Shown one piece after another: positions 1 through 64,000 of a DNA stretch of 64,000 bases; the stretch's first letter is position 1, and the number at the start of each line of letters is the position of its first letter. The position numbers and the translations under genes are program-made. The DNA comes from a bacterium (GTDB taxonomy: Bacteria; Patescibacteriota; Microgenomatia; UBA1406; GWC2-37-13). Under the pieces are notes generated by a model that saw nothing but the letters and a program-made list of their open reading frames with translations, ran no database searches and was not told where the DNA came from. Location of the stretch: the NCBI GenBank assembly GCA_021833625.1, contig JAKBEU010000001.1, positions 62,001 through 126,000 of the forward strand. Reading direction: 5' to 3'.

Positions 1-2
1 CA

Positions 3-68
3 AAACTCTTTTTCATCAGAGACTTGACAGAGGCTGAGACCAGAAACAAACTATATAGAAAAAAGTAA
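3..68 (+). CDS. rplS: Probable C-terminal end of ribosomal protein bL19 (partial)
   Basis: The window opens inside a reading frame of 21 codons ending in TAA two bases before the yraN start. It reads KLFFIRDLTEAE followed by a basic tail. This resembles the conserved end of bL19, which carries a K-L-[YF]-[YF]-[LI]-R-[DE] segment followed by basic residues. bL19 genes often lie just before rnhB/yraN in bacteria, which fits. Only the tail is visible, so the call rests on a short match plus context. bL19 sits at the 30S-50S interface of the ribosome. Confidence 0.5.
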   Translation, partial: KLFFIRDLTEAETRNKLYRKK

Positions 69-70
69 TC

Positions 71-424
71 ATGTCTAATTCATCAGTTGGAAGACTGGGT
101 GAAGATAAAGCAACTTCTTATTTACTTTCTCAGGGTTATTCTATCCTTCAACGTAATTATCGTACCAAATTAGGCGAGCTTGATATCGTGGCGCAAAAAC
201 GGGGGATTATCACGTTTTGTGAAGTGAAAACGCGTATAGGCGACAGCAAGGGCAAGCCCTACGAAGCGGTTGATAAATGCAAACTCCAACACTTATACAG
301 AGCATGCCAACTATACGTCTTGCAAAACAAATTAAAAAACGCTAAACTGAGCCTGCAGGTGATTTCGATAGAGTTGAGCAGTAATTTGTCTGTAAAATCG
401 TTACGGATGTATGAAGTTATATAA
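71..424 (+). CDS. yraN: YraN/UPF0102 family putative endonuclease
   Basis: A protein of 117 residues, the usual length for the UPF0102 (YraN) family. The family's nuclease-like signature is present: G-E-L-D-I at residues 35-39 and E-V-K-T-R at 51-55, giving the D38/E51/K53 set expected of a PD-(D/E)xK fold. The N-terminal G-R-L-G-E-D segment is also family-typical. The exact substrate of the family is not settled; a role in DNA processing or repair is inferred from the fold. The gene starts two bases after the probable bL19 stop and is likely co-transcribed with it. Confidence 0.85.
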   Translation: MSNSSVGRLGEDKATSYLLSQGYSILQRNYRTKLGELDIVAQKRGIITFCEVKTRIGDSKGKPYEAVDKCKLQHLYRACQLYVLQNKLKNAKLSLQVISIELSSNLSVKSLRMYEVI

Positions 425-488
425 AAATAGTATCAATTTAAAATTGATTAAAAATTAAAAATTTCAAATTAAAAATTATTTAATACAT

Positions 489-1142
489 ATGTTTGAAACG
501 ACCAACGGAGTTATTTTTAATTTCTGGACGAAGTTTGTTAATTTCCTTCCCGATTTCTTCGGAGGACTTCTTATCCTCATTATCGGTTACATCGTCTCCG
601 TACTCGTTAAGAAGCTGTTTTTAACCATTCTGCGCTTCTTCCGGATAGATGCGATACTTAATAGGACGAAACTCATCTCCCAGAAGGAAGTGCGCCTGTG
701 GGAAGAGATATTGGCAGAACTTGTCAGATGGACGCTTATCATCCTCTTCCTTATTCCGACCCTTGAAACATGGGGTCTTTCGAAAGCAACCGCAGTACTT
801 AATCAGTTCCTGTTCTATATCCCGAACGTCATTGTATCGGTCATCATAGGCTTTGTCGGAATCGTTATCTCAAACCTTGCCGCTAACCTTGTCAAGCAAA
901 GTGCAAAGTCGGTAGGGGATCAGGCAGCTAATACGCTCGCAGTCTTCGCCCGCTCAACCATCCTGTTCTTCTCAGTACTTATCATGTTAAACCAACTGGG
1001 AGTGGCACAGGACCTTATCCGCATATTCTTTACGGGGCTTGTCGCGATGCTCGCAATTGCCGGAGGGCTTGCGTTCGGGCTTGGCGGACAGGAGAGTGCA
1101 AAAGAGATACTCGACAATATTAAGAAAAAGTTTGCTAAATAA
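489..1142 (+). CDS. Small mechanosensitive-channel-like membrane protein (conserved TM helix type)
   Basis: A protein of 217 residues with about five hydrophobic segments (roughly 20-45, 73-93, 102-127, 150-168, 175-195). The last holds a Gly/Ala-rich stretch, A-I-A-G-G-L-A-F-G-L-G-G-Q, which resembles the pore-lining TM3 of MscS-type channels and the 'conserved TM helix' repeat. The cytoplasmic beta and vestibule domains of full MscS are absent; the protein ends about 15 residues after the Gly-rich helix. A role in osmotic or ion homeostasis is inferred from the family. It is separated from yraN by a 64-base AT-rich gap. Confidence 0.7.
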   Translation: MFETTNGVIFNFWTKFVNFLPDFFGGLLILIIGYIVSVLVKKLFLTILRFFRIDAILNRTKLISQKEVRLWEEILAELVRWTLIILFLIPTLETWGLSKATAVLNQFLFYIPNVIVSVIIGFVGIVISNLAANLVKQSAKSVGDQAANTLAVFARSTILFFSVLIMLNQLGVAQDLIRIFFTGLVAMLAIAGGLAFGLGGQESAKEILDNIKKKFAK

Positions 1143-1190
1143 GACTTCATTTCATATAATAGAATATTGACTTATCGGTGTTCTTTTATT

Positions 1191-1264
1191 GGAGCGTTCG
1201 TCTAGCGGCCTAGGACATCACCTTTTCAGGGTGAATATCAAGGGTTCGAATCCCTTACGCTTCA
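1191..1264 (+). tRNA. tRNA-Glu (anticodon TTC)
   Basis: A cloverleaf can be drawn by eye. The acceptor pairs GGAGCGT with ACGCTTC (one G-T pair). The anticodon stem is TCACC/GGTGA around the loop TTTTCAG, giving anticodon TTC, and the T arm is AAGGG-TTCGAAT-CCCTT. The discriminator base is A1264 and no CCA is encoded. Confidence 0.95.
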
Positions 1265-1366
1265 CAACTCAATACACCACCTTCAACACACTGCTTATAA
1301 GAATATTTCCAATAGGGTGTTGTTCGTTATATTTTGCCCATTTCATTTTTCGTGTTCTACATCCTC

Positions 1367-1394
1367 TTGCAACGGTATGTCGTTTTGCTACAAT
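1367..1394 (+). promoter_or_regulatory. Sigma70-type promoter of the nucleoside phosphorylase gene
   Basis: TTGCAA at 1367-1372, a 16-base spacer, then TACAAT at 1389-1394. The ATG at 1403 is eight bases after the -10 box, so the predicted transcript start almost coincides with the start codon. This spacing is the main argument for choosing ATG 1403 over the upstream in-frame ATG at 1334. Confidence 0.65.
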
Positions 1395-1402
1395 TCGTGT
1401 AT

Positions 1403-2326
1403 ATGGCCAGTCGTCCTGAACAAAGACAGGGGATAATTGCAGGGACAGGATTCAGCGAAAAAGCTTCCGGATTTGAAGTGATTCAAACCGATTACGGTGA
1501 TGTGCGGTTTGGTCACTTGGAGCTTGGAGGACGCGACACCATATTTCTTGCACGACATCAACAACTTCAAATTCCCTCCCACGTGAATTATCGGGCAAAT
1601 GTTGAAGCTCTCAAATTACTGGGAGTGAATAGAGTGTTTACCATAAGCGCTGCAGGACGGATGAATAAAGATGTATTGCCGGGACATTTGGTGAACATAA
1701 GCGATTTGGTATGGGATCAAACAGGTAATCGCGAAACTACATTTGCCGAAGATGGTGCTCTTATCCTTCACGCGCCACTTGCAGGATTGTATAGTGCGGG
1801 GCTAAGGGCAGCGATTGATGAGTCGTGGGAAGAAGCGCGCCCAGAGGTTGAAAAGATATATCGCGGAATCTCCGGACTTTCGGTCGGATATCACCAGGAC
1901 GGAGTCTATTTTAATACGGAAACACCCCAGTTCAGCACTGAGGCACGAGAAGCGTGGCTGAGAAACACGGTACCCGATATTAAACTGATAGGACAAACGT
2001 CCATGCCCGAAGCGGCATTGTTGCGGGAGATGGGCATTGCACAGGCAACAATCGGCATGTGTACGGACCACTCGACATTTCCCGGTGCCGTACGTGTGTC
2101 ACACGCGGCCGAAGGAGGAGTCATTGATGTTGCGAATGTCACCTCACTAGCTGCTCTTGCAGTTTTGAATAGGGCGGTTGCAAAGATACCGGACGATTTC
2201 AACGACCCTATGGTTGAGGGAATGTTTAAAGGATCCATTTCCCCAAGCCAAGTGGATATGGGCAAACTACAATCAAAACGTCCCCGCTTGGCAGTAATCG
2301 TCCAGAATGTTCTTTCCTCTTCATAA
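1403..2326 (+). CDS. Purine nucleoside / 5'-methylthioadenosine phosphorylase family protein
   Basis: A phosphorolytic enzyme of the PNP/MTAP family, which splits purine nucleosides or methylthioadenosine with phosphate into base and (methylthio)ribose-1-phosphate. Counting from ATG 1403 (307 residues), the phosphate-site motif reads R51-H52, followed by the family signature P-S-H-V-N-Y-R-A-N at 58-66. Further on come F-S-T-E-A-R, a 'TSMPEAALLREMGI' segment equivalent to the MTAP 'TxxPEAxLAREAGI', and a C-T-D-H base-binding region. MTAP usually has a T-D-Y-D motif where this protein has T-D-H-S, so substrate choice (adenosine-type versus inosine/guanosine-type) is uncertain. The start was chosen because a good promoter ends eight bases upstream. 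Confidence 0.8.
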   Translation: MASRPEQRQGIIAGTGFSEKASGFEVIQTDYGDVRFGHLELGGRDTIFLARHQQLQIPSHVNYRANVEALKLLGVNRVFTISAAGRMNKDVLPGHLVNISDLVWDQTGNRETTFAEDGALILHAPLAGLYSAGLRAAIDESWEEARPEVEKIYRGISGLSVGYHQDGVYFNTETPQFSTEAREAWLRNTVPDIKLIGQTSMPEAALLREMGIAQATIGMCTDHSTFPGAVRVSHAAEGGVIDVANVTSLAALAVLNRAVAKIPDDFNDPMVEGMFKGSISPSQVDMGKLQSKRPRLAVIVQNVLSSS

Positions 2327-2333
2327 GGAAGAT

Positions 2334-2978
2334 TCATTTCATTCTCGTATATACCACCATTTTTGCAGACATACCATTTTTTATATCCGGATGTTCTGAT
2401 GTATTGAACTTTGCGTATACGGTAAATTGCTGTGTTGGTCGTTCGGATGAGCTTGAGAATGAAAAAGCGGGCGTATTTGCGCTTGGCGATATCTCATCTA
2501 CGTATCCCCAATATGTTTCACCCGGAAGGGCATCTATGGTAAATGAAACGACCTGTCCGACTTTGATATCGCTCAGTCCCTTATCTTCATCAATGGTTCC
2601 GACTACCCTTAGATTTGTGGGACGAATCATTTGGATAAGTTGTGTTGCCTGATTTACTGTTGATCCGGTAAGGTCGCTGGCTGAGGTAATAAGTCCGTCT
2701 GTCTGTGCGCGAAGTGTTTCAGAGCCAACAAGTGCGAGTGTATCGCCGCTTAATACCATCTGTCCTTCTTTTACGTCCATTTCTAGAACTTTTCCGGGAA
2801 GAGATGGAGCAATTGCAATAACAGGTGCCTGAATGACGGATTTATCGATAAACACCCGTCCCGTCATGCTTTTAAAATAAAGGAATACTGCGCCAACGAT
2901 TACGAACACAATAATCCCCGTTATAACAAGAACTCTTGCAAATGTTGGTTTTTCAGGCTTTTTTTCATCTTTCTTCAT
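2334..2978 (-). CDS. HlyD-like secretion/efflux adaptor (short)
   Basis: A protein of 214 residues with one N-terminal membrane anchor (about 15-35) and an outside portion. That portion contains a biotinyl-lipoyl-like half-motif (I-A-P-S-L-P-G-K-V-L-E-M-D-V-K-E-G-Q) and a later beta-barrel-like part ending K-N-G-M-S-A-K-M, typical of membrane-fusion proteins. It lacks the long coiled-coil hairpin of classical HlyD/AcrA. Its start overlaps the stop of the larger adaptor gene by four bases (ATGA), so the two are translated as a pair. The transported substrate cannot be inferred. Confidence 0.75.
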   Translation of the reverse strand: MKKDEKKPEKPTFARVLVITGIIVFVIVGAVFLYFKSMTGRVFIDKSVIQAPVIAIAPSLPGKVLEMDVKEGQMVLSGDTLALVGSETLRAQTDGLITSASDLTGSTVNQATQLIQMIRPTNLRVVGTIDEDKGLSDIKVGQVVSFTIDALPGETYWGYVDEISPSANTPAFSFSSSSERPTQQFTVYAKFNTSEHPDIKNGMSAKMVVYTRMK

Positions 2979-4084
2979 AGTGCTTTATATTCAAGTGATT
3001 GAATGTATTGTGGATTGATAATTATTTTATCGTTTGCTGATAGTCCGTCCGTAATCTCTATGTCCTGTCCGTGGATTTTTCCCGCCGTCACCGTTTTAAG
3101 TAGGGGTTTATTGTTGTTGTCTATTGTCCAGATGTGTTTGCCGCCAAGCACTGTCCAAACGGGGACAAGCGCAACATGCTCCGAATTTGTTTTAATCATG
3201 ACCGTACCCGTCTGATCCAATTTTGCCTGTTTGACTAGTACATCACTTTGAATATCTACCTGATACACCGATTGTCCGTTTTGAAGCACGACCTTTGACG
3301 GATAGATGTTTACGACGGTACCCGTTATTTTGTCGGGAATTCCATCAACCGCAATCTGAGCTGTTGCACCGAGATTTACATAATTTATCATACTGAGCGG
3401 AACATTTGCCCGGAACACTGCCGTTTCAGGATCTGCAACGACAAAGCTTGTGGAAGGGGAGACATTAAGTCCCGAAACAGTCACATCTTCATGCAAAAGA
3501 ATGCCGTTTAAGGGAGACGTGATGGTTGAGAGCTGGAATGCATTGTTTGCAAGCTGCACATTGATGACTGAGTTGTCAAGATTTGCCTGGTTCTGGTCAA
3601 CTATTCTCTTTATTGTGTCATTGATGGCATTCTCCCGCGAGTCCATTCCCATTCCCGCCTTACTATAATAATCATATGGATTGGTAAGCTGTGCTTTTTG
3701 GACATTGTCCTGCACGTTGTCTTTTGTCTGATCAAAGGTATTGCGCACCGTTCTGTAGGTATTAAGCGCACCTTCTAGCTGCTTTTGTATGGTGTAAGAG
3801 TCAAGCGCGGCAACCGTTTGTCCGCTTTTGACGCGGTCACCCTCCTTGAAAGGGAGTGAAATAAGCTTTCCTGCAATCTGGAAGTGAAGTATTGCCTGAT
3901 TTTGTGCCGTCACGCTTCCCTCTGCCGAAATTGTCGAATTTATGAACTTTACCGATGTAGAAGTCACGGTTTTTGAGTTAAGGACAGCGGGTGAGAACTT
4001 TGCGGAAAGGGATCTGTAAATAAGCACCGCAACAATGAGAAGTACGACGGTCAGGACGGAAAGAACTGTTGTTTTATTTTTCAT
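2975..4084 (-). CDS. Membrane-fusion (HlyD/RND adaptor-type) protein
   Basis: A periplasmic-adaptor-like protein of 369 residues. An N-terminal membrane segment lies at about 7-26. A lipoyl half-domain follows (F-K-E-G-D-R-V-K-S-G-Q-T-V-A-A-L-D), then a helical stretch at about 110-190 rich in Asn, Gln and Asp that could form the coiled-coil hairpin. The second lipoyl half (S-P-L-N-G-I-L-L-H-E-D-V) and beta-barrel domains complete it. Such proteins couple inner-membrane pumps to an outer component, but no outer-membrane gene is visible here. It overlaps marR by 11 bases and the shorter adaptor by four, so marR and the two adaptors form one operon. The ABC exporter across the divergent promoter is the best candidate partner. 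Confidence 0.85.
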   Translation of the reverse strand: MKNKTTVLSVLTVVLLIVAVLIYRSLSAKFSPAVLNSKTVTSTSVKFINSTISAEGSVTAQNQAILHFQIAGKLISLPFKEGDRVKSGQTVAALDSYTIQKQLEGALNTYRTVRNTFDQTKDNVQDNVQKAQLTNPYDYYSKAGMGMDSRENAINDTIKRIVDQNQANLDNSVINVQLANNAFQLSTITSPLNGILLHEDVTVSGLNVSPSTSFVVADPETAVFRANVPLSMINYVNLGATAQIAVDGIPDKITGTVVNIYPSKVVLQNGQSVYQVDIQSDVLVKQAKLDQTGTVMIKTNSEHVALVPVWTVLGGKHIWTIDNNNKPLLKTVTAGKIHGQDIEITDGLSANDKIIINPQYIQSLEYKAL

Positions 4085-4514
4085 TTTTGTTTTGTAATCG
4101 GGTATGTAATATTTTTAAAATGTTCAGCAAGTCGGTTCTTTCTTTCGGGGACAGATATGACAAAATCTTTTCAAGTTTAATTTTTCTCTCCTTCATTACC
4201 AGCTTCAGAAGGGTTTTCCCTTCATTAGTTAAACTTATTTTAACAAGTCTTCTATCATTTTCATCCGCACTTCGCCTTACCAGTTTCTGATCGCACAGTT
4301 TATTCAGCAGGCTTGTGGCGGAGGGAAGTTCGACGTGAAAATATTCCGCGATATCGCTCATCGTTACCTCCTTATTTATGCTAAGGAAAATGAGCGTGTG
4401 AATCTGTAGAATACTCAGATGGGTAACGTTCTTCGCAAAAGACATCTCATCCTTCATCAAACGAAAGACCTGGAACATCGCTTCTGCCAACTGGTTTGTG
4501 TTGTCGTTATTCAT
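4074..4514 (-). CDS. MarR family transcriptional regulator
   Basis: A protein of 146 residues with the MarR winged-helix layout. It has N-terminal dimerisation helices, a helix-turn-helix (M-S-D-I-A-E-Y-F-H-V with recognition helix S-A-T-S-L-L-N-K-L) and the signature wing A-D-E-N-D-R-R-L-V-K-I-S-L-T-N-E-G. These proteins are dimeric repressors, often released by small lipophilic or toxic ligands. It heads an operon with two efflux adaptors and is divergent from an ABC exporter pair. A perfect 17-base palindrome lies between the two units. Autoregulation and control of the exporter are inferred from this layout. Confidence 0.92.
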   Translation of the reverse strand: MNNDNTNQLAEAMFQVFRLMKDEMSFAKNVTHLSILQIHTLIFLSINKEVTMSDIAEYFHVELPSATSLLNKLCDQKLVRRSADENDRRLVKISLTNEGKTLLKLVMKERKIKLEKILSYLSPKERTDLLNILKILHTRLQNKNEK

Positions 4515-4536
4515 ATAATTGATTAGACTATCAAAC

Positions 4537-4553
4537 TATTATACAGTATAATA
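4537..4553. promoter_or_regulatory. Perfect palindrome, likely MarR operator
   Basis: TATTATAC-A-GTATAATA is a perfect inverted repeat in the 99-base gap between marR and the ABC exporter. It contains a TATAAT hexamer on each strand, so a bound dimer would block both divergent promoters. Operator function is inferred from symmetry and position. Confidence 0.6.
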
Positions 4554-4613
4554 TACGAATTGGCATGTGTCAATTAATGTTAACGTATTTCCAGTAGGAT
4601 TAAAGTAAGACGT

Positions 4614-6350
4614 ATGATCAAATTGTTGCGCTATTTAAAGCCGTATGGGGTATTGCTTGTCGCAATCTTTGCGCTTGCCGTAGGACAGTCTGTCGCAAAC
4701 CTCTATCTGCCCGATCTGATGGCAAACATCGTGAACAAGGGAATATCTACTTTCGATACTAACTATATCTGGAAAACGGGAGGGCTTATGTTGCTTGTCA
4801 CGGTGGGAGGGGTTTTGTGTTCGATTGTGGGAATTTATCTTTCATCCCAGGTGGCAACGGGAATGAGTAAAAAAGTGCGCTCCGTCATATTTAATAAGGT
4901 GCAATATTTTTCCCTTCACGAGTTTGATACGGTCAGCACCGCCTCGCTCATTACCCGTACGACAAATGACACCGCGCAGATTCAGCAGGTGATGGTCATG
5001 ATGCTTAATATGCTTATCACCGCTCCCATTACGCTTATCGTCGGCATTATTTTGGCCTTAAAACAGGACGTAGGGCTTTCATGGATTCTGATTGCGATAA
5101 TGCCTGTTCTTATCACCGTTATTGTCGTACTTCTTATAAAGGCCGTTCCTTTGTTTACCGCCATGCAGGTGAAACTGGACAAGCTTAACCTTATTCTTGA
5201 TGAAAATCTTATCGGAGTACGTGTTGTCAGGGCATTTAACCGTATAAAACATGAAGAAAAACGGTTTGATATCGCCAATCGGGACGTGACGGACATCGCA
5301 ATAAAAGTGAATCAACTTATTGCAACGATGATGCCTGTCATGATGTTTATGATCAACATTTCCAGCATCTCAATTATTTGGTTTGGAAGTTTGCGGGTAA
5401 GCAGCGGAAATTTGCAAATTGGGGCAATGTTTGCGTTTTTGCAGTACGCAATGCAGATTCTGTTCTCACTCCTTATGGTTGCAATGATGTTTATTATGAT
5501 TCCGCGCGCCGAAGCGTCGGCAACGAGAATCAACATGGTGCTTGAAATGGAGCCGGAAATAAAAGATAAGAGTAAAGTAAAGGAAGCGAAAGAAAAGCGG
5601 GGATATATAGAACTGAAAGACGTTACATTCAGTTATGCGGGAGCAGAGTCGCCCGCGCTTTCTCACATTTCATTTACAACGTCTCCGGGAAAAGTAACGG
5701 CAATTATCGGCGGAACGGGGTCGGGTAAATCAACCCTCGTCAATCTTATCCCCCGTTTTTACGACGTGGCAAGCGGGGAAGTGTTGGTAGACGGAGTCAA
5801 TGTCCAGGATATGTCGCAGGAGCATCTCCGCAGCAAAATCGGATTTGTCCCCCAAAAGGCAGTACTTTTTGCAGGTTCAATCGATGACAATTTGCGCTAC
5901 GGAAAAGAAAGTGCGATGGAGGCCGAAATCAAACATGCAGCGGACGTGGCTCAGGCCAGTGAATTTATTTCCAAAATGCCCGACGGGTTTAATTCGCCAA
6001 TTGCACAGGGCGGAACAAACGTCTCAGGAGGACAGATGCAGCGCCTTTCCATTGCCCGTGCTTTGATAAGGAAGCCGGAAATATATATATTTGACGATAC
6101 CTTCTCCGCGCTTGATTTTAAAACCGATGCAAAACTCCGAGCCGCCCTAAAGGGAGAAACACGGGATGCAACGGTTGTTATCGTCGCCCAAAGAGTAAGT
6201 ACTGTCATTGACGCTGATCAGATAATCGTACTTGAAGACGGACGTGCCGTTGGGATTGGAACACACAAAAAATTAATGGAGACGTGCGATGTATACAAAG
6301 GCATCGTATCCTCTCAACTGTCAGCAGCAGAAATTGAAGAAGAAACTTAA
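4614..6350 (+). CDS. ABC exporter half-transporter, degenerate catalytic site subunit
   Basis: A protein of 578 residues with an N-terminal six-helix exporter domain (to about 315) and a C-terminal ATPase. Walker A is G-G-T-G-S-G-K-S-T near 366-374, the signature is V-S-G-G-Q near 470, and Walker B ends I-F-D-D. The second Asp replaces the catalytic Glu, which is typical of one subunit of heterodimeric exporters such as YheI/YheH, BmrC/BmrD and TM287/288. The next gene begins directly after its stop and supplies the complementary features. Multidrug or lipid-like export is a family-based inference, supported by the divergent MarR gene. Confidence 0.92.
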   Translation: MIKLLRYLKPYGVLLVAIFALAVGQSVANLYLPDLMANIVNKGISTFDTNYIWKTGGLMLLVTVGGVLCSIVGIYLSSQVATGMSKKVRSVIFNKVQYFSLHEFDTVSTASLITRTTNDTAQIQQVMVMMLNMLITAPITLIVGIILALKQDVGLSWILIAIMPVLITVIVVLLIKAVPLFTAMQVKLDKLNLILDENLIGVRVVRAFNRIKHEEKRFDIANRDVTDIAIKVNQLIATMMPVMMFMINISSISIIWFGSLRVSSGNLQIGAMFAFLQYAMQILFSLLMVAMMFIMIPRAEASATRINMVLEMEPEIKDKSKVKEAKEKRGYIELKDVTFSYAGAESPALSHISFTTSPGKVTAIIGGTGSGKSTLVNLIPRFYDVASGEVLVDGVNVQDMSQEHLRSKIGFVPQKAVLFAGSIDDNLRYGKESAMEAEIKHAADVAQASEFISKMPDGFNSPIAQGGTNVSGGQMQRLSIARALIRKPEIYIFDDTFSALDFKTDAKLRAALKGETRDATVVIVAQRVSTVIDADQIIVLEDGRAVGIGTHKKLMETCDVYKGIVSSQLSAAEIEEET

Positions 6351-8306
6351 ATGAACCCAACAAATACTGATACAAAAAAACAGACAATGCCAAAGGCTGG
6401 CCCAATGGGCGGGGGATTTGGCGCCATGGGAAGACCGGTTGAAAAGGCAAAGGATTTCAAAGGATCATTAAAACGATTGCTTTCCTATTTTTTACCGGAA
6501 AAACTCCTTCTTTCCGTCGTTTTAGGTGCTGCGGTTTTGGGAACGGTCTTCAATATCGTTGGACCGAAAATATTGGGTCTGGCAACAACCAAACTGTTTG
6601 ACAATCTGATATCAAGTATGGTGGCGCAAACGCAGAATATAATGATAAAAAAGCAGTTGGCACAAAATCCGCTGCTTCCTGTCCATTTAGTCCCCGTTCC
6701 GGGCATCGAGTTCGGGTATATCGGGCGGATAATACTCATTCTTCTTGTCCTCTATGTCATCAGTGCCATATTCACCTTTATCCAACAGTACCTTATGGCA
6801 GGTGTTGCGCAAAGAACAATATATGCGCTCCGCAAACAGGTGGATGAAAAGCTTTCCCGACTCCCATTGAAGTATTTTGACGGCCGTACTCATGGAGAAA
6901 TCCTAAGCCGCGCCGTGAATGATGTAGACAATATCAGCTCAACCCTTCAGCAAAGCGTTACGCAGTTAATCACTTCAGCCGTAACACTTGTCGGGGTTCT
7001 TATTATGATGCTCAGTATCAGTTGGCATTTGACGATTATCGTACTGCTTACGCTGCCTCTTTCCGTATTTGTCGTCACCGGTATCGCGAAACGGTCACAG
7101 GATTATTTCAGAAGACAACAACGCTCCCTTGGTGAACTGAACGGACATGTGGAAGAGATGTATTCCGGACATAAAATAGTGAAAGTGTTCGGACATGAAC
7201 ATAAGGCAATTGCCGAGTTTGACAAGCTCAATGAGCGGCTGTATGACTCAGGATGGAAGGCGCAGTTCGTATCGGGTATCATTATGCCTCTCATGCGGTT
7301 TGTCGGAAACATCGGCTATGTTTTGGTTGCAGTGGCCGGCGGAATCATGGCAACACAAAACGCCATTTCCCTTGGAGACGTACAGGCATTTATTCAATAC
7401 TCCTCACAGTTTACCCAACCCATCACCATGCTTGCAAATATCGCGAATGTCATTCAGTCGGCAATAGCATCAGCAGAGCGTGTTTTTGAGCTACTGGATG
7501 AAGAAGAACAGGTGCCGGAAGACCCTCATCCCGTAAGCATCAAGTCTGAAAAAGGAGCGGTTCAATTCCGGCACGTTAAATTCGGTTACAGCAAAGATAA
7601 AATGTTGATGGAGGACATGAATATTGACGTAAAAGCGGGACAGATGATTGCCATAGTCGGACCGACAGGAGCGGGAAAAACAACACTTGTTAACTTATTA
7701 ATGCGTTTCTACGAAGTGAACAGCGGAAAAATTCTTATCGACGGAGTGGATATTACGAAGTTAAGACGCGGCGACTTAAGACGGATGTTCGGAATGGTAC
7801 TGCAGGATACGTGGCTTTTCCACGGCACTCTTCGGGACAATATTGCCTATGGACGTGAGGATGCGACTGAAGTAGAAATAGTAAAGGCCTCAAAAGCGGC
7901 ATATGCCGATCACTTTATACGCACACTTCCTGACGGATACAAAATGGTACTCAATGAAGAAGCAACAAATATCTCACAGGGGCAGAAACAGCTTCTGACA
8001 ATTGCCCGCGCTTTCCTTGCGGACCCGGAAATCCTCATACTTGATGAAGCAACAAGCAGTGTCGACACACGCACGGAACTTCTTATCCAGAATGCAATGA
8101 GCAAACTTATGAAGGGAAGAACGAACTTCGTCATTGCACACAGGCTTTCAACCATTCGTGACGCCGACCTTATCCTTGTCATGAATCATGGGACCATTAT
8201 TGAAAAAGGAACCCATACCGAACTTTTGCAAAGGAAAGGGTTTTACGCCGACCTTTATAACAGCCAATTCAGGGGAAAACTCCATACGGAGGAAGCTGCT
8301 AAGTAA
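6351..8306 (+). CDS. ABC exporter half-transporter, catalytic subunit
   Basis: A protein of 651 residues. It starts with a Gly/Met-rich N-terminal tail (P-M-G-G-G-F-G-A-M-G) of the kind seen in YheH-like subunits. The exporter membrane domain follows (to about 380), and then an ATPase with Walker A G-P-T-G-A-G-K-T-T (about 438-446). Walker B has a proper D-E (I-L-D-E-A-T-S-S-V-D), but the signature motif is I-S-Q-G-Q instead of LSGGQ. The pattern (good Walker B here, good signature in the partner) shows a heterodimer with one degenerate ATP site. A hydrophilic loop of about 30 residues after TM1 is long for the family. Its ATG follows the partner's stop with no gap. Confidence 0.92.
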   Translation: MNPTNTDTKKQTMPKAGPMGGGFGAMGRPVEKAKDFKGSLKRLLSYFLPEKLLLSVVLGAAVLGTVFNIVGPKILGLATTKLFDNLISSMVAQTQNIMIKKQLAQNPLLPVHLVPVPGIEFGYIGRIILILLVLYVISAIFTFIQQYLMAGVAQRTIYALRKQVDEKLSRLPLKYFDGRTHGEILSRAVNDVDNISSTLQQSVTQLITSAVTLVGVLIMMLSISWHLTIIVLLTLPLSVFVVTGIAKRSQDYFRRQQRSLGELNGHVEEMYSGHKIVKVFGHEHKAIAEFDKLNERLYDSGWKAQFVSGIIMPLMRFVGNIGYVLVAVAGGIMATQNAISLGDVQAFIQYSSQFTQPITMLANIANVIQSAIASAERVFELLDEEEQVPEDPHPVSIKSEKGAVQFRHVKFGYSKDKMLMEDMNIDVKAGQMIAIVGPTGAGKTTLVNLLMRFYEVNSGKILIDGVDITKLRRGDLRRMFGMVLQDTWLFHGTLRDNIAYGREDATEVEIVKASKAAYADHFIRTLPDGYKMVLNEEATNISQGQKQLLTIARAFLADPEILILDEATSSVDTRTELLIQNAMSKLMKGRTNFVIAHRLSTIRDADLILVMNHGTIIEKGTHTELLQRKGFYADLYNSQFRGKLHTEEAAK

Positions 8307-8327
8307 GAGTGTGGCGAGCAGAAATGC

Positions 8328-8356
8328 TTGCGGAAATATCCTGTCTAGGTTATAAT
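8328..8356 (+). promoter_or_regulatory. Promoter of the unknown gene at 8365
   Basis: TTGCGG at 8328-8333, a 17-base spacer, and TATAAT at 8351-8356. The ATG is eight bases after the -10 box, which implies a leaderless or nearly leaderless mRNA. Confidence 0.65.
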
Positions 8357-8364
8357 GACGCTCT

Positions 8365-9180
8365 ATGACTGAGTCCTATAATAGAGTTCCCAATCCGGCG
8401 GACGGCCTCCTTTCTCAGATGATGTTGCTTGCGCTTCCTTATGTTGAACAATATCAGGCAAATAAAATCTCCGAGAAAAGTTTGATAAAGGCACTACGTC
8501 CTATTCTTTACCAGGAATATGGACGCATACTTCAATTAGAAAAAAAGTTTGTTGCAGAAATTGACCGTGAACTCGGAATGCAGTCCCAAACAACGGATTC
8601 TTCCGGGGCGCACAATATGGCCTGGTTTGAACAAACCGGTCTTAGTTATGCCACAGGGCTCGCAACGAGCGCCATAGCCATTGCCATAACTCATCCTGAA
8701 GTAGGGATGAGTGCAGTACAAAGAAATCTGGTAACGCCCGAAAACGTCATTCAGCTTATTGCATCTGCTGCAAAGTCCAAGTTTGCACAGGGCATGATAG
8801 AAACGGCAACTAACGGATCTTTGGGACGAATGACCACTTCCACAGACAGCCTAAACGGCACTGTTCAAAAGGCAGTTACGGAAGCAATGTCTGCGTTCTC
8901 CAAATTATCACCAACTGGTGTTCCGCTCCAGGGCACTCAACTATCGGTAGTAGGGGGAGACTTTTTAGCACCTACACAGATTTCTAGTTTGTCCAGTCTA
9001 ATACAGCAAACCGTATCTGTCCATCCAGCAATGCACGATGGAAGGGCGCGTCTTCTCGGACGTAAAATTACGTTTGCCAACCAGCTAGGAAGTACTGAAC
9101 CAACCGGTATTTTGTGGGGTGGCCCGCGCCATGCGCTCTATCCTCAACCCGTGTTCTATACCAGAGGAAATCTTACGTGA
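8365..9180 (+). CDS. Hypothetical protein, function unknown
   Basis: A protein of 271 residues that I do not recognise. The first 75 residues are helical and charged. A small-residue hydrophobic stretch at about 90-110 (Y-A-T-G-L-A-T-S-A-I-A-I-A-I-T) could be a membrane or buried helix. The second half is rich in Ser, Thr, Gly and Pro with low helix tendency and ends without a membrane anchor. There is no signal peptide and no clear catalytic motif. It has its own promoter and is convergent with the carbamoyltransferase gene, four bases apart. It ends in TGA, supporting the standard code. Confidence 0.6.
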   Translation: MTESYNRVPNPADGLLSQMMLLALPYVEQYQANKISEKSLIKALRPILYQEYGRILQLEKKFVAEIDRELGMQSQTTDSSGAHNMAWFEQTGLSYATGLATSAIAIAITHPEVGMSAVQRNLVTPENVIQLIASAAKSKFAQGMIETATNGSLGRMTTSTDSLNGTVQKAVTEAMSAFSKLSPTGVPLQGTQLSVVGGDFLAPTQISSLSSLIQQTVSVHPAMHDGRARLLGRKITFANQLGSTEPTGILWGGPRHALYPQPVFYTRGNLT

Positions 9181-9184
9181 CGTC

Positions 9185-10123
9185 TTAAGATAGTAACCAC
9201 ATGATGATTGCCTTCTGGATATGCATGCGATTTTCCGCCTGATCAAAAATAATCGAATTGCGATGGTCTATTGCATCCCGTGTTATCTCATATCCGATGT
9301 GGCATGGCATACAGTGCATTGTTTTAGCACTCGGCGCATAGGCATCAATCAGTTTTGCATTGAGCTGATAAGGAGCAAATAGTTTAAGTCTCTTCTCATA
9401 TTCTTTTTTGAACTCCGCCTTTACTTTCCCTTTTTCGAAAAACTCCATGTTCATCCATGTGTCGGTGTGTACGTACTGACATCCCTCCAGTCCTTTTTTA
9501 ACATCTTTCGTATAGATTACGTGCCCCGACTTATCGGCCATTTTATTTAACTCTTCATCAACGCTGTCTTTGTCTATATAAGGAGAAATAATTGCAATAT
9601 CAATTCCCAGTTTTGCACACAACAGTTTCAGCGTGTTTGATACATTGTTTTCAATCCCCAGCCATCCCATTTTTTTTATTTTCTTTATGTCTCCCGAGTC
9701 CTCTATCATCGTCAGCATATCTCCAAGCGCCTGACAGGGATGATATTTTTCGGAACACGCATCGATAACCGGAATTTGGTTGAACGAGGCAGCTTTTTCG
9801 ACACTGGCCGCTTTAAGAGCCCGAAACATCAAGACATCTCCAAACCGCATGACGGCTCTTATTTCATCAGTGAAATCAGTGAGCGAAAACTGTGTCGTAT
9901 TTGCATCAAGAAAAATACCGTGTCCTCCAAGCTCCGTCATCCCGGCTTCGAATGAAAGGCGGGTACGCGTTGACCCTTTTTGAAACAACATGATAAGCGT
10001 TTTGTTGGTTAAATAAGGAGTAAGCTTGCCTTTATTTCTTTTCGCTTTTATGTCCTGCGCTAACTTCAAAATATCAATAAGGTCTTTCTTTGACTGCTCC
10101 TTCAGGGAAATAAGATGTTTCAT
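9185..10123 (-). CDS. Ornithine carbamoyltransferase-like enzyme
   Basis: Family: aspartate/ornithine carbamoyltransferases, which transfer carbamoyl from carbamoyl phosphate to an amine. The carbamoyl-phosphate site is intact: S-T-R-T-R at 51-55 and H-P-C-Q at 128-131. The C-terminal H-C-M-P-C-H at 270-275 matches the HCLP motif. The ornithine-binding loop, normally D-x-W-x-S-M-G, reads D221-T-W-M-N225-M226-E here, so the Ser and Gly are changed while Asp and Met remain. Length (312) is normal. No other arginine-pathway gene is nearby, so a catabolic, salvage or altered-substrate role is possible. A TATAAT-like box lies about eight bases before the ATG. Confidence 0.8.
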   Translation of the reverse strand: MKHLISLKEQSKKDLIDILKLAQDIKAKRNKGKLTPYLTNKTLIMLFQKGSTRTRLSFEAGMTELGGHGIFLDANTTQFSLTDFTDEIRAVMRFGDVLMFRALKAASVEKAASFNQIPVIDACSEKYHPCQALGDMLTMIEDSGDIKKIKKMGWLGIENNVSNTLKLLCAKLGIDIAIISPYIDKDSVDEELNKMADKSGHVIYTKDVKKGLEGCQYVHTDTWMNMEFFEKGKVKAEFKKEYEKRLKLFAPYQLNAKLIDAYAPSAKTMHCMPCHIGYEITRDAIDHRNSIIFDQAENRMHIQKAIIMWLLS

Positions 10124-10171
10124 AATAAAAGATTATATCCGATTATAAATAGGTAAGTGGAACAATTGTCT

Positions 10172-11500
10172 CTACCGTTTTTTTGGTTCGGTTTGGACCC
10201 CGTTCACTCTGAGAGTAAGCTCTTTTATCCGTTTTCCCTCTATGGATTTTACCTCGAATGATTTATGTGAAATCCATATCTTATCCCCGACTCTCGGTTC
10301 CCTCCCAATAAGTCCGAATATAAGCCCGCCGATAGTCGTATACCCCTGTCCTTTGATAGGAAGATGGAACCTTTTTTGCATTTTTTCAAGGGACACGTTT
10401 CCCTCGATATGATACGTTCCGTCCGCATTTCGCTTTATATTCAAAAGCGGTTTATCAAACTCATCCTGGATTTCGCCGACCAGACTTTCGATGATATCTT
10501 CCAAGGTGACAATTCCTACCATAACGCCGAATTCATCATAAACAACAGCCAAGTGCACGTGTTTTTTTTGCATATCCAGAAGGACTTCATTTGCTTTTTT
10601 TGTTTCGGGCACGCTGATGATTTTTCGTATAATCGCCGTTTCAACCAATTTCCTGTCTTTTTTTGATTTGTTGTCAAGATGAAAAATATCCTTGATATGG
10701 ACAAACCCAATAATATTATCGACAGTTCCCTGATATACGGGAAATCTGCTGTAACGGGGGTCAAGTTGCTCGCGTATTTTATTGATAGGCATATGAACAT
10801 TAACCGTCAGAATTTGCGAGCGGGGAGTCATCATCAGTTTGATTTCTTTATCCGACAATTTAAATACATTATCGACGATACGGAGATCCTCCTTTGACAT
10901 AATTCCACTTTCTCCCACCTGACTGAACAGAAGCTTTAACTCCTCTTTGGTGTAGGGCGAGGTCATACCTACCGGGTATCTGAATTTTAAAAGTGATAAT
11001 GTCTTTTCTCCTATTCTGTTCATGAAAAAAATGAAGGGACGGAATATATTAACAAACAGCGTCAAAGGAGCAATAAGGATAAGTGCCACAATCTCGGGGC
11101 GGTGTATTGCAATCGTTTTCGGAACAAGTTCACCGATAATGACGGATAAAAACGTAAGGAGTATGAAAGCGCAGATAACGGAGACAATGTGAAGAAGAGC
11201 CAATATTCCTCCCTTCGGAACAAACAAAAATATCGAAAAAAATAGCTTTTCAAATATCGGTTCACCGGTCCATCCTAAGATGAGTCCGACAATTGTCGTA
11301 CCCAGTTGGGTTGCCGAGATAAATTCCTGACGGTTAGCCAATGCTTTACTAAGAAGACGCGCAAGCACGTCTCCCCGTTTTACCAACTCATCTATACGTG
11401 TTTTTCGAAGGGCGACGAGGGTATATTCTGAAGCTGCAAAGAACGCATTAAGCAAAACAAGCAGAAGAACTAATACTACTTGAGTAATAATTTCCATCAT
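10172..11500 (-). CDS. CNNM/CorC (hemolysin C) family membrane protein
   Basis: A protein of 442 residues in the order DUF21/CNNM membrane domain (about 1-190; N-A-F-F-A-A-S-E-Y-T near 18-27 is typical), paired CBS domains (about 205-330) and a C-terminal CorC_HlyC domain (about 345-430). The family is linked to magnesium and cobalt efflux; the old 'hemolysin' name is misleading. The gene is divergent from yggT with under 60 bases between start codons. On its strand a TACAAT box lies six bases before the ATG, so initiation is probably leaderless. Confidence 0.92.
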   Translation of the reverse strand: MMEIITQVVLVLLLVLLNAFFAASEYTLVALRKTRIDELVKRGDVLARLLSKALANRQEFISATQLGTTIVGLILGWTGEPIFEKLFFSIFLFVPKGGILALLHIVSVICAFILLTFLSVIIGELVPKTIAIHRPEIVALILIAPLTLFVNIFRPFIFFMNRIGEKTLSLLKFRYPVGMTSPYTKEELKLLFSQVGESGIMSKEDLRIVDNVFKLSDKEIKLMMTPRSQILTVNVHMPINKIREQLDPRYSRFPVYQGTVDNIIGFVHIKDIFHLDNKSKKDRKLVETAIIRKIISVPETKKANEVLLDMQKKHVHLAVVYDEFGVMVGIVTLEDIIESLVGEIQDEFDKPLLNIKRNADGTYHIEGNVSLEKMQKRFHLPIKGQGYTTIGGLIFGLIGREPRVGDKIWISHKSFEVKSIEGKRIKELTLRVNGVQTEPKKR

Positions 11501-11557
11501 GATAGTATTGTATCATAGGTGAAGATATGGTTGTTACAAATTATTATATTTTTAACT

Positions 11558-11896
11558 ATGATAACTCCACAACTTATCGCCCTTTTAGGGAACGTGCTTA
11601 TCAGTTTTATTGAGGGGGTAATCAGCCTGAGAATTGTTCTTAAATTAATGGGGGCATCGACAGCCGCTCCGTTTGTAAGGTGGGTATATGACACCAGCAG
11701 GCCGCTTTTGTCGCCATTTGAAGGAATGTTTCCTTCTTCCCAACTTGCAGGGCCTTTCACGATTGAATTCTCGGCATTATTTGCCCTTTTTATATATGTT
11801 TTCATCGGATACCTATTTCAGGAACTTCTTGAGTATCTCGAGGAGATAAAAACACGGAAAGAAAACCGGGCAAACCAAAAATTTAATGATAAGTAA
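11558..11896 (+). CDS. YggT family membrane protein
   Basis: A protein of about 112 residues with two hydrophobic segments flanking a loop that has the YggT pattern (R-W-V-Y-D-T-S-R-P-L-L-S-P-F-E-G-M-F-P). YggT-type proteins are small membrane proteins linked to division or osmotic functions in other bacteria; the role here is unknown. An in-frame GTG at 11519 would add 13 residues. ATG 11558 was preferred because a TATATT box lies seven bases upstream, matching the spacing in this genome. The C-terminus is charged and probably cytoplasmic. Confidence 0.75.
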   Translation: MITPQLIALLGNVLISFIEGVISLRIVLKLMGASTAAPFVRWVYDTSRPLLSPFEGMFPSSQLAGPFTIEFSALFALFIYVFIGYLFQELLEYLEEIKTRKENRANQKFNDK

Positions 11897-11977
11897 TAGT
11901 TTAATGGCCCTTTGTAAAGCTCTATTTATCAATAATTTAGATGAATTTTATATTCTTTCGTGGTAGAATAGGAGCTC

Positions 11978-12760
11978 ATGCATATCGAAAAGGGGAATAG
12001 CGCCCAACGGCTTTTGGCAACGCGTTACAACAGACCTATTGACGAGCTGCCTACCTATACAAAAAATAAATATCATTTTATCGGGCGACTGTTGCCGAAT
12101 CTTATAACGCGTGAAACTAATGCGCATTTAACTATCGTAGAACTCGGATGTGGAAATAAGGGGCTTGCTGAAACGTATATTCTTTCTGCGTTGGAAGGAA
12201 AAGACGTCAACTATATCGGCATAGACAGCAATCCGGGTTTACATCCATCCCCAACGCTGGTTGGAGATATTGCAGCAACATCACTTGCTTCATCATCAGC
12301 CGATGCATTATTGTGTCTAGATGTTCTGGAACATATCAACAGAAAAAAAATAGGACATGTAATGGAGGAAATGGTGAGAGTTGCAAAGCCGGGTGCGCCC
12401 ATAATAATAAGTGTCCCTTCCATGTATAATCTTGACAGGTTTAACATTCCCTCCATACATTTTGGAACTCACGTTACCAAACAAACACCTCATGAGTGGC
12501 AAGCTCTCATTGAAAACTACATCTTAGTGAACGAGACAATGGGGTTGGGAGTTTTTGAGATAATCCCTTATCTCCCCCAGTTTCTTAAAATGGTAAATCC
12601 TGATTTTCCAATGGAGTTTATTACCACTCTCTACAAGGCACTAAAAAGTTTGGATTTAGGGCGACTTGACCCTTCCATTTATAAAGCAGGCTTGAACCGC
12701 ACCCCACACCTAAAAGAATACTGCGACAGTTTTCTTATGATAGGGCAGAAAAAGAGCTAA
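11978..12760 (+). CDS. Class I SAM-dependent methyltransferase
   Basis: A protein of 260 residues with the Rossmann methyltransferase motifs: V-E-L-G-C-G-N-K-G (motif I, about 52-60), an acidic I-G-I-D-S-N-P after strand 2, and A-L-L-C-L-D-V-L-E-H-I (motif IV) followed by a helix and I-I-I-S-V-P-S. This resembles UbiE/Methyltransf_11 proteins. The substrate is not evident; the C-terminal third has no recognisable domain. A TAGAAT box lies eight bases before the ATG. It converges with the DUF2127 gene, overlapping by four bases. Confidence 0.85.
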   Translation: MHIEKGNSAQRLLATRYNRPIDELPTYTKNKYHFIGRLLPNLITRETNAHLTIVELGCGNKGLAETYILSALEGKDVNYIGIDSNPGLHPSPTLVGDIAATSLASSSADALLCLDVLEHINRKKIGHVMEEMVRVAKPGAPIIISVPSMYNLDRFNIPSIHFGTHVTKQTPHEWQALIENYILVNETMGLGVFEIIPYLPQFLKMVNPDFPMEFITTLYKALKSLDLGRLDPSIYKAGLNRTPHLKEYCDSFLMIGQKKS

Positions 12761-13254
12761 CTCCGTTTTTTTACCCTTTTTATCGTATTTAAATATTTAA
12801 GAAGATAGGTATGTGGTTTAAACTGCACAAGATAAAGGGTAATAAGCACATTCACCAGGAAATATGCCGTATTGAGGAACGTAATCTGCGAGAAGAGGGT
12901 ATATATGTCAAACGGAAGCATGAGAAAAAAGAACAATATAAGCAGATCTACTCCCCACTCTTTCTCATACAGCATCGCAATGCCAGCGACTACTTTTAAT
13001 GCACCAAATCCCAGGAGAGTAATCATGAAGTAGGTGTGATAATGCGTAAAAACAGGAATAAATTTTTGGACAATGATAATAAACAAATCATGCGGATCCT
13101 CCAGAAGCTCTCTCACTTTATAGGCGTTATAGATTTTTGAAATTTTTCCTCCAAAAATGATAATACCTAGTCCAAAAGCTAATTCAAGCAGTCCCAATGC
13201 CAATTTATAGAAGATAACAATACGAGAAACGTGTGGAGTTGCTTGCTTTTTCAT
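12757..13254 (-). CDS. DUF2127-like integral membrane protein
   Basis: A protein of 165 residues with four hydrophobic segments. Its motif layout (Y-K-L-A-L-G-L-L-E-L-A-F-G, a loop with L-L-E-D-P-H-D, then G-F-G-A-L-K-V-V-A-G and E-K-E-W) fits the DUF2127 family of unknown function. The start was set at the ATG encoding M-K-K-Q-A-T-P; the frame stays open 30 codons further upstream, but that extension runs into folD and is strongly basic. It is probably co-transcribed with folD. Confidence 0.75.
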   Translation of the reverse strand: MKKQATPHVSRIVIFYKLALGLLELAFGLGIIIFGGKISKIYNAYKVRELLEDPHDLFIIIVQKFIPVFTHYHTYFMITLLGFGALKVVAGIAMLYEKEWGVDLLILFFFLMLPFDIYTLFSQITFLNTAYFLVNVLITLYLVQFKPHTYLLKYLNTIKRVKKRS

Positions 13255-13282
13255 ATCCTGATTATACCTTTTCTTGTTCTTA

Positions 13283-14146
13283 TTATTTTTTGAGTGACGC
13301 ACCTTTCTTTGCAAGAAGCAAAGTATTCTCAATAAGACAGGCAATGGTCATGGGCCCGACCCCTCCTGGAACGGGAGTGATATATCCGGCAACTTGACTA
13401 CATTGTACAAAATCAACGTCCCCCACAATCCCTTTATCTGTACGGTTTATTCCTGCATCAATAACTATCGCTCCTTTTTTTATCATATCACCTGTTATAA
13501 AGTTTGGTCTCCCGACTGCTGCAACAAGAATATCGGCAGTCAGCGTTTCCGCTTTTAAATCCTTGGTTCTTGAATGACAAACGGTAACAGTTGCATTTTT
13601 TTCAAGAAGAAGAATGGCAATCGGTTTTCCGACAATATTACTTCGTCCGACAACAACCGCTTTTTTTCCTGCAATCGACTGACCGGTGCTCTCGATCATT
13701 TCAATTATCCCTTTGGGGGTACAGGGAACAATAAGCTCGTTTGCGTTTGTATGTTCATCCGCAACAAGCAGTTGTCCGAGATTGTATTTATGGAAGCAAT
13801 CAACGTCTTTCTCGACACAGATCGCATCAATAATGACGCTTTCCGTCAAATGTTTCGGAAGGGGAACCTGTACCAATATTCCATTGATTTTTTTATCGTT
13901 GTTGAGTCGATGTATGGTTTTTAAGACCTCTTCTTCTGACGTATTTTCGGGCAAAATTACTTTTTCAGAATACATGCCCACCTCAATGCATGCTTTTTCT
14001 TTTGAGGAAACATATATTTTTGACGCAGGGTCATCTCCCACCATGACAACAGCCAATCCGGGCTTCGTCTTCATTTTTTCCACTATTTCTTTTACGTTTC
14101 CTCTTGTTTTTTTTGCAAGCGCTTTACCGTCAATAAGCTGTGCCAT
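13283..14146 (-). CDS. folD: Bifunctional methylene-THF dehydrogenase / methenyl-THF cyclohydrolase
   Basis: FolD interconverts 5,10-methylene-THF, 5,10-methenyl-THF and 10-formyl-THF using NAD(P). At 287 residues it is full length. Visible family motifs are Y-V-S-S-K-E-K with the catalytic Lys, G-I-L-V-Q-V-P-L-P, K-D-V-D-C-F-H, the nucleotide-binding G-R-S-N-I-V-G-K-P and the C-terminal P-V-P-G-G-V-G-P-M-T. It follows fhs by eight bases and lies downstream of glyA, so the three make a serine-to-formyl-THF module. Confidence 0.97.
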   Translation of the reverse strand: MAQLIDGKALAKKTRGNVKEIVEKMKTKPGLAVVMVGDDPASKIYVSSKEKACIEVGMYSEKVILPENTSEEEVLKTIHRLNNDKKINGILVQVPLPKHLTESVIIDAICVEKDVDCFHKYNLGQLLVADEHTNANELIVPCTPKGIIEMIESTGQSIAGKKAVVVGRSNIVGKPIAILLLEKNATVTVCHSRTKDLKAETLTADILVAAVGRPNFITGDMIKKGAIVIDAGINRTDKGIVGDVDFVQCSQVAGYITPVPGGVGPMTIACLIENTLLLAKKGASLKK

Positions 14147-14154
14147 AGATATGA

Positions 14155-15786
14155 TTAAAACAGTCCAACGGTTAATCCATTCTCATCAACATCAATCGAT
14201 TCGGCGGCAGGAATTTTGGGAAGGCCCGGCATTGTCATAATAGCTCCGGCTATAACGACATAAAATCCGGCTCCGTGACTTAAACGTATCTCCCGTATCT
14301 TCACGGTAAAATTTTTCGGTCTGGCAATAAGAGTCGGATCATCAGAGAATGAATACTGCGTTTTCGCCATACATATCGCAAGATTCTTTACTCCCCATTT
14401 TTCAAACTTCAACAAATCCGTCTCCGCTTGCTTGTCCCATACTACTCCATCTCCTCCATAGATTTTTTTTACGATTGCTTCTACTTTTGCTTTAACCGGT
14501 TCGCTCATGTCATAGGTAAAGTGGATGGATGATTTTTTTTCAACAAGGCGCAAAACTTCTTTAGCAAGTTCTTTCCCTCCTTCTCCTCCTTTTTCCCATA
14601 CTTCAGAAAGAACGACGTTTGCACCTAATTTTTTACACTTTTTTATTATCATATCAATCTCTTCTTTCGTATCAGCCGAAAACTTATTTATCGCAACAAC
14701 ACAGGGAAGTCCGAAATTATTTATGTTTTCCAAATGCTTTTCAAGGTTCGGAATTCCTTTTGCCAAGTTACCCTGTCCGTGGTGTTTAAGCGCTCTCACT
14801 GTTGCAACAAGAACGACGGCACTGGGTCGCATGTTGCCGATGCGGGAAGTGATATCGATAAATTTTTCAGCTCCAAGGTCAGCGCCGAATCCCGCCTCTG
14901 TGACGACATAATCGGTAAGCTTCAGCGCAGTCTTCGTCGCAATTATCGAATTTGCTCCGTGTGCAATGTTTGCAAAAGGTCCTCCATGAACGAAAGCGGC
15001 AGATCCGTCAAGTGTCTGAACAAGGTTTGGTTTAAGTGCCTCCTTTAAAAGAACGGTCAGTGAACCGGCTGCCTTTAAATCCTTCACATATATCGGGGTT
15101 CCGGAGTAAGACGTTGCAACAATAATGTTTTCGAGCCGTTTTTTTAATTCCTTCACGTTCATACTCAGACAAAAGACTGCCATAATTTCGGAAGCAACGG
15201 TTATGTCAAATCCGTCTTCACGAACGACGCCGTTTCCTTTTCCAAGAGCAATGACAACACTGCGTAGCGATCTGTCGGAAATATCAATTGCCCGTTTCCA
15301 CGTAATCTTCTTCGGATTGATACCGAGTTTATTTCCGTGATGGATGTGGTTATCGATAAGGGCGGCCAGAAGATTGTTTGCGGCAGTTATTGCATGCAAA
15401 TCACCCGTAAAATGCAGATTAATATCTTCCATCGGAAGCACCTGCGCATGTCCTCCTCCTGCAGCACCTCCTTTAATTCCAAAACAGGGCCCGAGGGAAG
15501 GTTCGCGCAAACATATCATTGATTTCTTTCCCATGGTGTGAAGAGCCTGGCCAAGTCCTACCGTTGTCGTTGTTTTTCCTTCGCCTGCCGGAGTGGGGCT
15601 TATCGCAGTTACCAGGATAAGTTTCCCGTCTTTTTTATTTTTCAGTTTTTCGTATACGCCAAGGGACACCTTTGCTTTATATTTTCCATACAGATCAATA
15701 TCATCTTCAGACAGTCCCAAATCGTTTGCAATTGTCGTAATCGGTTTTAATTTTGCCTTCTGGGCTATCGCAATATCATCTTTCAT
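14155..15786 (-). CDS. fhs: Formate--tetrahydrofolate ligase
   Basis: Makes 10-formyl-THF from formate, THF and ATP, or runs in reverse to yield ATP. At 543 residues it is full length. The P-loop [10 protein letters not shown] lies near 64-73, followed by the family stretch [16 protein letters not shown]. The C-terminal M-T-M-P-G-L-P matches the family signature. It sits between glyA and folD. In a fermentative, small-genome organism the reverse, ATP-yielding direction is plausible, but this is inference. Confidence 0.97.
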
Positions 15787-15822
15787 AGAAAGAAATCAAT
15801 TTATAAAACTTAAACGACGCGT

Positions 15823-17154
15823 TTAATACTGATCCTTAATGGGAAATTTTTTGCAAAGAGCAATGACCATTTTTTTCACTTCCTTTATTTTTTTAGACTT
15901 CGCAATGATTTCTTTTCTGACTGATGATTGCTTTTCTCCTGCAAACTCTACTCCCATCTCTTTCTTTATCCGTGCAACATCTTCAACAACCTCCGTAATC
16001 CATGTGCCTATTTTTTCCATTTCTTTTTCTTTCATTCCTCGACTTGTTATCCCAGGTGTCCCCAGTCGCATCCCTGACGGATAGAAAGGAGGATTGGCAT
16101 CAAAAGGAACCGCATTACGGTTCAGTGTGATGTTGGCGGCTTCAAGAGCTTCGGCTGCTAAATTACCTATGACTCCTTTGTTTGACAAATCAACAAGAAG
16201 CAAGTGACTGTCGGTTCCGCCGGAAACAAGGGTAAACCCATTTTTCTTCAGTACTTCACCCAGTTTCTTCGCATTATTAATTATCTGCTGTGCATATTTC
16301 TTGTACTTTGCAGATGACGCTTCTTTGAGCGCAACGGCAATACCTGCAATTGAGTTGATGTGAGGTCCTCCTTGCAGTCCGGGAAACACCGCTTTGTTAA
16401 TTTTCTTGCCCAGATCCGGATCTTTTTTCAACCCTTTTTCCGTGACCATAAGCATAGCGCCTCGTGGACCGCGGAGTGTTTTGTGTGTTGTTGTCATGAT
16501 GATATGGACATAAGGAACGGGACTTGGATAGACACCGGATGCGATAAGTCCGGAAAGATGTGAGATGTCGGCTAAAAGGTATGCTCCTACTTTATCCGCT
16601 ATTTCGCCAAATTTCTTCCAGTTAACAAGAGGAGGATATGCGGTAACACCCGCAACGATAACTTTCGGTTTCTCAAGAAGAGCCAATCTTTCCACCTCTT
16701 TGTAATCAATAATACCGTTTTTATCAAGACCGTAAGAAACGGACTTGAAATAACTTCCTGATAATGACACACTGGCTCCATGAGTAAGGTGTCCACCATG
16801 TGCTAAGCTCAGACCCATTATTGTGTCGCCCGGCTTGATGAGCGCAAAATAAACTGCAGTGTTTGCGGGAGATCCTGAATAGGGCTGTACGTTGACAAAG
16901 GGAACTCCGAATAATTTCTTTGCCCGTTCAATCGCAATTGTTTCGACCTGATCGACAAACTCCTGACCCTGGTAATATCTGCGGAATGCATACCCTTCGG
17001 CATACTTATTCCCGAGGCAACTGCCAACAGCCTCCTCAACCGATTTTGAAGCAATATTTTCCGACGGTATCATCATTAGTGTTTCTTCCTGTCGTTTTCT
17101 TTCTGCAACTATTAAAGAAGCAATCTCCCGGTCCGTCTTCTTGAGATTTTTCAT
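15823..17154 (-). CDS. glyA: Serine hydroxymethyltransferase
   Basis: A PLP enzyme converting serine and THF to glycine and methylene-THF. From the chosen start (M-K-N-L-K-K) it has 443 residues. The PLP lysine is in T-T-T-H-K-T-L-R-G-P-R-G, and the N-terminal I-P-S-E-N and G-N-K-Y-A-E-G-Y motifs are intact. The frame remains open 21 codons upstream, but those residues are not family-like. A C-terminal tail of about 30 Lys-rich residues extends slightly past usual homologues. It is first in the glyA-fhs-folD series. Confidence 0.96.
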   Translation of the reverse strand: MKNLKKTDREIASLIVAERKRQEETLMMIPSENIASKSVEEAVGSCLGNKYAEGYAFRRYYQGQEFVDQVETIAIERAKKLFGVPFVNVQPYSGSPANTAVYFALIKPGDTIMGLSLAHGGHLTHGASVSLSGSYFKSVSYGLDKNGIIDYKEVERLALLEKPKVIVAGVTAYPPLVNWKKFGEIADKVGAYLLADISHLSGLIASGVYPSPVPYVHIIMTTTHKTLRGPRGAMLMVTEKGLKKDPDLGKKINKAVFPGLQGGPHINSIAGIAVALKEASSAKYKKYAQQIINNAKKLGEVLKKNGFTLVSGGTDSHLLLVDLSNKGVIGNLAAEALEAANITLNRNAVPFDANPPFYPSGMRLGTPGITSRGMKEKEMEKIGTWITEVVEDVARIKKEMGVEFAGEKQSSVRKEIIAKSKKIKEVKKMVIALCKKFPIKDQY

Positions 17155-17250
17155 ATACAAATCGTGTGAACTAATAATGATTGTTCTCAATTTAATATAT
17201 TTGAGGCTCTTTTTCAAGAAGAGATGGAGGATGGGGCCTGGCTTAACAAA

Positions 17251-17466
17251 TTAAAAAAGATTTTCTTGATAGGTTTTGCTTTGCAGTTTGGTAAGGGATT
17301 GTTTCTCGATTTGACGTATGCGTTCATCGCTGAGGTGCAATTTTTTTGCCAGTTGTCTGAGTTTTTTTCTTTTTAATCTGCCCGTAAGGATATATTCTTC
17401 TTTCGGATTAAGCTTATGAGAGGCTCCGATTGTATGGGTAAAATAGGCAATCGTTTGGTTGGGCAT
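17251..17466 (-). CDS. Stand-alone sigma-70 region 4-like HTH protein
   Basis: A protein of 71 residues whose core reads L-N-P-K-E-E-Y-I-L-T-G-R-L, then L-R-Q-L-A-K-K-L-H-L-S-D-E-R-I-R-Q-I-E. That is the region 4.2 helix-turn-helix of primary sigma factors, including the R-I-R-Q-I-E recognition helix. Regions 1-3 are absent, and no reading frame upstream supplies them. It starts two bases after the Nudix stop and is probably in that operon. A DNA-binding or RNA-polymerase-modulating role is inferred; a remnant of a larger sigma factor is also possible. Confidence 0.65.
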   Translation of the reverse strand: MPNQTIAYFTHTIGASHKLNPKEEYILTGRLKRKKLRQLAKKLHLSDERIRQIEKQSLTKLQSKTYQENLF

Positions 17467-17468
17467 AT

Positions 17469-17906
17469 TTAAAACGACAACTCGCAAAATAGCGTTTTTT
17501 TTCTGATGTTCTGCAGGGCTACTTGAATGTGTTTGAGAGTATTTGTCGGAAGGTCGGAAAGCGAATACCACGATGCTTCGCTGCATTTGGACGGCTCCGC
17601 ATTATAAGGAATGCCTATCCATTTGTTTGCGATAAGAAAAAAATCGATATATTCCAAATCAGAAACGCGATGCATGACGTGTGCCACCGTCAGATCCTTT
17701 TTTCGGATGGTGACTCCCACTTCTTCTTTTGCTTCCCGTATCATCGCCGACTGAATTGTTTCATTTTTTTCAAGGTGACCTGAGGGGAGAGTATAGTCGC
17801 CGTCTTTCCAACCGGTGTTATACCGTTTTATTAAAAACAGGTTATTCCGTTCTATCAAAAAAAGGTAAACAGCGACGCGCACCTGGTGTCTCGTTTGGGT
17901 TTGCAT
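17469..17906 (-). CDS. Nudix hydrolase
   Basis: A protein of 145 residues. The Nudix box is complete: G-H-L-E-K-N-E, seven residues, then R-E-A-K-E-E-V-G-V (pattern Gx5Ex7REUxEExGU). It starts with a polar stretch and V-R-V-A-V-Y-L-F-L. These enzymes hydrolyse nucleoside diphosphates linked to another moiety, often for nucleotide-pool cleaning; the exact substrate is unknown. It is divergent from the MazG-like gene, another nucleotide pyrophosphohydrolase. Confidence 0.9.
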   Translation of the reverse strand: MQTQTRHQVRVAVYLFLIERNNLFLIKRYNTGWKDGDYTLPSGHLEKNETIQSAMIREAKEEVGVTIRKKDLTVAHVMHRVSDLEYIDFFLIANKWIGIPYNAEPSKCSEASWYSLSDLPTNTLKHIQVALQNIRKKTLFCELSF

Positions 17907-17971
17907 ACCCGTATTATAATAGATTGTTTACGCTCTATCAATTTTCATCCTCTTTTGATATAATATAGGTT

Positions 17972-18274
17972 ATGAACTTGAAAAGCCTCATGGTCAAAAT
18001 AGAAAAAATATCCCTTTCTTATTCAAAAAAATATAATATCTCCCGTGACAGATTGTGGTATTTGCTTAAATTGCAGGAAGAGGTGGGAGAACTCACGCAA
18101 AGCTATCTGTCAATGAACGGGCAGGGAAGACGAAAAAATAAAACGCCACAAGAACTAAGACACAATTTTGAAAACGAAGTCGCGGATGTGCTTTGTCATA
18201 CGCTTCTTCTTGCACAATCGGAAGACGTCAATATAAAAAAGGCTGTCGAAAAAAAATGGCTTTCACAGGACTAA
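17972..18274 (+). CDS. MazG-like nucleotide pyrophosphohydrolase
   Basis: A protein of 100 residues with the all-alpha NTP pyrophosphohydrolase metal motif: L-Q-E-E-V-G-E-L at about 31-38 and F-E-N-E-V-A-D-V-L at about 66-74 (EExxE ... ExxD). Single-domain MazG-like proteins hydrolyse (d)NTPs or related molecules. A TATAAT box at 17959-17964 lies seven bases before the ATG, so the mRNA is likely leaderless. The stop overlaps the end of the convergent LPXTG gene by four bases. Confidence 0.8.
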   Translation: MNLKSLMVKIEKISLSYSKKYNISRDRLWYLLKLQEEVGELTQSYLSMNGQGRRKNKTPQELRHNFENEVADVLCHTLLLAQSEDVNIKKAVEKKWLSQD

Positions 18275-18750
18275 GCCTGCGAGATATCTTTCCTTAACCC
18301 TACGTAGATAAGATAAGAGGCTAATGCTCCAACTCCCAGAAGAGGGAAGATATAACCGGTTTCCGGTAATACGCCGTTCTGTCCCACCTGCGCTGAACCC
18401 GAAGCACTTGAGCCGACGGTGAGTATGAAATGGTACGATTCGTCTCCCGATGCAACTATCACGCTATGATCTGCCTTTTGCAATTCATGTCCCGGATCAA
18501 ATGTCCACGTTCCATCCGTAACACTCCCCTTAACCGTCGTAAACTGTCCGTCAAGCGTTACATCAACATTAGATCCTTTGCTTGCAACACCGGAGAATAT
18601 TACTTTTTGCGGCTCATAGTACCACCTGTTATATTTTTTTCCTTGGGTATTGAGTGCTCCTATTTTCTGGAGAATAAGAGTGTCGGCATAGACGGATGAA
18701 GAAAAAACAACAAACAAAGAAAGTAGTGCGACAAATCCCTTCAGTTTCAT
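18271..18750 (-). CDS. Secreted protein with LPXTG cell-wall sorting signal
   Basis: A protein of 159 residues with an N-terminal signal peptide (about 1-22, ending S-S-V-Y-A-D). A beta-rich domain follows at about 45-110 (V-I-F-S-G-V-A-S-K-G-S-N-V-D-V-T-L-D-G), resembling Ig-like adhesin or carbohydrate-binding folds. The C-terminal sorting signal is textbook: L-P-E-T-G at 128-132, a hydrophobic helix, then R-K-D. Sortase would join it to the cell wall. No sortase gene lies in this window. The domain function is not identified. Confidence 0.8.
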   Translation of the reverse strand: MKLKGFVALLSLFVVFSSSVYADTLILQKIGALNTQGKKYNRWYYEPQKVIFSGVASKGSNVDVTLDGQFTTVKGSVTDGTWTFDPGHELQKADHSVIVASGDESYHFILTVGSSASGSAQVGQNGVLPETGYIFPLLGVGALASYLIYVGLRKDISQA

Positions 18751-18803
18751 ACGTCTTTAGTATGAAGTATTTTCTTTAAAAAAGCAAGAGATACCCTCTT
18801 TCC

Positions 18804-19493
18804 TTATGGAAGTTGGAATATCAGGACAATTTCCCCCCGAAGTTGTTTTTGTGCAAGTTCTGCGGGTTTTCCGACTAATACTTCTTCAAATTTTTTTGTC
18901 AGTTCACGGCAGACGATAACGGTTGCATTGGGAATTATTGCGGAGCATATGTTCATTGTCGCTTCAAAGCGTCCCGCAGACTCAAATGCAACAGTGGAAT
19001 GATTCTTCCAGATAAGGGCACTGTCCTTCATTTTTTGAATGGATTTTTTCAAGTCTCCTTCTTTTTTAGGAAGAAAGCCTATGAAAGACCAGTTTTGCGA
19101 CTTTACCCCCGCAATAGCAAGTGCAGTCGTGACGCTTGACGGCCCCGGGATGACGGTGTGTGCAATATTATTCTTCAGACAATAATCGATAAGAAGACCA
19201 CCCGGGTCTGAGATAACGGGCATTCCGGCTTCAGAGATAAGGGCCACATCATTTCCCTTGGAGAGCAGCTCCAAAACATAAGGGAGTTTTTCAAACTCGC
19301 GCTCTTTGTAATAGGAAATTATCTTCTGTCCCTCCACTCGTTTGAGAGAAAATAGGTCTTCACATGCGCATAACAATGTCTCAGAACTTCTCGTATCCTC
19401 TGAAAGAATAAAAGGAGTACGAAGTAGCGTTTTTGCCTGGCGAAGGGAAATGTCTTCAAGATTCCCGATTGGCGTTCCGATGATGTAGAGCAT
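18804..19493 (-). CDS. rsmI: 16S rRNA (cytidine1402-2'-O)-methyltransferase RsmI
   Basis: A tetrapyrrole-methylase-fold enzyme of 229 residues. The N-terminus L-Y-I-I-G-T-P-I-G-N-L-E-D-I-S is diagnostic for RsmI, and the motifs S-E-D-T-R, S-E-A-G-M-P-V-I-S-D-P-G and I-P-G-P-S-S-V-T are all present. It methylates the ribosomal P-site nucleotide C1402. It is slightly short of the usual 270-290 residues because the C-terminal extension is missing. It is located 14 bases after the DedA gene on the same strand. Confidence 0.93.
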   Translation of the reverse strand: MLYIIGTPIGNLEDISLRQAKTLLRTPFILSEDTRSSETLLCACEDLFSLKRVEGQKIISYYKEREFEKLPYVLELLSKGNDVALISEAGMPVISDPGGLLIDYCLKNNIAHTVIPGPSSVTTALAIAGVKSQNWSFIGFLPKKEGDLKKSIQKMKDSALIWKNHSTVAFESAGRFEATMNICSAIIPNATVIVCRELTKKFEEVLVGKPAELAQKQLRGEIVLIFQLP

Positions 19494-19507
19494 ATTGTAA
19501 ATTTAAA

Positions 19508-20161
19508 TTATTCCTTTATTTTTTTCGTCTTCTTAAGTTTTTTTGACACTACTTGAAAAATGATGGGAAGTAAGGAGATAAGGATAACGATTAAGATAAC
19601 GAGTGAGAAATTTTTTCGGACTAACGGAATGTTCCCGAAGAAATATCCACTAAATGTTGCAATTGAGACCCAGAGGGCCGCTCCCACCATGCAATAGGAG
19701 ATAAACTTCCCGTATCCCATATTTCCCACTCCTGCAACAAAGGGAGTAAAGGTGCGGATTATCGGGATAAAGCGTGCCATGATTATCGTTTTTCCGCCGT
19801 ACTTCCTGAAAAACTCTTCCGTCTTTTTTATATGTTCTTCATTGATAGGGATTATCGGGTGCTTCACTATTTTTTTTCCAAAAAAATGACCGATAAAATA
19901 ATTGGAAGTGTCTCCGAGAAGCGCCGCACAAAAGAGAAGTCCTGCAAGAAAGAAAACATTTAAGTTTCCAAGAGCTGCCAGTGCCCCTGCCGCAAAAAGA
20001 AGAGAGTCACCGGGCAGGAAAGGCGTAAAAACAAGACCGGTTTCCATAAAAATAATACCGAAAAGAATAGCGTAGGTAAGCCCGCCGTATGTTGCGATTA
20101 TTTGTCCCAAATGTACGTCAATATGGAGGACAAAATCAAAGAGAAATTTTATTATGCTCAT
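19508..20161 (-). CDS. DedA family membrane protein
   Basis: A protein of 217 residues of the DedA/SNARE-associated (VTT) family. The pattern F-M-E-T-G-L-V-F-T-P-F-L-P-G-D-S-L-L-F and the basic G-G-K-T-I-I-M-A-R-F-I-P-I-I-R-T-F-T-P motif are characteristic. The family contains undecaprenyl-phosphate and phospholipid flippases needed for envelope homeostasis. The C-terminus is a Lys-rich tail. It is divergent from uvrB and probably co-transcribed with rsmI. Confidence 0.92.
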   Translation of the reverse strand: MSIIKFLFDFVLHIDVHLGQIIATYGGLTYAILFGIIFMETGLVFTPFLPGDSLLFAAGALAALGNLNVFFLAGLLFCAALLGDTSNYFIGHFFGKKIVKHPIIPINEEHIKKTEEFFRKYGGKTIIMARFIPIIRTFTPFVAGVGNMGYGKFISYCMVGAALWVSIATFSGYFFGNIPLVRKNFSLVILIVILISLLPIIFQVVSKKLKKTKKIKE

Positions 20162-20209
20162 TTGGATATTATGACATGCGTCTCTTTAAATTACAAATGT
20201 CCGCAAACT

Positions 20210-20262
20210 CGTGTTTACACGTACAACTCACATTGCTAATGTATCAGTTTTTATGATACAAT
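20210..20262 (+). promoter_or_regulatory. uvrB promoter region with two inverted repeats
   Basis: CGTGT-TT-ACACG at 20210-20221 and GTATCA-N7-TGATAC at 20241-20259. The second overlaps a TACAAT-like -10 box (20257-20262), 18 bases before the uvrB ATG. Operator function, perhaps damage-responsive, is inference; neither repeat matches the standard E. coli or B. subtilis LexA boxes. Confidence 0.4.
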
Positions 20263-20280
20263 TATTGGTTTCGAATCCTT

Positions 20281-22284
20281 ATGTTTATACTAAAAGCGCC
20301 ATTTTCATCAACGGGAGACCAGCCACAGGCCATTGCAGCCCTGACAAAGGGTGTTCTTGAGGGTAAAAAAGATCAGGTACTTCTCGGGGTTACTGGTTCC
20401 GGAAAGACCTTCACGGTTGCGAACGTTATCCGTAATTTAAACCTCCCGACGCTTATCATCTCCCATAACAAAACGCTCGCCGGACAGATATATCAGGAAA
20501 TGCGGGAATTTTTTCCCGATAACGCGGTTTCCTACTTCGTTTCCTACTACGATTTTTATCAGCCTGAAGCGTACATCCCTCAATCGGACACCTATATCGA
20601 TAAAGAGGCGCAGATTAACGAACAGATAGACAAATTACGCCTGCAATCAACGACAAATATTTTGACGCGCAAAGACGTTGTTGTCGTTGCATCCGTTTCC
20701 TGCATTTATAACATCGGGTCTCCTGCCGATTACGGAAAATATGTTCTTGAAATAGAGGTAGGAAAACCGTTTGATTTACAGCAATCCATGTACCGCCTTG
20801 CCCAATTGCAATATGACAGAAGCGAGTTTGACTTCAAACGAGGAACATTCCGCGTGCGGGGAACCGAGTTTGACGTCTATCCCGCATATGAGGACATCGG
20901 CTATCGTGTTTCCCATACGGGAGGCATGGTTACGGCAATTGTCAGGTTTGACCCACTTACCGGCAAGCAGGATGCTTCACTTGACAAACTTGTCATCTTT
21001 CCTGCAAAGCATTTTATGGCTGACCCCCAAACCATTGAAAAAGCGGAAAAAGAAATAAGAAAAGATATGGAGTTTGAAGTTGCTCTTCACAAAAAAGCGG
21101 GACGCCTCGTTGAAGCACAACGTCTTTCGCAACGGGTCAATCACGATCTTGAGATGATAAAAGAAGTTGGATACGTGAATGGTATTGAAAATTATTCCCG
21201 TTATTTTGATGGAAGAGCGGAAGGCGACCCGCCATTCTCACTACTTCACTATTTCCGTCAGGCATATGGAAATAAATTTTTGGTAGTTGTTGATGAATCG
21301 CATATGTCCGTTCCCCAAATCCGCGGTATGTTCAACGGGGACTTTGCAAGAAAAAAGACGTTAATTGACTTCGGGTTCCGTCTGAAGGCTGCATACGACA
21401 ACAGACCGATGAGGTTTGAAGAGTTTTATAAAATTCCTCCTAATATTATTTACCTTTCCGCAACACCGAACGAATGGGAAACGGCTAGGTCAACCGTAGT
21501 GCAACAGTTGGTGCGACCGACAGGAATTGTCGACCCTGAGGTAATCGTACGGCCTTCAAAAAATGAGGTGCAGGATCTTGTTGCTGAAATTGAAAAAAGA
21601 GTAAAACAAAACCAAAAAGGAAAAATACTGGTAACCACTCTGACAAAACGTATTGCGGAAGACCTGACGGAATATCTGAAAGAAAAAGGTATTAAAGCAA
21701 CATATCTGCACTCCGATATCGAAACACTTGAAAGATCCGACATATTAGACAGTCTGAGGAAAAATGAATACGACGTCCTTATCGGAGTCAATCTTTTAAG
21801 AGAGGGAATAGATCTTCCTGAAGTCACTCTTGTTGCAATATTGGACGCCGACAAAGAAGGGTTTTTGCGCTCACGTACGGCTCTCATCCAAACGATGGGA
21901 CGTGCCGCACGAAACGTCGGCGGCGAGGTCATTATGTATGCGGATGAAAAAACGGATTCGATGACCGCGGCAATTGCGGAGATAAACAGACGAAGAACGT
22001 ATCAGCTTGCGTATAACAAAAAAAACAATATAACGCCGCAAACCATTATTAAGTCAATACGGAAAAGAATAATAGAAAAGGAAGAAGATCTAGATGAACT
22101 GGGTAACTCAAAACAAAGCGGATACGACTATCTTCTGAAGGGAATACGGAAAGAAAGTCTTACTCCCTACGATAAAAAGAAAACCATAAAACGTCTTGAA
22201 CGGGAAATGAAAAAAGCCGCGGAGGAAATGAATTTTGAAGTTGCGATATTATTACGTGAAAAAGTTAAAGAATTAAACAAATAA
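20281..22284 (+). CDS. uvrB: Excinuclease ABC subunit B
   Basis: The UvrB helicase-like damage-verification subunit, 667 residues and full length. Walker A is G-V-T-G-S-G-K-T at 36-43, and the beta-hairpin region Y-Y-D-F-Y-Q-P-E-A-Y-I-P lies near 95-106. Motif II reads V-V-D-E-S-H, and motif VI is Q-T-M-G-R-A-A-R. The C-terminal UVR motif that recruits UvrC (about 630-665) is present. It is followed by uvrA after four bases and by uvrC two genes later, so all three nucleotide-excision genes are linked. Confidence 0.98.
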   Translation: MFILKAPFSSTGDQPQAIAALTKGVLEGKKDQVLLGVTGSGKTFTVANVIRNLNLPTLIISHNKTLAGQIYQEMREFFPDNAVSYFVSYYDFYQPEAYIPQSDTYIDKEAQINEQIDKLRLQSTTNILTRKDVVVVASVSCIYNIGSPADYGKYVLEIEVGKPFDLQQSMYRLAQLQYDRSEFDFKRGTFRVRGTEFDVYPAYEDIGYRVSHTGGMVTAIVRFDPLTGKQDASLDKLVIFPAKHFMADPQTIEKAEKEIRKDMEFEVALHKKAGRLVEAQRLSQRVNHDLEMIKEVGYVNGIENYSRYFDGRAEGDPPFSLLHYFRQAYGNKFLVVVDESHMSVPQIRGMFNGDFARKKTLIDFGFRLKAAYDNRPMRFEEFYKIPPNIIYLSATPNEWETARSTVVQQLVRPTGIVDPEVIVRPSKNEVQDLVAEIEKRVKQNQKGKILVTTLTKRIAEDLTEYLKEKGIKATYLHSDIETLERSDILDSLRKNEYDVLIGVNLLREGIDLPEVTLVAILDADKEGFLRSRTALIQTMGRAARNVGGEVIMYADEKTDSMTAAIAEINRRRTYQLAYNKKNNITPQTIIKSIRKRIIEKEEDLDELGNSKQSGYDYLLKGIRKESLTPYDKKKTIKRLEREMKKAAEEMNFEVAILLREKVKELNK

Positions 22285-22288
22285 TCAA

Positions 22289-25159
22289 ATGAATAACGAA
22301 ATAATCATAAAAGGCGCCAGACAGCATAATTTACAAAATGTGAATGTTACTATTCCAAAGAACAAGCTTGTCATAATCACCGGAGTATCGGGATCGGGAA
22401 AATCATCCCTTGCTTTTGATACGTTATATGCAGAGGGACAAAGACGTTACGTTGAGTCGTTATCTGCATATGCACGACAGTTTTTAGGAATAATGGAGAA
22501 GCCTGATGTCGACCTTATTGAAGGCCTTTCTCCCGCAATTTCAATTGACCAGAAAAGCACCTCCCACAATCCCCGCTCAACTGTTGGCACAATCACCGAG
22601 ATATATGACTATTTGAGACTGTTGTTTGCCCGTATAGGTCATCCCCATTGTCCGAATTGTAAGCTGGAAATCACACGGCTCAGTCTTGACGAAATCGTGT
22701 CGCGTGCAATAAAGTTGGCAGAAAAAGAAACACTTGCCGATAAGACAGTTCCCCATACGTTTTCACTTCTTTCGCCTGTTGCAACGGATAAAAAGGGAGA
22801 GTTCAAGGACCTGTTTAACAACATACGTTCAAAAGGGTATTCCTCCATTCTTGTCGATAACAAACCATACGATCTGCAACGGGATGAAATCAGCTTGATC
22901 AAGACAAATAAACACACGGTTGAAGTCATCGTTGACAGCTTTAATTTGCAGGCAAAAGACCTGAAGGATAAGGTGTTTATGTCCTCACTTCATCTTCGAA
23001 CCGCCGCAAGTATCGAACAGGGCTTGGCACTGTCTGATGGTCTTATTCTCCTTAAAGGAAAAGAAAAGACACTGTTTTCCGAACATTTTTCCTGTCCCAA
23101 CTGCAACCTCTCGCTTCCTCCTATTGAACCGCGCATGTTCTCGTTCAATTCTCCCCTTGGCGCATGCGGAAAATGTAAGGGGTTGGGAACACTTTATAAG
23201 ATAGATCCCGAATTGATATTGAATAAGAAATTAAGCATTAATGAGGGGGGCATCCTGCCTTTTAATAAGATACATTTTCAGGACACGTGGTATATCCGTC
23301 TTTTGAAGCAGATGTGTGAAGAGGAAGGAATAGATATGAATATGCCCTTAGGAGAAATAGAAGAACCGCTTCTTAAAATACTTCTCTATGGAACGGAAAC
23401 GGTATATCGGGTAGTGGGACACAACCGGTTCGGCAAAAATACGGCCATATACGAAAAATTCCTCGGTATAGTAAACGAATTTGAAAAACGGTTTTTCGAA
23501 ACACAAACAGGAACTGAGGAAATTGAGGTGGGGAGATATATGAAAGAAGAAGTGTGCGATAAATGTAAAGGAAAAAGACTGAAGCCCGAGGTTCTTTCGA
23601 TAACAATAGAGGATAAAAACATCATGGACATCTGCGATATGGCAATCGATAAGGTAAAGTCATACGTTATTGACGAACTGCCGAACAAGCTAAACCGCTA
23701 CGAAAAAGAAATAGGGGTTATCATTCTGAAAGAGATTGGGATACGTTCCACTTTCCTGTGTAATGTCGGCCTTTCCTACCTGACAATCAACAGAACTGCA
23801 AAAACACTTTCCGGAGGAGAACTGCAGCGTATACGGCTTGCGTCACAAATAGGAAGCGGACTAACCGGTGTTTTGTATGTTCTTGATGAGCCGTCAATTG
23901 GGCTGCACCCGAAAGATGTATCTGCTCTCATTGACACCCTCAAACATCTGCGCGATTTAGGGAACTCGGTAGTTGTTGTTGAACACGACCGCGAGACAAT
24001 AGAAAACGCTGATTATCTTATTGAACTGGGACCTAAAGCGGGACGGGACGGCGGACGGCTTATCGATGCGGGAACACTCAGTGAAGTAATTGCAAAAGGA
24101 AAGTCACTAACCGGAGCTTACATTTCTGGCAAGAAAAAAATACCGATTACGAAAAGAAAATTAGCAACGGAAAGAGGATGGATTGAACTGCAGGGAGCAA
24201 GTCTTTATAACTTAAAAAAAGTCGATATACGCCTTCCGCTTGGAAATATGATTGCGATAACCGGAGTTTCGGGTTCGGGAAAATCAACCCTTATTACAGA
24301 AACCCTCTATCCAGCTCTGAAGTCATATATTGACGGATATTTCGTTGAAAAGATGGGGGATTTTACCCGTCTGTTAGGACAGCAATACCTTCAGCGTGTT
24401 TACCTTGTTGATCAGTCTCCCATTGGAAGAACTCCACGAAGCAATCCGGCGACCTATACCGGCATGTTTGATGAAATACGAGAGATATTTGCAGAAACCC
24501 TTGAATCAAAAGCCAGAGGATTTAAGAAAGGAAGATTCTCCTTTAACATGAAAGGCGGGAGATGTGAAAAATGTCAAGGTGCGGGAGTTATAAAAATTAC
24601 CATGCAGTTTCTTCCTGACGTATATATAACATGTGATGTATGTGAAGGACACCGCTATAACAAAGAAACACTTGAAGTCCGATTTAAAGGAAAAACGATT
24701 TATGACATTTTGAATATGACGGTTGATGAAGGAATTGAGTACTTTAAAAATCATATTCATATTTATCAAAAACTGTTCTTCCTCAAAAACGTCGGACTAG
24801 GGTACATCAAGTTGGGACAACCAGCCCCCAGTTTTTCAGGAGGAGAGGCGCAGCGCATAAAACTTGCCCACGAACTTTCCCGAAAAGACACCGGCAAGAC
24901 GCTGTACATTCTGGATGAACCGACAACGGGGCTCCACATGTACGATATTGAAAAATTATTGCATACGTTGCATCAACTCGTTGAAACCGGAAATACGGTC
25001 GTCATTATCGAACACAACATGGACATTATTAGAAATTGTCAGTATATCGTCGACATGGGTCCCGGCGGAGGAGAAACGGGAGGAAGGGTACTGTATCAAG
25101 GTCCACTTCATGGTATCATGAAAGTTAAGGACTCATACACCCGTGAGTACCTTGCCTAA
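22289..25159 (+). CDS. uvrA: Excinuclease ABC subunit A
   Basis: A protein of 956 residues, full length. It has two ABC ATPase modules with Walker A motifs G-V-S-G-S-G-K-S-S (about 32-40) and G-V-S-G-S-G-K-S-T (about 659-667), and signatures L-S-G-G-E and F-S-G-G-E. Zinc-binding Cys pairs appear at C-P-N-C, C-G-K-C, C-D-K-C and C-E-K-C/C-D-V-C. UvrA finds DNA lesions and loads UvrB. It lies four bases after uvrB with no visible ribosome-binding site. Confidence 0.98.
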   Translation: MNNEIIIKGARQHNLQNVNVTIPKNKLVIITGVSGSGKSSLAFDTLYAEGQRRYVESLSAYARQFLGIMEKPDVDLIEGLSPAISIDQKSTSHNPRSTVGTITEIYDYLRLLFARIGHPHCPNCKLEITRLSLDEIVSRAIKLAEKETLADKTVPHTFSLLSPVATDKKGEFKDLFNNIRSKGYSSILVDNKPYDLQRDEISLIKTNKHTVEVIVDSFNLQAKDLKDKVFMSSLHLRTAASIEQGLALSDGLILLKGKEKTLFSEHFSCPNCNLSLPPIEPRMFSFNSPLGACGKCKGLGTLYKIDPELILNKKLSINEGGILPFNKIHFQDTWYIRLLKQMCEEEGIDMNMPLGEIEEPLLKILLYGTETVYRVVGHNRFGKNTAIYEKFLGIVNEFEKRFFETQTGTEEIEVGRYMKEEVCDKCKGKRLKPEVLSITIEDKNIMDICDMAIDKVKSYVIDELPNKLNRYEKEIGVIILKEIGIRSTFLCNVGLSYLTINRTAKTLSGGELQRIRLASQIGSGLTGVLYVLDEPSIGLHPKDVSALIDTLKHLRDLGNSVVVVEHDRETIENADYLIELGPKAGRDGGRLIDAGTLSEVIAKGKSLTGAYISGKKKIPITKRKLATERGWIELQGASLYNLKKVDIRLPLGNMIAITGVSGSGKSTLITETLYPALKSYIDGYFVEKMGDFTRLLGQQYLQRVYLVDQSPIGRTPRSNPATYTGMFDEIREIFAETLESKARGFKKGRFSFNMKGGRCEKCQGAGVIKITMQFLPDVYITCDVCEGHRYNKETLEVRFKGKTIYDILNMTVDEGIEYFKNHIHIYQKLFFLKNVGLGYIKLGQPAPSFSGGEAQRIKLAHELSRKDTGKTLYILDEPTTGLHMYDIEKLLHTLHQLVETGNTVVIIEHNMDIIRNCQYIVDMGPGGGETGGRVLYQGPLHGIMKVKDSYTREYLA

Positions 25160-25173
25160 CGTTTTTAAACAAA

Positions 25174-27006
25174 ATGTCATCTAAAAAACTTAATTTATTT
25201 GTATTTTTTGGGTTGTTGTTCTGTTTTTTGTTTACCGTCCCCGTCTTTGCCTCTGACTTTAATTCGGAATACAATATTGAATATTTCATAAAAGACGGGA
25301 ACGCGGCACAGGCGTATACACAAGCTGCTTACGTTATTCGACTTACCAACTTGCAACCGGACAAGATAGTCAGCACGTTCAGCATTTCATTTCCCCAATC
25401 ATTTGGAGTAGGAAACATACAAGTCAAGGACGATAACGGCACAATTATTCCGGAAGTTACACAGAAAGACCGCTATGTCGTTGTCTCCATGAAGTTCAAC
25501 AACCCCAAGCCCGGGCTTAATGAAGTCAACTCGCTCTACATAAACTTTTTGCAAAAGAATGTATTCCGTGCAAAAGGAACCATATGGGAAATCCTTATTC
25601 CAACCATGCAAACTGAAAATATGACACTCCGTTCCGTTGTCGTCAATCTTCCTCCCGACAAACACAGCAAACTGTCCATCGCAAAACCATTGCCCGACAA
25701 TGTCACTCTTGACAAAATTACCTGGAACAATGTTACTACTGACTCGATATATGCGGTCTTTGGAGACGTCCAAAACTACAGTCTCAACCTCAAATATCAT
25801 CTTGAAAACCCCAATGTTTACCGCGTCTATACCGATATAGCACTTCCTCCCGATACCCTGTATCAGCAGGTAATATATGACTCTCTTCTTCCTAAACCCG
25901 ACTCACTTTTTTCCGATTCAGACGGAAATGCTCTGGCCAGGTATAACCTTAATCCGCAGGAAAAAAAAGATATTATGTTTAAAGGATATGTAAAAATATA
26001 TGCATCTCCCCGGAGTGACTACGTCGATTTTACGACCACACAATTCAATAAAGAAAAATATACTTTATTTGATGCGCAACCTTTATGGACGCTAAAAAGT
26101 AAGCCCGTAACATCTGACAACATAAAAACAATTTATGACTTTGTTACCTCCACACTCACCTACAACTATAATAGGATTATTAAAGGGAATTCACGCATGG
26201 GAGCAGCACAAGCCTTACAGTTTCCTGACCAGGCTGTCTGCACGGAATATTCGGATGTTTTTATTGCCATCGCTCGCCAGAACGGTTTTTTTACCCGAGA
26301 GATACAAGGGTTTGGGTTCGCATCAGACCAGGATCTGCGCCCTATACAGGATAACTCGGACATCCTGCATTCATGGGTAGAGTACTATGACACCGTAAAA
26401 AACAGATGGATTCCGATTGACCCGACTTGGGCTGATACGTCCCATATAGACTATTTTTCTTCATTTGATTTCAACCATATTGCCTTTGCCATACACGGAA
26501 AAAAAGCGGACTATCCCTATCCTGCAGGAAGTTATAAATCCGATCCAAATGATAAGGACGTATATGTCGAGCCGGTGACGGAAACGCCGCAAATACAAAA
26601 TAAGCTTGCCTCCGAGATTGACAAGCTTCCGCTTCCCAGCAACACTTCCGGCTCCTTTACTTTGAAATTTACCGTGACAAACGGTGGGAATGCAAGTATT
26701 TGGAATAAAAAGATATCCGTTGTTATGGAAGGTGCTTCGGTTGAAGGCGATACACAGCCGATTGATCATCTGCTTCCCGGTGAAACAAAAAGTTATTCAA
26801 CCTCATTCAAACCCGACAACTCTCTCTTTTATCAATCGACACAAGTTGAAATAAAGTCGGGCGATGAGACGATAGGAAAACAGACGATTACCGTTCCCAC
26901 TTTTGTTACTTTCTTTAGTAAGTTCGGACTGCCCATTGTTCTCCTTCTTCTTGGTGCTCTTATCTTCAGCATTGTTATCACTAAAAAAAGTTCCCATGAT
27001 AAGTAA
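25174..27006 (+). CDS. Membrane-anchored extracellular transglutaminase-like protein
   Basis: A protein of 610 residues with a signal peptide (about 1-26), a long beta-rich ectodomain, a transglutaminase-like core (about 300-440) and a C-terminal TM helix (about 580-602) followed by K-K-S-S. The catalytic triad is visible: Cys in A-V-C-T-E-Y-S-D, His in L-H-S-W-V-E-Y and Asp in I-D-P-T-W-A-D-T. Such proteins act as peptidases or cross-linkers outside the cell; the substrate is unknown. It sits between uvrA and uvrC in one tight run; its last 11 bases overlap uvrC. Confidence 0.88.
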   Translation: MSSKKLNLFVFFGLLFCFLFTVPVFASDFNSEYNIEYFIKDGNAAQAYTQAAYVIRLTNLQPDKIVSTFSISFPQSFGVGNIQVKDDNGTIIPEVTQKDRYVVVSMKFNNPKPGLNEVNSLYINFLQKNVFRAKGTIWEILIPTMQTENMTLRSVVVNLPPDKHSKLSIAKPLPDNVTLDKITWNNVTTDSIYAVFGDVQNYSLNLKYHLENPNVYRVYTDIALPPDTLYQQVIYDSLLPKPDSLFSDSDGNALARYNLNPQEKKDIMFKGYVKIYASPRSDYVDFTTTQFNKEKYTLFDAQPLWTLKSKPVTSDNIKTIYDFVTSTLTYNYNRIIKGNSRMGAAQALQFPDQAVCTEYSDVFIAIARQNGFFTREIQGFGFASDQDLRPIQDNSDILHSWVEYYDTVKNRWIPIDPTWADTSHIDYFSSFDFNHIAFAIHGKKADYPYPAGSYKSDPNDKDVYVEPVTETPQIQNKLASEIDKLPLPSNTSGSFTLKFTVTNGGNASIWNKKISVVMEGASVEGDTQPIDHLLPGETKSYSTSFKPDNSLFYQSTQVEIKSGDETIGKQTITVPTFVTFFSKFGLPIVLLLLGALIFSIVITKKSSHDK

Positions 27007-28264
27007 GACACAAGTCGAAGCGCTTCCGACAACGGTTGGTATATACATCTTCAGGAATAACGAAGAGATAGTCTATATCGGAAAATCGATAAACATCAGG
27101 GAACGGGTAAAGTCGCACATTGAGCGGGCGGAAATTGACGGCAAAGAACTGGCAATAATCCAAAATAGCAATGCCATCGATTTTATTGTCTCGCAATCCG
27201 AGTTCCAGGCACTTATCCTTGAATCAAAGCTGATTCAGGAGCATAAGCCCAAGTACAACGTGATATGGAGGGACGACAAAAGCTACCTGTATATAAAAAT
27301 TCCCGTCAAGGATGTCCTTCCCCGCATCTCGCTTGTACGCAAGGAGAATGACGGAAAATCGCTTTACTTTGGTCCGTTTGCCTCCACCCGCAACGCACGG
27401 TTTTTGCTGAAATCCATCCGCTCCCTTGTTCCGTTTTGTACTCAAAAGCCTTCAATAAAAAAACCGTGTTTCTATTCGAAAATCGGACTGTGCAGTCCCT
27501 GTCCGGCGGGAAACGAAAATAACAGTGAGATAAAAAAACAGTACCGTTTACAGATAAAAAAAATCGTATCGATACTGAACGGAAAAATTGATGTTTTTGA
27601 AAGGTCGTTGCAAAAAGAAATTGCAGCTCTTACCGAAGACCAACGCTATGAAGAAGCGTTAATACTCAGAAACAAGCTTTTCAATCTTAACGAACTTATT
27701 CATCTCCGGTCGTTTGAGCGGTTTGAATATTCCTCGCACTACGATCCTGAGACGGCAACGAAGGACCTTATTTCCCTACTCAATAATGGCGGGATTACCG
27801 TTCCCGAATTAAAAAGAATAGAGTGCTACGACGTGAGCAATCTGAGTCAGAAAGAAGCAACCGCATCCCTTGTTGTTGCGACAAATGGTCTTATCGATAA
27901 ACAGGAATATAGGCGTTTTAAGCTGAAAAGTGCCGGCGTCTCCGACTTTCAAATGCTTAAAGAGGCTCTCACCAGGCGATTCAATAATAAATGGGAATTC
28001 CCGTCCCTTATCGTTGTTGATGGGGGAGCGCCTCAAGTACTTATCATTTCACGACTACTTGCCCAAATTAACATTGATATACCTCTTATCGGTATTGCCA
28101 AGCACCCTGACCGCCTTGTCCTGTTTCACAAAGGGACAACCAAGACGGTTCGCCCCCTCCGCAACAGACCCGGATTTATGCTTGTTCAACAGTTGAGGGA
28201 TGAGTCTCACCGTTTTGCAAAGAAATACCACCTTTTCCTAAGAAACAGACGAATATTGGTATAA
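26996..28264 (+). CDS. uvrC: Excinuclease ABC subunit C, short form
   Basis: From ATG 26996 the protein has 422 residues, against about 600 in typical UvrC. Present in order: GIY-YIG nuclease (V-G-I-Y-I-F and E-I-V-Y-I-G-K-S), a Cys-containing segment (C-F-Y...C-S-P-C), the UvrB-interacting UVR motif and the RNase H-like nuclease. The latter keeps its catalytic residues (E-C-Y-D-V-S-N, V-V-D-G-G, D-E-S-H-R-F-A). The protein stops right after that domain, so the tandem helix-hairpin-helix DNA-binding part is missing. The next gene starts eight bases later, leaving no room for a frameshifted remainder. An upstream in-frame ATG (26903) lies inside the previous gene and is unlikely. Confidence 0.93.
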   Translation: MISKTQVEALPTTVGIYIFRNNEEIVYIGKSINIRERVKSHIERAEIDGKELAIIQNSNAIDFIVSQSEFQALILESKLIQEHKPKYNVIWRDDKSYLYIKIPVKDVLPRISLVRKENDGKSLYFGPFASTRNARFLLKSIRSLVPFCTQKPSIKKPCFYSKIGLCSPCPAGNENNSEIKKQYRLQIKKIVSILNGKIDVFERSLQKEIAALTEDQRYEEALILRNKLFNLNELIHLRSFERFEYSSHYDPETATKDLISLLNNGGITVPELKRIECYDVSNLSQKEATASLVVATNGLIDKQEYRRFKLKSAGVSDFQMLKEALTRRFNNKWEFPSLIVVDGGAPQVLIISRLLAQINIDIPLIGIAKHPDRLVLFHKGTTKTVRPLRNRPGFMLVQQLRDESHRFAKKYHLFLRNRRILV

Positions 28265-28271
28265 TGAAGAC

Positions 28272-28670
28272 ATGAAACGACCTTTCCGTCTTTTTATTTT
28301 TTCTTGTTTTGCACTGTTTGTGACCGCCTGGTGGGATAAGGGGTTTATTCTTCCTTCTCAAACCCTTGCATTTGTTGAACTTGCAGGGATTTTAGCCTTT
28401 ATTTTCCTCATCGTAAATCCCATTGCAAAGATAGTATTGTTCCCCCTTAACATGCTCACGTTTGGATTTTTCGGGTTTGTTTTATATCTTTTTTTCATTC
28501 ATTTACTGACGACGTATTATCATCTTTTTGGACTGACTTCCTGGCACTTTCCAGGTCTTAGCCTTTGGATTGTCACTGTTCCCCCACTCCAATTGAATTA
28601 TCTTGCGAATTTGGCTTTGTCTTCCTTGTCGTTATCGAGTATAATTAATACGTTGGATCAATTTACATAA
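28272..28670 (+). CDS. Small four-helix membrane protein (phage-holin superfamily IV-like)
   Basis: A protein of 132 residues with about four hydrophobic segments. The central N-P-I-A-K-I-V-L-F-P-L-N-M-L-T-F-G resembles the P-L-N-x-L-T-x-G motif of small bacterial membrane proteins annotated as holin family 4. No lysis function should be inferred from that name. A TATAAT box at 28260-28265 overlaps the uvrC stop codon and lies six bases before the ATG. Confidence 0.6.
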   Translation: MKRPFRLFIFSCFALFVTAWWDKGFILPSQTLAFVELAGILAFIFLIVNPIAKIVLFPLNMLTFGFFGFVLYLFFIHLLTTYYHLFGLTSWHFPGLSLWIVTVPPLQLNYLANLALSSLSLSSIINTLDQFT

Positions 28671-28673
28671 TCT

Positions 28674-28892
28674 ATGAGAAATATCGTTCTGGTAATAAAT
28701 ATTGTCGTTTCTATCGTAATAGTTGCCCTTATTCTGTTACAGGGAAAAGGAGCGGGACTCGGGAGCGCATGGGGTGGGGGGGGCGAGCTGTTTCAGACGA
28801 GACGAGGAGTAGAAAAAATCACTCTCAGATTGACCGTTTTTTTCATTGTAATTTTTTTTATTTTGTCCTTGATTAGTTTACTCATTAAATAG
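28674..28892 (+). CDS. secG: Preprotein translocase subunit SecG
   Basis: A protein of 72 residues with two membrane helices (about 3-20 and 50-70). Between them is the diagnostic loop L-I-L-L-Q-G-K-G-A-G-L-G-S-A-W-G-G. SecG assists the SecYEG channel in protein export. The usual Phe/Gly-rich stretch after the loop is replaced by G-E-L-F-Q-T-R-R-G. It lies four bases before the peptide-binding protein gene. Confidence 0.9.
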   Translation: MRNIVLVINIVVSIVIVALILLQGKGAGLGSAWGGGGELFQTRRGVEKITLRLTVFFIVIFFILSLISLLIK

Positions 28893-28896
28893 AGCT

Positions 28897-30270
28897 GTGG
28901 CAGTCGGAACGAAAAAACTTCGCTACTATTATTGGCTAATGCTTGAGTTTGTTAAAAAGCATAATAAGCTTATTTTCTTGAGCTTTTTGACATCCGTCAT
29001 CTTTGTCGTCAGTGTCATAACCATTTCCCCCTATATCTCCTCCTCACTTGTCCGAAAAAAGAGAGTTATAGGCATCATTGGCTCCTATGAAGCCCAGTCT
29101 TTCCAAAATCTTCCCGATGAGATACTCTCAAAGATATCAAGCGGCCTGACGGTTGTGAACGACACCGGTGCGGTGCTGCCTATGCTTGCCAGTACGTGGG
29201 AAAAGTCCAAAGACGAAAAAACTTATACCTTCACCATAAAAAAGAATCTGCTTCTTAACAATGGAACACTTTTTAGCGCAAAACACATTTCACTTTCCTT
29301 CAGGGACGTAACTATGAAAGTTATCAATGATTATACGGTTCAGTTTACTCTCACCAAGCCGCTTTCCATCTTTCCATTGTATTTGACTAAACCCATTATC
29401 GTATATCCTTATACGGGTGTTGCAGGACTCTATTCAGTTGACCGGGTAAAACAAAAGAACGAGTTCATTCAGGAAATTGTTTTAAGCCCCAATAGGAAAG
29501 ACGTACAGCCCATAACGTATATTTTTTATCCTAACGAAGGGGACATGATAACCGCATACAAACTGGGAAAAATCAATGAAATGACGATAACCAACAAAAC
29601 GCTTGCTGACGCCTTTGAAAATTGGAAGAATACCACAGTCACAAAGAGTGTCGACTATACGCGACTGTTGACATTGTTCTATAATCAGGCAAATCAGATA
29701 GTTAAAGAGAAGGACTTCCGTAGCGCAGTTGAATCAGCATTCAATTATGACTCATTTTCTTCGTACGGACAGCTGGCCACCTCATCCATCCCTCCTACCT
29801 CATGGGCATATAACCCCGATCTTAAAAAAAGGGAGACCGATACCGACTATGCAAAGAAGATGTTCAAACATTATGTTGCTTCTTCATCTGCCAAAATGAC
29901 TCTTGTTACTTATTATGACTATCTCGATATTGCGGATGTTGTGTCTAGCGACTTGCGAGATGCAGGGTTGCCCGTCACAGTAAATGTTGCTTCTTACTCG
30001 AATTCCCAGCCGAATTTTGATTTTATGCTTGCATATTTGAAGATTCCGACAGATCCGGATCAATATTATTACTGGCACAGCACACAAAGCCTGGCCCAGC
30101 TTCTTTCCTATCGTAATCTGAAGGTTGATAAATTATTGGAAGACGGAAGATCAACTTTTAAGGTAAATGACAGAAAAACCGCTTATTTTGACATGCAAAA
30201 AGCAATGTCGGATGACCCGCCGGGTCTTTTCCTCTTCTATCCATACATTTATCAAGTGAAGCGAAAATAG
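28897..30270 (+). CDS. Extracytoplasmic peptide/nickel-type solute-binding protein (SBP_bac_5)
   Basis: A protein of 457 residues with an N-terminal membrane segment (about 25-50). A solute-binding fold follows with family-typical pieces: L-A-S-T-W-E-K-S-K-D-E-K-T-Y-T-F-T-I-K and F-S-A-K-H-I-S-L-S-F. It is shorter than OppA-type proteins (about 550). There is no lipobox Cys, so it appears anchored by the helix. No permease or ATPase genes adjoin it. The start is GTG; an ATG 15 codons downstream is an alternative. Confidence 0.8.
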   Translation: MAVGTKKLRYYYWLMLEFVKKHNKLIFLSFLTSVIFVVSVITISPYISSSLVRKKRVIGIIGSYEAQSFQNLPDEILSKISSGLTVVNDTGAVLPMLASTWEKSKDEKTYTFTIKKNLLLNNGTLFSAKHISLSFRDVTMKVINDYTVQFTLTKPLSIFPLYLTKPIIVYPYTGVAGLYSVDRVKQKNEFIQEIVLSPNRKDVQPITYIFYPNEGDMITAYKLGKINEMTITNKTLADAFENWKNTTVTKSVDYTRLLTLFYNQANQIVKEKDFRSAVESAFNYDSFSSYGQLATSSIPPTSWAYNPDLKKRETDTDYAKKMFKHYVASSSAKMTLVTYYDYLDIADVVSSDLRDAGLPVTVNVASYSNSQPNFDFMLAYLKIPTDPDQYYYWHSTQSLAQLLSYRNLKVDKLLEDGRSTFKVNDRKTAYFDMQKAMSDDPPGLFLFYPYIYQVKRK

Positions 30271-30322
30271 GATATAATAGAACTTGATTTACGTTGAGAA
30301 GGCACGAGCCGAGTGAAGAATA

Positions 30323-30405
30323 GCCCGGATGGTGAAATGGCATACACGCAGGACTTAAAATCCTGTGACCGCAAGGTCGTGAGGGTCCGACCCCCTCTCT
30401 GGGCA
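30323..30405 (+). tRNA. tRNA-Leu (anticodon TAA)
   Basis: Acceptor GCCCGGA/TCTGGGC, anticodon stem CAGGA/TCCTG with loop CTTAAAA (anticodon TAA), a long class II variable arm, and T arm GAGGG-TCCGACC-CCCTC. The discriminator is A; CCA is not encoded. Confidence 0.93.
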
Positions 30406-30406
30406 C

Positions 30407-30820
30407 TTATTTGACAAGTTTCAGGGCGTCCTGTGCCATCGTGAGAGTTTTTGGAATAATGGAGAGCATCTTCATCTCCTCGGTTGAGTACCATCCCCAC
30501 CTGGAAGCTTCGTCATTGAGCGTGACGGTTGCATTTTCTTCAATCGAACACACATAACAGATAAATATGCCATGAAACCCTGGGCGCACCTCCGAATATA
30601 TTTTTGGGACAAGTTCGACAATCTTTGCACTCACCCCAATCTCTTCTTTTAGCTCCCGCAGTATCGTTTGTTCGGGTGACTCTCCGACCTCAAGTCCGCC
30701 TCCGGGAAGCTGCCACCGGTGATTAAACTCGTGATCAGGATTTTTTTCATCACGGAACGTAAGAAGGAATTTTCCGTTCCTGTATATTGCGCCGATTATA
30801 ACGAGGGTTGTTTTGAGCAT
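30407..30820 (-). CDS. Nudix hydrolase
   Basis: A protein of 137 residues with a full Nudix box: G-G-L-E-V-G-E, seven residues, then R-E-L-K-E-E-I-G-V. The start L-V-I-I-G-A-I-Y-R-N-G-K-F-L-L resembles MutT/ADP-ribose-type enzymes acting on small nucleotide derivatives. The substrate is not identifiable. Its end lies one base from tRNA-Leu, and its start lies four bases from tRNA-Arg on the same strand. Confidence 0.9.
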   Translation of the reverse strand: MLKTTLVIIGAIYRNGKFLLTFRDEKNPDHEFNHRWQLPGGGLEVGESPEQTILRELKEEIGVSAKIVELVPKIYSEVRPGFHGIFICYVCSIEENATVTLNDEASRWGWYSTEEMKMLSIIPKTLTMAQDALKLVK

Positions 30821-30824
30821 TGTG

Positions 30825-30898
30825 TGACCGGGGTGAGACTTGAACTCACAACCTACTCCTTAGAAGGGAGTTGCTCTATCCAATTGAGCTACCTGGTC
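30825..30898 (-). tRNA. tRNA-Arg (anticodon TCT)
   Basis: On the minus strand the acceptor is GACCAGG/CCCGGTC with one A-C mismatch at the fifth pair. The anticodon stem is ACTCC/GGAGT around CTTCTAA (anticodon TCT), and the T arm is GTGAG-TTCAAGT-CTCAC. Discriminator A; no CCA encoded. Confidence 0.9.
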
Positions 30899-30920
30899 AG
30901 ATATGACATGGGGTCACTGG

Positions 30921-30992
30921 AGCCTGGACGCAGATTTGGACTGCGGACCTGCTGTTTACAAAACAGCTGCTCTACCACTGAGCTATCCAGGC
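30921..30992 (-). tRNA. tRNA-Thr (anticodon TGT)
   Basis: Acceptor GCCTGGA/TCCAGGC is perfectly paired. Anticodon stem GCTGT/ACAGC with loop TTTGTAA gives anticodon TGT; the T arm is CGCAG-TCCAAAT-CTGCG. Discriminator T; no CCA encoded. It lies 22 bases upstream of tRNA-Arg on the same strand. Confidence 0.93.
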
Positions 30993-31130
30993 ACACGAAA
31001 CAAACCACATTGACAAGCTAACTCTGTTTACGTCAGAGATAATTATACCATCCGGATTGGGTCAGTAAAGCTAATATCTGTTTGAAATTGTAAAATGTCT
31101 CTCTCTGTATAATATGAACACGACACTATT

Positions 31131-31880
31131 ATGCCAAAAAGCGTACACTTGGATATTGCAGGATGCAAAATCAGAATAAATAACCTCACTGACGGCCAAG
31201 AATATGATTTCGTACGCTATTTTTCAACAGCTGTAGATAGTTTTGATTATCAGATCAACATAGACTCTTCGGTTCAAACATGCACATTCCACCTCGCCCG
31301 ACATATTGTTGAAGTTCCAAACGTTTTGCCTCACAACATCTGGCAATATGTTTTCCGGGAAATTCTTCAGCATTTTTTTAACCGTAAGGGAAGTGGTTTT
31401 ATTATTCATTGTTCAGCAATTGCGGTTAACAATAATGCATATTTATTTTTTGGCGCTAATGAAGCAGGGAAGTCTACGATAAGCTCCTTCTTATCAAAAA
31501 AGTTTAAAAAAATTGCTGATGACTCAGGCATCATATTCTTTAACAAAGAAAAAAAATATTATTCCTTTTTTCAAACTCCGTTTATGGAAAAATACAAACT
31601 CGATAAATCAAGTGAAGAGTATCTTGTATCCGGAGGCTTCTTTTTGCACAAGAACTCTTTATGTGTAGACAAAAGAGTTACCAACAAATCTTCTTTATTT
31701 TTACAATTGAGTAAACAAGTGTTTACGGATAAATTAAGAATAAAACAACAAATGGCAGATGTATTAATGCTTGCGAACTCATCGGTTCCGTTCTATGCTC
31801 TTCGTTTTCCCAAAGATTCACACAAGGTAAATGAATGGTTCTTAAGTTTCTTAAAAAGGGGGCATCACTTCCAGTTGTGA
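31131..31880 (+). CDS. HPr-kinase-like P-loop ATPase of the Hint peptide locus
   Basis: A protein of 249 residues. The middle reads G-F-I-I-H-C-S-A-I-A-V-N-N-N-A-Y-L-F-F, then Walker A G-A-N-E-A-G-K-S-T at 108-116, and later A-D-D-S-G-I-I-F. That arrangement (H-x-S-A-V, P-loop, D-D) is the fold pattern of HPr kinase-like proteins found beside PqqD and peptide-modification genes. It is not a classical HPr kinase: the HPr-binding signature is not recognisable and no HPr gene is nearby. It is convergent with the Cys-rich Hint gene, overlapping it by 16 bases, which suggests a functional link. The biochemical role is unknown; phosphorylating or binding the peptide is a guess. Confidence 0.65.
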   Translation: MPKSVHLDIAGCKIRINNLTDGQEYDFVRYFSTAVDSFDYQINIDSSVQTCTFHLARHIVEVPNVLPHNIWQYVFREILQHFFNRKGSGFIIHCSAIAVNNNAYLFFGANEAGKSTISSFLSKKFKKIADDSGIIFFNKEKKYYSFFQTPFMEKYKLDKSSEEYLVSGGFFLHKNSLCVDKRVTNKSSLFLQLSKQVFTDKLRIKQQMADVLMLANSSVPFYALRFPKDSHKVNEWFLSFLKRGHHFQL

Positions 31881-32449
31881 ACGAGTATTCCCTCTGCAAA
31901 ATAATTGTGCTGTTCTTCTTCAGTATGAAGGTTGTATACCGTTACGTTCACGCCGTCAATCGTCTCGATGGAACTGACTTTAACTGTGTTTCCCAGGTCA
32001 GTTAAAAGAAGGTCTTCTTTTTTCAACTGTGCCGCTTTTATCCATGCATTTTTGTTTTCTAGCCAAAAGAAATGCTCCGGAGTAACCCTGATTTTTTTAT
32101 TTATTACGAGATAACTATTGATATTGTTATGAATGAATATTTTTTCTACCGTATTTATTACTGTTCTTCTCAGTGTAAGATCGTAAGAAAAAATCTTATC
32201 TCCCACTTTCACATTTTCAATCTCTTTTTCACCAGAAGAGAGCTTCACCATCGTTCCCGGCAAAAAACAACTGCATGAACACCCGCTGGGACAAGTGTCC
32301 CCGATACAATGTCCCCCAGGCACGGCCGTACAAGAGCAAGTTGCAAGCAAGGGGCCCATTTCTGATCCAAAGGGCGTAAAAAAGGATGTCGAAACTTTGT
32401 CGGTTTTTATCCTTGGCGTAATGTACTTCTTTACTATTTTTTTATTCAT
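31865..32449 (-). CDS. Cys-rich peptide fused to a Hint (intein/pretoxin-type) self-processing domain
   Basis: A protein of 194 residues in two parts. Residues 1-60 have a basic start with K-K-Y-I-T-P-R-I-K-T-D-K-V, then a Gly/Cys-rich segment with Cys at 38, 40, 48, 53, 57 and 59. From C61 on is a complete Hint domain: C-F-L-P-G-T-M-V (block A, nucleophile C61), V-K-V-G-D-K-I-F-S-Y-D, the block B motif V-T-P-E-H-F-F-W, and the end V-Y-N-L-H-T then V-H-N-W-K. The final His-Asn is followed by Trp-Lys and stop, so no Cys/Ser/Thr acceptor exists for splicing; N-terminal self-cleavage is the expected chemistry. The ending resembles PT-HINT domains, but no toxin follows. It starts three bases after a membrane-protein gene. 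Confidence 0.75.
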   Translation of the reverse strand: MNKKIVKKYITPRIKTDKVSTSFFTPFGSEMGPLLATCSCTAVPGGHCIGDTCPSGCSCSCFLPGTMVKLSSGEKEIENVKVGDKIFSYDLTLRRTVINTVEKIFIHNNINSYLVINKKIRVTPEHFFWLENKNAWIKAAQLKKEDLLLTDLGNTVKVSSIETIDGVNVTVYNLHTEEEQHNYFAEGILVHNWK

Positions 32450-32452
32450 TTC

Positions 32453-33016
32453 TTATTTTAGTTTCGTAATATGGATATAGAGAGTGTTGTTTGACAGTAT
32501 TGACAACATATCGGTTTTTATTTCTAAGTTCACTTTATCTCCTTTTTTTAAATCATTTACGCTCAGCGTTCTCATTGCATCATCATATACGACCAACTTA
32601 TCCAGATCTGCCTGATTCAAGTGCATATCAAATGCTTCTCCTTTGTTTGAAACAATCGACAAAAACACTTTGTAGGCAAATGAGTTCTTCATTCCAGGTA
32701 CAAAGCTGATATCGCTTATAACCCCTGTATACGAGTCAACCCGGAAAGACTGAGTAAGAAATCCGTCTGCAAATTGATTAATAGCTTTTTTTCGTTGGGA
32801 AATCAGACTCATCCCACTTTCTATATCATCTTTTGAATAGTGAGCAAAAAGTGCCGACATAGTTGAATCAGATGCAACGTCATTTTTTTGCGAAAGACTA
32901 GAGTTAGTGTTGCATATTGATTTCTGTCCAGGTTTTTTAAGGTATTCAAAATAAATCAGTTCCCCCACAAGTAAGAGAGATGTTGCCACAATGGTCAATA
33001 TGAGGGCTTTTTTCAT
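32453..33016 (-). CDS. Membrane-anchored extracytoplasmic protein of the Hint locus, unknown function
   Basis: A protein of 187 residues with one N-terminal TM segment (about 3-24), then a polar outside region. Residues about 85-185 look beta-rich with short hydrophobic strands (S-F-R-V-D-S-Y-T-G-V-I-S-D-I-S-F-V-P-G) and could be a small beta-barrel. I do not recognise the family. It is first in a two-gene operon with the Hint gene, three bases apart. The ATG at 33016 was chosen over GTG 33022 because it lies just downstream of a TTGACA/TACATT promoter. Confidence 0.65.
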   Translation of the reverse strand: MKKALILTIVATSLLLVGELIYFEYLKKPGQKSICNTNSSLSQKNDVASDSTMSALFAHYSKDDIESGMSLISQRKKAINQFADGFLTQSFRVDSYTGVISDISFVPGMKNSFAYKVFLSIVSNKGEAFDMHLNQADLDKLVVYDDAMRTLSVNDLKKGDKVNLEIKTDMLSILSNNTLYIHITKLK

Positions 33017-33027
33017 AAACACTTCTA

Positions 33028-33056
33028 AATGTATAAAGATTCGCCCTGTTTGTCAA
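33028..33056 (-). promoter_or_regulatory. Promoter of the Hint-locus operon
   Basis: On the minus strand: TTGACA (33056-33051), a 17-base spacer, TACATT (33033-33028). The ATG at 33016 is 11 bases past the -10 box, so the transcript is nearly leaderless. Confidence 0.65.
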
Positions 33057-33114
33057 CCGCGGAGCACATACAGATAGAAAGAGAGGACTCATGCTTGAAG
33101 AAAACTAAAAAGTG

Positions 33115-33198
33115 TGTCGGGGAGAGGACTTGAACCTCCAATCCCTTACGGGAACTACCTCCTCAAGGTAGCGCGTCTACCAATTTCGCCACCCCGAC
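33115..33198 (-). tRNA. tRNA-Leu (anticodon GAG)
   Basis: Perfect acceptor GTCGGGG/CCCCGAC, anticodon stem CTACC/GGTAG with loop TTGAGGA (anticodon GAG), a long variable arm, and T arm GAGGT-TCAAGTC-type with TTCAAGTCC. Discriminator A; no CCA encoded. Confidence 0.92.
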
Positions 33199-33295
33199 AA
33201 TCATTCAATTATATCAAATAAGTTTTCGTTCGGAAGGGCCGAAAAGCGTGTCATACCTTTTAATCTAAATAGGCGTGCTGTATTATGAGTAGGGT

Positions 33296-35065
33296 ATGAA
33301 GGTCACCAAGGAACACATCATTAAGTCTTGGATATTCTATTGTTTTTTTGTTTTTGCCAGTACGGAACTGCTGTCGTTTTTTAATCTCATAACCCGCCCG
33401 GTTGTAGTAAGCGTATACCTCCTTACACTTGCCGGCATATTTTTCATATATAGAAAAAAAATATCGCATATAAAACTACGCCCCAGACTTCCCCAGTATT
33501 GGAAGTGGTATCTGTTGTTATCCCTCACGGTATTTGCACCGCTTTTTTTAATTGCCCTCTACTATCCTCCAAACAACTGGGACTCTATGACCTATCACTT
33601 AAGTCGGGTTGAGCACTGGATCCAAAACAGGAACATCGAATTTTATCCGACAAACATCAACCGACAGCTCATATTCACTCCGTTTGCCGAATACATAATC
33701 CTTCATTGGCGACTCATTACAAACAATGATGTGCTGGTAAACTTCATACAGTACGTTTCAATGTTGTTATCTGTCCTCCTCTCTATCCTGATAGTAAAAA
33801 CGCAGAAGGGAAACAAATTGACTCAGCTTTTTGCGGCAATCCTTACCGCAACAGTTCCGATGGGCATTATGCAGTCAACGAGTACGCAGAACGATTATGT
33901 TGTGGCGCTGTTTCTCCTTGCAACAATTTACTTCTCTTTGAAGAATGATATTTTGTATCTGGCGCTTAGCGTTGGACTAGGTGTTTTTACCAAAAACACC
34001 TACCTTATTTTTGCTTTTCCTTTTGTGCTTTACTGGCTGTTCAAATATCTTAGGATAGAGAGAAAAAAAACGATGAAAGGCGTGCTCCTCATTATAATTT
34101 TTACGGTTCTCATAAATATTTCCCATTGGAGACGAAATTTTGCCTATTATGACTCGCCATTGGGTCCCAAAATAATGATCGTTGGTATGACCAATCAAAG
34201 CTATGAGCCAAAGTATATCATGTCAAATATTGTGCGGAATATTGCCTCACAAATCGGTTTACCAAATAAAAAATATAACGGCACAGTTGACTCAATAGTC
34301 CATCTCATACATACCAAAATAGGACTTGCTACAAATGACCCAAAAGTTACTTGGGTCCCTGCCTCTTATGCAACGCTTTTTGCAACACATGAAGATAGGG
34401 CAGGCAACTATGTTTTGGTTGTTCTATTTGCTCTTGCAGTTCTTATGGCTTTCTTTAAAAAAAGTCCCCTTTTTCCCACATATATTACATTGTTTACAGG
34501 GTGGGTACTATTTATTATCCTACTCAAATGGCAGCCATGGCAATCGAGGCTCGAATTACCATTTTTTATTGCTTCATGTCCATTTATTGCACTTACCATC
34601 ACTCAGGAGGTCAAACGTGAGGTCTGGATTAAACTATTTTGCGTCATCCTTATCGCGCTTTCCTTTCCTTTTGTATTGGGATACCTGCCGTTTGACAGTA
34701 AAAACGTTGATGCGATTAGTTCAAACCGCCCTCTGACCCTTAATGTATTAACCTTTAAAAACACTCGTTACGAAAGATTTCTGTTAGAAAGTCCGGTAAA
34801 CCGTTCATACGATGCACTTGTAAAAAAAATAAAACAGAAGGGCCTGACAGAAATTGGTCTCAACTTAGGGGTTGATTCGTGGGAATATCCGCTCTGGGTG
34901 GCGCTTCGCAGACAAGGGGTTACGGCAAATATAAGTAATGTTAATTCCGCTTCACGCTATGATGCGGTCATATCCGACAATACTGAGGGCAGCCTTAATT
35001 ACAAGCCCGACAACGCCAAGGAAACAGTGCGGTTTGGAAATTTGGAAATGACACTGTTAAAGTAA
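33296..35065 (+). CDS. Polytopic glycosyltransferase-like membrane protein (GT39/PMT-like)
   Basis: A protein of 589 residues with about 11 hydrophobic segments. The first outside loop holds P-P-N-N-W-D-S-M-T-Y-H-L-S-R-V-E-H-W-I, the acidic and aromatic motif seen in dolichyl- or undecaprenyl-phosphate-sugar mannosyltransferases and ArnT-like enzymes. The C-terminal part (about 480-589) is soluble. A lipid-linked sugar donor and protein or polysaccharide acceptor are expected from the family. A TATTAT box lies nine bases before the ATG. It is convergent with ruvB. Confidence 0.75.
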   Translation: MKVTKEHIIKSWIFYCFFVFASTELLSFFNLITRPVVVSVYLLTLAGIFFIYRKKISHIKLRPRLPQYWKWYLLLSLTVFAPLFLIALYYPPNNWDSMTYHLSRVEHWIQNRNIEFYPTNINRQLIFTPFAEYIILHWRLITNNDVLVNFIQYVSMLLSVLLSILIVKTQKGNKLTQLFAAILTATVPMGIMQSTSTQNDYVVALFLLATIYFSLKNDILYLALSVGLGVFTKNTYLIFAFPFVLYWLFKYLRIERKKTMKGVLLIIIFTVLINISHWRRNFAYYDSPLGPKIMIVGMTNQSYEPKYIMSNIVRNIASQIGLPNKKYNGTVDSIVHLIHTKIGLATNDPKVTWVPASYATLFATHEDRAGNYVLVVLFALAVLMAFFKKSPLFPTYITLFTGWVLFIILLKWQPWQSRLELPFFIASCPFIALTITQEVKREVWIKLFCVILIALSFPFVLGYLPFDSKNVDAISSNRPLTLNVLTFKNTRYERFLLESPVNRSYDALVKKIKQKGLTEIGLNLGVDSWEYPLWVALRRQGVTANISNVNSASRYDAVISDNTEGSLNYKPDNAKETVRFGNLEMTLLK

Positions 35066-35067
35066 TA

Positions 35068-36042
35068 TTATAAGCTCTGCAGACCGATATGATGAAGGGC
35101 TTTTGGTGTGAGCACCCTTCCCCGTGTTGTTTTCTTTAAAAATCCTATCTGCAGTAAATACGGTTCAATAAACTCCTCGACTGTCCGCACATCCTCAGAA
35201 AGGGCTGATGCAAGCGTTTCAACTCCTGTGGGACTGTTCTGAAACTTTTCCCCGAGAGTTGTCATATATGCGCGGTCAATATCGGTCAAACCTTTTGAAT
35301 CAATGCCAAGAAGAGTAAAGACCGACTCCAAGAGGGAAGCTTGGGCTGATGCGTGATTCCCCACCTGAACCGAGTCGCGTATTCTTTTTAATATTCTGTT
35401 TGCGATACGGGGAGTTCGTCTTGAACGGTTGGCAACAAGGAGTGCCAGATCATTGGTAAGATCAATCCCCAAAAGCTTTGCGGCACGTTTAATAATGACT
35501 ACCATGTCTTCCACCGTATAATAATCAAGGCGCATCAGAAGTCCGAATCTGTCTCGAAGAGGACCGGAGATAAGTGCAAGTTTTGTCGTCGCACCCACTA
35601 TTGTTATTTTCGGAACGGGAAGCCGCACTGTCCGGGCAGATGGACCTTTGCCGATAATGATATCGAGCGAATAATCTTCAATAACCGGATAGAGCATTTC
35701 TTCAACAGGCTTCGGGAGACGGTGGATTTCATCAATGAACAAAATGTCATTATTTTTCAAGTTAGTAAGAATGGCTGCTAAGTCTCCGCCTTTTTGTATG
35801 GCAGCACCTGAAGTGATCTTGATTTCTCCTCCCAATTCATTAGCGATGATATAAGCGAGTGTGGTTTTGCCAATACCAGGAGGGCCATATAACAGAATGT
35901 GTTCTGTTGCCGCACCTCTTTTTTTTACGGCCTTCAGAAAAATGCGAAGCGTGTCGGTTGCACTTTTTTGACCAATATATTCATCCAATGACTGAGGTCT
36001 GAGATTGTTCCCTTCAACGATATTAGTAGTTTTATTCACCAT
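35068..36042 (-). CDS. ruvB: Holliday junction branch-migration ATPase RuvB
   Basis: From the chosen ATG at 36042 the protein has 324 residues. Walker A is G-P-P-G-I-G-K-T-T, Walker B is I-L-F-I-D-E-I-H-R, sensor 1 is G-A-T-T-K, and the C-terminal winged-helix ends R-G-R-V-L-T-P-K-A. RuvB hexamers drive branch migration with RuvA. The frame is open 20 codons upstream, but that would overlap ruvA and the residues are not RuvB-like. It follows ruvA by 13 bases. Confidence 0.97.
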   Translation of the reverse strand: MVNKTTNIVEGNNLRPQSLDEYIGQKSATDTLRIFLKAVKKRGAATEHILLYGPPGIGKTTLAYIIANELGGEIKITSGAAIQKGGDLAAILTNLKNNDILFIDEIHRLPKPVEEMLYPVIEDYSLDIIIGKGPSARTVRLPVPKITIVGATTKLALISGPLRDRFGLLMRLDYYTVEDMVVIIKRAAKLLGIDLTNDLALLVANRSRRTPRIANRILKRIRDSVQVGNHASAQASLLESVFTLLGIDSKGLTDIDRAYMTTLGEKFQNSPTGVETLASALSEDVRTVEEFIEPYLLQIGFLKKTTRGRVLTPKALHHIGLQSL

Positions 36043-36055
36043 TGCGTATCTTTTA

Positions 36056-36628
36056 TTATTTGTTAACAGACATCCGTAGAGCTTCCTGAATTTTCTGTTC
36101 AATACTCAGGTCTTTCGGCAATTTTTCAAACAGTTTCTGTGCTTCCGCTTTGCGGTACCCAAGTTCGACAAGTGCGTCAATGACTGTCTTGTCATCGTCG
36201 CTCAGTTGCATCTCGAATTTAAACTCTGTCTTAAATTTCTGGGATAGTTCAAGCACTATTTTCATTGCCGTTTTCTTTCCGACTCCCGAAATACTGGAAA
36301 ATAATTTTACGTCATTTGCCGAGACTGCCTTCACTGCTTCGTCAAATGTAATGCCCGATACGACCGTGAATGCGGTCTTGGGTCCGACCCCGGGAACGGA
36401 AAGCAAAAGATGAAAGAACTGTTTTTCAGAATTATTGGAAAACCCGAACAGGACGTGTGCATCCTCTCGTATTTGAAGATAGGTATATATAGTAAGTGTT
36501 TCACCGATCCGTTTATTCTGAAGTGCGGAGGGGGTAATAAAAAGTTCGTAGGAAACGCCGGAGGCAGTGTCAATAATTGCTGTTTTGTCGGTGAATTCTG
36601 CAAGTATTCCTGTCAGTTTTGCAATCAT
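36056..36628 (-). CDS. ruvA: Holliday junction DNA-binding protein RuvA
   Basis: A protein of 190 residues, normal length. It has an N-terminal OB fold (M-I-A-K-L-T-G-I-L ... Y-T-Y-L-Q-I-R-E-D-A), two helix-hairpin-helix motifs (S-V-P-G-V-G-P-K-T-A and S-I-S-G-V-G-K-K-T-A) and a C-terminal UBA-like domain III (A-L-V-E-L-G-Y-R-K-A-E-A). It binds four-way junctions and loads RuvB. RuvC is encoded separately beyond the rRNA at 43.8 kb. Confidence 0.97.
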   Translation of the reverse strand: MIAKLTGILAEFTDKTAIIDTASGVSYELFITPSALQNKRIGETLTIYTYLQIREDAHVLFGFSNNSEKQFFHLLLSVPGVGPKTAFTVVSGITFDEAVKAVSANDVKLFSSISGVGKKTAMKIVLELSQKFKTEFKFEMQLSDDDKTVIDALVELGYRKAEAQKLFEKLPKDLSIEQKIQEALRMSVNK

Positions 36629-36641
36629 GGAAAACAGTATA

Positions 36642-37916
36642 TCACTTTATTCCCAACTCATCGCGCTCAATTTGCCACAATCTGTTGTATTTCGCCACCC
36701 GTTCTCCAAGAATGGGCGCACCAAACTTTACGAACTCCGATTGCATTGCAACGGCAAGGTCTGCAATAAAATCATCGTTTGTTTCTGCCATATTTCCAGC
36801 GGCAATATAAGAAACGTTGTTCTGACGGGCAATTCTGACTAGTTCAAATATTTCCGATATCGTACCTATTTGATTAGGTTTAAGGAGAAATGAAGTGCAG
36901 GAGCCGTCTTTTATGGCAAAGTTTAATCTATCTTTTGACGTCCTGATAAGCTCGTCTCCTATAATATATATAGTAGAAGAAATAAGGGAGGTAAGCTTTT
37001 TCCATCCCGCCCAGTCTTCATTGTCGAGCGGATCTTCAAGGGCGAGAATGGAGTAGTTGTCCGTAATTGTCTTTATGAAGGCAATATATTCGTCTACATG
37101 CATTGCGTGAGATTTATCTTTAATAGTGTACGCATTGTTCTTCGCAAAAAAAGAGGCGGCCATATCGATACCGACAAACATATCAAGTCCCATCTTCATT
37201 TTCAGTTGGGAAACGGTTTCATTTAAGATTTCAAGCGCATCAAGATTAGCAGACAAGTTCGGGCTAAACCCTCCCTCTTCCCCGACTGCCGTTGTCGCAT
37301 TCCGGTACTCAAGTACTTTCTTCAGCTCGCTGAACAGTTCTATCGATTTTTGATAGGCAGTCCCAAAAGAAAAAGAGGAGGAGGGAATAATCTGGAATTC
37401 CTGAAAGTCCATGGAAGAGTTTGCGTGTCTTCCTCCGTTTATCATGTTAAAAATGGGAGTAGGTATTTTGCTGATTTTTATTTCTTCGTTATATTTTTTT
37501 TTGTATAAATTGTTCAACTGTTTAAAAAGGGGGATACCATTTGCAACAGCACCGGCTCTTGCAATAAGTTGAGAAACGGTGAGAAGGGTATTCACTCCCA
37601 GCCGGGATTTATTCCGTGTACCGTCCGCCTTAACTAGCCAATCATCTATCTCCGCAAGTTTCTCAGGCGAGACTCCTTTCAATTTCGGACCAATAAGTTC
37701 GTTTATATAAGACGCAGCATGCAGTACTCCTCTCCCGAAGAAGCGGTTAGGGTCTTCATCCCGAACATCAACTGCTTCATTAGGAAACAAAGAATAGGCT
37801 GCCGGGACGGATGTCCTTGCGTGCAGCCCGTTATCTAAAACGAGTTGTGCTTCAAGCGTAGGCGCTCCCCGGGAGTCTATTATTTCGTACGCGTGTATTG
37901 ATTGAATTGTTGTCAT
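36642..37916 (-). CDS. eno: Divergent enolase
   Basis: Converts 2-phosphoglycerate to phosphoenolpyruvate. The protein has 424 residues. Metal and base residues are kept in M-D-F-Q-E-F, V-G-E-E-G-G-F-S-P-N, G-I-D-M-A-A-S, A-L-E-D-P-L, G-D-E-L, L-L-K-P-N-Q-I-G-T and V-K-F-G-A-P. Two normally invariant catalytic loops differ: the S-G-A-S-T-G loop near residue 40 reads S-V-P-A-A-Y-S-L-F, and the S-H-R-S-G-E-T-E-D loop reads A-A-G-N-M-A-E-T-N-D, so the substrate-contacting His and Ser are lost. Its ATG overlaps the stop of the PEP synthase gene, linking the two steps around PEP. Confidence 0.85.
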   Translation of the reverse strand: MTTIQSIHAYEIIDSRGAPTLEAQLVLDNGLHARTSVPAAYSLFPNEAVDVRDEDPNRFFGRGVLHAASYINELIGPKLKGVSPEKLAEIDDWLVKADGTRNKSRLGVNTLLTVSQLIARAGAVANGIPLFKQLNNLYKKKYNEEIKISKIPTPIFNMINGGRHANSSMDFQEFQIIPSSSFSFGTAYQKSIELFSELKKVLEYRNATTAVGEEGGFSPNLSANLDALEILNETVSQLKMKMGLDMFVGIDMAASFFAKNNAYTIKDKSHAMHVDEYIAFIKTITDNYSILALEDPLDNEDWAGWKKLTSLISSTIYIIGDELIRTSKDRLNFAIKDGSCTSFLLKPNQIGTISEIFELVRIARQNNVSYIAAGNMAETNDDFIADLAVAMQSEFVKFGAPILGERVAKYNRLWQIERDELGIK

Positions 37917-40261
37917 TTCTTAAGGGACTGAAACTGCTTTTTTTCAATTTCATGAATAAGATGCCGTGTTCTTTCGACAGCATCCGGATTAACGGAAACA
38001 CTGGTAATCCCGCATTTCACAAGTTTCTCTACTATGTCCGGAAAGTCAGATGCCGCCTGTCCGCAAATGGATGCGGTTACTCCGTACTTCACTGCTGTTG
38101 AAACAATGTATTCAAGTACTTTTACTATCATCGGATTGCGTTCATCATAAATTCCCGATACGTGCTCATTATCACGATCAACTCCGAGGAGCATCATGGT
38201 AAGATCGTTTGTTCCTATCGAAATACCGTCAATTCCTACCTTTAAAAATTCTTCGATATTAAGGGCGCAGTAGGGCACTTCAACCATTATCCACAGTTTA
38301 AATTCCGGATAGTCAAAAAGGCCGGATTTCCGTACCAACTCTTTTATCTTGATTATTTCCCATGGAACACGGACAAAAGGGATCATAAGATGCAGATTCC
38401 GGTATCCCATCTCCCAAATTTTTTTTATTGCCTTCAGTTCAAGATAAAATTCGTACGGATCATTAATGTAGCGTGATGCCCCACGATATCCTATCATCGG
38501 ATTCTCTTCGTGAGGTTCATACATAGCTCCGCCTTTGAGATGTCTATATTCGTTTGTTTTGAAATCGGTTGCGCGATATACCACCTTACGTGGGTTAAAC
38601 GGTTTGACGAATTTCAACAGATTGTTTTTTAATTTTTCAACGAACAAATGTTCCTTACCTTCCTTAATATATTGTTTCGGATGCGTCCCAATCTCGGCAA
38701 TCATAAACTCTGCTCTCAACAGTCCTATTCCGTCAGTATCAAGATGAGAAACCTCCTCCGCTTTTTCTGGTTCCGCAAGATTTACATATACTTTCGTCAC
38801 GGTTTTTAATTTTATCGCGTCGTTTTTCTTTTTTAGTTTTGCAATATCCCGTAAATTGGCAGAAGACAGAATGCTCCCCTTAAAAGCTTCACCCGTGGTT
38901 CCGTTCACCGAAACAACTTCACCGTTCTTCATGAGAGTTGTCGCTTTTTCCATACCAACGACTGCCGGGATACCAAGTTCACGAGAAACGATTGCCGCAT
39001 GAGACGTCCGTCCTCCTTTTTCCGTGATTATTGCAATGGCTTTGCGCATTGCGGGAACATAGTCAGGATTTGTCTGAGGAGCAACCAATACGTCGCCTTT
39101 TTTTACCTTGTCTATCTCTTTTGGGGAATGGATTATGACAACAGGCCCTATCCCTATTCCTGGAGAGGCAGGAGAACCGGTTGCAATGGGCTTTAACACC
39201 TGTTCCACTGCGTCCATCTTCTTACCATTTACTGCCTTTATCGTGGTAATGGGTCTTGATTGGACGATAAACACTCTTTCATTTTCTATTGCCCACTCGA
39301 TATCCTGCGGGAAGTAATAGTGATTCTCGATTTCCTTGACAAGAAGGGCAACTGAAGTCAGCTCCTGATCAGTAAGCTTGGGAGCCGTGCCTTCTTTTTT
39401 CGTCAATTTCACTTCGATATTTTTCGTTCCTGATTTAATATATTTCGAATTCTGATATGCGGTTGTTCTGTTGATAACGACAAATGATCGTTTGTCGACC
39501 TCGTAATGATCCGGAGTTACCTTCCCCTGAACGATGTATTCTCCCAAACCAAAAATGGCCTCAATGACCATCTTTGTTTTATCGTTAGTTACCGGATCAA
39601 TGCTGAAGGCAATTCCCGACTTGTCGGACTGCACCATACGTTGAACAACTGCCGCAAGCCCCACCTTAAAATGATCAAATCCCTGATTATGCCGGTAATA
39701 AATGGCACGCTGCGTAAAAAGGGAAGCCCAACACTGTTTTATATTGTGTATGAGTTGCACGTCTCCTTTTACATTGAGATAGGTTTCCTGTTGCCCGGCG
39801 AATGAAGCCGTCGGGAGATCTTCAGCTGTAGCTGATGACCGAACTGCAACGAGCGGATATTTGTAGAGAGAAGACAATCTCCGTATCGCTTTCTTCACCA
39901 TCGTGCTGTCAATCGACAGATATTTCTCTTCTTTCACCAACAAATTGTCATAAAAAGCGACAATCTCATTTACAAGTGAGTTTTGAATGGGAGAGGCCAT
40001 TATTATCTTCTGTATATACTCCGATGCCTGGGCCAGTTCCTGGGAATTCTCAAAATTGACAATGGAAAGAGTGTCCTTTATCTTTTTATCCAACTTACCA
40101 TACGCTATGAAGTCAAAATATGCCTGAGCAGTCACGACAAAGCCATAAGGAATGGGCAGATGTGCACGCGTCATTTCGCCCAAATTTGCACCTTTCCCGC
40201 CGACAGTTACCACATCATCTTTTGTTACTTCCTCAAACCATACAACGTGTTTTTTTCTCAT
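37913..40261 (-). CDS. ppsA: Phosphoenolpyruvate synthase
   Basis: Interconverts pyruvate and PEP with ATP, giving PEP, AMP and phosphate. The protein has 782 residues, close to normal. The ATP-grasp domain (about 1-330) begins G-G-K-G-A-N-L-G-E-M-T. The phosphohistidine domain carries G-G-R-T-S-H-A-A-I-V-S-R-E (active His), and the C-terminal barrel has the catalytic Cys in I-C-G-Q-A. It overlaps enolase by four bases. The pair suggests gluconeogenic or fermentative flux through PEP. Confidence 0.96.
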   Translation of the reverse strand: MRKKHVVWFEEVTKDDVVTVGGKGANLGEMTRAHLPIPYGFVVTAQAYFDFIAYGKLDKKIKDTLSIVNFENSQELAQASEYIQKIIMASPIQNSLVNEIVAFYDNLLVKEEKYLSIDSTMVKKAIRRLSSLYKYPLVAVRSSATAEDLPTASFAGQQETYLNVKGDVQLIHNIKQCWASLFTQRAIYYRHNQGFDHFKVGLAAVVQRMVQSDKSGIAFSIDPVTNDKTKMVIEAIFGLGEYIVQGKVTPDHYEVDKRSFVVINRTTAYQNSKYIKSGTKNIEVKLTKKEGTAPKLTDQELTSVALLVKEIENHYYFPQDIEWAIENERVFIVQSRPITTIKAVNGKKMDAVEQVLKPIATGSPASPGIGIGPVVIIHSPKEIDKVKKGDVLVAPQTNPDYVPAMRKAIAIITEKGGRTSHAAIVSRELGIPAVVGMEKATTLMKNGEVVSVNGTTGEAFKGSILSSANLRDIAKLKKKNDAIKLKTVTKVYVNLAEPEKAEEVSHLDTDGIGLLRAEFMIAEIGTHPKQYIKEGKEHLFVEKLKNNLLKFVKPFNPRKVVYRATDFKTNEYRHLKGGAMYEPHEENPMIGYRGASRYINDPYEFYLELKAIKKIWEMGYRNLHLMIPFVRVPWEIIKIKELVRKSGLFDYPEFKLWIMVEVPYCALNIEEFLKVGIDGISIGTNDLTMMLLGVDRDNEHVSGIYDERNPMIVKVLEYIVSTAVKYGVTASICGQAASDFPDIVEKLVKCGITSVSVNPDAVERTRHLIHEIEKKQFQSLKK

Positions 40262-40332
40262 ATGTATTATTTATACAGAAAAAAGTGGGTTGAATGCAAG
40301 GACTAATTTCGGCAAGTCCGATCAAATTACCG

Positions 40333-40361
40333 TTGACAAGTTATTTTGGCTATGATATCAT
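40333..40361 (+). promoter_or_regulatory. Promoter of the tRNA-Cys / 23S rRNA unit
   Basis: TTGACA at 40333-40338, a 17-base spacer, TATCAT at 40356-40361. It is the best sigma70-type match in the 250-base gap before tRNA-Cys and would drive tRNA-Cys and 23S together. Confidence 0.6.
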
Positions 40362-40471
40362 CAACTTTACGAATGATATTTCAAATGTCATAAGGCACAA
40401 TTGGAAGCACAATTAGTCTGCTCTCCTAACAGCCTTCATCTAAAATCAAGACGAATTGTGTCAAAATACTT

Positions 40472-40500
40472 ATCTCTTAGGAAAAGAGATCGCTCTTTGC
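40472..40500 (+). promoter_or_regulatory. boxB/boxA-like antitermination leader
   Basis: A perfect 7-bp hairpin (ATCTCTT ... AAGAGAT, 40472-40490) is followed directly by CGCTCTTTGC at 40491-40500, close to the boxA consensus (TGCTCTTTAACA) of rRNA operons. Leader antitermination is inferred from similarity and position. Confidence 0.45.
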
Positions 40501-40511
40501 CTTTTTTGTTT

Positions 40512-40585
40512 GGGCCCATAGCTCAACTGGCTTGAGCGTCGGATTTGCATTCCGAAGGTTGGGGGTTCAAATCCCCCTGGGTCCA
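40512..40585 (+). tRNA. tRNA-Cys (anticodon GCA)
   Basis: Acceptor GGGCCCA/TGGGTCC (one G-T), anticodon stem TCGGA/TCCGA with loop TTTGCAT (anticodon GCA), T arm GGGGG-TTCAAAT-CCCCC. Discriminator A; no CCA encoded. It lies 185 bases before the 23S rRNA. Confidence 0.94.
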
Positions 40586-40602
40586 CAGGGAAAAATTAGT
40601 TT

Positions 40603-40644
40603 TTAGCTTCTAACGATTAGAGCAATCTAATCGTTAAGAGCTAA
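40603..40644 (+). repeat. Long hairpin with GCAA tetraloop in the tRNA-Cys/23S spacer
   Basis: The 19-base arms (40603-40621 and 40626-40644) are complementary except for a TC/CT swap, closed by GCAA, a GNRA-type tetraloop. It is probably an RNase III-type processing stem in the pre-rRNA. About 20 bases further is GCACTTTGAA (40662-40671), a second boxA-like motif typical of 16S-23S spacers. Confidence 0.6.
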
Positions 40645-40770
40645 CAGCCAACTAACGAAAAGCACTTTGAAAATTTGAATTCAAGTTGTAGGCCAATTAA
40701 CAACTTTACAGCAAAGTAAATTTAAGTGTGTAGATAATATCTACACAAAGATCTTTTGTGAAACAAAAGA

Positions 40771-43663
<2,893 letters not shown>

Positions 43664-43772
43664 TCTTTGGTTTTAACAAAAGAGATTTACGAAACGTGTA
43701 GAGATTGTTCTTTGTTCCTACAACTGAATTCATTTTTTCATTATTCTCCTTGTATAATTACCATACATTCGT

Positions 43773-44261
43773 ATGATTATCCTATCCATTGACCCGGGTG
43801 TAGAGCGCGTTGGTTTTGCCGTTTTTGAAAAAACGGGTCCGAATATCAATCTTCTTGAATCGGATACTATTCAAACTTCCAAAAAAAGCACCCAATCACA
43901 ACGTATTCTTTCTATCTCAGATGTTTTGTGCAAAATAGTGAAGCAACGAAAGCCGGATCATATCGTTATGGAACGGTTGTTTTTTGCCAAGAATGAAAAA
44001 ACGGTTATCGGTGTTGCTCAGGCACAAGGAGCCATACTTCTTCTTGCCGCCCAAAATAACATTCCCGTATATTACCTCACTCCTCCCCAGATAAAGCTTG
44101 CCATAACGGGGTACGGCAATGCGGATAAAACTGCCATGAAGAAAATGATAGAACTGCAAATAGTGCTCCCAAAAAAAAAGAGGCTGGATGATGAGATTGA
44201 CGCGATAGGATGCGGATACACGTTCTGCGTATCGACTAATTCGCTCCAATTTTCTGAATAA
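43773..44261 (+). CDS. ruvC: Holliday junction resolvase RuvC
   Basis: Cuts four-way junctions symmetrically after RuvAB branch migration. A protein of 162 residues. Acidic active-site residues are in I-L-S-I-D-P-G (D7), I-V-M-E-R-L-F-F, and D-D-E-I-D-A-I-G near the C-terminus. The start I-I-L-S-I-D-P-G-V-E-R-V-G is typical. A TATAAT box lies at 43753-43758, 14 bases before the ATG. The last 26 bases overlap the convergent sugar-kinase gene. Confidence 0.96.
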   Translation: MIILSIDPGVERVGFAVFEKTGPNINLLESDTIQTSKKSTQSQRILSISDVLCKIVKQRKPDHIVMERLFFAKNEKTVIGVAQAQGAILLLAAQNNIPVYYLTPPQIKLAITGYGNADKTAMKKMIELQIVLPKKKRLDDEIDAIGCGYTFCVSTNSLQFSE

Positions 44262-45144
44262 TTTTCACGGAGTAACCTGCTCCTGAGGTCATGCTCTTTT
44301 TGACGTCCCCGGTCTTCAGATATTCCGCAATAAATCCGGCAGTATAGCCGTCTCCCGCGCCCGTCGTATCGACGATTTTACTTACTTTGTGTGCTTCCTG
44401 GTAGAGTACTTCACCATTTACATACCCATAAGAGCCTTTTTCTCCATCCGTAATGACGAGGATTTTTCTCTCGGCAAGAGGAAGATAGTGTAAAACACTT
44501 TTTTTCAAATCTACCTTTTCATATGGCACTTTTACCAGATCTGAAAACTCATGTCCATTAAGAATGATGATGTCGGCACTTTTCAAAAGAGGTGAAATTT
44601 GCTCAAGAGGCCTACGACAATCTTTGCTCCCTATATTAAGAACTGTTTTTGTTCCACATTTCTCAACTGAACTTAAAATGTGGATGCGCTCGGCAAGGGC
44701 AACGCGGGGAAGATTTGACATGTAGACGATTTTTGCGTTACAAAGTTCTTTCAGTACATCGTCACTCTGCAGCAGATGCTCGTGAGGAGTCTCATAATTG
44801 ACAATCGTCCGTTCTCCCTTTGGAGAAAGCAGAATGCTTGATATCTTCAGGTATTCTTCTTCATGCTGACAGAGCTTCATGGAAATTCCATGGTCTTCTA
44901 AATGTTGAACTATGAGTTTCTTGAATTGATTATTCCCGATTTTGGCCATTATCGCGCAATGAAGTCCGAATTTTTTTACGCCGATTGCAACGTTCGCCCC
45001 TCCTCCTCCTAATCCTTCATGAAAATAATCGGTTAAATATTTTCCTCCGATTGCAAGGTTAAATCGGCTATCGTCGCGGGTAAGAGATTCTCCCTGAAAA
45101 TACATATCGACACTGATGTTTCCGATTGAGATGAGGTCATACAT
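44236..45144 (-). CDS. PfkB family carbohydrate kinase
   Basis: A protein of 302 residues from the chosen start (M-Y-D-L-I-S-I-G-N-I-S-V-D). It has the N-terminal PfkB signature region (G-G-G-G-A-N-V-A-I-G) and the C-terminal signature D-T-T-G-A-G-D-G-Y-T-A-G-F with the catalytic Asp. Members include ribokinase, fructokinase, adenosine kinase and others; the substrate cannot be chosen from sequence alone. The frame is open 52 codons further upstream, but that part lies in the holA-like gene on the other strand and is not family-like. Confidence 0.88.
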   Translation of the reverse strand: MYDLISIGNISVDMYFQGESLTRDDSRFNLAIGGKYLTDYFHEGLGGGGANVAIGVKKFGLHCAIMAKIGNNQFKKLIVQHLEDHGISMKLCQHEEEYLKISSILLSPKGERTIVNYETPHEHLLQSDDVLKELCNAKIVYMSNLPRVALAERIHILSSVEKCGTKTVLNIGSKDCRRPLEQISPLLKSADIIILNGHEFSDLVKVPYEKVDLKKSVLHYLPLAERKILVITDGEKGSYGYVNGEVLYQEAHKVSKIVDTTGAGDGYTAGFIAEYLKTGDVKKSMTSGAGYSVKIIQKIGAN

Positions 45145-45199
45145 ATACGATAAAGTATATCTAATTTTTTTTTCTTTTGATAGAATGAATGCGCGACTT

Positions 45200-45898
45200 A
45201 TGATACATATTTTTTGCGGTGAAGATTCCGTTTCCTCCCGACGACAATATTTAAATGAAATTGAAAAACAAAAAAAGAGCGGTGTGGAGGTGATTTCCAT
45301 TTCTCCCAGTCAAATTGTTGACCTGAATAAGGGACTGGGAAACAATCTTAGTCTATTTTCCGCCACTCAGGTATATGTCATTGAAGGACTGGAAAAAGCG
45401 GGTTTCCGCAAATCGACAAAAGCAAAAAAAGACTCGATATTTGAGGCTATTGTCGCCCTTTCCACCGATAAAACAATAGCACTTCTTGACTGGGAAGAAG
45501 ATAAGCCTTCCCGTCTTTTGAAACTGAAGGATATCGCAAAAGTAACAGAAAGCAAGCCGTCCCGGTCCGTATTTCAGCTTCTTGATCTGTGTGTGCCGAA
45601 AAATAAAATCGCATTCATTACAGCGCTGCGGGAGGTGCTCCAAACCCAGGCGGATATGCTCGTATTTGTTTTGCTTTTTCGTCATATCCGTCAGCTTGTT
45701 CTCATCCAATCGGGAGAGGAAGTAAAGATAGCTCCGTGGCAAAAATATAAGCTGCAGTCTCTCAGTCGACAGTGGGAAAAAAATGCCCTTCTTCACTTTT
45801 ATGAAGGCCTAATTAAAATAGAATTTTCTTCAAAATCTGGCGAGAATGCCTACGGAATAGGGAAGTCGCTTGAAATGCTTGCGTGCTACTATCTTTGA
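45200..45898 (+). CDS. holA: DNA polymerase III delta subunit-like protein
   Basis: A protein of 232 residues beginning M-I-H-I-F-C-G-E-D-S, the typical start of HolA-type clamp-loader subunits (Y-x-x-x-G-x-E). It is followed by a helical stretch and V-Y-V-I-E-G-L-E. The mid-section L-D-W-E-E-D-K-P-S and the C-terminal helical domain (about 145-230) fit the delta fold. At 232 residues it is shorter than usual (about 330), as seen in other reduced lineages. An in-frame ATG at 45185 is possible. Clamp loading is inferred from family resemblance. Confidence 0.7.
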   Translation: MIHIFCGEDSVSSRRQYLNEIEKQKKSGVEVISISPSQIVDLNKGLGNNLSLFSATQVYVIEGLEKAGFRKSTKAKKDSIFEAIVALSTDKTIALLDWEEDKPSRLLKLKDIAKVTESKPSRSVFQLLDLCVPKNKIAFITALREVLQTQADMLVFVLLFRHIRQLVLIQSGEEVKIAPWQKYKLQSLSRQWEKNALLHFYEGLIKIEFSSKSGENAYGIGKSLEMLACYYL

Positions 45899-45942
45899 TA
45901 TAATAAATATGTAATTAATATAAGTTTTATTGAATATATCTT

Positions 45943-47361
45943 ATGATAAAAACCATTCCTGATCACGTATTTAGAGGATACGATTTGCGGGGAGTAGTCG
46001 GGGCTGATTTAGACGAAGAACGCGTTGAGATGTTGGGAAAAGCGTATGCGACGTGGCTCCTCAGACGAAACGTCACGGACTGTGTTGTCGGATACGACTC
46101 CCGTGAGTCAAGTCCCGCATTCCGCGATGCACTGGTGAAAGGTCTTACGGAGTCGGGAGTTACCGTATATGACATCGGCATGACCCTTTCCCAGATCTGC
46201 TATTTTGCCCAATACTATTTCCGCACGCGCGGAATGGTCATGATTACGGCATCCCACAATCCGAAAGAATACAACGGATTCAAATTCGGCACGGGTTTTT
46301 CCGAAACCATGGTAACCGAGGAAATTATCGAATTCAGAAATCTTGCAAAATCCGGCGACTTCATTACTTCCGGAACAAAAGGAAAGCATATTCAGGAAGA
46401 TGTTTTCCCCATCTATAAAGAAGACGTATTAAGACGCGTACCGAAGACCGGACATTTCAAAGTAGTAGTGGATTCGTGTGCTGCAACAACCGGACTGTTT
46501 CTTCCTTCAATACTGCGAGAAGCAGGATGTGAAGTGATAGAACAGAATACGAAGCCAGACCCAACATTTCCGGTCGGTGTTGCTGACCCGACGGAAAAGG
46601 AAGTATTGGAGCGCCTTGCAAAACGAGTTATCGCAGAAAAAGCTGATCTCGGATTTGCCTATGATACAGACGGAGACCGAGTAGGAGTCGTTGATCAAGA
46701 TGGGCGCATGCTTTGGAACGACACACTCGTTTCACTGTTTGCAAAAGATATTATTTCCTCTCTTCCCAAGGCTAAAATCATCTACAACGTGTTGTGTTCA
46801 AAGCAGGTAGATGACGTCATTCGGGAAGCGGGAGGAACTCCCATCATGTGGAAGACAGGACACTCATTTATTAAGGCGAAGGTAAAAGAAGACAGAGCGC
46901 CATTTGGGGGAGAACTTTCCGGGCATTTCTTTTTCGTTGATAACTTTTATGGACACGATGACGGGGCCATTGCAAGCTTGAGACTGCTTTCTTACCTTAC
47001 GAAGGTGGGGCTTTCCTTGAAGGACGCCGTCAACAAACTTCCCCAATATATTTCAAGCCCTGAAATTAAAGTGGGTTGTCCTGACAGCACAAAGTTTGAA
47101 ACCGTCTCAAAAGAAATCGGAGGGAAAGTAAAGGCTCAATATCCAAGTGCAATCTTTACCGAGATTGATGGTATCCGTATGGATTTGCCCGGATATATGT
47201 TTGTCATCAGAGCTTCACAAAACGGCCCCTACCTTACGGCGAAGTTTGAAGCAAAAACGCAGGAGAAATACGACGAGTTGCGCTTATTTGTCGCAAAACT
47301 GTTTAAGGAAGTTAAAGACATTGACATGACAAAGGGAGTCAACGTAGACTCGTTACAATAA
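45943..47361 (+). CDS. Phosphomannomutase/phosphoglucomutase
   Basis: A protein of 472 residues of the alpha-D-phosphohexomutase family, interconverting hexose-1- and hexose-6-phosphates. The catalytic phosphoserine loop is T-A-S-H-N-P-K-E-Y-N-G-F-K, the metal loop is D-T-D-G-D-R-V-G, the sugar-binding loop is G-G-E-L-S-G-H, and a C-terminal phosphate-binding domain is present. The G-E-x-S-G-H form fits PMM/PGM enzymes that supply nucleotide-sugar precursors. The gene starts directly with F-R-G-Y-D-L-R-G, a family hallmark. The next gene begins two bases after its stop. Confidence 0.93.
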   Translation: MIKTIPDHVFRGYDLRGVVGADLDEERVEMLGKAYATWLLRRNVTDCVVGYDSRESSPAFRDALVKGLTESGVTVYDIGMTLSQICYFAQYYFRTRGMVMITASHNPKEYNGFKFGTGFSETMVTEEIIEFRNLAKSGDFITSGTKGKHIQEDVFPIYKEDVLRRVPKTGHFKVVVDSCAATTGLFLPSILREAGCEVIEQNTKPDPTFPVGVADPTEKEVLERLAKRVIAEKADLGFAYDTDGDRVGVVDQDGRMLWNDTLVSLFAKDIISSLPKAKIIYNVLCSKQVDDVIREAGGTPIMWKTGHSFIKAKVKEDRAPFGGELSGHFFFVDNFYGHDDGAIASLRLLSYLTKVGLSLKDAVNKLPQYISSPEIKVGCPDSTKFETVSKEIGGKVKAQYPSAIFTEIDGIRMDLPGYMFVIRASQNGPYLTAKFEAKTQEKYDELRLFVAKLFKEVKDIDMTKGVNVDSLQ

Positions 47362-47362
47362 T

Positions 47363-48193
47363 ATGACGGATTTTGACGATTTACTGGAAAAAGCAAAAGA
47401 TATCGCACGGGGCGCCGGGTCCATTCTTATCGAACAAAAAAAGACCCACACAATTCAAACGATAAAAAATGCTCTCGGAACTGATTTTGCCACTTCAGCC
47501 GACTATGCGTCCGAAAAATACATTGTCGGACAGATCCAGAAGTATTTTCCTTCCCACTCTATCTTTACGGAGGAAGGACAGCATTTGTTTGAAAAAAAGG
47601 GCGCGGAATTTGAGTGGATTATCGATCCTCTTGACTGCACGCGCGATTATTCGCGCGGATCTTCGAACTATTACGTACTGCTGGGCATAGAACAAAACAA
47701 GGTTCCCATTGCAGGCGTTGTCTACTGCCCAGAGGCAAACAAGATATACGCCGCCCATAAGGACGGAAGCTTTATGGATGACGACATAGTCGCACACGTT
47801 TCTTCGGTTTCAGCGATTGAGAAATCAATCGTCATAACCCGACTTCCTATCGGAGCATGCACAGACAGTGAGCTTGACTCTTTCCAACGGATAGAAAAAG
47901 CCCTCATAAAAAGCACATTTAGAACAAGGGCATATTCCTGTGACATCGTCTCCTGTGTTGCTGTTGCTGGGGGACAGGCAGACGGATACGTTCTTCCCAC
48001 TCACCTTGAGCACTTTAAAGGACCGAAATGGTGGGATATTGCCCCCGCATTTGCGATAATTGAGAGTGCGCACGGGAAAATTACCGATTTTGACGGAAAT
48101 CCGATAAAAAACAGGGATTTATCAAACGGGCTTGTCGCTTCAAACACGCTTCTTCATCCGCTCCTGTTAGACTTAGTACAGAAAAACCGATAA
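47363..48193 (+). CDS. Inositol monophosphatase family phosphatase
   Basis: A protein of 276 residues. Metal-binding motifs are F-T-E-E-G-Q (first Glu), I-I-D-P-L-D-C-T-R-D-Y and, near the C-terminus, W-W-D-I-A-P-A-F. The usual D-P-L-D-G-T is D-P-L-D-C-T here, with Gly replaced by Cys. Substrates in the family include inositol monophosphate, PAP (CysQ) and fructose-1,6-bisphosphate; this one could be any of these. It is translationally linked to the hexomutase gene upstream. Confidence 0.88.
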   Translation: MTDFDDLLEKAKDIARGAGSILIEQKKTHTIQTIKNALGTDFATSADYASEKYIVGQIQKYFPSHSIFTEEGQHLFEKKGAEFEWIIDPLDCTRDYSRGSSNYYVLLGIEQNKVPIAGVVYCPEANKIYAAHKDGSFMDDDIVAHVSSVSAIEKSIVITRLPIGACTDSELDSFQRIEKALIKSTFRTRAYSCDIVSCVAVAGGQADGYVLPTHLEHFKGPKWWDIAPAFAIIESAHGKITDFDGNPIKNRDLSNGLVASNTLLHPLLLDLVQKNR

Positions 48194-48235
48194 AAAGTGG
48201 TATTTTTTGATATAATTTGATATAATTATAGGTCT

Positions 48236-49855
48236 ATGGATCAGTCATTACAACCCACAGGTTCAATCGAGTTGTCTAAGTACACGGAAGCTTTACTGGG
48301 CAATTTTCAAAAGACAAAGCCCCGCCCAAGCCCGGATGAACTTTCCCGCATAACGGTATCTCAAGCCGTCTCGCTTTTTGCTATCGGATACGAAAAAATA
48401 CGAAATGCCATAGAATACCGCGAAGATCATCTTATCCGCAGGGCAGCGATAGAACGCATCTTAAACCGCCGTTTCATGCTTAACCCGGAAGGGAAGAACG
48501 AGGCAGAAAATCTTGTGAGAGAGCTTCTGTGGGCACGCTACTTTGCCAACGGTTCACTCGGGGGAAAGGATATTGCCGACATACAGCTTGTCATAGACCG
48601 TTACCTTCTTCTTAAACGCCGGATTGCAATCGGTCGTCCGTACGAAGTCCAGCAGTATCTGACGGATTATATCCTTGACCTGATGACCTGTGAAATTGAG
48701 GAGGTACTCTCTCCCGAAACCGCGAACCGCTATGCAAACAATCTTTTCTTCATTTACCAGGTATTGAGGAAAAAGATAAAAATAGAAGGACTGTCGGGTG
48801 ATCAAAAGGATGCCTACTTCCTGGCCGCACTTGAAAAGTCATTCCGGAAAAGCGATCTGTCCTACCAAAGATATCACCTGTTCGTCACCTTCTACAAGCC
48901 CATCCATGCCTATACTGATGCGGAACTGGAAGGATTCACCACAAAAGCTGCTTCCATATTCAAAAAAATAGACGAAACAATAGACAACAAATATGTCGAC
49001 AGTCTTACCCGTTTTACCCGAAAACAGCTCCCTTCATTCCTTATTCTTTTTGACATCATCAAAAATTCCAAGGAGAAAACAAAACAGTTATTAACTGATA
49101 AACAGTCTTTGTGGAAAAAAGTCGATGAGACATGCCGTGAAAAATATTCACAACTTAATTCTCGTGTCCGCAATTTGGCCATCCGAAGTTTTATCTACGT
49201 CTTCCTGACAAAGATGGTCTTTGCCCTTATCCTAGAAGTGCCGGTATCACGATGGCTCTACGGCGAGGTCAATCTCGAATCAGTCACTATCAACACCGTT
49301 TTTCCTCCTATTCTCATGCTTATTATTGTCTCTTTCTTCAAAATTCCGGGAGAAGAAAATACGAAAAATATTTTCCAGCGTATCGTTGATATCATTGACT
49401 CCAATCCGACGTTTGAAACAAGCGTTTCCTATATGCCCAAGAAAAAGTCGGAGAGGAAACCTGTTCTCATCTTCGGATTCACTGTCTTTTACAGTCTGAC
49501 ATTTATCGTCACGCTTTCCCTTATCTACGAAGGACTTCTTCTTCTTAACTTCAACCTTATCAGTATTTTCGTATTTATTTTCTTTGTAAGCCTTGTGACT
49601 TTTTTCTCTTACCGCGTACGACAGATTGTGAATGAATACCGATTATCCGAAAAAGAAAGCTTTTTTTCACCCCTTATTGACTTTTTCTTTATGCCTATCC
49701 TGTCACTGGGGAAGTTCTTGAGTGGGGGACTGGCGAAGCTGAATTTTATCGTTTTTATTCTTGATTTTCTTATTGAAGCTCCGTTCAAACTCATCTTTGA
49801 AGTGGTGGAAGAATGGATAACGTTTGTCCGCAAAAGAAAAGAAGAAATCATCTAA
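48236..49855 (+). CDS. Hypothetical multi-domain membrane protein
   Basis: A protein of 539 residues that I do not recognise. The first 310 or so residues are soluble and helical with many charged residues. The rest has about five hydrophobic segments (near 312-335, 342-362, 416-438, 443-466, 500-520) and a charged tail. There is no signal peptide. A TATAAT box at 48221-48226 lies nine bases before the ATG, and a second TATAAT lies ten bases earlier. It appears monocistronic. Confidence 0.65.
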   Translation: MDQSLQPTGSIELSKYTEALLGNFQKTKPRPSPDELSRITVSQAVSLFAIGYEKIRNAIEYREDHLIRRAAIERILNRRFMLNPEGKNEAENLVRELLWARYFANGSLGGKDIADIQLVIDRYLLLKRRIAIGRPYEVQQYLTDYILDLMTCEIEEVLSPETANRYANNLFFIYQVLRKKIKIEGLSGDQKDAYFLAALEKSFRKSDLSYQRYHLFVTFYKPIHAYTDAELEGFTTKAASIFKKIDETIDNKYVDSLTRFTRKQLPSFLILFDIIKNSKEKTKQLLTDKQSLWKKVDETCREKYSQLNSRVRNLAIRSFIYVFLTKMVFALILEVPVSRWLYGEVNLESVTINTVFPPILMLIIVSFFKIPGEENTKNIFQRIVDIIDSNPTFETSVSYMPKKKSERKPVLIFGFTVFYSLTFIVTLSLIYEGLLLLNFNLISIFVFIFFVSLVTFFSYRVRQIVNEYRLSEKESFFSPLIDFFFMPILSLGKFLSGGLAKLNFIVFILDFLIEAPFKLIFEVVEEWITFVRKRKEEII

Positions 49856-49913
49856 ATAGGATTAGACTTCACGGACAGTCTGCACACATACATAACAAAT
49901 ACGTATTTTCCCC

Positions 49914-49942
49914 TTGACAATTCAAGACCCTCCCATTACAAT
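49914..49942 (+). promoter_or_regulatory. Strong promoter of the PLP decarboxylase leader
   Basis: TTGACA at 49914-49919, exactly 17 bases, TACAAT at 49937-49942. This is one of the best promoter matches in the window. Transcription should start near 49949-49951, just before a small ORF. Confidence 0.75.
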
Positions 49943-49952
49943 CAACTAACAT

Positions 49953-50012
49953 ATGAAAAATAATTTATCAGTTCTTTTTATCAGGCTTATTACCCCACCA
50001 AGGGCGGGATAA
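49953..50012 (+). CDS. Possible 19-residue leader peptide
   Basis: ATG at 49953 begins a short frame (M-K-N-N-L-S-V-L-F-I-R-L-I-T-P-P-R-A-G) ending in TAA at 50010-50012. Its ATG is ten bases after the -10 box, the same spacing as at real leaderless genes here. The end of the frame runs into stem 1 of the structured leader, so translation could change RNA folding. There is no run of one amino acid that would point to a specific attenuation signal. It may be coincidental. Confidence 0.35.
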   Translation: MKNNLSVLFIRLITPPRAG

Positions 50013-50059
50013 GTGTGGTAAAAAGTCAAAACGCACCCCGCCAAAAGCGGGGCTTTTTT
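49992..50059 (+). promoter_or_regulatory. Candidate riboswitch/attenuator: pseudoknot versus terminator
   Basis: Stem 1 is ACCCCAC (49992-49998) with GTGTGGT (50013-50019), with one mismatch. Its loop contains GGGCGGG (50002-50008). GGCGGG within it can pair with CCCGCC (50037-50042), forming an H-type pseudoknot. The same CCCCGC (50036-50041) can instead pair with GCGGGG (50047-50052), a terminator hairpin followed by six Ts (50054-50059) that end at the decarboxylase ATG. Mutually exclusive folds of this kind are typical of transcriptional control. No known riboswitch class was recognised. Confidence 0.5.
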
Positions 50060-51169
50060 ATGGAAAAAATACATGCACACCTAAACAAATATATCGATCG
50101 GATGAAGTTGTTGGAAAACAAATATTTGGGTTTTCCCAACAACATGCAATATGATTATGAATTCATCACAAAGGCATGTGGTGTTTATATCAATAATGCG
50201 GGTGACCCATTCTCAACATTGTCATGGAAAAAACATTCAAAACATTTTGAGCAGCAAGTGGTTCATTTCTTTCTTGATCTGTATCACATGCCCAAAAAGA
50301 AGGGCTGGGGATATATAACTTCAGGAGGAACGGAGGGGAATATGGAAGGTATGTTTTTGGCAAGAGAGTCGTTGCCCAAGGCAACTCTTTATTTCTCAAA
50401 AGATACCCACTATTCTATATCAAAAGCGGCGAAACTCATGAGAATACATTTTGTAGAAATAAAGTCCCAAAAAAGTGGAGAAATGGACTATGCCGAATTT
50501 AACAGGGTGGTAAGTAAAAATAAAACAGGGGAAGCGATTGTTCTCGTGAATTGCGGAACGACAGTGAAAGGGGCTTTTGATGATTTGACAAAAATAAAGT
50601 CAATCTTGAAAAAAAATAAAATAAAAAGAACATACATCCATGTCGACGGTGCGCTTTCCGGAATGATAACGCCGTTTGTCAAAAAGGCCCCGTTTTATTC
50701 TTTTGACAAGGGAGTGGACAGTATAGCGATATCAATGCACAAATTTTTAGGAGTGCCGCTTATGTCAGGAATTGTGTTGGCAAAAAAAAGATACGTCGAC
50801 AATGTGAAGAACAAGGTGGAATATATCAATTCCCATGACACAACAATAACAGGTTCCCGAAACGGGCACAGTCCGCTGTATGCATGGTACGCAATAAAAA
50901 AATACGGAAAGAAAAAACTAAAGGCGGATGCAAAATTATGTTTGGAAAACGCACGGTATTTACACTCAAAATTGCAAAATGCGGGATACAATTCCCAGTT
51001 AAATGATTTTTCCAACACTGTCTATTTTGATAAACCGCACAAGGATGTCGTGTCCGACTGGCAACTTTCCTGTTATGGGGATATTGCACACGTTGTCGTT
51101 ATGCAGCATGTCGATAAAACAAAAATCGATGAATTTTTTTCCGACGTAATAAAAAAAGGGGCATCATAA
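50060..51169 (+). CDS. PLP-dependent group II decarboxylase, histidine decarboxylase-like
   Basis: A protein of 369 residues from ATG 50060. The PLP lysine is in S-M-H-K-F-L-G, preceded by H-V-D-G-A-L-S-G. The segment G-D-P-F-S, the G-Y-I-T-S-G-G-T-E-G-N-M-E-G motif and the later S-H-D-T-T-I-T-G-S-R-N-G-H match bacterial PLP-type histidine decarboxylases. Expected reaction: L-histidine to histamine, or decarboxylation of a related amino acid; substrate is not certain. GTG 50015 would extend the frame through the terminator hairpin and is rejected. The gene stands alone behind its own promoter and structured leader, suggesting ligand- or translation-controlled expression. Confidence 0.82.
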   Translation: MEKIHAHLNKYIDRMKLLENKYLGFPNNMQYDYEFITKACGVYINNAGDPFSTLSWKKHSKHFEQQVVHFFLDLYHMPKKKGWGYITSGGTEGNMEGMFLARESLPKATLYFSKDTHYSISKAAKLMRIHFVEIKSQKSGEMDYAEFNRVVSKNKTGEAIVLVNCGTTVKGAFDDLTKIKSILKKNKIKRTYIHVDGALSGMITPFVKKAPFYSFDKGVDSIAISMHKFLGVPLMSGIVLAKKRYVDNVKNKVEYINSHDTTITGSRNGHSPLYAWYAIKKYGKKKLKADAKLCLENARYLHSKLQNAGYNSQLNDFSNTVYFDKPHKDVVSDWQLSCYGDIAHVVVMQHVDKTKIDEFFSDVIKKGAS

Positions 51170-51217
51170 ATATAGCGGGTTAAATAGGCGCATATTTGTT
51201 ACAATCGTAGCTGTAAT

Positions 51218-52231
51218 ATGAACGCACTACATTCCGGTATTATTGCTCTTGCTCCCCTTGACGGCATTACCGACAGCGCATTTCGACAGATCGTGGATGA
51301 GATCGGCAAACCGGACATGCTATTCACCGAATTCATTCCCGTTGCGGGACTTTCAAAAGGCCGGACAATACTTCTTAACGGACTGGTAAAACACGTGTCG
51401 GAAACTCCCATTATTGCCCAATTCTTCGGAAAAGAACCTGAGTATTTTTATAACGCATTTTTTATTGCGGCAGCCCTTGGATTTAATGGAGTTGATGTGA
51501 ATATGGGATGTCCTGATCCATCAGTGGTACGAAAAGGAGGAGGAGCGGGACTCATCAATGACCCGGAAACGGCAAAAAAAATAATATTAGCTCTTCAAAA
51601 GGCCCGGAAAGATTGGAAAAAAGGAAAAAAAATATCCGATACCGATGTACCCGATAATATAAAACAGGCAGTCACAAAGATGTCGGTCGGATCGATAAAA
51701 GAAAAGATGACTCTCTCCATTAAAACGCGGACCGGTTTTGACAGCCCAATAACGGAAAAATGGATCGGGGAGCTGCTTGAAACTTCTCCTGATTTCATCA
51801 CTGTCCACGGACGGATTTTCACTCAAAGGTACGCAGGACGTGCAGATTGGGAAGAAATTCAAAAGGCCGTAAAATTGGCGGAAAATACGAAAACAAAAAT
51901 ACTGGGAAATGGAGATGTACATTCTCTTTTCGAAGCAAAAGAAAAAATGGAAAAATACAAAGTTGATGGGGTTCTTATCGCACGCGCGGCTCTCGGTAAT
52001 CCATGGCTTTTTTCTGACGCTATTCCAACCCTTGAAGAAAGAAAACGAACCATTCTCAGACATGCCGAATTGTTTTTGCATTATCGTCCGGAGCTTGATT
52101 TGCGTCCCATGCGAAAACATTTTGCATGGTATTGTAAACAGGAGATGGGAAGTGCCGCCCTTCGAAAACAAATGATGAGTGTCGTGACTTTGCAGGACTT
52201 ACGAAACGTACTTGAATTTACTCAAAAGTAA
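51218..52231 (+). CDS. dus: tRNA-dihydrouridine synthase
   Basis: An FMN enzyme reducing uridine in tRNA D-loops. A protein of 337 residues. The N-terminal L-A-P-L-D-G-I-T-D, the catalytic-Cys segment V-N-M-G-C-P and G-A-G-L-I-N-D are family signatures, as are I-T-V-H-G-R-I-F-T-Q-R-Y-A-G-R-A-D-W and I-L-G-N-G-D-V. An insertion of about 35 Lys-rich residues sits near 125-160. TACAAT lies 12 bases before the ATG. Its last 33 bases overlap the end of the convergent obg gene. Confidence 0.93.
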   Translation: MNALHSGIIALAPLDGITDSAFRQIVDEIGKPDMLFTEFIPVAGLSKGRTILLNGLVKHVSETPIIAQFFGKEPEYFYNAFFIAAALGFNGVDVNMGCPDPSVVRKGGGAGLINDPETAKKIILALQKARKDWKKGKKISDTDVPDNIKQAVTKMSVGSIKEKMTLSIKTRTGFDSPITEKWIGELLETSPDFITVHGRIFTQRYAGRADWEEIQKAVKLAENTKTKILGNGDVHSLFEAKEKMEKYKVDGVLIARAALGNPWLFSDAIPTLEERKRTILRHAELFLHYRPELDLRPMRKHFAWYCKQEMGSAALRKQMMSVVTLQDLRNVLEFTQK

Positions 52232-53158
52232 TTTAAGTTTTTCAAGCGCATCAACATCGTATACCGACATAGGAAAGACTTCCAGATTCAATTCTTTTCC
52301 GATTTTTGCTGCCAGGTCTTTGCTTTCCTGAGGAGTAATCAGATCAACTTTCGTAAGCAGTACTATTTCTTTTTTGTTTTTAAGAAGAGGATTGTATTCC
52401 AAAAGTTCTTTTCTTACTACCCGATATACTTCTGTCGGATTTTTCGACTCGCAACTTATGCAGTGAAGGAATAGTTGTACTTTTTCTATATGTTTTAAAA
52501 ATTTGAATCCCAATCCTTTTCCCTGCGATGCTCCTTCGATAAGTCCCGGAATGTCGGCCAATATTATTTCACCAAATGCACCAAGATTTGGCTCAAGAGT
52601 CGTGAAAGGGTAGGGAGCAACACGCGCCTGTGCATGGGTAAGCTCGTTTAACAGACTGCTTTTTCCGGCATTTGGAAGTCCGATAAGACCGATGTCCGCA
52701 ATAAATTTAAGTACTACCTTAAATTCATATTCTTCGCCCGGTTTTCCCGGTTCCGCATAGCGGGGCGTCTGGTTGGTTGCCGACTTAAATCTGTCGTTTC
52801 CCCGTCCTCCCTGACCGCCTCTACACAGGACATATTCCGTATCATACTGGGAGATGACGACCACTCTGTTAAGTTGGATATTCGTAAACTCGGTGTGAAG
52901 AGGAACGTAGAGAATACAGTCCTTTCCGTTGCGGCCACTTTTGTTAAAACTGTCTCCTGCACCACCGTCTTCCGCGATAAAGTCCTTTTTTTGTGCAACT
53001 GCATTCAGATTTTTGACTTCCCGTTTTGCCTTCACGATAACGCTTCCGCCATTCCCCCCATCTCCCCCACAGGGACCTTGTCTTTGGGGAAAAAAAGAAA
53101 CGGATCCGTTTCCGCCTTTACCGGCTTTTGTTTGTATGGTAATTTCGTCGATCAACAT
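52199..53158 (-). CDS. obgE: Obg family GTPase
   Basis: A ribosome-associated GTPase of 319 residues. The N-terminal Obg domain (about 1-155) begins M-L-I-D-E-I-T-I-Q-T-K-A-G-K-G-G-N-G and is Gly-rich. The G domain has G-L-P-N-A-G-K-S-S-L-L (G1), the switch region, D-I-P-G-L-I-E-G-A (G3) and L-T-K-V-D (G4). The G domain ends the protein; the variable C-terminal OCT domain of many Obg proteins is absent. It assists 50S assembly and stress signalling in other bacteria. Confidence 0.95.
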   Translation of the reverse strand: MLIDEITIQTKAGKGGNGSVSFFPQRQGPCGGDGGNGGSVIVKAKREVKNLNAVAQKKDFIAEDGGAGDSFNKSGRNGKDCILYVPLHTEFTNIQLNRVVVISQYDTEYVLCRGGQGGRGNDRFKSATNQTPRYAEPGKPGEEYEFKVVLKFIADIGLIGLPNAGKSSLLNELTHAQARVAPYPFTTLEPNLGAFGEIILADIPGLIEGASQGKGLGFKFLKHIEKVQLFLHCISCESKNPTEVYRVVRKELLEYNPLLKNKKEIVLLTKVDLITPQESKDLAAKIGKELNLEVFPMSVYDVDALEKLKLLLSKFKYVS

Positions 53159-53179
53159 AGGTGTATAAAAAACTGAAGG

Positions 53180-54397
53180 TCACAGCACAATAACTGTAGT
53201 TCCTACTTCAACCCAATTATACAGGACCGCAGCGTCATTAAGGGTCATGTTTACGCAGCCATGACTTCCTACCGTTAAATAGTCGAATGTACCGTAAACA
53301 TGTCTCCACGATGCATCATGAAGTCCGTATCCCGAGAAGAACGGCATCCAGTAATCAACAACATCGTCGTAATAAATACCGGGAAAAGGGGACTGCATTT
53401 TGTGGTATCGTTCTTTCAAATAGACGGCAAATCTGCCCGTAATCGTTTCAAATCCCTGCTTTCCCGATGTAATAAGCACTGATTGGGGGAAAAGGGAAAT
53501 GCCGTTTTCATACGCATACAGTCTCTGCAGTTTTAAATTGACAACAACTACCTTACCCTTCGTCTCAATGGCCGGCGGAACTATCGAGAGATATTCTACG
53601 TCCTTTTTCTCCTTTTGAAGCGCATATTGTTCCTCTTCAAAAACTTTTACCTTTTGGTTTTGTGCCAACTGGACAAGGGTAAACACCCGCTCCCGTGCAA
53701 TTGATTCGATGAAGGAGGCACTGTTGTTTTGATACTGAGGCAGGAGCAATTTGTCCGCTTCGTCTATGCAGCGCGTTGCGGTATTGCCGTATTCCTGTTT
53801 ATTTTTTATTTCGAAAAAATTTCTTAGCTCTTCGCAGGTGCTTTTATACGTATGAACCTCCGCAAATATATTGTCTTTTTGATGTGTATCAATTTCTTTA
53901 TTGATAAGACCGTCGATTGCCGACAGATCGTTTATCGCTTTTTTTATTTCGGCAAGGGTCGGCTCCTTTTCAAACACGACACCGGCAATGCCGTCAAGTG
54001 ACTGGAAATGCTTATCTTTCTGATTGTTTGTTAAATCCGTATTTATCTTCAACCGATCGCGCAGATAGGTGAGTTTCAGATCAACGGATTGTTTGTTTGC
54101 ATTCACCTCATTTACATATGATTCCAAGACGGATGCGAGGATATATTTTTTTTGGGCATCAATTGTTTTTACATGAAACGGAAGAGTAAGGGGAGAATAG
54201 TTTTTTGTTTTTATAAGTACCACTCCCAACTGATTTTGATAATTGTCAACCGCAAGCCCCCATTTTTTATATGAGGCAATTACATTCTCGTCTTTGCTAA
54301 ATGATTCAACGGTTTTTGTTTTGAACAGGGAAAGGAGAGAAAAAGTGAGGGAGAAAAAAAGAACAAAAAAAATAATTGAAAGGCGAAATACCTTCAT
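53180..54397 (-). CDS. L,D-transpeptidase (YkuD family)
   Basis: A protein of 405 residues with an N-terminal membrane segment (about 6-25), then a long helical region (about 35-280) that may form coiled coils. The YkuD catalytic domain is at about 283-405. The active-site motif is complete: H-D-A-S-W (His) and V-G-S-H-G-C-V-N-M (Cys). These enzymes cross-link peptidoglycan 3-3 or attach proteins to it. The presence of this gene implies a real peptidoglycan wall. The helical spacer is unusual in length. Confidence 0.9.
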   Translation of the reverse strand: MKVFRLSIIFFVLFFSLTFSLLSLFKTKTVESFSKDENVIASYKKWGLAVDNYQNQLGVVLIKTKNYSPLTLPFHVKTIDAQKKYILASVLESYVNEVNANKQSVDLKLTYLRDRLKINTDLTNNQKDKHFQSLDGIAGVVFEKEPTLAEIKKAINDLSAIDGLINKEIDTHQKDNIFAEVHTYKSTCEELRNFFEIKNKQEYGNTATRCIDEADKLLLPQYQNNSASFIESIARERVFTLVQLAQNQKVKVFEEEQYALQKEKKDVEYLSIVPPAIETKGKVVVVNLKLQRLYAYENGISLFPQSVLITSGKQGFETITGRFAVYLKERYHKMQSPFPGIYYDDVVDYWMPFFSGYGLHDASWRHVYGTFDYLTVGSHGCVNMTLNDAAVLYNWVEVGTTVIVL

Positions 54398-54401
54398 ATG
54401 G

Positions 54402-54773
54402 TTATGATACCTTATGATGATCTTTATGTGTCCATCCGGGTTTTGAACTGCACATCACCCACGTTTCATCTCCCACCGCTTCATGCTTTTGGCTTGGCAA
54501 TATGACTTGAGATTCGCCCTCATTCAAAACCACCTGTTTTCCTTCGATAAAAAGGGTTAATATCCCTTTAAGAACCTTATACGTCTCCGTTGTTTTTTCA
54601 TGAAAGTGTTTGTCCGTTTTATCAATAACCGAAATGACACTGCTGTGGGAAGCGTGAAGTGAAGCAGGGTCCGTTTCACACAAAATCTCCGTTACGTTGT
54701 TCCTGTTGTTCATCAATATTCTTTTGCCTGGATATTTTTTTTTAAGCTCTGAAATCACGTCAGTTATGCGCAT
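54402..54773 (-). CDS. Cupin-fold protein
   Basis: A protein of 123 residues with a single cupin barrel. The first motif reads H-F-H-E-K-T-T-E-T-Y-K-V-L-K-G, the second is P-S-Q-K-H-E-A-V-G. Residues H-x-H, E and H supply a metal site. Single-domain cupins include isomerases, dioxygenases and sugar-binding proteins, so no reaction can be assigned. It lies four bases upstream of the L,D-transpeptidase gene in the same direction. Confidence 0.8.
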   Translation of the reverse strand: MRITDVISELKKKYPGKRILMNNRNNVTEILCETDPASLHASHSSVISVIDKTDKHFHEKTTETYKVLKGILTLFIEGKQVVLNEGESQVILPSQKHEAVGDETWVMCSSKPGWTHKDHHKVS

Positions 54774-54800
54774 AGTTACAGTATACTCGCTTTTTTAAAG

Positions 54801-54873
54801 TGCGACCAGTGAGACTCGGACTCACAACCACCTCCTTAAGAGGGAGATGCTCTACCAGTTGAGCTATGGTCGC
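54801..54873 (-). tRNA. tRNA-Lys (anticodon CTT)
   Basis: Acceptor GCGACCA/TGGTCGC perfectly paired; anticodon stem TCTCC/GGAGG (last pair weak) around CTCTTAA (anticodon CTT); T arm GTGAG-TCCGAGT-CTCAC. Discriminator A; no CCA encoded. Confidence 0.93.
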
Positions 54874-54884
54874 ATGTATCTTTG

Positions 54885-54956
54885 TGCCCTTGGAGGGAAT
54901 TGAACCCCCATCAATGGTTCCGAAGACCACTACTCTATCCGTTGAGCTACAAGGGC
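54885..54956 (-). tRNA. tRNA-Arg (anticodon TCG)
   Basis: Acceptor GCCCTTG/CAAGGGC perfectly paired; anticodon stem GTGGT/ACCAT (one G-T) around CTTCGGA (anticodon TCG); T arm GGGGG-TTCAATT-CCCTC. Discriminator A; no CCA encoded. It lies 11 bases from tRNA-Lys. Confidence 0.92.
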
Positions 54957-54995
54957 TAATCCCCAATTCGGGCGTGAATATATTATACTATACAA

Positions 54996-55544
54996 ATGCC
55001 TATATTTTTATATTACCTGCTGCTCATTTCAGAACTTATTATTCTTTTATGTGTCTCCATTTACGGCATGGCACTTGTCTTTTCGACACTCAAAGGTGCA
55101 CCTTATGTCCCCACATCAAAAAAACAGCTTGGCCGAATTTTTGATGTCGTGAAACCAAAAAGGAAAGCGTTTTTTATAGAGCTGGGAAGCGGGGACGGTC
55201 GTATTATCCGGTTTGCTGCAAAGAAGTATGGCGTTGTTGGGGAAGGAGTAGAGGTGAATGTTTTACTTAATTTTTTTGCACGGTTCTTTGCTCGACGTGA
55301 AAAAGTGGATAAACAAATTTCCTTTATATCGAAAAATATTTTTGCATATGACTGTAAAAAGGCAGATTATGTCTATCTTTTTTTGATGCCACAACTTATT
55401 ATTAAATTGTTACCTTTTTTCAAAAAGCAATTACGCAAAAATACCATTATTATTTCTCATGGGTTTAAACTGCCGGGATGGGAGAAAAAAATGTTTCATA
55501 CATTGCCGGACAAAGCGTTTTCTACCTATTACTACAAAATGTAA
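54996..55544 (+). CDS. Membrane-anchored SAM-dependent methyltransferase-like protein
   Basis: A protein of 182 residues. An N-terminal TM segment (about 4-28) is followed by a short linker and a Rossmann methyltransferase motif I, F-I-E-L-G-S-G-D-G-R-I (about 63-73), then G-E-G-V-E-V-N and Y-V-Y-L-F-L-M-P as motif IV. The catalytic domain is small, resembling the protein/lysine methyltransferase-like proteins common in CPR and archaeal genomes. The substrate is unknown. The next gene starts three bases after its stop. Confidence 0.75.
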   Translation: MPIFLYYLLLISELIILLCVSIYGMALVFSTLKGAPYVPTSKKQLGRIFDVVKPKRKAFFIELGSGDGRIIRFAAKKYGVVGEGVEVNVLLNFFARFFARREKVDKQISFISKNIFAYDCKKADYVYLFLMPQLIIKLLPFFKKQLRKNTIIISHGFKLPGWEKKMFHTLPDKAFSTYYYKM

Positions 55545-55547
55545 CGA

Positions 55548-56147
55548 ATGAATAATCTTAAAAGAAATATCAATAAAATACTATTTCTTTTCGTAACATT
55601 CTTTGTTCTTTATATTGCTGCATTTACCGTTGGATATTATCTTTCCGTGCGGAATGCACGGTTTAATTACTATTTAAGTGTCATGGATGATTTGGAAAAA
55701 ATCAGCCTCATTTCAGCAGAGCAGGAAAAGTCATCCGAACAACTGCTTACCGAATTTAAAACGTCTGACATCCGTGTCGCAAACCTCAAATATTATTTCC
55801 GTAAATACGAATCCGTTCTCTATGACAAGTCCGAATATTTTGTCGCGATGGCAGACAAATATCAGCTTGACTATCGTCTTCTTCCTGCAATTGCGATGCA
55901 AGAATCAAACCTTTGCAAACATATTTATGCGGGATCATACAATTGTTGGGGATGGGGAATATACGGAAACAAAGTTACGCGCTTTTCCTCATATGAAGAG
56001 GCAATCGAGACTATCAGCCGGGGGCTTAAGAAAAACTATATTGACAAAGGATTTACAACTCCTGAAGAAATTATGCGTAAATATACGCCGCCCTCTGACG
56101 GGAGTTGGGCATTCGGAGTCAATACGTTTCTGAAGGTGATCGATTAA
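55548..56147 (+). CDS. Membrane-anchored lysozyme-like / glucosaminidase-like protein
   Basis: A protein of 199 residues with an N-terminal TM helix (about 10-33), a helical linker and a lysozyme-like domain (about 100-199). The catalytic Glu candidate is in L-L-P-A-I-A-M-Q-E-S-N. Downstream pieces N-C-W-G-W-G-I-Y-G, I-S-R-G-L-K-K-N-Y-I-D-K-G and W-A-F-G-V-N-T-F match the gene product at 57654-58214 position by position. Peptidoglycan cleavage is inferred from the fold and from the nearby L,D-transpeptidase. Confidence 0.75.
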   Translation: MNNLKRNINKILFLFVTFFVLYIAAFTVGYYLSVRNARFNYYLSVMDDLEKISLISAEQEKSSEQLLTEFKTSDIRVANLKYYFRKYESVLYDKSEYFVAMADKYQLDYRLLPAIAMQESNLCKHIYAGSYNCWGWGIYGNKVTRFSSYEEAIETISRGLKKNYIDKGFTTPEEIMRKYTPPSDGSWAFGVNTFLKVID

Positions 56148-56150
56148 CAA

Positions 56151-56774
56151 TTATTGAATACTGCGGGCAGTTGAAAGCTCCTGAGAAAGCGAATAGGCTG
56201 TCCCTTGTTTTTTACTGCGGGATGCAAACAACGATCCTCTTTTTTTCCTTTTTGACACAAGGGCCGAAAGCCACGTTCTTGATTCTCCCACCTTCATACG
56301 TACGCTTTGCAATACGCGAAGGACAATCTCCAAAAACTTAACATCATAGACGCCGGGATTTTCCGGAAGGGAGTCGATTGCCAACTTTTCAATATCCTTC
56401 ACGTCCTGGAGAAGGGACTTGTCAGCCTGTTTCAAATAGTCAACCTCTTTTCTGATTTGTTCGACCAGTTCTTTTATCTGTTTTTTGACAATGATTGTTT
56501 CGTGATAGTTCTGATAGTTAAAGAGGTTCGCTTCTTTTTTTACCGGTCTTTTTTGCTGCTTTTCTTGCGCCTCAAATTGAGCCGGTTCTTCCTGTCCTGC
56601 CTCAGTGTTGTTTTGAACCCCAAGCAGTTGATCAAGGATGCCTCCGCCGAGTGAAGCAAGAGAATCAAGGGCATTTTGTCCAACGGAAGAGTCAGACTCT
56701 TTTAATGATTCAAGAGTATTGGAAGATTTGCGATAACTTGAGGGGCTTCCCCCTTTCTTGACTGCCATAGTCAA
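56151..56774 (-). CDS. Hypothetical helical cytoplasmic protein
   Basis: A protein of 207 residues without signal peptide or TM segment. The first 80 residues are Ser/Gln/Glu-rich and probably disordered. Residues about 85-150 form a heptad-like helix (I-I-V-K-K-Q-I-K-E-L-V-E-Q-I-R-K-E-V), and the end is basic. I do not recognise a known domain. It lies seven bases after trigger factor on the same strand, so the two are probably co-transcribed. Confidence 0.6.
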   Translation of the reverse strand: MTMAVKKGGSPSSYRKSSNTLESLKESDSSVGQNALDSLASLGGGILDQLLGVQNNTEAGQEEPAQFEAQEKQQKRPVKKEANLFNYQNYHETIIVKKQIKELVEQIRKEVDYLKQADKSLLQDVKDIEKLAIDSLPENPGVYDVKFLEIVLRVLQSVRMKVGESRTWLSALVSKRKKRGSLFASRSKKQGTAYSLSQELSTARSIQ

Positions 56775-56781
56775 CAGTATA

Positions 56782-57657
56782 TCAAAGACCTATAATAAAA
56801 TCAAGCGCCTTCTGTTTTCGCAACACGGATGCATAAAAATATGCATTCTGTTGTGCGGCCTGACGATCTTTTTCCTCTTTTATATTTCCGAATATCTTCT
56901 GAAGGTCAGCATCATTTACTTCAATCTTCTCCGTGTCTGCAATAGCCTGGAGGATAAATTCAAGTTTGTACATGTCCGTCACTTCTTTTGCGAGTCTTTC
57001 CTTCAGAGCTTCAATGGTTGTTCCTTTTGATTTCAGATATGACTCGATGGTAAGGCCAATTTTTTGTACATCATCTACCACCTGGGTAAGTCTACGGTTG
57101 AGCTCATCTTCGATAAGGAGAGGAGAGATTTCACACTCAACTTCGGTAATAAGAGCTTCAAGCGCACTGTTTAATACTTTTTCTTTTTGAGCATCCTTAT
57201 CTTTCTCAGATGGTTTTTGATCTTTGCCTGGCACCCAAATTTCAGGAGCTTGTGCCTTCTTTTTTACTTCCTGGATCTTTTTCTTATAATCCTTGAGCTT
57301 TACTTCTGGTTTTTCTGCCACTTCAATCTTTATTTCCCACTCTTCGTTTTCTTTAGCCTTGAGAAGTTGCACTTTCGGTGAAACAACCGGCTTTAAACCT
57401 TCTTTTTTTACGATTTCTTCATAAAGCCTTGGGATGAGGGTTTGGATAAGCTTCGAATACACCTTGTCTTTTGACATGTTTTTCTCGGCAAGCTCGGAGG
57501 GGACTTTTCCTTTGCGGAATCCCACCATCTCAAACTCGGGAAGGAGTGCAGCAAAAGCACTTTTATATTCTGCTTGTATTTCGCTCCACGGGATAAGAAG
57601 GGAGATTTCAATAGTAGTCTTTGGTTGTTTTTTTATTGTGTGTTTAGCCATGCTCAC
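56782..57657 (-). CDS. tig: Trigger factor-like chaperone lacking the PPIase domain
   Basis: A protein of 291 residues instead of about 430. The N-terminal ribosome-binding domain carries the signature G-F-R-K-G-K-V-P (about 47-54), and the C-terminal helical chaperone domain (about 130-290) follows a Lys/Glu-rich linker. The FKBP-type peptidyl-prolyl isomerase domain normally between them is missing. Chaperone binding at the ribosomal tunnel exit should be retained. Its ATG overlaps the stop of the secreted lysozyme-like gene upstream by four bases. Confidence 0.85.
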   Translation of the reverse strand: MSMAKHTIKKQPKTTIEISLLIPWSEIQAEYKSAFAALLPEFEMVGFRKGKVPSELAEKNMSKDKVYSKLIQTLIPRLYEEIVKKEGLKPVVSPKVQLLKAKENEEWEIKIEVAEKPEVKLKDYKKKIQEVKKKAQAPEIWVPGKDQKPSEKDKDAQKEKVLNSALEALITEVECEISPLLIEDELNRRLTQVVDDVQKIGLTIESYLKSKGTTIEALKERLAKEVTDMYKLEFILQAIADTEKIEVNDADLQKIFGNIKEEKDRQAAQQNAYFYASVLRKQKALDFIIGL

Positions 57658-58214
57658 AATTGTACCGTATCCTGCACAAAAAACAACTGTTTTTTTTCTT
57701 CTTCAGCAAACAGTTTCATGAAATGTTTTACGCTTGTTGACCACGTATTTCCTTCACAATAGATAGAACCAATCTGATCGATTGACACGGCACCCTTATT
57801 GATATAGTTTTCACGAAGGCCACGACCAACCGTTTCAATACCTTCTCCGAAGGAATCAAACTTAATAAGCCCACGGCCCCATCCAAAGGCATTGTTTGTT
57901 CCAGGCATAATAAACTGACCGAATGTTGACTCAACTCCTGACATAGAAGGGAGGAGGTAACAATCAAGTCTCTGCGTCATACATGTCTGGATAAAGGCGT
58001 CAACGCTTCCTATCATAGGAGAATTGTTTCGCTTCAGAACCTCAGTAATGACTTTACGCTTGAGGGCTATTTGCTGTATGCTCAAAGATGATACTGCGTT
58101 TGGCTCACGGAATGAAACTGCAGCAGAAGATCCGGCGATAAGATCGGCCCGTGCCGGTGCGGCAAGAAGTGAGAACATTGTTATGAGAAACAGAATGCGA
58201 ATAATTTTTCCCAT
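57654..58214 (-). CDS. Secreted lysozyme-like / glucosaminidase-like protein
   Basis: A protein of 186 residues with a signal peptide (about 1-23, ending A-P-A-R-A-D). The catalytic domain has the Glu candidate in S-G-V-E-S-T-F-G, then N-A-F-G-W-G-R-G, V-G-R-G-L-R-E-N-Y-I-N-K-G and T-W-S-T-S-V-K-H-F. It is a paralogue of the membrane-anchored protein at 55548-56147; one appears released, the other anchored. Its mRNA leader is almost only a terminator-like hairpin that ends at the ATG. Confidence 0.75.
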   Translation of the reverse strand: MGKIIRILFLITMFSLLAAPARADLIAGSSAAVSFREPNAVSSLSIQQIALKRKVITEVLKRNNSPMIGSVDAFIQTCMTQRLDCYLLPSMSGVESTFGQFIMPGTNNAFGWGRGLIKFDSFGEGIETVGRGLRENYINKGAVSIDQIGSIYCEGNTWSTSVKHFMKLFAEEEKKQLFFVQDTVQL

Positions 58215-58260
58215 AAAAAAAATCCTAAAGCTTTTCTAACTGGTAGAAGAACCTTAGGAT
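58215..58260 (-). terminator. Terminator-like hairpin abutting the start codon
   Basis: On the minus strand ATCCTAA (58260-58254) pairs with TTAGGAT (58228-58222), with an inner stem TTCTA/TAGAA. It is followed by eight Ts that end exactly at the ATG (58214). With the promoter just upstream, the whole predicted 5' leader is this element. It may act as attenuator, RNA stabiliser or initiation aid; which one is not known. Confidence 0.55.
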
Positions 58261-58268
58261 CTGGAAAT

Positions 58269-58297
58269 AGTATACCACGGATATGTATATATGTCAA
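58269..58297 (-). promoter_or_regulatory. Promoter of the secreted lysozyme-like gene operon
   Basis: On the minus strand: TTGACA (58297-58292), a 17-base spacer, TATACT (58274-58269). Transcription should start near 58262, at the foot of the leader hairpin. Confidence 0.7.
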
Positions 58298-58351
58298 GCG
58301 CATTATAAAGTATTATCAATATAGGAAACCTATCTTGTACAATACACTTGT

Positions 58352-59647
58352 ATGAAAAGAACGTTTCAAAGCTTTGTGTTCGGCTGCAGGGTAAATGAGG
58401 CTGAAAGAGCTCAAATTGACCTCAAGCTTGTTGAGGCAGGCTACCATATTGATACTCACAGTCCACAGGTATTAATTATCAATACGTGCGCCATAACCGG
58501 GAAAGCTGAGCGTGAAGCCCGCCAACTTATCGCCCAACTCAAAAAACGACATCCTGAGGCTAAAATAGTCATAACAGGCTGCAGTGCTACCTACTGGCAT
58601 CAGCACAATAGTGCCTACGCGGGCATGGCTGACTTACTCATACCGAATACCCAAAAACCACGCCTCATTGAAGCAATCGAGTCTAAGTGGGGGTTTGATG
58701 CGCCTGGCCTTAAAGATGCTGAAAATGAGCCTTTGGACGACAAATTCAGGTATTCCCGCCGCTTGCTCGTGAAGATACAGGACGGGTGCCACAGGTTCTG
58801 TTCTTACTGTATCGTTCCTTACCTGCGCGGTCAGCCTCAGTCCGTGCCTATAAAGCAAATCGTTCAGTACGTGAACAGTTTTGCCCCCTCTCCCAGCGAG
58901 GTCATTTTGAGCGCAATTAACACTGAGTCGTTCGGGAAGGATACGGGAGAGTCGCTTCTTGATCTTATCGCGGCCATGAAAGAGCAGACACATGTCCCGC
59001 GCATCGGGTTTGGCTCAATTCACCCTTGGAGCCTGAATACAGACTTTCTCCAGTTCTATAAGGATACGTTGGTAAATGAGCCCCGTTTTTTGCCTTTTTT
59101 TCATGTACCGCTTCAGTCGTGCTCAAACCCCGTTTTGAAGTATATGAATAGACCGTACAAGATAGAAGATATTAAAGAAAGCCTCAATGCGATTGTGATG
59201 TCAAAACCCGACGTATTCATCGCAACGGATATTATTGTGGGCTTTTTGGGCGAAACCGATGAGTTGTTTGAGGAGACATATAGGCAGCTTGTATCTCTCC
59301 CTATTTCCCGTATCCATGTGTTCCGGTTTTCCCTTCGCCCTCATACGGCTGCCGACACATTGAAAAAAACCTTATTTGAAGTACCGGAAAATATAAAAAA
59401 GGAAAGGGCACACCGGTTGATTCAACTCAGTAATAAAAAATATGCCGCATTCGTAAAAACACTTATCGGATCTGCGTCTCACGCACTTGCCATACGGTAT
59501 GACGAAAAGCAGAAAGGAACAAGACTACTTCTGCATAATCAGGTGGAAGGATTTCTCCCTAATAAAAAAGTATTGCCAGGGAAGCTTCTTAATGTTACAA
59601 TAAAGTCGGTAAAACGAGAAAAGGCCGTGTGTGAATTGGAATCATAG
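58352..59647 (+). CDS. MtaB/MiaB-type radical SAM tRNA methylthiotransferase
   Basis: A protein of 431 residues. The N-terminal MTTase domain starts F-V-F-G-C-R-V-N-E-A-E and has Cys ligands in N-T-C-A-I-T and V-I-T-G-C-S. The radical SAM centre is C-H-R-F-C-S-Y-C, and a short TRAM-like end follows. The 'G-C-R-x-N' start and CxxxCxxC region fit MtaB, which makes ms2t6A at tRNA position 37; RimO or MiaB activity is less likely. TACAAT lies eight bases before the ATG. The last 10 bases overlap tRNA-Asp. Confidence 0.88.
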   Translation: MKRTFQSFVFGCRVNEAERAQIDLKLVEAGYHIDTHSPQVLIINTCAITGKAEREARQLIAQLKKRHPEAKIVITGCSATYWHQHNSAYAGMADLLIPNTQKPRLIEAIESKWGFDAPGLKDAENEPLDDKFRYSRRLLVKIQDGCHRFCSYCIVPYLRGQPQSVPIKQIVQYVNSFAPSPSEVILSAINTESFGKDTGESLLDLIAAMKEQTHVPRIGFGSIHPWSLNTDFLQFYKDTLVNEPRFLPFFHVPLQSCSNPVLKYMNRPYKIEDIKESLNAIVMSKPDVFIATDIIVGFLGETDELFEETYRQLVSLPISRIHVFRFSLRPHTAADTLKKTLFEVPENIKKERAHRLIQLSNKKYAAFVKTLIGSASHALAIRYDEKQKGTRLLLHNQVEGFLPNKKVLPGKLLNVTIKSVKREKAVCELES

Positions 59648-59714
59648 CTCAACTGGCTAGAGCGCTTCCCTGTCACGGAAGAGGTTGAGGGTCCGAGTCC
59701 CTTTGGTTCCGCCA
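59638..59714 (+). tRNA. tRNA-Asp (anticodon GTC)
   Basis: Acceptor GGAATCA/TGGTTCC, anticodon stem CTTCC/GGAAG with loop CTGTCAC (anticodon GTC), T arm GAGGG-TCCGAGT-CCCTT. Discriminator G59711, the Asp identity base, is followed by CCA (59712-59714). Its first 10 bases are also the last codons and stop of the methylthiotransferase gene. Confidence 0.94.
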
Positions 59715-59717
59715 TCG

Positions 59718-59770
59718 CCCGCTAAAGCAGGCTTCGGCGGACGAAGTCCGCATGTTCCGCGAAAGCGGGA
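59718..59770. repeat. Three consecutive short palindromes between two tRNA genes
   Basis: GCCCGC-TAAA-GCAGGC (59718-59733, one mismatch), GCGGAC-GAA-GTCCGC (59737-59751, perfect) and TTCCGC-GAAA-GCGGGA (59755-59770, one G-T, GNRA loop). The G+C is much higher than in the surroundings. They may be RNA-processing stems or copies of a short palindromic repeat. Confidence 0.55.
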
Positions 59771-59792
59771 TGTATGAATTGAGAGGAGAAGA

Positions 59793-59869
59793 GACTGCTT
59801 AGCTCAGTTGGCTAGAGCGTCACATTGACATTGTGAAGGTCAGGGGTTCAAGTCCCTTAGCAGTCACCA
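59793..59869 (+). tRNA. tRNA-Val (anticodon GAC)
   Basis: Acceptor GACTGCT/AGCAGTC perfectly paired, anticodon stem TCACA/TGTGA with loop TTGACAT (anticodon GAC), T arm AGGGG-TTCAAGT-CCCTT. Discriminator A59866 followed by encoded CCA. Confidence 0.94.
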
Positions 59870-59945
59870 TTTTTATGATCACTTTTTTTTCCATCACAAC
59901 AACTACGTTCTCCTGAACTCGGGGAGGTTGTTTGACGGATGACAC

Positions 59946-59975
59946 AATCTCTCCCACACAGGAGAGATTTTTTTT
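59946..59975 (+). terminator. Rho-independent terminator after tRNA-Val
   Basis: AATCTCTCC (59946-59954) and GGAGAGATT (59961-59969) form a perfect 9-bp stem with a CACACA loop, followed by a run of Ts to 59975. It ends the tRNA-Asp/tRNA-Val unit; thrS has its own TACAAT box (59992-59997) just downstream. Confidence 0.8.
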
Positions 59976-60014
59976 AATCCGAAATAGCTATTACAATTTT
60001 GTATACTTACCAAT

Positions 60015-61781
60015 ATGAACAACAAGAACAAAGAACTTGAATCAATGCGGCACTCTGCCGCCCATTTGCTCGCCTATGCCGTTACGACTTTATACCCCGG
60101 GACAAAAGTTGCCATAGGGCCCGTCGTTGAAAACGGATTTTATTACGACTTTGCATTTGAAAATCCCGTTACCACCAAAGATTTCTCACGCATTGAGCAA
60201 AAAATGAACGAGTTGAAAAAGAAGGATTTTGCCTTTACCCAAAAATGGGTATCCGTAAAAGAAGCGAAAGAACTGTTTAAAGATGAACCTTATAAAATGG
60301 AGATTATTACCGAAATTGAAAAAGGAGAACGGGAGGATTTCGGACACAAAGGGGAAGTATCCATTTATACCTCGGGGGAATTTTCCGATTTATGTAAAGG
60401 TCCGCATATCTCATCCTCAAAACAAATCGGAGTCATAAAGTTGCTTTCGCTTGCCGGAGCATATTGGAAAGGGAACGAAAAAAATGCCATGTTGACCCGT
60501 ATTTATGGAGCCGCATTTCCAACGAAAGAAGAGTTGGATGCATACCTGTGGCGTCTGGAAGAAGCAAAAAAAAGAGACCACAAAAAACTGGGAAAAGAAC
60601 TGGATCTTTTCGTATTCTCCGAACTTGTCGGTTCCGGACTTCCCCTGTGGACTCCGAAGGGCACCGTCATTCGGGAACTTCTGAATGATTTCGTATGGAA
60701 ATTAAGACGCGAAAGGGGATATCAGAAAGTAACCATTCCCCATATTACGAAAAAAGAACTGTACGAGACGTCAGGCCACTGGGCAAAATTCCAAAATGAA
60801 TTGTTCAAAATAACGACCCGTGAAGGACATGAGTTTGCAATGAAGCCGATGAACTGTCCGCATCATACGCAGATTTTTGCTCATCTCCCCCGCAGCTACA
60901 AAGACATGCCGCAACGCTATACCGAAACGACAATGGTATACCGGGACGAACAGACGGGAGAACTGTCGGGACTTTCCCGTGTCCGCTGTATTACGCAAGA
61001 CGATGCCCATGTGTTCTGTCGGAAATCACAGATAACAGCTGAGTGTTCTTCCGTGTGGGATATTGTCGATTCATTCTACAGTGCGTTCGGTTTTAAACTT
61101 GAGGTAAGACTTTCCCTTCACGATCCGGACAATATGAAAGCATATCTTGGGACACCAGAGCTGTGGACGGAAGCGGAGGATGCACTCAAAACCATCGCCA
61201 AAAACAGAAAAGTTGCGTATGTAGAAGCAAAGGGAGAAGCGGCTTTCTACGGACCGAAGATCGATTTTATAACTCACGATTCACTGGGACGTGAATGGCA
61301 GGTTGCAACAATACAACTTGACGTCAACATGCCGGACCGATTTGATCTATCCTGCATAAACGAACAGGGAGAGAAAGAGCGAATTGTCATGATCCACTGT
61401 GCGATAATGGGATCTATTGAACGCTTTACCTCTATCCTTATCGAGCATTATGCGGGAGCATTTCCGCTGTGGCTTTCTCCGGTACAGGTCGCCGTTTTAC
61501 CTATCTCCGATAAGTATATTGACTATGCAAAGAAAGTAAATGACGAATTACTGGCAAAAGGCATACGATCCGAACTAGATACGACGGCTGAGTCGATAGG
61601 AAAAAAAATAAGGACGGCAACCTTGCAAAAGATACCGTTCATGGGTATAATTGGACAAAAGGAAGCGGAGCAAAGCAGCTTATGTCTCTCCGTCCGAAAA
61701 CGGGACGGAAAAGACGGCGGATTACAAATGCTCGACTCTTTTATTAATACACTAAAACAATCAATTGAGAACCACGAGTAA
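60015..61781 (+). CDS. thrS: Threonyl-tRNA synthetase, lacking TGS domain
   Basis: A protein of 588 residues, against about 640 for the usual enzyme. It begins directly with the editing domain (M-R-H-S-A-A-H-L-L-A; C-K-G-P-H-I at about 130), so the N-terminal TGS domain is absent. The class II core is intact: K-P-M-N-C-P-H-H (zinc Cys), D-D-A-H-V-F-C (zinc His), I-H-C-A-I-M-G-S-I-E-R-F (zinc His and motif 3). The C-terminal anticodon-binding domain ends the protein. It heads the thrS-infC-rpmI-rplT-pheS series, and infC overlaps its end by 17 bases. Confidence 0.96.
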   Translation: MNNKNKELESMRHSAAHLLAYAVTTLYPGTKVAIGPVVENGFYYDFAFENPVTTKDFSRIEQKMNELKKKDFAFTQKWVSVKEAKELFKDEPYKMEIITEIEKGEREDFGHKGEVSIYTSGEFSDLCKGPHISSSKQIGVIKLLSLAGAYWKGNEKNAMLTRIYGAAFPTKEELDAYLWRLEEAKKRDHKKLGKELDLFVFSELVGSGLPLWTPKGTVIRELLNDFVWKLRRERGYQKVTIPHITKKELYETSGHWAKFQNELFKITTREGHEFAMKPMNCPHHTQIFAHLPRSYKDMPQRYTETTMVYRDEQTGELSGLSRVRCITQDDAHVFCRKSQITAECSSVWDIVDSFYSAFGFKLEVRLSLHDPDNMKAYLGTPELWTEAEDALKTIAKNRKVAYVEAKGEAAFYGPKIDFITHDSLGREWQVATIQLDVNMPDRFDLSCINEQGEKERIVMIHCAIMGSIERFTSILIEHYAGAFPLWLSPVQVAVLPISDKYIDYAKKVNDELLAKGIRSELDTTAESIGKKIRTATLQKIPFMGIIGQKEAEQSSLCLSVRKRDGKDGGLQMLDSFINTLKQSIENHE

Positions 61782-62304
61782 CTACAAACAACGTTTGCCA
61801 AGAAAGTTCTATATAACAAATTGGCGAATTGAAGCACCGGAAATCCGTGTACTCGACAGTAAAGGAGATCAGATAGGCGTAATGACAAGACAGGAGGCGC
61901 TTAACCGTGCCCAGACCGAAAGCCTTGACCTGGTCCTTATCGCAGAACATGCAAAGCCTCCCGTCGCGAAACTCATTGATTTTAAGAAGTTCATGTACCA
62001 GGAAGAAAAGAAATTAAAAGAGGCGCGGAAAGGAATAAAAAAGGGAGTAGTAAAAGATATAAAACTTTCGCTTTTTATCGGTCCTGCCGATTTGGAACGG
62101 CTTCTTAATCGCGGAATAGAGTTCCTCAAAGAAGGAAATCAGTTGAGACTCAATCTCGGACTCAGGGGCCGCGAGATGGGAAAAACAAAAATGGCATTCG
62201 ATTTGATCAATGGATGCATCGCAAAATTGGGAGAAGTGAACGTCGCAAAACCTCCAAAACTTGAAGGTCGAGTTGTGCGGGCAGTCGTTGCCAGAAAAAA
62301 ATAA
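61765..62304 (+). CDS. infC: Translation initiation factor IF-3
   Basis: A protein of 179 residues, full length. The N-terminal domain has I-R-V-L-D-S-K-G-D-Q-I-G-V-M-T-R-Q-E-A-L, then A-K-P-P-V-A-K-L-I-D-F-K-K-F-M-Y, and the C-terminal domain holds G-R-E-M-G-K-T. The most upstream usable start is TTG 61765, overlapping thrS. infC genes often use rare start codons for autoregulation, which would fit. IF-3 checks start-codon pairing on the 30S subunit. Confidence 0.95.
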   Translation: MRTTSNYKQRLPRKFYITNWRIEAPEIRVLDSKGDQIGVMTRQEALNRAQTESLDLVLIAEHAKPPVAKLIDFKKFMYQEEKKLKEARKGIKKGVVKDIKLSLFIGPADLERLLNRGIEFLKEGNQLRLNLGLRGREMGKTKMAFDLINGCIAKLGEVNVAKPPKLEGRVVRAVVARKK

Positions 62305-62370
62305 ATATTGTTTCAAAAAAAGATTCTCTGTGATATAATGTTCTTTTGGAGTTATCTTAACACCACATCT

Positions 62371-62571
62371 ATGAAAGTTAAAACAAAAACACGTAAATCA
62401 GCAGCAAAGCGATTTAATGTCACAAAAAACGGTAAAGTATTACACCGCTCAAAAAATATTCGACATTTACGAACCGCAAAAGGAAAGAGAAAATTGAGAA
62501 GCCTAAGAACAATTAAGACATTACAGGGAAAATTCGCGAGTAAAGTTAAAAAGATGATGGGTCTAAAATAA
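62371..62571 (+). CDS. rpmI: Ribosomal protein bL35
   Basis: A protein of 66 residues beginning M-K-V-K-T-K-T-R-K-S-A-A-K-R-F, a diagnostic bL35 start, with a basic C-terminus. The frame is open 21 codons upstream, but only ATG 62371 gives the family N-terminus. A TATAAT box at about 62333-62338 gives a leader of roughly 30 bases, one of the few real leaders here, so it may hold an r-protein autoregulatory site. Confidence 0.94.
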   Translation: MKVKTKTRKSAAKRFNVTKNGKVLHRSKNIRHLRTAKGKRKLRSLRTIKTLQGKFASKVKKMMGLK

Positions 62572-62572
62572 T

Positions 62573-62917
62573 ATGGTACGAGTAAAAGGAGGCGTTCATA
62601 CACGCAGAAAACACAAAAAAACACTGCAACTTGCTAAGGGGTTCTGGATGACCAGACACAAGCAGTTCAAGAAAGCGGAAGAAGCAGTTCTTCATGCTGG
62701 AGAATATGCATTCGTCGGTCGAAAAAGAAAAAAGAGAAATTTCAGAACATTGTGGATTGTACGTCTTAACGCTTCAATGAGAAAACTCGGAGCAACGTAT
62801 AAAACACTTGCAACAGCGCTAAAAGCAAAAAATATCGGTGTAGATCGCAAGATTCTTTCCCAAATTGCGATAGACTATCCAAAGACTTTCGAACAGATCG
62901 TAAAAAAAATCTCCTAA
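62573..62917 (+). CDS. rplT: Ribosomal protein bL20
   Basis: A protein of 114 residues. The start M-V-R-V-K-G-G-V-H-T-R-R-K-H-K-K, then A-K-G-F-W and R-K-R-K-K-R-N-F-R-T-L-W-I-V-R-L-N-A are all bL20 hallmarks. It is needed for early 50S assembly and, in other bacteria, represses its own operon. It lies one base after rpmI. Confidence 0.97.
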   Translation: MVRVKGGVHTRRKHKKTLQLAKGFWMTRHKQFKKAEEAVLHAGEYAFVGRKRKKRNFRTLWIVRLNASMRKLGATYKTLATALKAKNIGVDRKILSQIAIDYPKTFEQIVKKIS

Positions 62918-62965
62918 TTTTTTTGTTTACAAAAGCGGCGTGCGATACTATACAATAGTGCTTGT

Positions 62966-64000
62966 ATGGATATTTTACGTTTACAAAAAGAGGCGCAGAA
63001 GAAAATAGAAGAGTGTCGGTCTTTAAGCGATCTTGGACAACTGCATACCGTTTATTTAGGAAAAAACGGCGAGATTAATACGCTTCTTCAAAATATAAAA
63101 AACCTTTCGCTTGAAGAGAAAAAAACCGCAGGAAAACAAATAAACGAATTAAAACAATCTCTTACCCTGTTATTGTCCGATAAAAAAATCTCCCTTACTG
63201 AAAAACAATCAAACGACACGAAAATAGACGTAACCCTTCCCGGAAAACAGTTCCCCCGCGGAACCGTCCATCCGATAACCATTGCCATCTCGGAGATATC
63301 GGCCATATTCGAAAAAATCGGATTCATCCGCATGTCCTATCCCGAAGTGGACTATGAATACTTTGCATTTGAAGCATTAAACATGCCTGCAACCCATGCG
63401 GCACGCGACGACTTTGAGACGACATTCTTAAGTACTCCTGAGAATAAGAAATTCGGGAGAATGGTGTTAACGCCCCACACGTCAAACGGACAGGTGAGGG
63501 AAATGCTCCGCGTCAAAAATCCGCCTATTAGAATGATCAATATCGGGAAATGTTATCGCCCCAACTGGGATCCGACCCATACCCCAATGTTTCATCAATT
63601 TGAGGGACTGTGCGTTGATAAGGACATCACGATAGCTCACTTGAAAGGAACGCTTGATTATTTCGTCAAAGAATATTTCGGCGCAGATACAAAAATCCGT
63701 CTGCGTCCGCATCATTTCCAATTTACTGAACCGTCATTTGAGGTTGATATCACCTGTACCGCCTGCAAGGGAACGGCCGTTGTCAACGGAAACAAATGCA
63801 AGATATGTAAGTCGGGATGGTTGGAGCTGGGAGGAACAGGAATGACTCATCCGAACGTACTTCGTGCCGGGAAAATTGACCCGAACATATATTCTGGTTG
63901 GGCGTTCGGCTTTGGTATTGAACGCGTCATCATGATGAAGTACGGTATCGACGATATCCGCAATTATTATTCCGGTGATTTGCGTTTCTTACAACTATTT
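62966..64000 (+). CDS. pheS: Phenylalanyl-tRNA synthetase alpha subunit (runs off window end)
   Basis: Open from ATG 62966 to the window edge (345 codons), so nearly complete. The N-terminal coiled coil (about 1-85) is followed by the class II core with L-T-P-H-T-S-N-G-Q-V-R, F-E-G-L-C-V-D and G-F-G-I-E-R-V-I-M. Between F-T-E-P-S-F-E-V-D and W-L-E-L-G-G-T-G-M is a four-Cys insert (C-x-x-C ... C-x-x-C, about 263-278) that looks like a zinc knuckle; such inserts occur in some bacterial PheS proteins. TACAAT at 62951-62956 lies nine bases before the ATG. pheT is expected beyond the window. Confidence 0.95.
   Translation, partial: MDILRLQKEAQKKIEECRSLSDLGQLHTVYLGKNGEINTLLQNIKNLSLEEKKTAGKQINELKQSLTLLLSDKKISLTEKQSNDTKIDVTLPGKQFPRGTVHPITIAISEISAIFEKIGFIRMSYPEVDYEYFAFEALNMPATHAARDDFETTFLSTPENKKFGRMVLTPHTSNGQVREMLRVKNPPIRMINIGKCYRPNWDPTHTPMFHQFEGLCVDKDITIAHLKGTLDYFVKEYFGADTKIRLRPHHFQFTEPSFEVDITCTACKGTAVVNGNKCKICKSGWLELGGTGMTHPNVLRAGKIDPNIYSGWAFGFGIERVIMMKYGIDDIRNYYSGDLRFLQLF

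Follow-up and report, generated by a model that had tools for sequence, protein, structure and literature searches.

A predicted leader-peptide attenuator upstream of a decarboxylase gene, and leaders of the same build before amino acid genes in Roizmanbacteria

Introduction

Leader-peptide attenuation is a classical mechanism. In the enterobacterial leaders (trpL, thrL, pheL, and ilv/leu; RF00513, RF00506, and RF01859), a short open reading frame (ORF) has its control codons in strand 1, and alternative 1:2, 2:3, and 3:4 hairpins lead to an intrinsic terminator before the gene. Among other bacteria, Narunsky et al. (PMC10272879) described the ilvB-II motif (in Corynebacterium) and the ilvB-OMG motif as upstream ORFs for branched-chain amino acids, for which attenuation was proposed. 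Naville and Gautheret (2010, PMC2965389), who knew of leader-peptide attenuation from Proteobacteria and Actinobacteria, added the Firmicutes with the hisS and hisZ leader peptides of bacilli. These extend leader-peptide control beyond the first two phyla, but Patescibacteria lie outside the coverage of that paper. In the part of the literature that our search covered, there was no report of attenuation or leader peptides in CPR, Patescibacteria, Microgenomates, or Roizmanbacteria, and a leader-peptide switch for the amino acid genes of Roizmanbacteria seems to be previously unreported.

Here we describe a leader in a 64,000-nucleotide stretch of DNA (the window; C2:62001-126000 of a 1.1 Mb genome). 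The nearest relatives of this genome in our collection are metagenome-assembled genomes named Candidatus Roizmanbacteria, and its lineage is Microgenomates, within the Patescibacteria/CPR. The leader has the ORF, the strand 1 control codons, the alternative hairpins, and the terminator of the enterobacterial systems, but it scores far below the gathering thresholds for membership in those sequence families, its host is a patescibacterium, its ORF begins no more than about 10 bases from the -10 box, and the decarboxylase gene that it precedes is not a biosynthetic gene for the amino acids that would be sensed. With the ilvB-II and ilvB-OMG motifs it shares an ORF rich in branched-chain codons ahead of a gene; those are different RNA motifs, and they precede ilvB rather than a decarboxylase. 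Small H-type pseudoknot riboswitches are similar in that the loop of a hairpin can pair with the 5' arm of a terminator, but the leader in the window has a conserved ORF and no conserved first stem.

Results

A conserved leader ends at the start codon of a decarboxylase gene

The elements of the locus are as follows (all on the + strand).

49914..49942, +: promoter, with TTGACA (49914-49919), a 17-nt spacer, and TACAAT (49937-49942); 11 of 12 consensus matches
49953..50012, +: ORF for the putative leader peptide, 19 codons and a stop (MKNNLSVLFIRLITPPRAG), kept in the sister species
49971..49991, +: predicted control codons 7-13, V L F I R L I (from the masked-fold scan in three species)
49974..49996, +: strand 1, the 5' arm of the protector hairpin, which overlaps the control codons (minimum-energy and alignment folds)
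50002..50025, +: strand 2, the 3' arm of the protector hairpin, which includes the antiterminator parts GGCGGG (50003-50008) and GUGUG (50013-50017)
50032..50042, +: strand 3, which pairs with strand 2 via CGCAC (50032-50036) and CCCGCC (50037-50042)
50036..50059, +: intrinsic terminator, with a stem of 50036-50041 with 50047-50052 and a U-tract at 50054-50059
50060..51169, +: gene for a PLP-dependent decarboxylase, the putatively regulated gene (PF00282, NF002748), whose ATG at 50060 adjoins the U-tract

An earlier note on this DNA, made from the letters alone, had pointed out a near-perfect promoter, a 19-codon ORF, and a terminator ending at the ATG, and each of these is present as described. 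Both promoter hexamers and their 17-nt spacing are retained in two sister species, but the sequence of the spacer is not. Given the promoter match (rather than mapped transcript ends), transcription would start near 49949, so the 5' untranslated region of the leader ORF would be only a few bases long. The leader peptides of the sister species are MKNNLSVLFVRLITPQRAG and MKNNLSVLFVRLITPTRAG. The terminator is kept in these species as well, where it has a 5-pair stem and a longer U-tract.

The leader is real and under strong selection. Across 49949-50059, 99 and 101 of 112 positions in the two sister species are identical to the window (88-90%), as compared to just 30% and 40% of the fourfold sites of the decarboxylase gene in the same two species; the intergenic spacer is about 60% identical to the window. 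By DNA similarity, this is the only copy of the leader in its own genome, and the conserved core of the leader was not found in a scan of viral contigs. More distant decarboxylases of the same family (44-47% identity) lack the leader, so its association with the decarboxylase is restricted to three closely related species.

The downstream gene encodes a PLP-dependent decarboxylase of the histidine/serine decarboxylase group. It matches NF002748 (histidine decarboxylase) with 443 bits, above the cutoff of 305, so the label of "histidine-decarboxylase-like" that it had been given was fair, but among solved structures the score is slightly higher for a serine decarboxylase (314 bits) than for a histidine decarboxylase (295 bits).

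We considered whether the leader is just a small transcript that ends at the terminator, with the decarboxylase expressed from another promoter. The terminator does sit between the promoter and the decarboxylase gene, whose ATG has no evident Shine-Dalgarno sequence. However, the terminator touches the start codon, which leaves no space for a promoter behind it; on this strand, the only further site resembling a promoter (49935-49964) is weak and likewise upstream of the terminator; and both the leader RNA and the ORF are conserved. We consider a plain small transcript to be highly unlikely. We also rejected a frameshift fusion of leader and decarboxylase: the frame is open upstream of the gene in the window, but in the sister species a one-base indel before the ATG shifts the relative frame.

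Folding predicts three exclusive structures

The leader is more stable than all 200 of 200 dinucleotide shuffles (z = -4.0). In its minimum-energy fold, 49974-49996 pairs with 50002-50025 to give a long hairpin, with the terminator downstream. To mimic the advance of a ribosome, we removed the 5' end of the leader stepwise and refolded the remainder. With nothing masked, the protector hairpin and the terminator both fold. If strand 1 is masked, then GGCGGG (50003-50008) pairs with CCCGCC (50037-50042), which is aided by pairing of GUGUG (50013-50017) with CGCAC (50032-50036), and the terminator no longer forms. Positions 50036-50041 are shared by strand 3 and the 5' arm of the terminator. If strand 2 is masked as well, the terminator is regained. 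This agrees with the claim, made in the earlier note, that a loop can pair with the 5' arm of the terminator to the exclusion of the terminator. These exclusive 1:2, 2:3, and 3:4 pairings are common to all three species. None of the pairs, however, shows a double compensatory change among these species, which counts against the model; within the genus there are only one-sided changes, such as U-G to U-A in the GUGUG:CGCAC part of the antiterminator. Thus, by folding, the default state (untranslated or fully translated) is predicted to terminate and a stall over strand 1 is predicted to read through. In a scan that placed the ribosome front 16 bases from the P-site codon, readthrough was predicted for codons 7-13 in the A site and for no others, and this is the same in all three species, in which these codons read V L F I R L I or V L F V R L I.

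These folds are what would be expected from ribosome-mediated transcription attenuation. In such a mechanism, RNA polymerase would start near 49949 and a ribosome would enter the 19-codon ORF at once (the start site, translation of the leader, and the signal sensed in the cell are all inferences). With ample charged tRNA for the middle codons, the ribosome would reach the stop codon and cover strand 2, and the terminator would form before the ATG of the decarboxylase. If the ORF is not translated, the 1:2 hairpin and the terminator would form. A ribosome that waits at codons 7-13 would cover strand 1 and leave strand 2 free for the 2:3 pairing, which would block the terminator and allow the decarboxylase gene to be transcribed.

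One of the two mechanisms in the earlier note was control by a ligand, as in small riboswitches of the H-type pseudoknot kind, and a GGGCGGG loop is indeed able to pair with the 5' arm of the terminator in all three species. The first stem of this pseudoknot (49992-49998 with 50013-50019) has six of its seven pairs in the window, but it is not the stable fold, and just four and three of the seven pairs are retained in the sister species. Stem 1, for which the note had called for a check of covariation, is thus broken in both sister species. Nor does the leader belong to an Rfam class. No Rfam covariance model for a T-box or another known riboswitch matched it, and none of its Rfam matches reaches the gathering score. 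Three of the four sub-threshold matches are amino acid leader families: Phe_leader (23.9 bits versus a gathering score of 55), Trp_leader (15.5 versus 41), and Thr_leader (14.2 versus 55).

An arrest peptide of the SecM or TnaC type was attractive because the peptide ends in Arg-Ala-Gly (RAG) in all three species (with a synonymous change from AGG to CGG), and RAG is reminiscent of the arrest motif of SecM. The nascent chain would then hold the ribosome at the stop codon. However, a ribosome held there would cover strand 2, which would favor termination. Also, homologous leaders end in RAD or RAE, and in further leaders the sequence lies in other frames or after the stop codon. What is conserved is therefore the RNA sequence GGGCGG and not the peptide, and we rejected the arrest peptide as highly improbable.

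Leaders of the same build have control codons that match their genes

We built a covariance model from the three decarboxylase leaders only and ran it on 96 related genomes. There were matches at E <= 0.1 in 41 of the 96 genomes. At the matched loci that we read, we found leaders with this architecture ahead of ilv, leu, ser, aro, tyr, lys, and thr genes. (Genes were named by NCBIfam where those models were run and otherwise by reading the sequence.) The leaders include:

MKNIGSSFIIVLLIYRA, before ilvE and ilvB
MKNNFVIIALVLIHPV, before ilvB
MKNNSSLIYVLLINHA, before ilvE
LNLLLNL, before leuA
CSSSS, before a phosphoserine phosphatase/phosphoglycerate dehydrogenase fusion (Ser, serA)
FYFYF and YFYF, before DAHP synthase
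YYYY, upstream of tyrS
KKTKK, before lysA
KSKK, upstream of lysS
WQNW, before a TrpB-like enzyme
TTTT, before thrS

In a catalogue of 39 leaders, 156 of the 329 predicted readthrough codons are cognate to the downstream gene. If the gene labels are shuffled, 57 +/- 10 are cognate, with a maximum of 97 in 5000 shuffles. In most of the catalogued leaders, the ATG is 6-13 bases after the -10 box, so the ORF would begin nearly at the 5' end of the RNA (as judged from promoter matches, not mapped ends).

Part of the catalogue was put together by eye, and a test whose rule ignores the sequence content is therefore cleaner. We used thrS, which is also present in the window:

59877..59918, +: ORF for the Thr leader (MITFFSITTTTFS), with Thr codons 8-11 within the predicted readthrough window
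59948..59975, +: putative attenuator terminator of thrS, 59948-59954 with 59961-59967, then U8
60015..61781, +: thrS, threonyl-tRNA synthetase (TIGR00418, 674.7 bits)

At each thrS locus we required a short ORF and a terminator, regardless of which residues were encoded, and we defined a Thr cluster as at least three Thr in five residues. A leader ORF with a terminator was found at 15 of the relatives' 30 thrS loci (including the locus in the window). All 15 of these leaders contain a Thr cluster, while any other residue clusters in at most two of them. The corresponding count is 1 in 28 comparison loci, which are mostly from other patescibacterial classes (p = 7e-5, Fisher test). By sequence and by the predicted folds, thrS in the window is probably regulated by its Thr leader. 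This attenuator (59877-59975) begins about ten bases after a tRNA gene (59793-59866), and tRNA processing may supply the 5' end of the thrS leader.

With cognate control codons in the leaders of relatives and no conservation of stem 1, the decarboxylase leader very probably acts by ribosome-mediated attenuation of transcription, as in the trp and ilv systems, and not as a pseudoknot riboswitch. In the relatives, the same pairing accompanies leader ORFs whose control codons match the downstream gene, which leaves the ligand-binding pseudoknot extremely unlikely. Thus, the two mechanisms put forward in the earlier note fared differently: the cognate leaders of the same build strongly support the idea that translation of the short peptide exerts the control, while the ligand-responsive pseudoknot is disfavored by its unconserved stem and the absence of a gathering-level Rfam match. 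We do not rest the claim of attenuation on the homologous leaders in genus g8, where the predicted readthrough window is poor (codons 13-14 in G038) or absent (G009) in the leaders scored.

The decarboxylase leader is probably of the branched-chain type

Judging from its codons and from its likeness to the ilvE leaders of relatives, the decarboxylase leader appears to be of the branched-chain type, with Phe and Arg codons sharing the window. Five of the seven readthrough codons are for branched-chain amino acids, a bias that is no more than moderately unlikely by chance (about 1%, given the codon usage of the genome). The most likely signal is a shortage of charged branched-chain tRNA, to which Phe or Arg could contribute. 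The enzyme family points to His or Ser as the substrate, and neither is what the control codons encode. Furthermore, when we searched the genome of the window with tblastn, using ilvE, ilvB, leuA, DAHP synthase, serA/serB, and lysA from relatives, there were no matches. A branched-chain signal therefore lacks an obvious biosynthetic logic in this genome, and the decarboxylase does not belong to the biosynthesis of the amino acids that the leader would detect.

The control codon of the same attenuator might instead be AGG, a rare codon for Arg, at position 11, or Phe at position 9, or the leader might respond to a general slowing of translation. At 4.6 per thousand, AGG is one of the least used sense codons in this genome; it falls midway through the readthrough window and is retained in all three species. 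Phe at position 9 is also kept in homologous leaders from another genus. In those leaders, though, the Arg codon is replaced by Gln or Leu, and the predominance of branched-chain codons and the resemblance to ilvE leaders such as MKNNSSLIYVLLINHA also argue against these other signals. We consider them unlikely but plausible, and we favor the branched-chain signal.

Leaders before other genes

In another genus, a homologous leader (LSVLFIQLI) lies after the end of a serS-like gene and before a different gene, or with no gene on its strand, which suggests that leader cassettes change genes. One homologue of the decarboxylase leader (L127, G038:C23, 280-580) is followed, after its terminator, by a second leucine-rich ORF and by no gene in that orientation; the opposite strand carries an ORF of 1356 residues. 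This leader may be an orphaned attenuator.

Some of the putative attenuators are in tandem. On the minus strand of G000 C1 (from about 223718 down to 221179), two of them, with leaders MNSRFSFIIVKQLCLTRRGA and MKTPNPNIFGVIIFVFCLILRL, follow the end of a serS-like gene and precede a 737-codon ORF (the gene in L083), whose protein has no Pfam match. On the minus strand of G000 C2, near 421940, a Tyr-type leader (MSINHAATYYYPAQ) with a terminator is followed by the start of a second Tyr-rich leader, then by a gene of no assigned family, and then by a PLP enzyme; in L112, Tyr leaders are likewise followed by a related gene.

Other leaders also point to the amino acid that a gene might answer to. 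At L109 (G054:C116), a leader with three Met codons (MKIDNSNITSKQMMMDNALRRGVIL) precedes a gene for a SAM hydroxide adenosyltransferase, which suggests control by methionine. Leaders with His clusters (SHHTLH in L121 and SSHHP in L051) precede aminotransferase-like and nucleoside hydrolase-like genes, respectively. In L108 and L114, the leaders FFFFF and LSVIGILLI precede genes without Pfam matches, each of which is followed by a peptidase-like gene (as identified by eye). These could reflect starvation-induced scavenging of peptides.

Discussion

A broader picture, which we regard as evenly balanced between right and wrong, is that Roizmanbacteria run much of their amino acid economy via near-leaderless leader-peptide attenuators, sometimes in tandem, and that these cassettes have moved to non-cognate genes, including the decarboxylase and several proteins of unknown family. 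The decarboxylase would then be turned on when branched-chain tRNAs are short, in a species without detectable branched-chain biosynthesis. If true, this would be a response to tRNA-charging stress in a patescibacterium. The leaders before thrS, ilv, leu, ser, aro, tyr, and lys genes in one patescibacterial family suggest that reduced genomes sense their supply of amino acids via their own ribosomes. Because the control codons would name the amino acid that a gene answers to, such leaders could give a cheap prediction of the roles of genes in these mostly unculturable bacteria.
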